Source: a virus. Taken from it: a DNA stretch of 28,176 nt. This document shows, piece after piece, positions 1 to 28,176 of the stretch (positions within the stretch are counted from its first letter, which is position 1; each line of letters begins with the position of its first letter). A model generated the notes under the pieces. It worked only from the letters and a program-made list of their open reading frames with translations. It had not been told where the DNA came from and did no database searches. A program made the translations under genes and the position numbers. The stretch spans positions 1 through 28,176 of IMG/VR virus record IMGVR_UViG_3300040806_000175. The stretch is one strand, 5' to 3'.

Positions 1-495
1 GATCGTAGAGTCTGCTTCGAGCTGTTGAACTTTGTCTTCACCAATACGGCGGATCAGGTTTATTCTGAACTCCACGGCATTGCCTGACAAGTGACGATTA
101 CACTTGACGCACTGGGCATGGATGTTCCATGTATTGAACCTTAAATGACCTGCGGCGCCACGAGACCTGTAGTGTCCAGCATCCATGGTTCCGCCTAGCT
201 TCTGCTGTGGTAAGTTGCCACAACTGATACAAGGCTTATCACGGTCTCTGAACCGTACCCACGCATTGACGGCTTTCTGTGCCAGCTTCACCCAGTCAGA
301 TTTAGTACGCATCTTGGCGAGCTGTTCTTTGGTGTCTTGACGTACGCTTTTACGTACCACTTCCTGACCTTCTTCAGATTTAGCGAAGGCGATGAGATGC
401 TCCATAGAACAAAATGCCCGCAGACCACCACGGATGGCAGTCTCGGCAGGCACTTTCTTCTTGCAGTAACTACATTTGCGATTCTTGGCTTGCAT
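1..495 (-). CDS. ninG: NinG/Rap-family recombination protein (3' end cut by window edge)
   Basis: 165 residues are visible and the frame is still open at base 1, so the C-terminus is missing. An N-terminal CxxC pair (CSYC) followed by FCS forms a putative zinc knuckle. Next come a Lys/Gln-rich helical stretch, the segment FRDRDKPCISCG, then MDAGHYRSRGA, LRFNTWNIHAQC, CNRHLSGNAVEF and a final IGEDKVQQLE. This order is the signature of lambda NinG (Rap), a structure-specific endonuclease acting at Holliday junctions and D-loops during phage recombination. That role is family knowledge. The ATG at 495 lies 26 bases inside the 3' end of the methyltransferase gene, so the two are probably translationally coupled. 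The gene closes a recombination module that begins with the annealing protein at 4592. A plain HNH nuclease is a less likely reading. Confidence 0.93.
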   Translation of the reverse strand, partial: MQAKNRKCSYCKKKVPAETAIRGGLRAFCSMEHLIAFAKSEEGQEVVRKSVRQDTKEQLAKMRTKSDWVKLAQKAVNAWVRFRDRDKPCISCGNLPQQKLGGTMDAGHYRSRGAAGHLRFNTWNIHAQCVKCNRHLSGNAVEFRINLIRRIGEDKVQQLEADSTI

Positions 496-1345
496 AATCC
501 ATATACGCCTTTATGACTTCCGCTGCGACTTGCGGGACGATAGCGTTACCCGCTCCCCGCAGTAAGCCCACTCGATTGGGAACCCCATTAGCCAAAGGGA
601 AAAGCGTGGGTTCAATCGGTATTGGTCTTTGTTTTCCATCTCTGCATTCAATAGTCTGGCAGCCCCACCAAGGGTTGTGCCTTGACTCGGATGATTGGCT
701 GCTGCTCCTTCTCCCCGTACTTGCGGATTGTCCTGAGTTGATGGAGTTGGGTACGGAACAAGACTTGCTGCCGTCGCTAGAGGATTGCCACCATTCACTC
801 CTCTCGGATTGTCTGGATTCTTGCTTGCTCCGCCCGTCGATGCTGTTGGAGTGGGATACGAAGAACAATCGTTCTCTTTTGTGCGGGGCGCCGACGCTGC
901 AAGCTGGCAATACGACCATTGCTGTGGCGTAACCTTCTTTTTCCAAGTCAGTTTGTAGATCGTCGAACCATCCTGTCCTAATTGCTGAGCTAACTTGTTC
1001 TCCAAATATGACTGAAGGCTGGCACTTGGCGACAAGCTCTGTGAAGACTGGTGCAAGGTGTCGTTCGTCTGACTTGCCTTTGTTGTTTCCTGCGACTGAG
1101 AATGGTTGGCATGGCGGACTTCCTGTCCAAACAGGTCTAGCTGAATCCCATCCTGCCAATTCGAGTGCGTAACTCCATCCACCAATTCCTGCGAAGAAGT
1201 GACACTGAGTGAATCCTTTAAGGTCGTTTGCTTCGACTTCAGTGATTGATCTGTCATCAACTTCTCCATCAGGAATTAGTCCTTCTTTGATGAGTTCTCT
1301 TAGCCATTCTGACGCGAACGGATCAAACTCGTTGTAATAGTTCAT
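470..1345 (-). CDS. Phage DNA (cytosine-5) methyltransferase
   Basis: 291 residues. It would transfer a methyl group from S-adenosylmethionine to C5 of cytosine in a specific site, most likely to protect phage DNA from host restriction. Visible motifs: I, FAGIGG (51-56), the SAM site; IV, GSPPCQPFS with catalytic Cys79; VI, EQV (116-118), where most of the family has ENV; VIII, HKRERLFF (155-162); X, GNAIVPQVA (266-274). Residues about 165-225, the target-recognition region, are Ser/Gln-rich and look poorly ordered. This is the stretch where the nested frame carries its own motifs. The N-terminus (NEFDPFASEWLRELI...LIPDGEVD) is typical of phage-borne members. The start overlaps the preceding stop as ATGA. 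No restriction enzyme is nearby, so it appears to be an orphan. The recognition site cannot be read from sequence. Confidence 0.93.
   Translation of the reverse strand: MNYYNEFDPFASEWLRELIKEGLIPDGEVDDRSITEVEANDLKGFTQCHFFAGIGGWSYALELAGWDSARPVWTGSPPCQPFSVAGNNKGKSDERHLAPVFTELVAKCQPSVIFGEQVSSAIRTGWFDDLQTDLEKEGYATAMVVLPACSVGAPHKRERLFFVSHSNSIDGRSKQESRQSERSEWWQSSSDGSKSCSVPNSINSGQSASTGRRSSSQSSESRHNPWWGCQTIECRDGKQRPIPIEPTLFPLANGVPNRVGLLRGAGNAIVPQVAAEVIKAYMDYASQESQM
511..1257 (-). CDS. Nested alternate-frame protein inside the methyltransferase gene
   Basis: A 248-codon frame on the same strand as the methyltransferase, shifted by +1 and lying wholly inside it. The ATG at 1257 has GGAG six bases upstream; an upstream in-frame ATG at 1269 is weakly placed. 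The product has an ordered, protein-like motif series: LFGQEVRHAN, SPSASLQSYLENKL, GSTIYKLTWKKKVTP, CQLAASAPRT, two YPTP segments, and a C-terminus with LNPRFSLWLMGFPIEW followed by a Ser/Arg/Lys-rich tail. From memory, similar hypothetical proteins (SASLQ..., LTWK, TPTA, NP...RWLMG.P.EW) occur in other phages and prophages, again beside this methyltransferase type. Their function is unknown to me. The reservation is that alternate frames of a conserved gene can resemble each other without being translated. Expression is inferred, not shown. Confidence 0.6.
   Translation of the reverse strand: MTDQSLKSKQTTLKDSLSVTSSQELVDGVTHSNWQDGIQLDLFGQEVRHANHSQSQETTKASQTNDTLHQSSQSLSPSASLQSYLENKLAQQLGQDGSTIYKLTWKKKVTPQQWSYCQLAASAPRTKENDCSSYPTPTASTGGASKNPDNPRGVNGGNPLATAASLVPYPTPSTQDNPQVRGEGAAANHPSQGTTLGGAARLLNAEMENKDQYRLNPRFSLWLMGFPIEWAYCGERVTLSSRKSQRKS
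1264..1267 (-). promoter_or_regulatory. Shine-Dalgarno GGAG for the nested frame
   Basis: GGAG on the minus strand, followed by the six-base spacer AAGTTG and the ATG at 1257. Its spacing is close to ideal and it lies inside methyltransferase coding sequence. It decides in favour of the start at 1257 over 1269 for the nested protein. Confidence 0.5.
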
Positions 1346-1560
1346 ACGTGCTTGTTTGGTCTTATGCGCTGATGGTTCATGTACTTGGCAATCTTGTTTA
1401 TCTCTTGCGCCGTGGTATCGAACTTCTCAGCCAAGATTTCATTGCTAAGCTGGAGCATTTCTCTGCGCAATCTAGCTCGCTCCTCACAAAGTTGCTTAAT
1501 TAAGTCAACATCGTGTGGGGTCAGTTCATTTTCCATGATCTGTGCTACGTCATTCATCAT
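1342..1560 (-). CDS. Small helical protein, possible DNA-binding
   Basis: 72 residues, acidic at the N-terminus and basic at the C-terminus. The central part (LSNEILAEKFDTTAQEINKI) reads like a short helix-turn-helix of the type seen in small phage regulators, with the turn around FDTT. I do not recognise the family. It overlaps the preceding gene as ATGA (start at 1560, stop of the previous gene at 1557) and is itself followed by an ATGA overlap with the methyltransferase, so it sits in a tightly coupled run. The coding call is firm because of this spacing; the DNA-binding role is inference. Confidence 0.75.
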   Translation of the reverse strand: MMNDVAQIMENELTPHDVDLIKQLCEERARLRREMLQLSNEILAEKFDTTAQEINKIAKYMNHQRIRPNKHV

Positions 1561-1832
1561 TGCTTCCCCCAGTTAGGTAGGTCTTCTTCTTCAAGTGGGC
1601 AGAATTTACCCATGTAGTCAGACATATAGAACTTATGTGGATACGCATGCGGCATATCCATATACAGTGGCTCTACCGTGATTGACTCTTCATCGCGATC
1701 GGTAACGACGCAATACACCATATCTTTGAGCATTGCGGTCATCTTGATGTCTATTACGTAATCGTAATCCAATGGCGTCTTGTACCCTTCGGCGTAACCA
1801 AACTTAGGCTTAAATACCTGTTTTTGACTCAT
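1557..1832 (-). CDS. Hypothetical phage protein
   Basis: 91 residues with alternating aromatic and charged residues (KFGYAEGYKTPLDYDYVIDI, ESITVEPLYMDMPHAYPHKFYM), suggesting a small beta-rich globular fold. There is no signal peptide or membrane segment. I chose the ATG at 1832 over a longer frame beginning at 1862 because GAGG lies six bases upstream, whereas the 1862 start lies further inside the preceding gene and has no clear ribosome site. It overlaps the preceding gene by 23 bases. Function unknown. Confidence 0.75.
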   Translation of the reverse strand: MSQKQVFKPKFGYAEGYKTPLDYDYVIDIKMTAMLKDMVYCVVTDRDEESITVEPLYMDMPHAYPHKFYMSDYMGKFCPLEEEDLPNWGKQ

Positions 1833-2034
1833 CTTTAACCTCGCATTTTGGAAATGGAACATCTGTGTAGGAAATGCCGTACACGATATTGTGGATGGTG
1901 GTCGGAGATACGCAGAACTTCTTAGCTATGTTAGCTAAGCTGTAGCAGTCAGCTAGACCATGGTAATGCGATCGCATCAAGTCGAGACAGCGGATTTCCT
2001 TCACCTGCTCATCAGTTAGTACCCGTTTAGACAT
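1810..2034 (-). CDS. Small helix-turn-helix protein
   Basis: 74 residues. The segment LTDEQVKEIR near the N-terminus and SLANIAKKFCVSPTTIHNIVYG (about residues 32-53) match the pattern found in many small phage and homing-endonuclease-linked HTH modules: an LTdeqv..IR element, then 'IA..f.vs..tI..I..g'. It probably binds DNA. The frame extends upstream to 2208, but that part runs through the previous gene and reads as non-protein. The ATG at 2034, with GGGG about eight bases upstream, is the likely start. It overlaps the Cys-rich gene by eight bases. It could be a minor regulator of this operon. Confidence 0.72.
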   Translation of the reverse strand: MSKRVLTDEQVKEIRCLDLMRSHYHGLADCYSLANIAKKFCVSPTTIHNIVYGISYTDVPFPKCEVKDESKTGI

Positions 2035-2248
2035 TATTCTGCCCCTTTCTCGCCATAATTGCTGCGTACCTAGCCTCATGCCCTTCGTAGTTAGCAGATG
2101 CTGGGCGATGCCACCATAATGGGCAATCCGTAGCTTCACACGACTCTGTTTGCTGACGCCATGTGCCACGATCGCAACTGTCGTAGTTGCAGTCCTTACA
2201 CTTCGCATCGATTGCCATGCGCTTCGACTTCTTAATATCAGTAATCAT
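2027..2248 (-). CDS. Small cysteine-rich protein, putative zinc-binding
   Basis: 73 residues. KCKDCNYDSCDRGTWRQQ is followed by ESCEATDCPLW, giving a CxxC pair plus further cysteines. This arrangement (basic leader, CKDC, GTWR, C..TDCPL, RP) recurs in small phage proteins of unknown role, where it is thought to bind zinc. That is family recollection. It overlaps its upstream neighbour by 11 bases and its downstream neighbour by 8. Function unknown; a nucleic-acid-binding role is a guess from the zinc pattern. Confidence 0.8.
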   Translation of the reverse strand: MITDIKKSKRMAIDAKCKDCNYDSCDRGTWRQQTESCEATDCPLWWHRPASANYEGHEARYAAIMARKGQNNV

Positions 2249-2546
2249 TTCGACCTCTCTCTTCTGGTAGTGTTACGTGGATGCCGAGCTTGTCTCGTAA
2301 AGCGTCGATAAAGACATCCATTACTTCGTTGAATTCAGCTGTTGTCAGCTGTGTTGTGCTACGTTTTTCTGGGTACATAGCCTGCATGATTGGCTTAAAC
2401 ATGCGGTCTTTTACCAATGCCTCTGTTGGCGGTATTTCGACCTTGATGTTGCGCATATCGAAGTCCATGAATGCCAGCTCGTGAGCGACTTCACGGAACA
2501 CGACATGACCCCAGTCATTTTGGTTTGCCGTTCTCAGTTTTCCCAT
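2238..2546 (-). CDS. Hypothetical protein of the recombination operon
   Basis: 102 residues, soluble. Visible stretches are WGHVVFREVAHELAFMDFDM at the N-terminus, MYPEKRSTTQLTTAEFNEVMDVFIDAL in the middle and GIHVTLPEE near the C-terminus. The middle pattern (MYP..RST..LT..EF..V.D....L) resembles small proteins from phage recombination or nin-type regions, but I cannot name the family. The ATG start at 2546 overlaps the preceding gene by 32 bases. Position between the XRE regulator and NinG suggests an accessory recombination role; this is inference. Confidence 0.75.
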   Translation of the reverse strand: MGKLRTANQNDWGHVVFREVAHELAFMDFDMRNIKVEIPPTEALVKDRMFKPIMQAMYPEKRSTTQLTTAEFNEVMDVFIDALRDKLGIHVTLPEERGRNDY

Positions 2547-2679
2547 TCATCTCATCCTGTAGTTGTTTCAGTGCAGCTTCGCCACGTTTCTTCTTGATGG
2601 CGTCTTTTCTCGCGTTCCACCACCCATGACCGTGACGCTTTACTTGCTCTTTCCAGTATCGGGCTTCACAAGCAAGCAT
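2515..2679 (-). CDS. Small CEAR-motif phage protein
   Basis: 54 residues from the ATG at 2679, which has AGGG just upstream. The same frame can start at a TTG at 2700, giving 61 residues, and the choice is uncertain. The sequence has CEARYW at the N-terminus, a basic tryptophan-containing middle (HGHGWWNARKD), then KKKRGEAALKQLQDEM. The order CEAR(Y/W)...KKRG...L...M recurs in small phage proteins of unknown function. The product is highly basic and predicted helical, so nucleic-acid contact is possible. Function not established. Confidence 0.65.
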   Translation of the reverse strand: MLACEARYWKEQVKRHGHGWWNARKDAIKKKRGEAALKQLQDEMNGKTENGKPK

Positions 2680-2692
2680 GTGACCCTGCACG

Positions 2693-3052
2693 TCATTCAA
2701 GTTCTTTAATTAAGTTTTCCACCAGTTTGCTGTGAGCTACCAGCTCGGTATAACGTGAGTCGTTACACCTATGGTCGATAGCCTCTAGCACTTGTTGCAT
2801 GTTCTTCTTGTAGAACGAGCTTACTGGTGCGTTAGATAGGTTCAGAAATTCCTCGACAGATATGCCAAAGAACTCGGCGATCTTCTCAAGACGCTCGTCA
2901 TTCATGCGCTTGGTATTCTGCATGTTGTGAGCGTGTTGTCTCGATACGCCAAGATGCTTGGCAACGTGAGAAAGCGGCGCGCCAAACATATGGCACGCAA
3001 CCTTCAACGCCTGACCTGCGTGAGCTTCTGATTCAGGCTTCACAAGGATCAT
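2693..3052 (-). CDS. XRE/Cro-type transcriptional regulator
   Basis: 119 residues. A helix-turn-helix of the XRE family occupies about residues 27-46 (LSHVAKHLGVSRQHAHNMQN), followed by the usual second pair of helices (NDERLEKIAEFFGISVEEFL). The C-terminal 45 residues are helical and charged and probably dimerise. It overlaps the SSB-like gene (stop at 3052, start at 3052). It is the best candidate to bind the inverted repeat around the operon promoter at 4614-4659, which would make the operon self-regulated; that link is inference. No protease or cleavage site of a CI/LexA type is visible. Confidence 0.85.
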   Translation of the reverse strand: MILVKPESEAHAGQALKVACHMFGAPLSHVAKHLGVSRQHAHNMQNTKRMNDERLEKIAEFFGISVEEFLNLSNAPVSSFYKKNMQQVLEAIDHRCNDSRYTELVAHSKLVENLIKELE

Positions 3053-3285
3053 TAGAACGGCACATCCTGCTCAGGCGCAGAACTTGTAGCTTGTGGTTGA
3101 AGCTGGTCGTTCTTAGGCGTGATAGATAAAGACATGAACTTGCCTGACTTACCGTCCTTAACCCATGCAGATAGCCAGAACTCCTGACCATCGACGTTGA
3201 TAGAACCCTTGTACTCAGGGTGACGATCGGTTTCTTTGCGATCGTTCTTAAAAAGGACTCCGCGATTAGTATTATCGTATTCCAT
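3052..3285 (-). CDS. Small SSB-like protein with acidic-hydrophobic tip
   Basis: 77 residues. The N-terminal two thirds (GVLFKN, HPEYKGSINVDGQEFWLSAW, GKFMSLSITPK) alternate strand-forming residues as in a compact beta barrel. A Gln/Ala/Ser-rich linker follows, and the last six residues are EQDVPF. Bacterial SSB proteins end in a similar tip (DDDIPF) that recruits partner enzymes. The product therefore looks like a minimal single-strand-binding or replication accessory protein. This fits its place beside an annealing protein. Two small-protein families share the first part, so the assignment is moderate. Confidence 0.72.
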   Translation of the reverse strand: MEYDNTNRGVLFKNDRKETDRHPEYKGSINVDGQEFWLSAWVKDGKSGKFMSLSITPKNDQLQPQATSSAPEQDVPF

Positions 3286-3962
3286 TAGATTGCTCCGTTA
3301 GACATGAAAAGATATGCAGTCATTGCAGCGCCGATAAGAGCGCCAGTGATTACGCCAGTGACTACGTCTGACTTAGTAAGTGATTTCTGATCAAAATCAA
3401 AATTGATCACTGGAATCTCACCAGTAGCTTTAGCCTGATCAACAGCTAAATCCATGAGCTTTTTCTTATGCTCCGTGCTACGGCTCTCGTATACCTTGCC
3501 GGCAACGATATTGAAGTACTTAGGATTAGCAATGCTGTACAGTCGATTGATTTCATCGATGCTGGGCGACTTAGACTTCTTGATCGCAGCAAGAAGAGCA
3601 TCTCTATTCTTAGTTACGTATTGGTTAATTTTCTGTGAAGAACCAGAGAAAGTGCCGTTACTGAACCAGAAGTAATAGCGCTGATATGTAGAAAGCCCTA
3701 CGTCGTAGTTATCAAGTATGGTTTTCTTATTTATCTTCTTGCCAGATGCGGCTAGATAAAATGCAGTTATCGATTTAGCTGTCTTGTAGCTAACGCCTTT
3801 ATAGAACTTGTCTAACGGCTGTTGCTTAGCCTCTTCTTTACGCCTCATCATCTCAGCCCATATCTGACGCTTTTCTTCCTGTGACAGGTGATGCATGTGC
3901 ATCTGTGTTTGGCGTGAACCGCCGTTAACAACAGCTTTTGATGTTGTATGACCTTTACTCAT
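3285..3962 (-). CDS. Unknown protein with C-terminal membrane anchor
   Basis: 225 residues. The His/Met-rich N-terminus (MHMHHLSQEEKRQIW) leads into a charged helix (about 27-50), then a middle domain with AKSITAFYLAASGKK and GLSTYQRYYFWFSNGTFSG that could contain a DNA-binding turn. The last 25 residues hold one clear membrane segment (VVTGVITGALIGAAMTAYLF), so the protein is probably a tail-anchored inner-membrane protein with its bulk in the cytoplasm. I do not recognise it. It is 12 bases downstream of the annealing protein gene and directly upstream of the SSB-like gene. A membrane-tethered protein in the middle of a recombination operon is unusual. Confidence 0.8.
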   Translation of the reverse strand: MSKGHTTSKAVVNGGSRQTQMHMHHLSQEEKRQIWAEMMRRKEEAKQQPLDKFYKGVSYKTAKSITAFYLAASGKKINKKTILDNYDVGLSTYQRYYFWFSNGTFSGSSQKINQYVTKNRDALLAAIKKSKSPSIDEINRLYSIANPKYFNIVAGKVYESRSTEHKKKLMDLAVDQAKATGEIPVINFDFDQKSLTKSDVVTGVITGALIGAAMTAYLFMSNGAI

Positions 3963-3974
3963 CTTCGTGTCCTC

Positions 3975-4592
3975 TTAGAGTGTGTTTTTACGCAACGTAT
4001 CAAGAATTTCCTTGATAGATGCCTTTTGCTTAGACGAAAACTCAGACCAGACAGCCGACATCATTGGCTCGTCTTCTTTGAGTTCATCACCTAATTCTTT
4101 CAACGCTAATGCATCCTCTTCCTCAAGAGCATTCAAGAACGCTGTTACATAGAGCTGTTTCTGCTCTTTGTTGATTCGTTTGGCAGGTTTAGCAGGTTCT
4201 GCTTCTGGCTCTCCAGTCAGCTCAACACCGCCGTAGATAGAGATACCTAGACCGAACATCGCCATACACTTAACCAAACAACGCATGCGAGTGGTATTGA
4301 TGGCAAATGCATCAGGGTTAGCGATAGGTTTGTTACGGTAATCCATAACAGGCAGCCACATGGTACGCATAGCCATCTGGTCGTTCTCTTGGATCGTTAG
4401 TACGCACTCGACCATCATTGTGCCGTCTTCGTACTTAGTCTCAGAGAATGAGTAGCTGTTGTTAGGGTAATAAGTAGACAAAGTCGAATAGGCGAATGCC
4501 CACGACAAATAATCTAGGTTGCCTTTGCGCTCGATGTGCTTAGAAACGTCGACTTTAGACAGGGTCGACCAGACCTGTTGATGTAATGACAT
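3975..4592 (-). CDS. SAK3-type single-strand annealing protein (DUF1071 family)
   Basis: 205 residues. It matches the DUF1071/SAK3 family of phage annealing proteins, which coat single-stranded DNA and pair complementary strands in phage recombination. Diagnostic stretches are WSTLSKVDVSKHIERKGNLD at 8-27, YLSWAFAY at 28-35, WLPVMDYRNKPI at 79-90, and DAFAINTTRMRCLVKCMAMF running into GLGISIYGG (94-122). A Glu/Pro/Lys-rich linker follows, then a helical C-terminal domain. It is the first gene of the operon: the promoter lies just upstream, and GAGG precedes the ATG by six to seven bases. NinG at the far end and the SSB-like protein nearby complete a recombination set. No partner exonuclease is visible in the window. 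Confidence 0.88.
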   Translation of the reverse strand: MSLHQQVWSTLSKVDVSKHIERKGNLDYLSWAFAYSTLSTYYPNNSYSFSETKYEDGTMMVECVLTIQENDQMAMRTMWLPVMDYRNKPIANPDAFAINTTRMRCLVKCMAMFGLGISIYGGVELTGEPEAEPAKPAKRINKEQKQLYVTAFLNALEEEDALALKELGDELKEDEPMMSAVWSEFSSKQKASIKEILDTLRKNTL

Positions 4593-4613
4593 GTGTGACC
4601 TCGTTTACATTAA

Positions 4614-4659
4614 CTGAGTGCTAACAATAGTATAGGTAAATTCACATGTCAACACTCAG
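4614..4659. promoter_or_regulatory. Inverted repeat flanking the promoter, probable operator
   Basis: The arms are CTGAGTGCTAAC (4614-4625) and GTCAACACTCAG (4648-4659). They are reverse complements at 10 of 12 positions, with seven outer bases perfect and a 22-base spacer. One arm covers the -35 element and the other covers the -10/start-site region. A repressor bound here would block the promoter. Arm centres are about 34 bases apart, close to three helical turns. The XRE protein encoded at 2693-3052 is the obvious candidate ligand, but this is inferred from context only. Confidence 0.5.
4624..4652 (-). promoter_or_regulatory. Sigma70-like promoter of the recombination operon
   Basis: On the minus strand TTGACA (4652-4647), a perfect -35 match, is followed after 17 bases by TATTGT (4629-4624), which matches four of six positions of the -10 consensus. 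Transcription would begin near 4617, leaving about 25 bases before the SAK3 start codon. It stands immediately downstream of a terminator, as expected for an independent transcription unit. Confidence 0.65.
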
Positions 4660-4660
4660 G

Positions 4661-4706
4661 CAATAAAAAACCCCGAACAGGCAGATGAGGAAACCTGAAC
4701 GGGGTT
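4661..4706 (-). terminator. Intrinsic terminator at the end of the late transcript
   Basis: Read on the minus strand, a hairpin with outer stem AACCCCG/CGGGGTT, a two-base mismatch and inner stem CAGG/CCTG (arms 4694-4706 and 4669-4681) runs into a T-rich tract (TTTTATTG). There is no T-tract on the plus-strand side, so it is one-directional. It closes the unit that ends with the Cys-rich gene at 4775 and separates it from the recombination operon. Confidence 0.85.
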
Positions 4707-4774
4707 AGTGTCGGATAAGAGGTCACGAGAACCGACGCGTGGATTATCTCACAGATTTCTTGCCGCGACAGCTA

Positions 4775-4945
4775 TTAGAAGCTCTTGGCTAAACACTTAC
4801 CTGCTGCTGCGCATGACGCAGGATTAGGACAGCGTGAGCATGGCTGAAATTTCTTAGACTTCATTGACTTTTTTTCTTCTTCAAGCGCGTAGTTTCGCAC
4901 CCATTCAGGCAGATATTTGCCCTTTCCATCGTATTGCTCAGCCAT
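4775..4945 (-). CDS. Small cysteine-rich protein
   Basis: 56 residues. The N-terminal half is charged and helical (YLPEWVRNYALEEEKK). The C-terminal half carries four cysteines in CSRCPNPASC...GKC, a plausible single zinc-binding knuckle. The ATG at 4945 shares one base with the stop of the upstream gene (TAATG), so its translation is coupled. It is the last gene before the terminator. I do not recognise the family, and its function is unknown. The overlap and the clean open frame support it as a real gene. Confidence 0.72.
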   Translation of the reverse strand: MAEQYDGKGKYLPEWVRNYALEEEKKSMKSKKFQPCSRCPNPASCAAAGKCLAKSF

Positions 4946-5076
4946 TACTTTTTTCCTTTTGGCTTGTAGCCTGATGCGTAGATTGCGCGACCTTGCTTCT
5001 CAGCCGCAGCTTTGGTTTTGTATACTTTACCAGAGGTTCCCCAACGGTAACCACCTTTCACTTTCTTAACGGGCAT
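4945..5076 (-). CDS. Small basic glycine/lysine-rich phage protein
   Basis: 43 residues: MPVKKVKGGYRWGTSG leads into KVYKTKAAAEKQGRAIYASG and a KPKGKK tail. The motif 'KGGY.WG..GKVY..KA.AEKQ..AI.ASGY' occurs in many phages as a stand-alone micro-protein or as the tail end of larger proteins. Its role is not known to me. The start lies 11 bases inside the lipoprotein gene and the stop overlaps the next ATG. The strong positive charge suggests nucleic-acid contact, but this is inference. Confidence 0.8.
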   Translation of the reverse strand: MPVKKVKGGYRWGTSGKVYKTKAAAEKQGRAIYASGYKPKGKK

Positions 5077-5218
5077 TCGTAGCTCCATTGATGCGGATGC
5101 ATAAAGGGGTCGATTCAGATGAACAATCGCTTAGTGCGCTTGCGCCAGTTCCTAGCCAACCCAGAGATGAGCAGCCGGTTAATAATGCTGTGCTTATTAA
5201 TAATGTGGCTAACTTCAT
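5066..5218 (-). CDS. Small lipoprotein, candidate outer-membrane spanin (Rz1-like)
   Basis: 50 residues. MKLATLLISTALLTGCSS is a textbook lipoprotein signal: a basic residue, a hydrophobic core, and the lipobox LTGC with Cys16 as the lipidated residue. The mature part is 35 residues with two further cysteines (Cys32, Cys40). Size and placement directly after a holin gene fit an outer-membrane spanin subunit, which joins inner and outer membranes at the last step of lysis. The mature region is not proline-rich as in lambda Rz1, and no inner-membrane spanin partner is obvious, so another small lipoprotein role is possible. The ATG at 5218 shares its A with the holin stop (TAATG). Confidence 0.75.
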   Translation of the reverse strand: MKLATLLISTALLTGCSSLGWLGTGASALSDCSSESTPLCIRINGATNAR

Positions 5219-5655
5219 TATTTACGCTGCATCGCGGCTGAGCCGAAGTAGAAGCCGATAATATTCATTATGGCTACAGGTAGCCATTCTGGGGTCACAA
5301 AGCCGTCTAGCTGAAGATATTCAGTCGCAGTGTTAGTGAAGTCCAAGAACAGGAACTTGAAGCCTGAAGTGACTTCTATTGGCACATTAGTCGATTGTCC
5401 AAGCAGTGGAGCAAGGAAAACAATACCCAACCCGCCAAGCATAGCAGTGACAACAATAAAACGACGAACCCAAGCTGCGTTAGGATTCTGCATAGCTCGC
5501 GCATTGTTCACACCTTCTTCGATCTGACCGTTACGAGCCATCATTTGCTTGAACTGCTCAGCTTTGTCTTGCTGTGCCTGTCCCCACATTTTCATCAAGC
5601 CACCAAGAGCGGTCGATCCGATCATGCTGACAGCTTCAATAGGTAATCCAAACAT
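5218..5655 (-). CDS. Holin of the 3TM (GTA-holin-like) type
   Basis: 145 residues. An amphipathic N-terminal helix (about 5-23) and a Gln/Lys-rich cytoplasmic helix (about 24-50) are followed by NPNAAWVRRFIV, a membrane segment at about 66-86 (FIVVTAMLGGLGIVFLAPLL), a short loop, and a second membrane segment at about 122-142. The '(N)P..AW.RR......' entry into the membrane segment and overall length match the 3TM holin superfamily found in phages and gene transfer agents. Such proteins form the membrane lesion that starts lysis. It lies one base after the two-TM gene and overlaps the lipoprotein gene. No endolysin is visible in this window. Confidence 0.8.
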   Translation of the reverse strand: MFGLPIEAVSMIGSTALGGLMKMWGQAQQDKAEQFKQMMARNGQIEEGVNNARAMQNPNAAWVRRFIVVTAMLGGLGIVFLAPLLGQSTNVPIEVTSGFKFLFLDFTNTATEYLQLDGFVTPEWLPVAIMNIIGFYFGSAAMQRK

Positions 5656-5656
5656 T

Positions 5657-6019
5657 TTAACGCTCCATCGTAGTAGTTGAGTCGCCCTTGCGAACAGTCA
5701 CCTTGCCGTCAGAAACGTCAACCTGCATAGGTGATTCCTCTTTAGATGCCTTGTCAATCAGGTCACGGATGATGGTGATCTCTGGCTTCTCTTCTTTATC
5801 TTTAGTACCTGTAATACCCATTAGAATACCTATTACAGCCATCACTACAGTAGATATCATTGACATGACTACTGCTAAAGTGCCTGCCTCTAATGAGCCT
5901 GCTGCGTAGATACCAGCCAGAACTAAAACAAGTACAACGCCTAAACCATACTTGCCAATAAACTTAGACGCCACTTCCTTCGCAGAGCTATGGTCAACTT
6001 CTTTCACTTCTTCAGTCAT
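5657..6019 (-). CDS. Two-TM membrane protein of the lysis cluster
   Basis: 120 residues. Two closely spaced hydrophobic helices, about 25-43 and 48-69, are joined by a short turn. They are followed by a charged tail (KDKEEKPEITIIRDLIDKAS...VTVRKGD) that should lie on the same side as the N-terminus. This hairpin layout is common in class II holins, antiholins and small phage membrane proteins. The neighbour downstream is the 3TM holin. A second holin, an antiholin or an i-spanin-like partner for the lipoprotein are all possible; the sequence does not decide. Confidence 0.78.
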   Translation of the reverse strand: MTEEVKEVDHSSAKEVASKFIGKYGLGVVLVLVLAGIYAAGSLEAGTLAVVMSMISTVVMAVIGILMGITGTKDKEEKPEITIIRDLIDKASKEESPMQVDVSDGKVTVRKGDSTTTMER

Positions 6020-7193
6020 GTTCTACCTTAAACTTCGGTGTTACGGTGACTCGACGATGTTCGCCAAAATCACTGTGGTATGTGATTGCATGCGCTGCTC
6101 GCCATGAATGATATCCACCACGGGCTGCATATGCGTCCTTGCCCGATAACGTAGGATGTCTCTCGACAATCGCTCCGCCACCCTCACCCATCATCTGCTC
6201 TGAGTGATGGTAGTGACCCGTGTGAATATAGGTGTATTGGGCTGTACCCCACATTTTACGGTATCGAGGCTCTGATGAGAATAGGGCAGGTAAGTTACTA
6301 TTCTTGACCTTATGACCGTGGTGGAAGCCCAGCATGATATCGCCGTGTAGGTGGGCGTAGAATGGGAAGTCAGTGTCGTCAATCTCGACACGCTCGTTGT
6401 TCTCATAGATTTTCTTGATGGCTTTACGAATCCACATAGAGCCGACTAGATCATGGTTGCCCTCACAGACGATTACCTTCACCTGCTTGAACTTGCCAAG
6501 CATGATTTCTACCGATGCCATAATAACGTCCAAAGACGTGTCTATTAGGCGTGAGAAGCGGGTATCAGCGTCGAGAACGTGCTTACTGGTAGGTGTTACC
6601 GCATCCAAGCCGTCCCAGTGCATAAAATCACCCTGAAGGTTCAGAATACCAGTCTCAGAATTAGGTGAGCCGTCACACATCTCTTGGATAGCTGAGATGT
6701 ACTCACTAGCCGCCATGTCGGTGTTCCAGTCGTCACCAGTCTCTTTGCCGTAGGCGTACATGCCAAGATGGAAGTCAGTCAACGTCAGAAGCGTACAGAG
6801 GTCGCTGTCGTGCTTTTCTGTCTTCAGGGGTATGATGGGGGCGGGTTTCCACTCAAAGCTCTCTAATCGCTCTATAAGAGCGTCTATGCGGGCTTGCTTA
6901 TCTTCGTGTGATTTGACCCACTGACCCTTAATCTTGCCGTCTTCGTCATAATACGTGGATACACCCTTTACAGCGAAGCCCTGAGCCACAGGGTGGGTCA
7001 TGTCGTGTTCGGGGTCGTATCCCCGCTTTACAGCCGTTCTACGGGCAGTTTCAATGCCACGAATGATGTTCGTTCGGTGACAGCCAACAATCTTGCCTGC
7101 CTCAGTGGCGTTATACCCACTATCAACGTAAGCCTTAATTTTTTCGGCTTGTTCTTGCGTTGCGTACTTTAGCAACTCGGTTAGGTTTTCCAT
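6012..7193 (-). CDS. Metallophosphoesterase with N-terminal helix-turn-helix
   Basis: 393 residues. Residues 12-50 form a homeodomain-like HTH (QEQAEKIKAYVDSGYNATEA followed by GKIVGCHRTNIIRGI), as in resolvases and small terminases. The rest has the calcineurin-like phosphoesterase metal-binding series: DFH (140-142), GD (188-189), GNHD (245-248), HGH (292-294) and GHYHH (326-330). Such enzymes use two metal ions to cut phosphodiesters in nucleic acid or small nucleotides. The natural substrate here is unknown. It is placed between virion and lysis genes rather than with replication genes. The ATG at 7193 lies 59 bases inside the preceding gene and has GAGG about ten bases upstream. The metal site appears intact, so it should be active. 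Confidence 0.88.
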   Translation of the reverse strand: MENLTELLKYATQEQAEKIKAYVDSGYNATEAGKIVGCHRTNIIRGIETARRTAVKRGYDPEHDMTHPVAQGFAVKGVSTYYDEDGKIKGQWVKSHEDKQARIDALIERLESFEWKPAPIIPLKTEKHDSDLCTLLTLTDFHLGMYAYGKETGDDWNTDMAASEYISAIQEMCDGSPNSETGILNLQGDFMHWDGLDAVTPTSKHVLDADTRFSRLIDTSLDVIMASVEIMLGKFKQVKVIVCEGNHDLVGSMWIRKAIKKIYENNERVEIDDTDFPFYAHLHGDIMLGFHHGHKVKNSNLPALFSSEPRYRKMWGTAQYTYIHTGHYHHSEQMMGEGGGAIVERHPTLSGKDAYAARGGYHSWRAAHAITYHSDFGEHRRVTVTPKFKVEHD

Positions 7194-7404
7194 CTTTTAG
7201 TTCCCTCATCTGAAGAATGCACCCTCTCGGGTACGCAGTATGTTGACCCCACTCGCCATCAGTATCACTAACAACAACATACTCATCGCGGTCTTCAACT
7301 AAAAACCCGATAGAAGTAAACTCTAACGGTTTTACCTTTGGTTTATCATCATTCCAAACAAGCTCAGTTGTGATATCGACCCATTTGATAATGACTGGTT
7401 GCAT
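7135..7404 (-). CDS. Small phage protein of the W.DI...W type
   Basis: 89 residues. It begins IIKWVDITTELVW, then has GFLVEDRDEYVVVSD and PRGCILQMREL, a small beta-barrel-like pattern (WxD...W, G.L..d...vv...D, iP.g.I..m..L) found in many phages near lysis or structural genes. The role is unknown. The C-terminal 20 residues are basic and overlap the start of the phosphoesterase by 59 bases. That is a long overlap, but both frames read as protein up to their ends. Confidence 0.75.
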   Translation of the reverse strand: MQPVIIKWVDITTELVWNDDKPKVKPLEFTSIGFLVEDRDEYVVVSDTDGEWGQHTAYPRGCILQMRELKDGKPNRVAKVRNARTSRKN

Positions 7405-7439
7405 GACTATAAACCTATATTGCTATAAATAACAAGCAC

Positions 7440-7637
7440 TTAAACTTTAATATGGCTATCTTGAAGCCATTTATTTAGGATTTTTTCGGGAACTGAAGTG
7501 CAGCCTTGGAAAAACTCGGTCTTTTCTTCAGTAGACTCTATTGGAACTTTAAGACAGATTTGTGGCAAACCGTCAGAATCCATAGACCAGACGCCATGGT
7601 TCATTGCATATATCAGTATGAGTTCATTTATGCCCAT
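7440..7637 (-). CDS. Hypothetical small protein
   Basis: 65 residues, soluble, with an acidic middle (PIESTEEKTEFF) and a C-terminal helix (VPEKILNKWLQD). I do not recognise it. The start overlaps the end of the upstream gene by 14 bases. A 35-base AT-rich gap separates it from the next gene, one of the few gaps in this part of the window. Coding status rests on spacing and an ATG start; function unknown. Confidence 0.6.
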   Translation of the reverse strand: MGINELILIYAMNHGVWSMDSDGLPQICLKVPIESTEEKTEFFQGCTSVPEKILNKWLQDSHIKV

Positions 7638-8118
7638 TGATTAGAACCATGAGCCATATAGCAAGACCCATTGTGCCAATGGTGAACAAGGCTACGCCTA
7701 TACCGATAAAAAGGTCTTTAACCTTTTCGCGACGCTCAATCTCAGCATATAACGCTTCTTGTCGCTCCTTTCTGATGGACGATTCCATCCTTATAAACTC
7801 GTCCCAACCGTTCTTTCCAGCGGTGTACTGGATCAACTGGCGTAACTCGTTCCGTTGCTTCACTGCTGTTTGCTTTGCAGCGAATGCTTCCATAGCCTGT
7901 GCTTGGATGCTCTTGCCATTGGAAGGCACTAACGACCTGAACAGCGAGTTTTTCTTCTTCTTGATTAACTCGTCCGACTTGTCTAAGTCCGCTATCGCTC
8001 CCGCCCACTGACTCAGTTGTCCGATGCAGTCCTCGATCTCCCGACCCGCTTCCACTGCTGCCTTGAGTCCCTTGAAGGCTGTAGTAGCTATACCAATAAT
8101 TGAGACTGGGTCTAACAT
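7624..8118 (-). CDS. Helical protein with C-terminal membrane segment
   Basis: 164 residues. The first 35 residues (MLDPVSIIGIATTAFKGLKA...GREIEDCIGQ) resemble phage proteins that begin 'DP.S.I..A...f...K......G.ei', often found near the capsid genes. A long Lys/Arg/Glu-rich coiled-coil region follows (about 50-135). One membrane segment lies at about 140-160 (LFIGIGVALFTIGTMGLAIW). The family is known to me only as a recurrent phage protein of unknown role, and a virion or lysis-accessory role is possible. It lies nine bases downstream of another coiled-coil plus membrane protein. Confidence 0.75.
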   Translation of the reverse strand: MLDPVSIIGIATTAFKGLKAAVEAGREIEDCIGQLSQWAGAIADLDKSDELIKKKKNSLFRSLVPSNGKSIQAQAMEAFAAKQTAVKQRNELRQLIQYTAGKNGWDEFIRMESSIRKERQEALYAEIERREKVKDLFIGIGVALFTIGTMGLAIWLMVLINGHK

Positions 8119-8127
8119 GCATAATGC

Positions 8128-8331
8128 CTAACGCTTAAACATTTCTATGATAAATAAGATGCCAGCCCATAGAACCGAAACTGCAATAGCAATACCACCG
8201 GCAATACCTTTCCACTTGGTCAGTTGATCTTTGACCTCGTGCAAGTCTTTATGATTCTCTTCGACCAAGCCAATTAGCTGATCCATCTGAGTCTCTAGCT
8301 TTGAGAGTCTTTCTGCTGTTTCAATATCCAT
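8128..8331 (-). CDS. Coiled-coil plus single-TM protein (XhlA-like layout)
   Basis: 67 residues. A heptad-rich helix (ETAERLSKLETQMDQLIGLV through KDLHEVKDQL) is followed by one membrane segment (IAGGIAIAVSVLWAGILFII) and a basic end (MFKR). This layout matches XhlA-type haemolysin-like and similar small proteins that assist holins. I took the ATG at 8331, which overlaps the previous stop as TGATG, rather than an in-frame TTG at 8349. A role in lysis or in membrane attachment of virion parts is inferred from topology only. Confidence 0.75.
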   Translation of the reverse strand: MDIETAERLSKLETQMDQLIGLVEENHKDLHEVKDQLTKWKGIAGGIAIAVSVLWAGILFIIEMFKR

Positions 8332-8627
8332 CAGTACTTGCCTTTCCAAGCCTTCAGACGATCAAATTCGCCTGATAGCATCTTCTTTTTAATGACATCT
8401 GCGCGAGCAGGGTCATCCCATGAAATACCAGCCTCTTTTAACCATTCGCTGATTAGGTGCGTAGGGACACTGCCCACAAACTTGTAATCAGAACCAAACT
8501 TGTTGATGCCTGAATCTTTACGGATTTGAGCTACACGGTCAAGCTCGGCTTGGTCGTCATACGACTTCTTGACAATAATCTTGTCAAACTGGTTGTCGTA
8601 CAGAATCTCTTCTTTAATCTTCGCCAT
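8331..8627 (-). CDS. Conserved phage protein of the capsid region
   Basis: 98 residues. The C-terminal half is distinctive: GSDYKFVGSVPTHLISEWLK, EAGISWDDPARADVIKKKML and SGEFDRLKAWKGKY. The pattern 'VG.(I/V)P.h....W.KEAG..W.D......V...K.LSGEF...R.W.G.Y' is common in phages next to the capsid genes. I do not know a demonstrated function; a structural or head-completion role is suggested by position. Overlaps are 14 bases with the upstream Lys-rich gene and one base with the downstream gene. Confidence 0.82.
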   Translation of the reverse strand: MAKIKEEILYDNQFDKIIVKKSYDDQAELDRVAQIRKDSGINKFGSDYKFVGSVPTHLISEWLKEAGISWDDPARADVIKKKMLSGEFDRLKAWKGKY

Positions 8628-8805
8628 CTTCGACCTTCTTGGTAGCCTTCTTCTTAGCCACTTTCTTCTTTACTGGCTTAGGTGGCTCTACATATTCTTG
8701 CAGCTTTGTGCCGTACTTATGAATATCGTCAACTTCAACAATATCGCCGCGACGATACTTAACGTCATTTATAAATAAAGCGCCGATTACGACCTGTGCT
8801 TTCAT
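8614..8805 (-). CDS. Small lysine-rich capsid-linked protein
   Basis: 63 residues. A short beta-type domain (VVIGALFINDVKYRRGDIVE through DIHKYG) is followed by a Lys/Ala tail (KPVKKKVAKKKATKKVEDGE). The first part resembles small head-associated proteins that lie directly downstream of major capsid genes ('G.l.....y..Gd.vev'). The tail could contact packaged DNA. It starts 14 bases after the terminator that follows the capsid gene, so it is expressed by read-through or from a promoter I cannot see. Confidence 0.72.
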   Translation of the reverse strand: MKAQVVIGALFINDVKYRRGDIVEVDDIHKYGTKLQEYVEPPKPVKKKVAKKKATKKVEDGED

Positions 8806-8818
8806 CTTAAAACTCCAT

Positions 8819-8847
8819 AAAAAAAAGGGGCAGCCGAAGCCACCCCT
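8819..8847 (-). terminator. Strong intrinsic terminator after the capsid gene
   Basis: On the minus strand AGGGGTGGC, loop TTCG, GCTGCCCCT form a nine-base-pair stem (two G-U pairs) with a UUCG tetraloop, followed directly by a run of T (8825-8819). This is close to an ideal rho-independent terminator. It lies 15 bases downstream of the major capsid stop codon and 14 bases before the next start. Confidence 0.92.
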
Positions 8848-8861
8848 CTTACTTTACACCA

Positions 8862-9827
8862 TTAAGAAATAGTGTTGTCGAACACGCCGCCGTTAGCAGC
8901 TTCGTTCTTAGCGACCAAAGTCAACTCAGTAACGATTTGACGAGAGGTGTTGTCACCAGTCTTCGCCAACTGAGTGTTCTTCATTGGACGTAGCTCTGCA
9001 ACTTCCCACATGTCATCTTGCATGATGAACACGTCACGTGAGCGGTTCTCACGAGAAGGCATGAACTCAACAGTACCCCATGGAGTAACGTAAACGTCAA
9101 CTGCATTGATTACTGCGTTAGTACCGCCAACAGAAGCACCGATGGTTGAACGCTGGTTGTTCATACCAGTGAAAGCCAATGCTTTGTTCATCTGGAACGC
9201 TGACAAGTAAACAGTGTTTGGCTTGCCGCCTGCTTCCCAGATTGACTGCATTACACCGTCAAAACGGTCTTGGTCGAATGCGATCAAAGTAGTGGTTTCG
9301 TCAGTACGAGCTGTTGAACCGATAGTAGTAGGGTCTGCACCTTCGTTTGCACCAAAGTCAGTGTTGGTGGTCAACCAAGCTGGAGCGCCTGCTAGTTCAC
9401 GAGCTGTAGAAGAGTCACCTGCTACACGAGCGTTGTTGTCGAAAAGTGCCTTCTCGATGTCCAACTTCTGCTCTTTAGCAATCTTCATTGTTTGATACGC
9501 GATTTCCTTAGCACGACCAGCTTTGTTCAAGCCTTCGTCGGTATCAGGAACAACAACTGCGTTCTTGAAGATTTGAGTGTAGTTGCCCAGACGTACAGTC
9601 GCAGAGCGAGCTTCAGCAGTAGTTGCATCACCTTCAATGTGCGCGTTAGCTGCTGATGAACGCAATGAGTCAGTCTGCCACTCGTGATAAGTGTTAGTCG
9701 CTTTTGACTTCTTACACTTAGACAGGAATGGGGTCTCTTCTGGAGAGATGTTGTAGATTACATCGCGCAAATCTTCGCGGATGCCGACAGCATCGTAGCT
9801 GTCAAAAGTATTACTTGGCTGTGCCAT
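8862..9827 (-). CDS. Major capsid protein, SU10/DUF5309 type
   Basis: 321 residues. The N-terminus (DSYDAVGIREDLRDVIYNIS, then PEETPFLS) and following segment (KATNTYHEWQTDSL) are diagnostic for the SU10-like major capsid family, a version of the HK97 shell fold. Later features include LGNYTQIFKNAVVVPDT, AYQTMKIAKEQKLDIEKALF and VDVYVTPWGTVEFMPSR. Several hundred copies would form the head. The ATG has a strong site, AAGGAGA, seven to eight bases upstream, in line with high expression. A strong terminator follows. The gene comes last in the portal-small gene-scaffold-capsid run. Confidence 0.93.
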   Translation of the reverse strand: MAQPSNTFDSYDAVGIREDLRDVIYNISPEETPFLSKCKKSKATNTYHEWQTDSLRSSAANAHIEGDATTAEARSATVRLGNYTQIFKNAVVVPDTDEGLNKAGRAKEIAYQTMKIAKEQKLDIEKALFDNNARVAGDSSTARELAGAPAWLTTNTDFGANEGADPTTIGSTARTDETTTLIAFDQDRFDGVMQSIWEAGGKPNTVYLSAFQMNKALAFTGMNNQRSTIGASVGGTNAVINAVDVYVTPWGTVEFMPSRENRSRDVFIMQDDMWEVAELRPMKNTQLAKTGDNTSRQIVTELTLVAKNEAANGGVFDNTIS

Positions 9828-9844
9828 GATTAAGTCTCCTTAAA

Positions 9845-10861
9845 TTACTTCAAGTTTGGATTAAGTATCAGTGACATTGCGTCCTCAATAGAACCGCTCT
9901 GTCTTAGTTTGTCGCGTTGTTTGCGAACAGCTTCTGACTTAGTACTAATCTTTTTCGCGCCTGCCTTAACAGGTTTGCGAGCCTTCTTAGACTTTTGTCG
10001 AACAATCTCTTTACCACTCTGAAGTTCCATGTATCTAGCAGCTGCGTCTAACACCAACATCACTCGGTGATTGTCTACAGCAGCAAGCTCTTCTTTGGAG
10101 AATCCAAACTTTTCGCCTGCTTTGTTAATACGTGCCTGCCATGCTTCCGCTTTTTTCGGGTCAGCAAGTTCTGGCATAACTTCAACCAATCTACCAACTT
10201 CTTGTTGGATGTAAGCGTTCTTAGCATATTGCTCAGCCTGTGACTGTTGTTGCATCTGCTGTTGAACTTGTCCAACCTTCTGCTGGTAAGCCTTTACTTG
10301 TTCGTCGTAATTCATCTTGGCTTCCATGTAGCCAATAGGATCACTGTCAAACAGCTCACGGCTTGGTTCTTTCGGTGGCGTCAGATTGCCTTGCTGAACA
10401 CTGTTTACCAGCTCTGCAAGTTTCTGCCGTTCACTCATCAAGGACGCATATACACTCTCGGCTTCTTTACGTGCCTCGGCTGCTTTCTGCATACCTTGTT
10501 GGACATACTTCTGACCGCTGTATCCTTTCTTGAGGTCTTCAAGGGTTACCTGTGTTTCGACTCCGTCCACCTTAACGGTGATGAGTTCTGCTTCAGGGTC
10601 TTGTTCGTCCTCAGATTCGTCTACGTCGTCTTCGTAGTCCTCATCCCCTTCATCGTCCGCGTCGTCCGATTCCGGTTCATCGTCGTCGTAGTCTTCGGTT
10701 TCGTCTTCATCGAAAGAGTCCGCTTCGGGTTGCTCTTCCTCTAACTCTGCCTCTGGCTCTGACGCCGACTGAGATTCTGTTTCTACTACCTCTTCGGTAG
10801 TTTCTGGTTCGACCAATGCTTCAACAGCTTGGTCAATGCTCATAGGTTCAGTCGCATTCAC
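9845..10861 (-). CDS. Capsid scaffolding protein
   Basis: 338 residues. It begins with a very acidic region (about 20-95, almost entirely Asp/Glu/Ser), then GVETQVTLEDLKKGYSGQKY, a long Gln/Lys/Glu coiled coil (about 120-215), and a Lys-rich C-terminus that likely binds the capsid protein. This order is typical of phage scaffolds placed just upstream of the capsid gene. I keep the GTG start at 10861 because AGGGGGA lies nine bases upstream; an in-frame ATG at 10843 lacks a clear site. No protease motif is visible, so it is probably released rather than self-cleaved. Confidence 0.88.
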   Translation of the reverse strand: MNATEPMSIDQAVEALVEPETTEEVVETESQSASEPEAELEEEQPEADSFDEDETEDYDDDEPESDDADDEGDEDYEDDVDESEDEQDPEAELITVKVDGVETQVTLEDLKKGYSGQKYVQQGMQKAAEARKEAESVYASLMSERQKLAELVNSVQQGNLTPPKEPSRELFDSDPIGYMEAKMNYDEQVKAYQQKVGQVQQQMQQQSQAEQYAKNAYIQQEVGRLVEVMPELADPKKAEAWQARINKAGEKFGFSKEELAAVDNHRVMLVLDAAARYMELQSGKEIVRQKSKKARKPVKAGAKKISTKSEAVRKQRDKLRQSGSIEDAMSLILNPNLK

Positions 10862-10884
10862 GGTACTGAGTCCCCCTTTGCTAG

Positions 10885-11118
10885 TTACGAATTGTGCTTG
10901 TCATAAATAGACTCTTCATCGAGGATTCGCTGAATTGTTCTATCTATGTTCTTTAATGCTACCACTATCGCCCTAGCGTCATCAATAGCGTCAACCGATG
11001 ACGAGGGGTCTAAAAATACCGCAACTTGTTCGTTTGCGACGTTCTCAATTAGTTCTCTAAAGGTCTCATCTTTAGACAGGTTCCGGTAGCGGAGTGCCTT
11101 GTCTTTAATACTTTCCAT
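10885..11118 (-). CDS. Small helical protein between portal and scaffold
   Basis: 77 residues, acidic, predicted all-helical (ALRYRNLSKDETFRELIENV, DAIDDARAIVVALKNIDRTI). The length and position between portal and scaffold match small helical proteins found in many phages at this place. Their function is not settled, and a head-assembly accessory is likely. The ATG at 11118 overlaps the portal stop as TAATG, so translation is coupled to that of the portal. Confidence 0.78.
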   Translation of the reverse strand: MESIKDKALRYRNLSKDETFRELIENVANEQVAVFLDPSSSVDAIDDARAIVVALKNIDRTIQRILDEESIYDKHNS

Positions 11119-13229
11119 TAATATCTCGCTTGTGGAACTGCCTCTTGTGGAGCTACGTCAGCATAACGTGGCTCGTTCTGCATGCTCTTGATGCGCTCAA
11201 TATCTACAGCAGTGCCGTATTTACCGATAATCTCAGCTGCCTTAACCAGTAAGTCTTGATCCATCTGGTCACGCTGACGGTCGTCCTCAGCCAATGCTTT
11301 CTGAGCATCTAGCTGAATCTTAGCCATATCAGACTGAGCTTTAGCCTGAGCCTTAATCATCTCAGCCTGTACCTGAGCCTGAGCTAGTGCTTGATTAGGG
11401 TCTGGAACAGGTGGTTGTTGTGCAGCCATTTGTTGCTGCATCATCATTAACTGCTGTTCAATCTGTGGGTTCATTGGCGCGTAGTACCGATCAGCGTTAC
11501 GCAGACCACCGAGAGCCAAGATATCAGCAAGAGTGTTACGAATGTTAGTAAGAGACACGACACCATTCTGCGCTCCATAAGACTGATAGATACCCATCTG
11601 GGTCTGTAGGGTCATTTGCAATGCAGCAGCCTTCTCGTCTTCTTTACCAGTACCCAAACCTACATTGACTGAAATACCCATGTCGGTATTCCAAGAGCGT
11701 GGGTCGATTGGCGCAAACATGTCGCCAGCAATACGCATCATTTCGTCTTCTGGGCTGTTCTCTGCCAATGCTTTCAACATTAGCTTAAATAAACGTGTCA
11801 TGCCGCCTTCAGCGAAGTTACGTGCGATTACCTCAATCTGACCTTGACCTGCCGACATAGTCATCTGTACAGCCGTAGCAGTGGTGTTCTGTAGAGCGTT
11901 AGGGTCTAAGCCGTTAGAAGCACGACCTACGCCAGTCTTCTGCTCGATAGTCTGGTCGTAGTACTCAAGAGCGCCTAGAGTCTGTCCTGCCACAAATGGC
12001 ACTGACATCTCTTGTACCGCTCCAGCTTGGCGCATTCGGACGATGCCACCAATCTCGTTATTGAGAAGGTCATCGATATTGACTTGACCCTCAACCATCG
12101 CCAATCGAGGTGAGTTAGTCATAGCAATATTGTCGAGTACGCCACGCAGCATCGCTGTAGCTGCGTCTTGGTCATTAACGATTAGGTCAGCGATTGAGTT
12201 ACCAAAGAATGTGTGAGGTTCAGGATCAGATTCAAAGATAGCAAATGGGATGGTTGAGCATGGCTCATAGTCCAATAGCTTCATCTCAGAGCCACCTAGA
12301 GTGACTTTGTGCAGCTGGGCGATACCTGTGCCATCTACGTCCATCTTCATGTAAGCCTCAGTGATAGCCACGAGCTTCATAGATGGGTCGAGTTCTGAGT
12401 ATTGGTCTTCCATGGTGTCGTAACCACGGCGCTCAAACTGCTCAGCCTCAGACATAGTGTCGTTGTAAGAAATGGATGACAACTCTGACACTTCGTCAAA
12501 GTCGTAACCCATCTCAACTAAATCAGATACGCGAACTTCTGTACGCTGACCACAGACGTAACAGTCTTCAATTGATACAGCTTCACGGTTTACGAAGAAC
12601 TCTTCAGGTGGGACAGATTCGACACGTAGCGTACCTTTCTGGTTACGCTTCATAATCTTCATCTCGTAACGAGGTGTCTGCACTTCCATGCCCATCTCGT
12701 CTACTGAGATTTCCATCTCCATCTCTTGCTCGATGATGTCTACTGACTCATCAGCTGCAAGGAATGCCATCTCGTCTTCAGTTAGGTTAGAGAATTCGTG
12801 AATCTCAGATTCTACGTACTCGTCCCAGTAGCACTTAACAACGCCTACCTTCTTGAGTAGTGCGTCTTGGAATGCGTCAGATAGAACCTTGTAGCCATTG
12901 TTCTCATTGAACTTAGCGTGGATGTACTTAGTCGCAGTCTCAGCAGACATAACGTCTTGTGGATTGCGTGGGATGTACTCAACGAAGTTTTCGTTAGATA
13001 AGAAGATACGCATCAGACTAGGTTTAATCTGACGGATGGTATCGCGAACCTTGGTAGCAACTACTTTAGAACGACCTTCTTCTTCACCGATATCAACTTC
13101 GCCATCGTAGTAGCGTTGAGCCTTGATACGGTCTTCTGCAATCTCTGACTCAATAAAGTCGATAGCACGGTCTACTGCATCACGAGCAACTGACTCGATT
13201 GCATCATCATTCATTGGCTCAAGTTTCAT
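11118..13229 (-). CDS. Portal protein
   Basis: 703 residues. The dodecameric portal forms the DNA entry channel at one head vertex. Typical features in order: RAIDFIESEIAEDRIKAQRY and YYDGE (about 20-45), KVVATKVRDTIRQIKPSLMR with IFLSNENFVEYIP (about 60-95), EEFFVNREA...DC (clip/wing side), PHTFFGNSIADLI, and a long Gln/Met/Ala-rich helical C-terminus (about 595-680), like the barrel of long podoviral portals. Length is near that of P22-type portals (about 725). The stop of the following small gene and the start of the upstream injection protein both overlap it by a few bases. This is one of the firmest calls in the window. Confidence 0.93.
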   Translation of the reverse strand: MKLEPMNDDAIESVARDAVDRAIDFIESEIAEDRIKAQRYYDGEVDIGEEEGRSKVVATKVRDTIRQIKPSLMRIFLSNENFVEYIPRNPQDVMSAETATKYIHAKFNENNGYKVLSDAFQDALLKKVGVVKCYWDEYVESEIHEFSNLTEDEMAFLAADESVDIIEQEMEMEISVDEMGMEVQTPRYEMKIMKRNQKGTLRVESVPPEEFFVNREAVSIEDCYVCGQRTEVRVSDLVEMGYDFDEVSELSSISYNDTMSEAEQFERRGYDTMEDQYSELDPSMKLVAITEAYMKMDVDGTGIAQLHKVTLGGSEMKLLDYEPCSTIPFAIFESDPEPHTFFGNSIADLIVNDQDAATAMLRGVLDNIAMTNSPRLAMVEGQVNIDDLLNNEIGGIVRMRQAGAVQEMSVPFVAGQTLGALEYYDQTIEQKTGVGRASNGLDPNALQNTTATAVQMTMSAGQGQIEVIARNFAEGGMTRLFKLMLKALAENSPEDEMMRIAGDMFAPIDPRSWNTDMGISVNVGLGTGKEDEKAAALQMTLQTQMGIYQSYGAQNGVVSLTNIRNTLADILALGGLRNADRYYAPMNPQIEQQLMMMQQQMAAQQPPVPDPNQALAQAQVQAEMIKAQAKAQSDMAKIQLDAQKALAEDDRQRDQMDQDLLVKAAEIIGKYGTAVDIERIKSMQNEPRYADVAPQEAVPQARY

Positions 13230-15133
13230 AGCGCTTTAAGTTTCCCTGTGAAATCCATTGGGGCAGCTTCGCCAGCTTGCTCACCTAGTTGCTGCAATAT
13301 ACCAGTTTTAGCTACTTCTGAGCTGCCACGCAGAATCTGTGAGACTCTTCGCTGCAAAGCTGACATCGCAGTATCATCGTAGAAAGCACGACGTAGTACG
13401 TCTGGGTCTTCAGTCATAATGATACCAATAACTTGCTCGCGCTGTTTTGGCGTAAGGTCAGGTGACATCGAACGAATCAATCCAGAGCCAACTCGCATCA
13501 TGCTAGGAATATGACCTACCGCTGCACCTTGTACATCAGCAGCTGACACATTCTGACCGATACGCTGAGCCGCAGCCAAATCCTGAGATGTTGGTGAGCC
13601 AAACTTAACCTGACGCTCAACATCTTTAGCAATACCAGCTGTCTCAAGGTTACGAATAACGCGTTGACGGTCTGGACCATCAGGGTAAATAGCACGGAAG
13701 ATTTGACCTTCTTTGCTGTTCTCATCCGCTAGACGCTTAGAGATAGTTCCCTGAGTCGCAAATTTATTCTTGAGTTGGTTCATAAAGCCTGCACGTAAAG
13801 CCTTAATTTCGCCTTCATTGCCACGCTTCAATACTTCTTCAATAGAGAACAAACGCTCTTCTAAATCGCCTGACAGGAGCTTACGACCGCTCTCGAACGA
13901 TTCACGAGCGCGATTCAATGTACTCCAATTCTGACGAGTCTGAGCTAATGCAGGTGCTTCATCATCTAATTGGCGACGTAGAGACTTCTCTAAATCACCC
14001 AATGCCTCACCAATTGAGCCTGAGCCTTCACGATATGACTTGCCAGTAGCTTCTGACAATGCACGGCGAACAATCTCAGCATCTTCAACAGTAGGCTGAC
14101 GAATAATCTTTAATGCGCCATTCTCGCCAATCTGGAAGAACGGAACCAAGCCACCACGAGCCTTGTAAATCTTGTTTAGCTCAGTTGCCGCATCTGGCAT
14201 ACGAGTAAGCGCCTCAGATAATGTATCTGTCATATCACGAGATATTTCTTGGCGCTGAGCAAATATTTCCTTATATGCTTCACCTTCTTTACGCTTGAAC
14301 TCTTTCTCGCCTAAACGAATATCGCGATATACGTTGTCACTAGCTTTAGGTGCTAGACCACGCTGCAAATCATCAATAGCGCGTGATTGTGTTTCTTGTG
14401 CGCGACGACCAATAACCTCGCCAACTCTTGCGCCAGCTTCACCACCACGACCACGATAAGCACGCAATGACTTAACCAGTGTTTCGTTTTCAGTCATCAA
14501 ACGACCTTCTAATAGGTCATTGATAATCTCGTCAGGTGTCTTGCCTGTCTCTTGTACTAAGCGATTTACTTCAGCCTCTACAGGTCCAGCAAGACGGTCG
14601 CCAAACTTAGAGCGTACAAAGTTAGTAAATTTATTTAATGCCTGACCTGAGCCTGCAACAACAGCACCCATAATAGGAGCTGCAATTGCGCCAGTAGCAG
14701 CTGCCGCAGGAACTCGACCTGCACGCTCAACAAGACCACCTTCACCAGTTCCTAACGCAGTTAAGCCTGCTTCAGTAGCGCCAATACCTGCCATCTGCAA
14801 GCCTTTGCCAATAGTAGTTACAGCAGTAGGAGCGCCAACACCTGTCATCATTAGAGCGGCTGTAGGAGCAACTGCGCCTAGCATCTCCATGGTCAGAGCT
14901 TCTGTTGGGTTTGCTTGCTGATAAGCTCTTAGCTTGTTACGAATCTCAGTTACAACTTCATCGTAGTTTTCACCAGTTGCAGCGCGAGCTAGTGCCTCAA
15001 TCTCGTCAGCCCAACCAAACGTAGCACCTTGTGCAGATGTACGTAGCTTCTGAGATTCAACTTGGTCCCAAGGCGCAGCCTCTGCTGCCAATGCTGTAGT
15101 AGCAGGAGTTTCCCAAGGCGCTCTTTCAGCCAT
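13226..15133 (-). CDS. Large injection-type virion protein
   Basis: 635 residues. The N-terminus has two copies of APW(E/D) (residues 5-8 and 20-23), then FGWADEIEALARAATGENYD, a pattern I know from large podovirus virion proteins. A Gly/Ala-rich hydrophobic region (about 85-165: MLGAVAPTAALMMTGVGAPT and onward) resembles the membrane-active segment of injected proteins. The remainder is charged and helical (KEGEAYKEIFAQRQ and similar). These proteins leave the head with the DNA and form a channel through the cell envelope. It overlaps the portal start by four bases. The specific homologue (gp7, gp16 or gp20 type) cannot be told from sequence alone. Confidence 0.78.
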   Translation of the reverse strand: MAERAPWETPATTALAAEAAPWDQVESQKLRTSAQGATFGWADEIEALARAATGENYDEVVTEIRNKLRAYQQANPTEALTMEMLGAVAPTAALMMTGVGAPTAVTTIGKGLQMAGIGATEAGLTALGTGEGGLVERAGRVPAAAATGAIAAPIMGAVVAGSGQALNKFTNFVRSKFGDRLAGPVEAEVNRLVQETGKTPDEIINDLLEGRLMTENETLVKSLRAYRGRGGEAGARVGEVIGRRAQETQSRAIDDLQRGLAPKASDNVYRDIRLGEKEFKRKEGEAYKEIFAQRQEISRDMTDTLSEALTRMPDAATELNKIYKARGGLVPFFQIGENGALKIIRQPTVEDAEIVRRALSEATGKSYREGSGSIGEALGDLEKSLRRQLDDEAPALAQTRQNWSTLNRARESFESGRKLLSGDLEERLFSIEEVLKRGNEGEIKALRAGFMNQLKNKFATQGTISKRLADENSKEGQIFRAIYPDGPDRQRVIRNLETAGIAKDVERQVKFGSPTSQDLAAAQRIGQNVSAADVQGAAVGHIPSMMRVGSGLIRSMSPDLTPKQREQVIGIIMTEDPDVLRRAFYDDTAMSALQRRVSQILRGSSEVAKTGILQQLGEQAGEAAPMDFTGKLKAL

Positions 15134-15134
15134 A

Positions 15135-16712
15135 TCAGTCTACCTTCTTCCAAGTTGATGGGTCGCTATCAGGACCCTCTTTAACTTTACTGTAATTGGC
15201 TGTTGTTCCGTCAGCAGTAGTAAATGTCTTTACTGTACCAGTCTTAGTTGACTCACCCTGTCTGAATGGAGTAATGCGTGAAGCTGCTTGGTCCATAGCA
15301 TCGTAGAAGTCTTGAGCTGTTGGCATCTCGGTCTGCTTGAATCCAAGCATTGTGAAATCTTTACCGAAGTAATCCATTGCTTCTTGCTTAGCTTTAGCAG
15401 CTGACTCAATCATTAGCGCCAATGCTTCAAGACGAGCTAAGTTTTCTGTCTCGTCAAGCGCAGGGTCGTAAGCACGTTGAATTAATTGTGCTGCTTCTTT
15501 CTCAGTGAATTGAGCGCCCAATGTCTCTTTCAATGATTGTTGAACAACACCAGCCACACGGTCACGAGCTGCTTTAGCTTCTGGTGCAAATAAATTAAGT
15601 CCTTGGTCTGGAGCAAGACCAATCAGAGTACCTGATAGGTTCTTACCTTCTTTGATGCTGTCTATAACAGTACGTAATGTACCAAGGTTCTTACGAACGC
15701 TTGCTGCGCCACCTTGAGTCCAAGCAGACCAGTCTTTACCAAATGTTTTATCAACTTCTTCAAGACCTTTAGAGCCAGCGCCGCCAACAGTAACGGTTGT
15801 ACCTTTGCTACCAAAATACTTGTTGTACTTTTCTAAGTCACTACCAGCTAAACGCCACTTCTTGTCAAAGTCAGTCTCTTTAGACATAGCCAGTGCATCT
15901 TTGTAGCTAACACCTGCAAGCATCATTTTACCAATAGCTTGCTGCTTAGGGTCTGCGCTTTTAAGTAGTACTTGTGCTGTTTTGTTTTGCTTGCTTTCTG
16001 TGCCAATCGTCTCAAGACGCTTACCCAATACAGAAGCTAAGCCTTGGTCTGGTTGATAACGTAAAGTGTTGAATGCTAGAGCCAAGCTAAGCATATTCTT
16101 TTCGCTACCAAAGAAGTCACCAATCTTGCCACCTAGAGCATCAAAGAATGATGGGTCGTTCTTGCCTTCCTCGACAACAGCCGCAGCAATGACTTCATCT
16201 TCCTTTGCATCTGGAGCTTCAGCCTGTAAACGCTTAGCAGTCTCAGTAACTTTAGCCGCAGCTTGTTGCTCAGAGAGTTTTTCTGGAACTGTATTTTGAC
16301 GTACAAAATCCTGAGTTTGCATTGCTCGCTCTTCAGCAGTAGGCGGCATCTGAACATCAGAAAGGCTACTTGGATATGCTTGCTGAACAACAGGACGACG
16401 AGTCATTTCTTCAATTGGAACAATCTCACCGCTAGGATTAGCCGGAGCTGGCATTTGCATCTGTGGTAAAGGATTTGCTGTAGGTTGTGGCTGCATACGA
16501 TTCTCAGCCGCAATCAAAGCGTCTAATTGGTCTTGACGTGATGTATCAATAGCATCAGCGCCAGAAGCAGCCGCAGGTGGAATAATTGCATCCATTAGTC
16601 TATTAGCGACTGGTGCAACGTATTCCTCTTGAATATCTTTGCCTTGTGGGGTTTTGCGCACTTCGTCCGCAATAGCGCCCATTGCTAGGTTACGCAAAAA
16701 CTCCATTAACAT
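15135..16712 (-). CDS. Large internal virion / injection-type protein
   Basis: 525 residues. Residues 1-20 form a helix (LMEFLRNLAMGAIADEVRK). Residues about 65-130 are Pro/Gln/Met-rich and probably disordered. Then come long charged helices, a segment KNMLSLALAFNTLRYQPDQG, and SWTQGGAASVRKNLG-like helical repeats to the C-terminus, which ends in YSKVKEGPDSDPSTWKKVD. It is not membrane-spanning. Placement between the injection protein and low-complexity virion genes suggests it also enters the cell with DNA. The ATG at 16712 has AAGGG seven bases upstream; a second ATG at 16706 is worse placed. Function by context. Confidence 0.72.
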   Translation of the reverse strand: MLMEFLRNLAMGAIADEVRKTPQGKDIQEEYVAPVANRLMDAIIPPAAASGADAIDTSRQDQLDALIAAENRMQPQPTANPLPQMQMPAPANPSGEIVPIEEMTRRPVVQQAYPSSLSDVQMPPTAEERAMQTQDFVRQNTVPEKLSEQQAAAKVTETAKRLQAEAPDAKEDEVIAAAVVEEGKNDPSFFDALGGKIGDFFGSEKNMLSLALAFNTLRYQPDQGLASVLGKRLETIGTESKQNKTAQVLLKSADPKQQAIGKMMLAGVSYKDALAMSKETDFDKKWRLAGSDLEKYNKYFGSKGTTVTVGGAGSKGLEEVDKTFGKDWSAWTQGGAASVRKNLGTLRTVIDSIKEGKNLSGTLIGLAPDQGLNLFAPEAKAARDRVAGVVQQSLKETLGAQFTEKEAAQLIQRAYDPALDETENLARLEALALMIESAAKAKQEAMDYFGKDFTMLGFKQTEMPTAQDFYDAMDQAASRITPFRQGESTKTGTVKTFTTADGTTANYSKVKEGPDSDPSTWKKVD

Positions 16713-16713
16713 A

Positions 16714-17223
16714 TTAGTACCCTTGAGGTTTGTTCATTCCGCCCATGATACCCATTGGCATACCTGAGCCACCTGCACCTTGGATTGCTTGCATAGCGCC
16801 TGATACACCCTGTGGCATACCGTAAATCATTGTTGGAGCAGCCGGAGCTACGCCTGATGCTTGTGTATTAACAGGTGACATTGCTGGCATCTTGCTTTGC
16901 TGCTGCATCTTGGTTAAGTCTTCAGAAAGACCTTTAAAGTCAAACTGCTTACTCTGACTATCACCTAACATGCCAGCTTGTTGCTGACCCATTGGAGTAG
17001 TTGGGATGTCGCCGCCAATACCACTAGGCATTGAAGCGCCTTGACTACCCGCTACGCCAGTAGGCATACCTGCGCCAAGATTGTCAGCTACGCCGACACC
17101 TGAAGGCATTTGACCTGTGCCAAAGCTAACATTTGGCATAGATGCCAAGTTAGCGTTAGACATTAAATCAAGATTTGCGCCTGCGCTTGCACCCATAGTT
17201 GGTGCGCCTGATGAAGCACCCAT
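16714..17223 (-). CDS. Low-complexity Met/Gly/Ala-rich virion protein
   Basis: 169 residues dominated by Met, Gly, Ala, Ser, Pro and Gln. A degenerate motif MP(S/T/M)G(V/I)xG recurs at least four times (MPSGVG, MPTGVAG, MPSGIGG, MPMGIMGG). The only ordinary stretch is about 90-110 (KQFDFKGLSEDLTKMQQQSK). No folded domain is recognised, and the protein is probably disordered. It overlaps the S74 protein gene by one base (TAATG) and is followed after one base by the internal virion protein gene. A structural or chaperone-like role for the injection proteins is possible but unproven. Confidence 0.7.
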   Translation of the reverse strand: MGASSGAPTMGASAGANLDLMSNANLASMPNVSFGTGQMPSGVGVADNLGAGMPTGVAGSQGASMPSGIGGDIPTTPMGQQQAGMLGDSQSKQFDFKGLSEDLTKMQQQSKMPAMSPVNTQASGVAPAAPTMIYGMPQGVSGAMQAIQGAGGSGMPMGIMGGMNKPQGY

Positions 17224-18116
17224 TAGATTGCCCCTTTTAATTCTGGATGGCTGTAGTCAACCATCATGTAACCATGATCACCTGTGATAACCGCTTCTGG
17301 GAACATCTCTGCTACCTCTTGAGCGATCACGCCTGAGCTTGATTTGTCGCCAGTTAGCTTCTCGCCTTCTGCATTCCAATCCCAAGAGTAAGTATTCAAG
17401 CCGCTTTCTAGCTTGCCTGTCACCTTGATATTGGTCTTCAAGCGAACATCTGACGGCATCATACCGGCAATAGATGCACCTGCGGTGAGGTAGTCCATCA
17501 AGCCTAATTGACGTTGTGATGTCTGAGTCTGACCGTGAGGTGAAGCACCTAGAGCCTGAGTCATGATGCCTAAGCCAGAAACCGGAGCTTGCTGATAACC
17601 AGCATACTGAGCTTTCGCAGCATCGATAAGAGCTTGTTGTAGAGCTTGCTGAGCTGTGCCTTGTTGAGCAAGATTTTGTTGAATAGCTTGACCATAACCA
17701 AATGACTGTTGACCAAGACCTGCAAGCTGCTGTGCCTGAGCCATGCGGTTCTGGATATCTTGCTGAGCCATTTGTTGAGCGTTCTGGAAGCCAGATTGCA
17801 TTAATTGACCAGTCTGTTGATTAACACCACGCATGATGTCGCCCATCATCTGACCTTGAGCAATGCCGTGACGTGAGCCGCCAAATGCACCTGCTCGAGT
17901 TGCTTGTGTGCCTAATTGGTTAGCGCCAATCGCCATACCACGAGCTGCTTCTTGCTGTAATCCACCGATGACGTTACGTGTGTAAGGATTCATGTACGGC
18001 GATAAGTTAGCGCCTGCTACCGTCCCTGCACCTGCTGTACCGTACAAAGCACCCTGCTGAGCCAGAGATGCTTGTTGCATTGGGTTTGCGGTCATTCCGC
18101 CTGCTGCTGCGCCCAT
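17223..18116 (-). CDS. Gln/Ala-rich virion protein with C-terminal S74 chaperone domain
   Basis: 297 residues. Residues 38-90 hold LSPYMNPYTRNVIGGLQQEA and LGTQATRAGAFGGSRHGIAQ, a module of podoviral structural proteins. Residues about 95-175 are a Gln-rich helix. Residues 221-297 form an S74 intramolecular chaperone: SDVRLKTNI with the self-cleavage dyad Ser222/Lys227, YSWDWN, GVIAQEVAEMFPEAV and a terminal MMVDYSHPEL. In tail spikes this domain assists trimer folding and then cuts itself off at the serine. Both dyad residues are present, so cleavage before Ser222 is expected. It overlaps its neighbours by one base on each side. A helical carrier instead of a beta spike is notable. Confidence 0.82.
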   Translation of the reverse strand: MGAAAGGMTANPMQQASLAQQGALYGTAGAGTVAGANLSPYMNPYTRNVIGGLQQEAARGMAIGANQLGTQATRAGAFGGSRHGIAQGQMMGDIMRGVNQQTGQLMQSGFQNAQQMAQQDIQNRMAQAQQLAGLGQQSFGYGQAIQQNLAQQGTAQQALQQALIDAAKAQYAGYQQAPVSGLGIMTQALGASPHGQTQTSQRQLGLMDYLTAGASIAGMMPSDVRLKTNIKVTGKLESGLNTYSWDWNAEGEKLTGDKSSSGVIAQEVAEMFPEAVITGDHGYMMVDYSHPELKGAI

Positions 18117-18577
18117 TATACTAATCCTTTCTTCTGCATTTCAGCAACGTAGTTCACGCCGCCAAGTGAGGCTGGGTCTACACTGCCATAAGTACGTTTA
18201 CTTGCAGGTGATCCGTAAAGAACATCACGAATTTGAGCAGAACGTGGGTCAGCTGCTTCTGCTGCCGCTTTAGCTGCTTGGAACATTGGGAATGAGCTGT
18301 AACCAGTCATGCCGCCCTGAGTGGTAGCCTGTGGCATACCTGCATTCGGATCAAAGCCCATCGGAGCCATACCAAACGCTTGAGCTGCCTGAATACCTTG
18401 CTGGTTAGCTAATTGTTGCATTGGAGTCTGTGCCGCCACATCAATACCTGTCCACGGCTGATATTCCATCTGCTGAACAGTCTCAGCACGCTCTAAGTTA
18501 CGAATTGTAGGGTCACGCAACCACGCTGGTATCTCAGTGGTTTGCGTTTGACCGCCGCCTTTGCCGCCGCCGCCCAT
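18116..18577 (-). CDS. Gly-rich N-terminal virion protein
   Basis: 153 residues. It begins MGGGGKGGGQTQTTEIPAW and continues LRDPTIRNLERAETVQQMEY, QPWTGIDVAAQTPMQQLANQ and GMAPMGFDPNAGMPQATTQG. This series (GGGGK, PxWL, NL.RAE......Y.P..G.DVA..TP.Q...) recurs at the start of podoviral virion proteins that elsewhere continue into the 'SPYMNPYT' module. Here that module is on the next gene, so the usual single protein may be split in two. The stop and next start overlap as TAATG, allowing tightly coupled translation. Confidence 0.75.
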   Translation of the reverse strand: MGGGGKGGGQTQTTEIPAWLRDPTIRNLERAETVQQMEYQPWTGIDVAAQTPMQQLANQQGIQAAQAFGMAPMGFDPNAGMPQATTQGGMTGYSSFPMFQAAKAAAEAADPRSAQIRDVLYGSPASKRTYGSVDPASLGGVNYVAEMQKKGLV

Positions 18578-18578
18578 A

Positions 18579-18989
18579 TCAGAACTCCTTAATCATCGTA
18601 ACGTGGGCTTCTTTCCACCCACGGTCTTTGTGAACTTTAGCCCAACCCTTACGCCCAGCTAAGCTCAATGCGTTACAACCGTTTAGTTTCGCGAACTCGA
18701 TTGCAGACGCCTCAAAATCTAGTATTTGCTGCATATTACCACCTGCTAGGAATACATGCAGTATCTTGCGCTTAGGATACACCGTTATCTCAGTAACTGC
18801 ACATCCGTTTTCGCCAGTCCAGAGCTGCATATAACCTGACATGACGCCTCGTACAATATCGAAGAAATCGTGAGTACCGCCAGAATATGCCAGAGCAGAC
18901 TCAATCCAGCCACGGCAACGCTCTAGCTGTTCAAACACATCTTCTTGTACCACATCAATATTTGACGCTACGACCTCTAAATTACTCAT
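18579..18989 (-). CDS. GNAT-like small phage protein
   Basis: 136 residues. It has an N-terminal helix (DVFEQLERCRGWIESAL), a central strand region (CAVTEITVYPKRKILHVFLA) and a C-terminal stretch FAKLNGCNALSLAGRKGWAK followed by HKDRGW. That GR.GW..v....GW ending is characteristic of a small phage family with an acetyltransferase-like fold, often located among tail genes. Whether it is catalytic is unknown. Stop and start overlaps link it to both neighbours (upstream ATGA, downstream one-base gap). Confidence 0.75.
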   Translation of the reverse strand: MSNLEVVASNIDVVQEDVFEQLERCRGWIESALAYSGGTHDFFDIVRGVMSGYMQLWTGENGCAVTEITVYPKRKILHVFLAGGNMQQILDFEASAIEFAKLNGCNALSLAGRKGWAKVHKDRGWKEAHVTMIKEF

Positions 18990-19639
18990 ACTTTAACCTC
19001 TGTGACCATGAGAGTTGCGGATGCAGCAGCAGGTGCAAATGCCGTAGCTGCCGACCCTTGAATTCTTAGTGCTGTATCTGTGACGGCGTAAATTGCCTCA
19101 AGATAATCACCGGCTGACACTGTAAATATACCAGAACGGCTGACAACCTTGCTCTCACCAGAGTCTTTAATCGAATGCTTGATTGTGCTGTATGGGATGT
19201 CTACGCCGTTAATTCTAGGGAAGATGTAAACCGATTTGGCAGAGTTGTTGTTTGATTGCAGCTCACACGAGAAGTCAATCTGGTACGTTGCTGCGTGATC
19301 AAAGTAGATACGACTTGTGTTGGTGTCATCACGGGTAATGTGAGCTTCAGCCACCACATCTGACCATGTGATCGGATAAGCGGTATTAGCCGCTGCTGCC
19401 GTAAAAGTAGTCGTTGTGTAGAACGAACCGTAGTCGTTGTGACCTAAGCCTTGCCACTCGCCATCGTGAGATACGACAACCTGCTGTGTTACTGGATCCC
19501 ATAGCAAAATACCGTCTTGCGTCGCTCTTGAGTTAGAGTCTTTGAACCCTAGCTTGTCACGAACGCGAAGAAGGTAAGCATTCAGCCTTTCGCCCCACTG
19601 CTGAAATGTACCGAATGGCTGTGGGGGTATTTCGCTCAT
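18986..19639 (-). CDS. C1q/TNF-like jelly-roll virion protein
   Basis: 217 residues. The N-terminal 75 residues contain a helix (FGTFQQWGERLNAYLLRVRD) and a strand block (GILLWDPVTQQVVVSHDGEW) that probably attach it to the particle. The rest is beta-rich, with ATYQIDFSCELQSNN...SVYIFPRINGVDI, SRSGIFTVSAGDYLEAIYAV and a final ASATLMVTEVKV. The pattern 'G.Y.I.FS.......s...yi..riNG.di' and the 'l.v..v' ending fit a C1q-like jelly roll, often used for receptor or sugar binding in tail tips. It overlaps the stabilisation-type gene by four bases. Confidence 0.75.
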   Translation of the reverse strand: MSEIPPQPFGTFQQWGERLNAYLLRVRDKLGFKDSNSRATQDGILLWDPVTQQVVVSHDGEWQGLGHNDYGSFYTTTTFTAAAANTAYPITWSDVVAEAHITRDDTNTSRIYFDHAATYQIDFSCELQSNNNSAKSVYIFPRINGVDIPYSTIKHSIKDSGESKVVSRSGIFTVSAGDYLEAIYAVTDTALRIQGSAATAFAPAAASATLMVTEVKV

Positions 19640-21150
19640 CGGCGACCACCAGACTCTGCGTTAATACGCATTGTTCCGACACGCCAATCAGCACTACTAT
19701 CCGCTTCAATGCGAATCCTCACCTGACGACCTGTAAAGCGCACAGAGGTTGGCATATTGGTTAGGCTGTAATATGTCGTTGCCGAAGGATAAACGCGCTG
19801 TGTGTCGTTTGGATGGAATCTGGTCATGAATTGAACCTTCACGTCACCAAGCGTTTCTTCGTCACCGATCAATTGGTTGACTTTCATCACCGTGTCACCA
19901 TTTCCAAGCGAGATTGGCGCAGATTCTACATACGCTGTAGATGTGCCGTGAGGTACGCCATGAAGCTCATGGTTGTAAATGATTCCACTTGCATCTGTCC
20001 AAAGTGGCTCGTCAAATACTCCCTGATCAGCACCGCAAGTGCGGTCAATGCGACCGATATGCCAATGGTTTTCTTGGTAATCGTATGCAACGTATGAATC
20101 ACACTCTGTTGCACCAGATGAAGGATAGAACCACCAAATCTCTCCATATTCCGAGTTTTGCACACCATAAACTTTAGTGATCTGGTTGTGATTTATGTCA
20201 TCAAATACATAATCAGAAACGTCACATGGCATTTGTCTAGCAACTGAGCCGTCAAACATGAAGAATGCTTCTTTACCCATCCAGAATGCGCCATTATCAA
20301 CAGCCACAACAGCATGACGTGAAGATGTACCACAGGCAGAACCTACACGTTGGAATCCGTAAACAAATGGAGCGCCTTGATATGTAGCTAAGTGTGCGTC
20401 AGTAGTGGTCACTATTAAAGTGTTACCGCGAACGCGAGCGGCTTGCATAATTTCGCCGTTAGTCGTTAGCTCAAAATCACCTGCTTCGTTAGTTGCAGTC
20501 GCAGTCCATGTGGTGTTGTCCTCACGGTCACACCAAGCAATCTTTCGTGGGCTGCCATCAGCCTGAAGCGCAAAGATGAAACGCTCTGCCGTAACAATTA
20601 AGCCTTTGCAATTTTCTGGCGAATTAGCTATTTGTGCGAATGTATTAGTTGGAACTAAATCCCATTCGTATAACTTTCCATCGGATGTGGCGCAGCCAAC
20701 AAGGTACTCACCCCAGTTATCTAGCGACCATGAGTCAGCCTCTTGGAATACGCCAGTAGATGGCTGCTTCTTGCCGTACAGCGAGCCGTTATTGTTACCA
20801 CCGTAAAAACCACCGCCATATGCTGTATTGGTGCTTGCATCTTCATCACCGGCAACAAAGCCAGCTGGAGTCAAATCAACAGCCGTACATCCACTTGAAA
20901 CGTATATAACCTCGTTAGCGGTTGCTATCGCGATGTTTGAGTTTGCGCTGTTATCGATCCAAGTATGCACCTGTCGAGGCGCAGCCGTAATACTTGCACT
21001 TACATCGCATTTTTGCTGCCAACCGCCAACTGGGCGAAGTGAGCCATTTTGCCAGCGAACTAGGTTGGCGTCATGCCAACGACCTGAGTTTTCAAAGTCG
21101 GTGCCAACACGGTAAATTCCTGCGGGTATTTTTAGCGGTATAAGTGCCAT
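19636..21150 (-). CDS. Tail stabilisation-type beta-propeller protein (gp10-like)
   Basis: 504 residues, almost entirely beta. It starts IPLKIPAGIYRVGTDFENSG, RWHDANLVRWQNGSLRPVGG and WQQK, which is typical of podoviral proteins annotated as head or tail stabilisation. Repeated blade-like units follow (YLVGCATSDGKLYEWDLV, RFIFALQADGSPRKIAWCDR, GNTLIVTTTDAHLATYQG, GAFWMGKEAFFMFDGSVARQ, SYVAYDYQENHWHIGRIDR). In P22 the comparable protein plugs the portal exit after packaging; that equivalence is inferred from gene context and fold type. The C-terminus (VRFTGRQVRIRIEADSSADW) is a separate beta domain. It overlaps the jelly-roll gene by four bases. Confidence 0.75.
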   Translation of the reverse strand: MALIPLKIPAGIYRVGTDFENSGRWHDANLVRWQNGSLRPVGGWQQKCDVSASITAAPRQVHTWIDNSANSNIAIATANEVIYVSSGCTAVDLTPAGFVAGDEDASTNTAYGGGFYGGNNNGSLYGKKQPSTGVFQEADSWSLDNWGEYLVGCATSDGKLYEWDLVPTNTFAQIANSPENCKGLIVTAERFIFALQADGSPRKIAWCDREDNTTWTATATNEAGDFELTTNGEIMQAARVRGNTLIVTTTDAHLATYQGAPFVYGFQRVGSACGTSSRHAVVAVDNGAFWMGKEAFFMFDGSVARQMPCDVSDYVFDDINHNQITKVYGVQNSEYGEIWWFYPSSGATECDSYVAYDYQENHWHIGRIDRTCGADQGVFDEPLWTDASGIIYNHELHGVPHGTSTAYVESAPISLGNGDTVMKVNQLIGDEETLGDVKVQFMTRFHPNDTQRVYPSATTYYSLTNMPTSVRFTGRQVRIRIEADSSADWRVGTMRINAESGGRR

Positions 21151-21158
21151 TTCTTCAC

Positions 21159-21920
21159 CTATTTAATAAGGAAAAACGCATGAGCATCAGCGCCTAAGCC
21201 ACTACCCATTGTTGAGTATGCAAGGCGCCCTGTGGCAGCAGTTGAGAAAATACCTTCACCAAATGCACAGTAGTCAGATGTATTCAAATCATATGCAGCA
21301 ATCGTTGATAAGTCACCACTAAAGCTATTACTTGTCTGATCATCCTCAAAATTTACAGCCAACATCGCACTAGGCGTTGCCGGAGTATCAAAGTTAAACG
21401 ATGCAGTAGCAATGTCGCAATAGCCGTCATACGCAACCCAGTTTGCAGGATCACCGCCGTAAACAGCCCAAGTGGTCAAAGCAGCATAAGCACCGCTATT
21501 GTTAGTAGTTGTAAAGTTAATATCTGCTGTAGTGCCTGTTGGAACCAATGCATACCAAATACCAATACCGCCAGGACAAGTTACAGCTTCAGTGGCTGTT
21601 ACTCCGCCAATAGTGCAACTTGTTTGCTGATAATAACGCTTTGCAATAGCAACAACCACATAACGATTTGATGCGGCAGTGCCAATACTGACACCAGTAA
21701 CCGTCATATTTGTTGAAGTGCCGCCGTATCGCGCTGAAGACGTGCGGACAATCGATGTAGGAGCAAATGATTTTCCGTAAAAATCACCAATGCTTATTGC
21801 GCCAGACGCAGGTATGCCTGATGTTGCACCATAAAACTCAGACAATGAGTGTGGCGCTGAATCTTCAAACTCAGTGCCAATGTCACCTAAGCTAATTGCA
21901 CCAGATGTTTGCAGCGTCAT
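21159..21920 (-). CDS. Tail structural protein with SGAISLGDI adaptor
   Basis: 253 residues. The N-terminal 50 residues carry an internal repeat: SGAISLGDIGTEF...SLSEFYG, then SGAISIGDFYG. This adaptor (LQ.SG.IS..DI..EFGG..P.SLSEYY) is widespread in phage tail and fibre proteins, and probably attaches them to the baseplate or hub. The remaining 200 residues are beta-rich with few charged residues (YVVVAIAKRYYQQTSCTIGG, STMGSGLGADAHAFFLIK) and look like a receptor-facing domain. The start shares one base with the stop of the repeat fibre gene upstream, and the ORF ends nine bases before the stabilisation-type gene. Confidence 0.8.
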   Translation of the reverse strand: MTLQTSGAISLGDIGTEFEDSAPHSLSEFYGATSGIPASGAISIGDFYGKSFAPTSIVRTSSARYGGTSTNMTVTGVSIGTAASNRYVVVAIAKRYYQQTSCTIGGVTATEAVTCPGGIGIWYALVPTGTTADINFTTTNNSGAYAALTTWAVYGGDPANWVAYDGYCDIATASFNFDTPATPSAMLAVNFEDDQTSNSFSGDLSTIAAYDLNTSDYCAFGEGIFSTAATGRLAYSTMGSGLGADAHAFFLIK

Positions 21921-22504
21921 TAGAGTGTACCGAATGCAGTAACGTCATCAGCAACGCTTAATGCGCCTGTTGACGATAATTCAAACATAACCGTGCCGTC
22001 ATAAGAAAATTTTAACGATGTTCCTGACTGCGTAATAGTCCAGTCACCAAGATCAACAGTAGTTGCCTGAACTTCACCTGCTGAGCCATAAATGACCGCT
22101 TTGCTATTCACAACAGTGTTAGCCACAGAACCATCAAGCAAATTAAGCTCAGCAGCAGTCGATGTTAAGCCATCTAATTTATCAAACTCATCAGCAGTTA
22201 CGCCTGTTGCGCGTAAATCTTTGGCATAGTTTAGATCGTCTACTGTGCCTGTAAATCCATCTAATGTGTTTAATTCCGCTGTGGTAACAGTCGCACCATC
22301 AAGGATGTTTAACTCTGCCGCAGTAGATGTAACAGCTGTGCCATCTATAGTCAGAGAAGATAAGTTAGGTGAAATAGCAGTCGTGCCATCGAGCAAATCA
22401 TCTAACGCATCAAAGTTGGTATTGAGCTTAGTACCCCAAGTATCTTCAGAAGCTCCGACCTCGGGCTTTGTCAAAGCGTAAGTTGTAGTAGTTGAATCAG
22501 CCAT
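21920..22504 (-). CDS. Tail fibre protein with TAAELNxLDG repeats
   Basis: 194 residues. The N-terminus (YALTKPEVGASEDTWGTKLN followed by NFDALD) is the typical attachment region of fibre proteins in marine T4-like and podoviral phages. Residues 58-125 contain four to five copies of an about 13-residue repeat with consensus TAAELNxLDG, some degenerate. The C-terminal 60 residues (AVIYGSAGEVQATTVDLGDW through LSVADDVTAFGTL) are beta. Such repeats form a slender trimeric shaft. At 194 residues it is short for a complete fibre, and the neighbours may supply the tip. Its start lies inside the 25-codon frame that precedes it. Confidence 0.82.
   Translation of the reverse strand: MADSTTTTYALTKPEVGASEDTWGTKLNTNFDALDDLLDGTTAISPNLSSLTIDGTAVTSTAAELNILDGATVTTAELNTLDGFTGTVDDLNYAKDLRATGVTADEFDKLDGLTSTAAELNLLDGSVANTVVNSKAVIYGSAGEVQATTVDLGDWTITQSGTSLKFSYDGTVMFELSSTGALSVADDVTAFGTL
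22130..22333 (-). repeat. Coding repeats TAAELNxLDG in tail fibre
   Basis: Residues 58-125 of the fibre protein: VTSTAAELNILDG, ATVTTAELNTLDG, a degenerate FTGTVDDLNYAKD unit, VTADEFDKLDG and LTSTAAELNLLDG. The DNA repeats are imperfect, so recent slippage is not evident. This is a common marine phage fibre repeat. Confidence 0.8.
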
Positions 22505-22574
22505 TGGCTATCTCCGTTGTTTGACCAATTATACCTTCAATAATCGGTGGTGTATCTATTTTAGGATCAGTCAT
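22497..22574 (-). CDS. 25-residue frame linking two fibre genes
   Basis: MTDPKIDTPPIIEGIIGQTT with a five-residue tail. The ATG overlaps the stop of the upstream gene as ATGA, and the stop TGA lies just inside the start of the fibre gene (ATGGCTGA). It fills the 66-base gap between them exactly and would carry ribosomes from one gene to the next. It may be a real micro-protein or only a translational-coupling device. I do not recognise the peptide. Confidence 0.4.
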   Translation of the reverse strand: MTDPKIDTPPIIEGIIGQTTEIANG

Positions 22575-22984
22575 GACAATACCTCATCAACGAGAATCCA
22601 ACCTTGAGTATTGTCATCTTGGTATGTGTCCTCGTCCCAGAAATAATAAACACCTGCATCAAGCTGCTCTTGAGTTAACTCAGGCATAGCAATCGGTGCT
22701 TCCCACCAACAGGTATCTTCATCTAAAACCCAAGATGCGTAAGGACGTGGTGGAATAAATGCATCACGCTCTACGTCATACTTGAAGCCAATACCTGCGA
22801 AATTCTTACGCAATGGTGTGCCATAATCAGGTTGACCATCTTTACCATAATGAACACCACCACGAGTGTTGTATGAGGTTTGTACCCAAGAACCTGCATC
22901 TGGCAGAGTATCGATAAACTCTTGCTCAGCTACAATTACCTGAGTTACAAGCATTTGAATATTTACTCTTGCAAAATGTGCCAT
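22571..22984 (-). CDS. Marine phage tail protein, MAHFARVN type
   Basis: 137 residues. It begins MAHFARVNIQMLVTQVIVAE, then QEFIDTLPD, WVQTSYNTRGGVHYG, TPLRKNFAGIGFKYDVERDA, and FIPPRPYASWVLDEDTCWWE. I recognise this series from many cyanophage and other ocean phage genomes, where it lies among tail fibre genes. Its precise function is not settled; a structural or tail-fibre assembly role is usual. The C-terminus is acidic and aromatic. It begins nine bases after the glycine-rich adhesin stop and ends in an ATGA overlap with the 25-codon frame. Confidence 0.85.
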   Translation of the reverse strand: MAHFARVNIQMLVTQVIVAEQEFIDTLPDAGSWVQTSYNTRGGVHYGKDGQPDYGTPLRKNFAGIGFKYDVERDAFIPPRPYASWVLDEDTCWWEAPIAMPELTQEQLDAGVYYFWDEDTYQDDNTQGWILVDEVLS

Positions 22985-22993
22985 GTTTAATCC

Positions 22994-24040
22994 TTAGTTT
23001 TGAAACTTGTAGCGAATGACTACGATGCCAGAGCCACCTGCGCCGCCCGGATAATTGTTTAAACCTGAGCCGCCACCACCGCCGCCTGTGTTTGCTACAC
23101 CTGCGCCGCCAGTACCAATACCATCAAACGTATTACCGCCACCTTTGCCGCCACCGTATGACCAAGTGTCGCCACCGTTACCATCTTCGCCAGTGTATCT
23201 ATAAAGACCACCACCGCCACCACCGGCATACTTATTGCCATCAAGCCAAGTTATACCTGCACCGCCGTAACCTGCTACTGCAACACCCTGTACATCTTGA
23301 CCGGCTGCTCCTGCTCCACCGCCACCTGAGCCGCCACCGTTGCTTGCATAAGTGGAATAGCCTGATCCTCTACCACCAGTATTACCTTGACCTGCTGTAC
23401 CTGCCGCACCAGTGCTAACAGCTACATATAGACTACCACCGCCACCAGAGCCACCAGTACCTGCGGCAATACTGTTATAAGTAGCTCCATAACCACCACC
23501 AATTGCAGTAGTGCTAAGTCCGGTAATAACACTGTTTGAGCCTTGTACCTGCATAGCACCACCGGCTCCTACAGTTATTGAATAAGTGGTTAATGTCGGT
23601 GTTGCTCCTGTAACTTGAACTGCGCCACCGGCACCACCGCCACCACTGTAATAATAGTTACCACCACCGCCACCGCCTGCAACGACTAGGTAATCGATAG
23701 TGTTAGAACCTTTAGCATTACCCACATTGGTAAATGTTATTGAATCAGAAGACGTAAACGTATGGTATTTATAATCGCCAACCGTAGTTTCAGTGCCACC
23801 AGTTGCAGCAGGGTACTCTGCTATATTGACGTTATCAGTACCTCTACCGGTATTAGCCCATTCGTTATCGTCTGTAGTTGCGCCTACACAAATGTATTGT
23901 TCACCAGTTGTAGTATTAATCCACAAGTGACCTAGTGCTACATTCTCAGTGGCTGTAGGGGCTGATGCAGATACAGTTACATCATCAAGTGCATCAACAC
24001 CTGTTGTAATTGTTCCACCGCCGTTAATCGTAATAGCCAT
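22994..24040 (-). CDS. Glycine-rich tail adhesin, copy 1
   Basis: 348 residues. Residues about 25-75 form a shared attachment module (ALGHLWINTTTGEQYICVGA, TTDDNEW...GRGTDNVN). Residues about 80-125 are a beta domain (YKYHTFTSSDSITFTNVG, TIDYLVVAGGGGGG). The rest is a glycine-rich domain with GG/GGGG runs separated by Ser/Tyr/Asn loops, ending PGGAGGSGIVVIRYKFQN. This fold (GGGGGSG...GGSGIV.IRY) occurs in receptor-binding adhesins of many phages, where glycine helices carry variable loops that touch the host. The neighbour upstream (24050-25114) is a paralogue. The high content of GGN codons explains spurious frames on the other strand. Confidence 0.85.
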   Translation of the reverse strand: MAITINGGGTITTGVDALDDVTVSASAPTATENVALGHLWINTTTGEQYICVGATTDDNEWANTGRGTDNVNIAEYPAATGGTETTVGDYKYHTFTSSDSITFTNVGNAKGSNTIDYLVVAGGGGGGNYYYSGGGGAGGAVQVTGATPTLTTYSITVGAGGAMQVQGSNSVITGLSTTAIGGGYGATYNSIAAGTGGSGGGGSLYVAVSTGAAGTAGQGNTGGRGSGYSTYASNGGGSGGGGAGAAGQDVQGVAVAGYGGAGITWLDGNKYAGGGGGGLYRYTGEDGNGGDTWSYGGGKGGGNTFDGIGTGGAGVANTGGGGGGSGLNNYPGGAGGSGIVVIRYKFQN

Positions 24041-24049
24041 TTGTGTTCC

Positions 24050-25114
24050 TTATAAGTTTTGAAACTTGTAGCGAAGGATTACAATACCTGAGCCACCTGA
24101 GCCAGATGGTATAAGCCATTTTGCCGCACCACCACCACCGCCAGTATTAGCGGTACCACTGCCTGAGTCACCATGACCACCACCACCTACACCGCCTGAG
24201 CCATATTGATTTGCGCTGTAAGCAGAGCCACCACCGCCACCCGCTCTAGCCGTTGAAGTACCTGTTATCAAAGAATACTGACCTGCGCCACCTGCTCCGG
24301 CTGTTCCAGAGCTTGTGGCAGTTGCGCCTACTGCTCCTGCGCCGCCACCACCGCTACCATCATAAGACGAAACAGTACCGCCACCTGCATAACCTTGTCC
24401 GGATACGGGAGTGCCAGATACACCATAAGTAGCGCCACCACCTGCACTACCACCATCACCGCCGTTTCGGTAAGTAGCGGCGTCATAGCAGCTACCTCTG
24501 CCGCCGCCGGTAGATGTAATTCCTAATGCAGATGAGTTATTTCCTTGAATGCCACCGGCATCTTCGCCAACACCAGAGCCACCTGCTCCAATAGTAACTG
24601 CATAAGCCTGTGCTGTAACTGTAATAGCAGATTCAACAGAAGCTCCACCACCAGAATAAGTATCATCAGAACAAGATGAGCGATAACCACCGGCTCCTGC
24701 ACCACCGGCTGCACCTCTACTTGAGGATTTACGACCACCGCCAGAGCCACCACCGGCGATAATCAAGTATTCAACGTTACCTGCATTTTTACCTGCATCA
24801 GTTACTGTAAATGTTCCTGAAGAAGTAAATGTATGAATTTTCCAATCACCGTCAGTAGTTATAGTGCCGCCTGTAGCAACAATTGGTCTAGTCATGTTTA
24901 CATTATCTTCGCCTCTACCAACATTAGTCCATTCGTTGTCATCGGTAGTTGCAGAAGTACACACATACTGATCACCAGTAGTTGTGTTAATCCAGATATG
25001 ACCTAATGCTACGTTAGCAGTAGCTGTAGGGTCTGAAGATGACTTGGTGACGTTGTTAAACGAATCGGTACTTAAACCTGTTAAATCACCATCACCAGTA
25101 ACGATTACTGTCAC
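24050..25114 (-). CDS. Glycine-rich tail adhesin, copy 2
   Basis: 354 residues, a paralogue of the next gene. The attachment module ALGHIWINTTTGDQYVCTSA, TTDDNEW...GRGEDNVN is close to that of copy 1, and the ends agree (GGSGIVILRYKFQN versus GGSGIVVIRYKFQN). The central glycine-rich loops differ strongly. The start is GTG at 25114: GAGG lies seven bases upstream, and this matches the N-terminus of copy 1. The pair looks like a tandem duplication followed by divergence of the host-contact part, giving two adhesins or one hetero-oligomer. Confidence 0.85.
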   Translation of the reverse strand: MTVIVTGDGDLTGLSTDSFNNVTKSSSDPTATANVALGHIWINTTTGDQYVCTSATTDDNEWTNVGRGEDNVNMTRPIVATGGTITTDGDWKIHTFTSSGTFTVTDAGKNAGNVEYLIIAGGGSGGGRKSSSRGAAGGAGAGGYRSSCSDDTYSGGGASVESAITVTAQAYAVTIGAGGSGVGEDAGGIQGNNSSALGITSTGGGRGSCYDAATYRNGGDGGSAGGGATYGVSGTPVSGQGYAGGGTVSSYDGSGGGGAGAVGATATSSGTAGAGGAGQYSLITGTSTARAGGGGGSAYSANQYGSGGVGGGGHGDSGSGTANTGGGGGAAKWLIPSGSGGSGIVILRYKFQNL

Positions 25115-25115
25115 G

Positions 25116-25343
25116 TTAAGCCTCTACTGAAGCAGCCTTTAGCTCTTCGACAGTTGTCATGCTGTCTACTTGGTTTGTAATGTCACGCAGACGTTGCTTC
25201 TCAGCCACGATAGCTGTGGTGTCTGCGCCTGACTCTAAAGCACGTTGGAACGCTACGTCTTGAGCTTCTAGCAATGGCTTACGCTCAGCTCGTAGACGAT
25301 CTTTAGTGATGTCTTTAGCTTTGTTAATGTTTACAGTAATCAT
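25116..25343 (-). CDS. Small fibre-assembly-type protein (MITVN...DITKDRLR)
   Basis: 75 residues. ITVNINKAKDITKDRLRAER, KPLLEAQDVAFQRALESGAD and KQRLRDITNQVDS fit a family of small helical phage proteins next to tail fibre genes (I....D.AR.I..D..R..R...L..LD..F..AlE.g......I...KQ.LRD.T). It is probably a fibre-assembly helper, by context. The ATG at 25343 overlaps the stop of the previous gene as ATGA; a TTG at 25358 in the same frame is less likely. The preceding gene is its usual companion. Confidence 0.78.
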   Translation of the reverse strand: MITVNINKAKDITKDRLRAERKPLLEAQDVAFQRALESGADTTAIVAEKQRLRDITNQVDSMTTVEELKAASVEA

Positions 25344-25528
25344 TCTGACCACTCCCAAGCATCACGAAAAGTACGATCTGAAGGAATCTCAGACACATCT
25401 ACGATCTGATATGCCTTACCTTCTGGTACATCCTTAGCTGCAATTTCTTCAATTGTTAAACCGCAGTCAGCAGGAATAATTACTGCTACACCGCCGTCAT
25501 CTGTTTGGTAAATAATTCGTTGATTCAT
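25340..25528 (-). CDS. Small tail-associated protein (DGGVAVI...DRTFRDAWE)
   Basis: 62 residues. QRIIYQTDDGGVAVIIPADC, LTIEEIAAKDVPEGKAYQIV and PSDRTFRDAWEW match a recurrent phage protein almost always followed by the small helical protein encoded next. The two are widely conserved together near tail fibre genes, though the role is not established. It begins nine bases after the upstream fibre gene and ends in a four-base overlap with its partner. Confidence 0.8.
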   Translation of the reverse strand: MNQRIIYQTDDGGVAVIIPADCGLTIEEIAAKDVPEGKAYQIVDVSEIPSDRTFRDAWEWSE

Positions 25529-25537
25529 GTTTATTCC

Positions 25538-26056
25538 TTATCTTATAACCATCATGGTTGCGGTTGTTAAATCAGCATTGGTATAAGTATCCGCATAGGT
25601 GTTTTCCCACTCAATGCGTAATGATGTTGTAAGATGCCAAGAAGGTGAGGCATTAGGATCAGCAGCCCATGCGCTTTGACCTCTAGAACCATCCCAACTA
25701 CATGACCAAGCGTAGTTAACATCAGGCATTGCAGTAGAGAAATTAAACTGATAATCACCTAAGCCTTGATCAGTTACACTGCTAATATTTCCTGACGCAT
25801 TGATTGTGTTTGTAGTGCCATTAAAATTACACCAAGCACGACATGCATATACTGGCGCAGAACCAGTCACGTTAAATAGATCAAGTGCGTCTGAATCTGC
25901 GTAGCTTGAAATACCAGTTAGACTAGAGCCATCACCAGTAATACTCCCACTAAAGGTTGCATTCTGAGCAAACGTAACATTGCCAGAGGTATCTACGGTA
26001 ATCGCCGTATTGTCGTTATCTGGATCAGATATTGTTGTTACTTTTATTTTACTCAT
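25538..26056 (-). CDS. Short tail fibre protein with GDGSSLTGIS adaptor
   Basis: 172 residues. The N-terminus (MSKIKVTTISDPDNDNTAIT, SGNVTFAQNATFSGSITGDG, SSLTGIS) is the strand-repeat adaptor common in marine phage fibres. The C-terminal 110 residues form a beta domain with conserved tryptophans (CRAWCNFNGTTNTINASGNI, GLGDYQFNFSTAMPDVNYAW, SLRIEWENTY...TTATMMVIR) similar to tip domains in cyanophage fibres. It is short for a fibre but seems complete. It overlaps the upstream gene by four bases (ATGA). Confidence 0.82.
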   Translation of the reverse strand: MSKIKVTTISDPDNDNTAITVDTSGNVTFAQNATFSGSITGDGSSLTGISSYADSDALDLFNVTGSAPVYACRAWCNFNGTTNTINASGNISSVTDQGLGDYQFNFSTAMPDVNYAWSCSWDGSRGQSAWAADPNASPSWHLTTSLRIEWENTYADTYTNADLTTATMMVIR

Positions 26057-26358
26057 GGCTTAGGATACTCCGCTTTAACGGCAGCAATAGCCGCTTGGAA
26101 TTCGTCACCACCAAGACCGGCACGATAGATCATGTCTAGTTGATCGCCTATTGAGGGGTATGCTGCTGCACGATCACGTTGATATTGTGTTGCTAGAGCT
26201 GCTTGATTAGCTGCTTTAACTTCATCACTTAGATCAAATGTGCCATCAGCTAATTGAACCATACCACCATAAACATCATCAGCTACTTCAATGAATCCTT
26301 CTCTTTGAGTGTAGGCGATGCAATCTACAACGCCGTTTGTAATTAATGCGTATTTCAT
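26053..26358 (-). CDS. Small fibre-linked protein with YPSIGDQLDMIY motif
   Basis: 101 residues. It begins MKYALITNGVVDCIAYTQRE and ends AAAYPSIGDQLDMIYRAGLG...FQAAIAAVKAEYPKP. The C-terminal motif 'YP.I.DQLDm.yh.g...w...I..VK...PKP' is common at the end of fibre proteins and in small stand-alone phage proteins of this region. It may act in fibre assembly or as an attached tip piece. Overlap ATGA with the downstream fibre gene; three bases separate it from the upstream fibre gene. Confidence 0.8.
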   Translation of the reverse strand: MKYALITNGVVDCIAYTQREGFIEVADDVYGGMVQLADGTFDLSDEVKAANQAALATQYQRDRAAAYPSIGDQLDMIYRAGLGGDEFQAAIAAVKAEYPKP

Positions 26359-26361
26359 TGT

Positions 26362-26979
26362 TTAACCTATTTTGCTAATTAATACAGTAGTCCAAATATC
26401 ATCAACGCCGTTGTCAGTTTGTGACCAACCTAAACGATAAGGATAAGTACCGCCAGTAGAGTTAGCTATATACTCCAATTGAAATGTCTTTTGAGCACTT
26501 ATGGTAAAGGTGGCGTTACCACTAGGGTTTACTGCGCCATAATAGTTAGTTAAGTTAGCCCAACTAGATTGACCATACATATAAGTAGTGTCAGTTACAT
26601 TTTTTAATCTGGTTTGGTTGTCACCTGTAGTATTAAAATAGGTTGACCATTGGATTACATAAGTACCTGCTTCTAATACAAACTGATTGCTAGAAAGACT
26701 GGTTACAATAGAATCATCATCAGCAGTAATTGTATTTAAAACACGAGTAGTCCATGTACCGTTTGTTGTATCACCATTAGTGCCTGTAGTTACTTCTTCA
26801 ATAATTGCTACTGAAGTACCACCACCAATACCAGTAAGCTGACTACCATCACCATTGGCTAATAGCAATTCACCTGCACCATCAGGCAACGTTAGTGTTC
26901 TATCTGTATTCGTATTAGGAGCCGCAATGGTAAACGTACCTGTACCGCTTGCGTTACCTTCGATCTTTACCTTACTCAT
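26362..26979 (-). CDS. Short tail fibre protein with GDGSQLTGIG adaptor
   Basis: 205 residues. The N-terminal 55 residues (KIEGNASGTGTFTIAAPNTN, TDRTLTLPDGAGELLLANGD, GSQLTGIGGG) are a typical fibre adaptor. The next 150 form a beta domain (LNTITADDDSIVTSLSSNQF, GTYVIQWSTYFNTTGDNQTR, KTFQLEYIANSTGGTYPYRL, DIWTTVLISKIG), a C1q-like or similar jelly roll with the usual final strand. The start at 26979 overlaps the stop of the repeat protein upstream. It is a likely receptor-contact protein. Confidence 0.82.
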   Translation of the reverse strand: MSKVKIEGNASGTGTFTIAAPNTNTDRTLTLPDGAGELLLANGDGSQLTGIGGGTSVAIIEEVTTGTNGDTTNGTWTTRVLNTITADDDSIVTSLSSNQFVLEAGTYVIQWSTYFNTTGDNQTRLKNVTDTTYMYGQSSWANLTNYYGAVNPSGNATFTISAQKTFQLEYIANSTGGTYPYRLGWSQTDNGVDDIWTTVLISKIG

Positions 26980-27623
26980 GCCGCGTTAGTCCATGTATTC
27001 GTGTTGTTTGTGATTGGCGTCCATGTACTTGTATTGTTTGTGATTGGCGTCCATGTGTCGCTAGCTTCAGCGATTTGCGTCCAAGTGTCGCTTGCTTCAG
27101 GAATTGGCGTCCAAACATCTGAGGCTTCCGCTTCTGGCTCCCACTTCTCACGACCAATAACAGATAGTGACGCTAAGCAAGATGCCGTAGCAGAATTTAA
27201 TACACGCTTACGAATGCAAGCCGCCGTAGTAGAAGATGAAGCACTGATACTTGATGCGGCAAGCAATGTAACATTTGCAGTACAAGTATTAGTTGAAGCC
27301 GCTGTTGTAGATGCTGAGCTTTTTTGAATCCTCTCAGCAGATGCCGTAGCACTGGATGTAGCTGCACATACAGCCCCATCGATCCTTTCCCTGATATAGA
27401 CGACAGATATTGATGTGTCGCCAGCAGGGGCGCAATCAGACTCTCTGACACGGGTAGCATCACAGCTTACCGAAGCAGACGCAGATGCGCTTGCATAAGC
27501 ATCTTGGACATTTAGAGCAGACGCAGTAACAGTAGCGTTTGCAGTGGTAGCAGCAGCACCGTCAGTGTAAACAACACCAAGTGCTGAAAACGGTGACTGA
27601 CCTAGTGCTGATATGCCAAACAT
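26976..27623 (-). CDS. Ser/Ala/Thr-rich virion protein with C-terminal decapeptide repeats
   Basis: 215 residues. The N-terminus (FGISALGQSPFSALGVVYTD) is a known kind of tail protein start. Residues about 25-155 are very rich in Ala, Ser, Thr and Val with seven to eight cysteines and recurring basic spots (ATRVRESD, YIRERIDG, CIRKRVLN), probably a repetitive beta structure. The last 56 residues are five tandem ten-residue units of the form TWTPITNNTx or VWTPIPEASD, plus a partial sixth. The tail resembles Trp-containing repeats in marine phage structural proteins. Function unknown; likely a fibre or head/tail decoration. Confidence 0.75.
   Translation of the reverse strand: MFGISALGQSPFSALGVVYTDGAAATTANATVTASALNVQDAYASASASASVSCDATRVRESDCAPAGDTSISVVYIRERIDGAVCAATSSATASAERIQKSSASTTAASTNTCTANVTLLAASSISASSSTTAACIRKRVLNSATASCLASLSVIGREKWEPEAEASDVWTPIPEASDTWTQIAEASDTWTPITNNTSTWTPITNNTNTWTNAA
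26979..27146 (-). repeat. Five 30-base tandem repeats coding WTPI decapeptides
   Basis: Units of 30 bases at 27117-27146, 27087-27116, 27057-27086, 27027-27056 and 26997-27026, with a truncated sixth at 26979-26996. On the plus strand each contains a variant of GGCGTCCA(T/A)GT. Encoded units are KWEPEAEASD, VWTPIPEASD, TWTQIAEASD, TWTPITNNTS and TWTPITNNTN. The last two are nearly identical, pointing to recent duplication. Confidence 0.88.
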
Positions 27624-28073
27624 TTACACAATCGTCCAAACTGAGCCAGATGGCACTGTGACAGATACGCCAGTATCAATACTTACGGGACCTGCGCTCA
27701 TGGCATTACGACCGATGGTAATCTCTTGGTTCACGCTAATGGTGGTGTCATTCTCAACAAATCCCATTGCGCCTGTTACCGACTTTTCAGCAGGATAAGT
27801 GACAAACACTTCAGCCGCCGCAGTCAGATTAATTGCAGAGCCGCTGTTTGACGACTCAAGCACAGTGTCACGGCTCAGGGTCGTGCCTGATGCAGTGTAA
27901 GTGCCAATGCCAACTTCCCAGTCGTTGCCGCTGATAATCGCGTAATACGTTGTATTGCCATCACCAATGACGCTGAATGACTGGAAGCCATCAGATGCGC
28001 CAGTCAGAGTAAGAGTACCTGTGCCAGTTGTGCTGGTTGTTTCCTTTACCCTGTCGCGTAGAACAAGTGCCAT
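27624..28073 (-). CDS. Beta-rich tail protein (VLRDRVKETT type)
   Basis: 149 residues. It begins LVLRDRVKETTSTTGTGTLT, then LTGASDGFQSFSVIGDGNTT, YYAIISGNDWEVGIGTYTAS, TLSRDTVLESSNSG and VFVTYPAEKSV. This series is common in phage tail and fibre proteins: '(D)RV.ETt.t.Gtg...L.Ga..G...F.......t.Y.I.....WEvG.Gty...tL.R..v..SSn.g'. The C-terminus (ITIGRNAMSAGPVSIDTGVS through VWTIV) is a terminal beta strand cap. It is a structural tail protein, probably near the point where fibres attach. It starts 12 bases after the stop of the truncated gene to its right and ends directly before the repeat protein gene. Confidence 0.83.
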   Translation of the reverse strand: MALVLRDRVKETTSTTGTGTLTLTGASDGFQSFSVIGDGNTTYYAIISGNDWEVGIGTYTASGTTLSRDTVLESSNSGSAINLTAAAEVFVTYPAEKSVTGAMGFVENDTTISVNQEITIGRNAMSAGPVSIDTGVSVTVPSGSVWTIV

Positions 28074-28085
28074 TACAGACCCCTA

Positions 28086-28175
28086 TTAGTTCAGCGAAAT
28101 ATCCAAGTCACCCGTTGGGATGCGGAATACGTCACCTGTTTCGATGGTCTTAGATGATGTCAGTGCAGCGTATGC
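28086..28175 (-). CDS. C-terminal end of a virion protein cut by the window edge
   Basis: Only the last 29 residues are present: AYAALTSSKTIETGDVFRIP then TGDLDISLN and stop. The ending 'I..GD.FRIP.GDLDI.L' is one I associate with tail or head fibre proteins of marine phages, where it follows a beta domain. The open frame continues beyond the right edge, so size and start are unknown. It shares its orientation with all other genes and is 12 bases from the next start. Confidence 0.65.
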   Translation of the reverse strand, partial: AYAALTSSKTIETGDVFRIPTGDLDISLN

Positions 28176-28176
28176 A

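Follow-up and report, generated by a model that had tools for sequence, protein, structure and literature searches.

An 876-bp phage gene that very probably encodes both subunits of a C5-cytosine DNA methyltransferase in overlapping frames

Introduction

Can one stretch of phage DNA encode two proteins along most of its length and, if so, what does the second one do? This question is raised by a locus in the 28,176-nucleotide viral sequence analysed here (the window; IMG/VR record IMGVR_UViG_3300040806_000175), in which a sequence-only reading had described a second protein nested in another frame of a methyltransferase gene. Both overlapping frames were found on the minus strand as described, the nested one in the +1 frame (Table 1). 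Based on homology, comparative openness and substitution patterns, we consider it very probable that this 876-bp gene encodes both subunits of a heterodimeric orphan C5-cytosine DNA methyltransferase, with the nested beta subunit giving motif IX and probably the target recognition domain (TRD).

Results and Discussion

Locus organization

The two frames share about 85% of the length of the alpha gene. The segment LWLMGFPIEW of the nested frame, noted earlier as a shifted reading of a methyltransferase segment, is indeed the +1 reading of PLANGVPNRVGLL, and the accompanying idea that conserved parts of both proteins lie on shared bases is supported. The neighbouring genes scanned within the 28-kb record include a NinG nuclease, an HTH regulator, a Sak annealing protein and structural genes (SU10-type capsid, portal); no restriction endonuclease was recognised among them, and several small ORFs had no match. 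A plus-strand ORF at 513-932 (139 aa) is antisense to the linker and C-terminal part of alpha.

Table 1. Features of the overlapping methyltransferase locus in the window.
Feature	Position	Strand	Details and evidence
Alpha subunit, C5-cytosine DNA methyltransferase catalytic subunit	470-1345	-	291 aa, 876 bp; motifs I, IV, VI, VIII, X
Putative beta subunit	511-1257	-	248 aa from second ATG; +1 frame of alpha
Beta-frame ORF including first ATG at 1269	511-1269	-	252 aa
Shine-Dalgarno-like GGAG	1264-1267	-	6 nt upstream of beta ATG (1255-1257); sequence
Alpha motif I HFFAGIGG, SAM binding	1178-1201	-	F51, G53 invariant in 80 relatives
Alpha motif IV PPCQPFS, catalytic Cys79	1097-1117	-	C79, Q80 invariant; phmmer alignment to M.HhaI
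Alpha motif VI FGEQV (ENV variant)	992-1006	-	G115, E116, Q117 invariant
Alpha motif VIII KRERLFF	860-880	-	R157, R159 invariant
Alpha Ser-rich linker in TRD place; same bases as beta PTP region	671-844	-	AF2, substitution counts
Beta YPTP segment 1 (WPTP-type motif)	847-858	-	Columns 138, 140, 141 nearly invariant in 100 betas
Beta YPTP segment 2	742-753	-	Column 173 nearly invariant in 100 betas
Beta motif IX RLNPRFSLWLMGFPIEW; bases shared with alpha segment preceding motif X	568-618	-	Conserved columns
Alpha motif X RGAGNAIVPQVA, overlapping beta C-terminal tail	524-559	-	G266, N267 invariant; AF2 helix

The alpha frame

Alpha belongs to the C5-cytosine DNA methyltransferases and has a large domain of the Rossmann type. 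In profile searches it matches phrog_363 at 280 bits and PF00145 at 78 bits, the latter over residues 74-172 only, and phmmer matches it to M.HhaI. Its AF2 model has a large domain with pLDDT mostly above 85 and a helix at 271-290 with pLDDT of about 94; Foldseek places it with M.HhaI and M.HaeIII (E 2e-8 to 6e-8, about 170-195 columns). Confidence is low in two stretches, with pLDDT of about 44-57 at residues 180-225 and under 50 for most of 246-266.

Neither motif IX nor an ordered TRD was found in the alpha chain by sequence, AF2 or substitution counts. The methyltransferase had been credited with all its catalytic motifs, which is incorrect for motif IX, and its Ser-rich part, taken for an abnormal target recognition region, is rather a nearly unconstrained linker occupying the place of the TRD. 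Across relatives, a motif IX-like segment was recovered in at most four of 187 alphas, as against 171-176 of the 187 betas. Alpha also keeps a short conserved segment, CRDGK.RP.EP, modelled as a hairpin at 229-243; this might contribute to recognition, by analogy with the M.EcoHK31I scheme that puts the TRD in alpha.

The beta frame

Beta matches phrog_1008 (105.6 bits, E 6.6e-30; residues 10-237 on profile positions 5-281 of 329). Within its motif IX, P221, W226 and W234 are invariant and L219, N220, L227, M228, G229 and P231 nearly so among 100 betas. Four sets of matches indicate that beta corresponds to the C-terminal half of a C5-cytosine methyltransferase minus motif X: its own match to phrog_1008; the single-chain relative L252, whose segment KRRLNPRFVEWMMGLPDGWVT...GNGVVP was aligned by phmmer with M.HhaI 271-308, that is, motifs IX-X; the single-chain relative L239, which spans PF00145 positions 1-314 in one chain; and gp76 of mycobacteriophage Severus, a +1-frame product matching phrog_1008 at 211 bits and positions 429-489 of phrog_116, a single-chain methyltransferase family.

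Searches of beta against Pfam and NCBIfam gave no match, and a PDB profile search gave nothing useful. Modelled by itself, beta reaches a pLDDT of 60 and a pTM of 0.28 in AF2, and Foldseek finds nothing. Because of the poor model and the lack of structural and profile matches, the TRD assignment is based on position, elimination and homology to the C-terminal half; beta, through its WPTP segments, probably supplies target recognition.

Proposed mechanism

With motif IX in beta and none in alpha, beta looks like the half of the enzyme that alpha lacks. Alpha, translated in frame 0, would provide the large domain for catalysis, with SAM binding, the Cys nucleophile and motif VIII, and a C-terminal motif X helix joined to that domain by an unstructured linker. 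Beta would be translated independently from the one transcript, starting in the +1 frame at an internal site 88 nt downstream, and would supply motif IX and probably target recognition. It would dock on alpha at the position held by the small domain of a single-chain enzyme, and the assembled subunits would form an active enzyme able to methylate phage DNA at specific sequences. We infer from the sequences that alpha and beta form a complex, that methylation activity would require beta, making both subunits obligate, and that beta would set specificity. Orphan phage methyltransferases protect phage DNA against host restriction, and by analogy the enzyme is probably used to shield the phage's DNA in this way.

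Architectures among relatives

Four architectures were distinguished. In the first, represented by the window, alpha carries motifs I-VIII and X, and a fully nested beta carries the WPTP segments and motif IX. The second, of the Severus type, has motifs I-VIII in frame 0 and the PTP region with motifs IX and X in the +1 frame; Severus gp77 (motifs I-VIII) has matches to phrog_363 and to phrog_116 at 205-375, and the +1 frame of such loci is annotated as a separate methylase gene. The third holds motifs I-VIII, a linker, IX and X in frame 0, with LPTP segments readable in the +1 frame (L237, L238, L239, L252); that frame is more open than expected by chance in L238 and L237, but not in L239 and L252. 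In the fourth, the Cornucopia type, everything including the PTP region is in a single chain. Since motif IX lies in the alpha frame in L237-L239 and L252, beta is not always its carrier.

The order of motifs along the DNA is identical in all architectures, so splits and fusions could arise by indels that exchange frames. In seven loci (L049, L051, L054, L069-L071, L114), motif IX or X is in the other frame, as single indels predict, reflecting either sequencing error or natural variation. A further locus (L072; IMGVR_UViG_3300021437_000026, alpha at 2501-4636) contains an in-frame intein in motif IV at the catalytic Cys, with Pfam matches to Hint_2 and LAGLIDADG_3 and a family-matching beta-frame ORF downstream of the intein.

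Probable translation start of the nested frame

A GGAG had been reported six bases before an ATG of the nested frame. This is confirmed, but the ATG concerned is the second one (M5, 1255-1257), which aligns with the starts of the near relatives L006 and L012; beta is thus probably 248 aa long. A start codon near this position recurs among relatives, often with a Shine-Dalgarno sequence. Selection at one of the two usual beta start sites is demonstrated by codon choice: the alpha Asp codon that makes the ATG is GAT in 88% of cases, compared with 45% at comparable Asp codons in other parts of alpha (p ~3e-19, uncorrected for relatedness). The window uses the other site, where GAT is only weakly favoured (58% vs 47%; p 0.03, likewise uncorrected).

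These features bear on programmed ribosomal frameshifting, in which ribosomes starting at alpha would slip to the +1 frame after motif VIII, and maybe back for motif X, leaving beta as the transframe part of one product. Such a scheme would account for why the motifs in the DNA (I-VIII, WPTP, IX, X) follow the order of a single-chain enzyme, and for single loci in which one indel puts IX in the alpha frame or X in the beta frame. However, a complete enzyme would need two opposite shifts, and beta has its own recurrent start region, a Shine-Dalgarno-like sequence and the codon bias creating its ATG. Moreover, if the shift came after motif VIII, there would be no need for the +1 frame to be open from just past the start of alpha, as it is. 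On these grounds we regard frameshifting as very unlikely.

Occurrence of the pair

Similar proteins had been said to lie beside this methyltransferase type in other phages, and the database searches bear out their presence there. With beta as the tblastn query, 189 phage GenBank records matched. Loci were sampled from viruses with the window's alpha (63 loci) and with the alpha of phage K1H (80 more); beta was present in all 80 of the latter. Conversely, in all 80 loci returned from bacterial genomes on the basis of beta, alpha overlaps beta in the same frame relation; these loci represent Proteobacteria, Verrucomicrobia, Acidobacteria, Planctomycetes and further groups.

The earlier suggestion of a partner, inhibitor or anti-restriction protein survives in its first part, given that beta carries the motif IX missing from alpha; the other two roles are not supported. 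Anti-restriction proteins are common in phages, and the absence of a Pfam or NCBIfam match to beta would be compatible with a real protein of other function (methyltransferase inhibitor, anti-restriction protein or regulator) whose overlap is fortuitous. We nevertheless judge this highly improbable: beyond the motif IX that alpha lacks, relatives of beta constitute the C-terminal half of single-chain methyltransferases, and alpha and beta co-occur in all intact pairs examined.

Openness of the +1 frame

How far the composition of alpha could keep the second frame open was assessed by shuffling synonymous codons within alpha, which preserves its protein and codon usage, and scoring the length of the +1 run. 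An equally long run was obtained in two of 20,000 shuffled alphas of the window (0/2,000 in a first run) and, for most relatives, in 0-15 of 2,000. The mean run in shuffled alphas was about 110 codons. Openness of the +1 frame is, in part, compositional. The earlier estimate of chance survival, about 6 in a million, ignored alpha codon content and is too strong for the window sequence alone.

Far stronger than the shuffles, and the strongest evidence against chance, is comparative openness. Stops in the +1 frame were scored between motif IV and a point just short of motif X in 109 unique alpha-selected loci with alpha intact. The +1 frame was stop-free in 108 of them; the +2 frame had stops in all 109. 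An intact methyltransferase with a broken nested frame, named beforehand as the pattern that would speak against a real nested protein, occurs in the sole exception, L064, which has a stop early in the +1 frame (5' part), the remainder being intact. The claim that the nested protein is real is upheld.

Selection on the two frames

Differences between related pairs were classed as altering both proteins (NN), alpha only (NS), beta only (SN) or neither (SS), with transitions and transversions counted separately. Kinship was handled by using each sequence once, in place of a full phylogenetic model, and 69 ordinary gene pairs from the flanks, read with an imaginary +1 frame, served as controls.

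Three zones were resolved. Alpha dominates across motifs I-VIII, with an alpha NN/SN of 0.24-0.25 and an NS/SN of 0.36-0.37, compared with about 0.3 in controls. Dominance is reversed over the linker, where beta is more constrained than alpha: NS/SN is 1.25-1.38, with bootstrap intervals above 1 and controls at about 0.3, and alpha NN/SN is near neutral at 0.79-0.88. The proposal that the second protein dictates the Ser-rich stretch is supported by this excess of alpha-only over beta-only changes. In the C-terminal IX/X segment both frames are constrained (beta NN/NS 0.40-0.48; alpha NN/SN 0.35-0.42).

Constraint on the first part of beta (about 100 residues) is weak at most, as only transversions differ from controls (NN/NS 0.66 vs 0.99; transitions 0.67 vs 0.63). 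Because the same controls reach 0.63 for transitions without any overlap, raw NN/NS across motifs I-VIII is weakened as evidence that beta is constrained there. We also tried to detect dual constraint in the IX segment from the entropy of recoded sequences, but dropped this test: entropy in a third-frame control fell equally, indicating that relatedness confounds the measure.

We give almost no credence to the view that the +1 frame holds no gene and owes its openness to alpha amino-acid and codon composition, for although shuffled alphas hold long runs and non-overlapping controls give part of the transition signal, the frame is conserved across the loci, linker NS/SN exceeds 1, transversion NN/NS is below controls, motif IX is recognisable, and the Severus-type +1 frame is a separately annotated methylase gene.

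Comparison with known systems

Two-subunit C5-cytosine DNA methyltransferases are already known, as a rarely noticed kind; what is new here is how nearly complete the overlap is, how widely it occurs, the division of constraint as measured, and the absence from Pfam and NCBIfam. The small subunit of M.EcoHK31I is read in an alternative frame within the gene of the large subunit, a feature that the window appears to share. According to the motif scheme reproduced in PMC3404938, this two-polypeptide enzyme (YGGCCR) divides its motifs between a large subunit, with I-VIII and X, and a small subunit, with IX (Lee et al. 1995), the same division as in the window. The scheme places its TRD in the large subunit, whereas alpha of the window has a nearly unconstrained linker there and recognition is probably a part of beta. 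M.EcoHK31I also differs in being part of a restriction-modification system; no endonuclease partner was recognised among the scanned genes of the window. In the two-polypeptide M.AquI (CYCGRG), motif IX is in the second subunit, as in the window, but so is motif X (PMC3404938), which in the window lies in alpha (GNAIVP). The AquI split is approached more closely by Severus-type mycobacteriophage loci (L264) than by the window.

Among phages, the window pair matches both phrog_363 and phrog_1008, the families of the 'putative C-specific methylase' and 'putative Mte8-like protein' of Kagunavirus K1G, K1H and K1ind1-3. Both ORFs are annotated, with the same overlap, in K1H and fTaEco03. The family labels, however, read only 'DNA methyltransferase', and the records assign the second frame no subunit role. 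Single-chain phage enzymes (phrog_116; L239, L252; Cornucopia gp70) share the order of motifs I-VIII, a PTP-containing or linker region, IX and X; they differ in having all motifs in one frame, some retaining a PTP-containing +1 frame. M.BatI is treated as a single-chain enzyme (PMC8936443). A literature search that lacked most subscription journals found no paper describing the phage pair as a split enzyme.

A second protein out of frame within a phage methylase gene is also known from ShiLan, where a hidden HNH endonuclease is read in this way (PMC11855218). That endonuclease is an inserted mobile element, whereas beta of the window would be the enzyme's own second half. Translation of some of the 'hidden' HNH endonucleases that lie out of frame in phage methylases (PMC11855218) could be explained by a methylase beta frame. 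In L059 (2577-4001), beta extends beyond motif IX into an HNH endonuclease-like region, as judged by phrog_1271 and other HNH families with Pfam HNH below cut-off, and alpha is open over 525 aa.

Significance

WPTP segments number from 0 to 5 per beta in the sample. Beta is conceivably an exchangeable specificity subunit with a variable number of such segments, through which phages alter or multiply methylated sites while the alpha linker tolerates the changes; we hold this reading tentatively and consider it doubtful. If it is true, evolvability of recognition is bought by the tolerance of the overlapping catalytic subunit in that region.

The arrangement also affects annotation. In Escherichia phage NTEC3 (L265, OK539620.1), beta alone is annotated, as 'methyltransferase', and the catalytic alpha frame is left unannotated. 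As gene callers can retain one frame, sometimes the non-catalytic one, the active enzyme may be mis-assigned in some phages, and assays of alpha by itself could falsely score the enzyme as inactive.

Overlapping gene pairs of this kind recur in phages and prophages from many phyla of bacteria, and actinophages show other ways of splitting the enzyme. With about 85% of the gene double-coding and both products apparently halves of one enzyme, any point mutation there can hit both halves. The locus thereby offers a tractable natural system for the study of overlapping genes, combining three adjacent zones of differing frame dominance, single-frame relatives and a simple assay.
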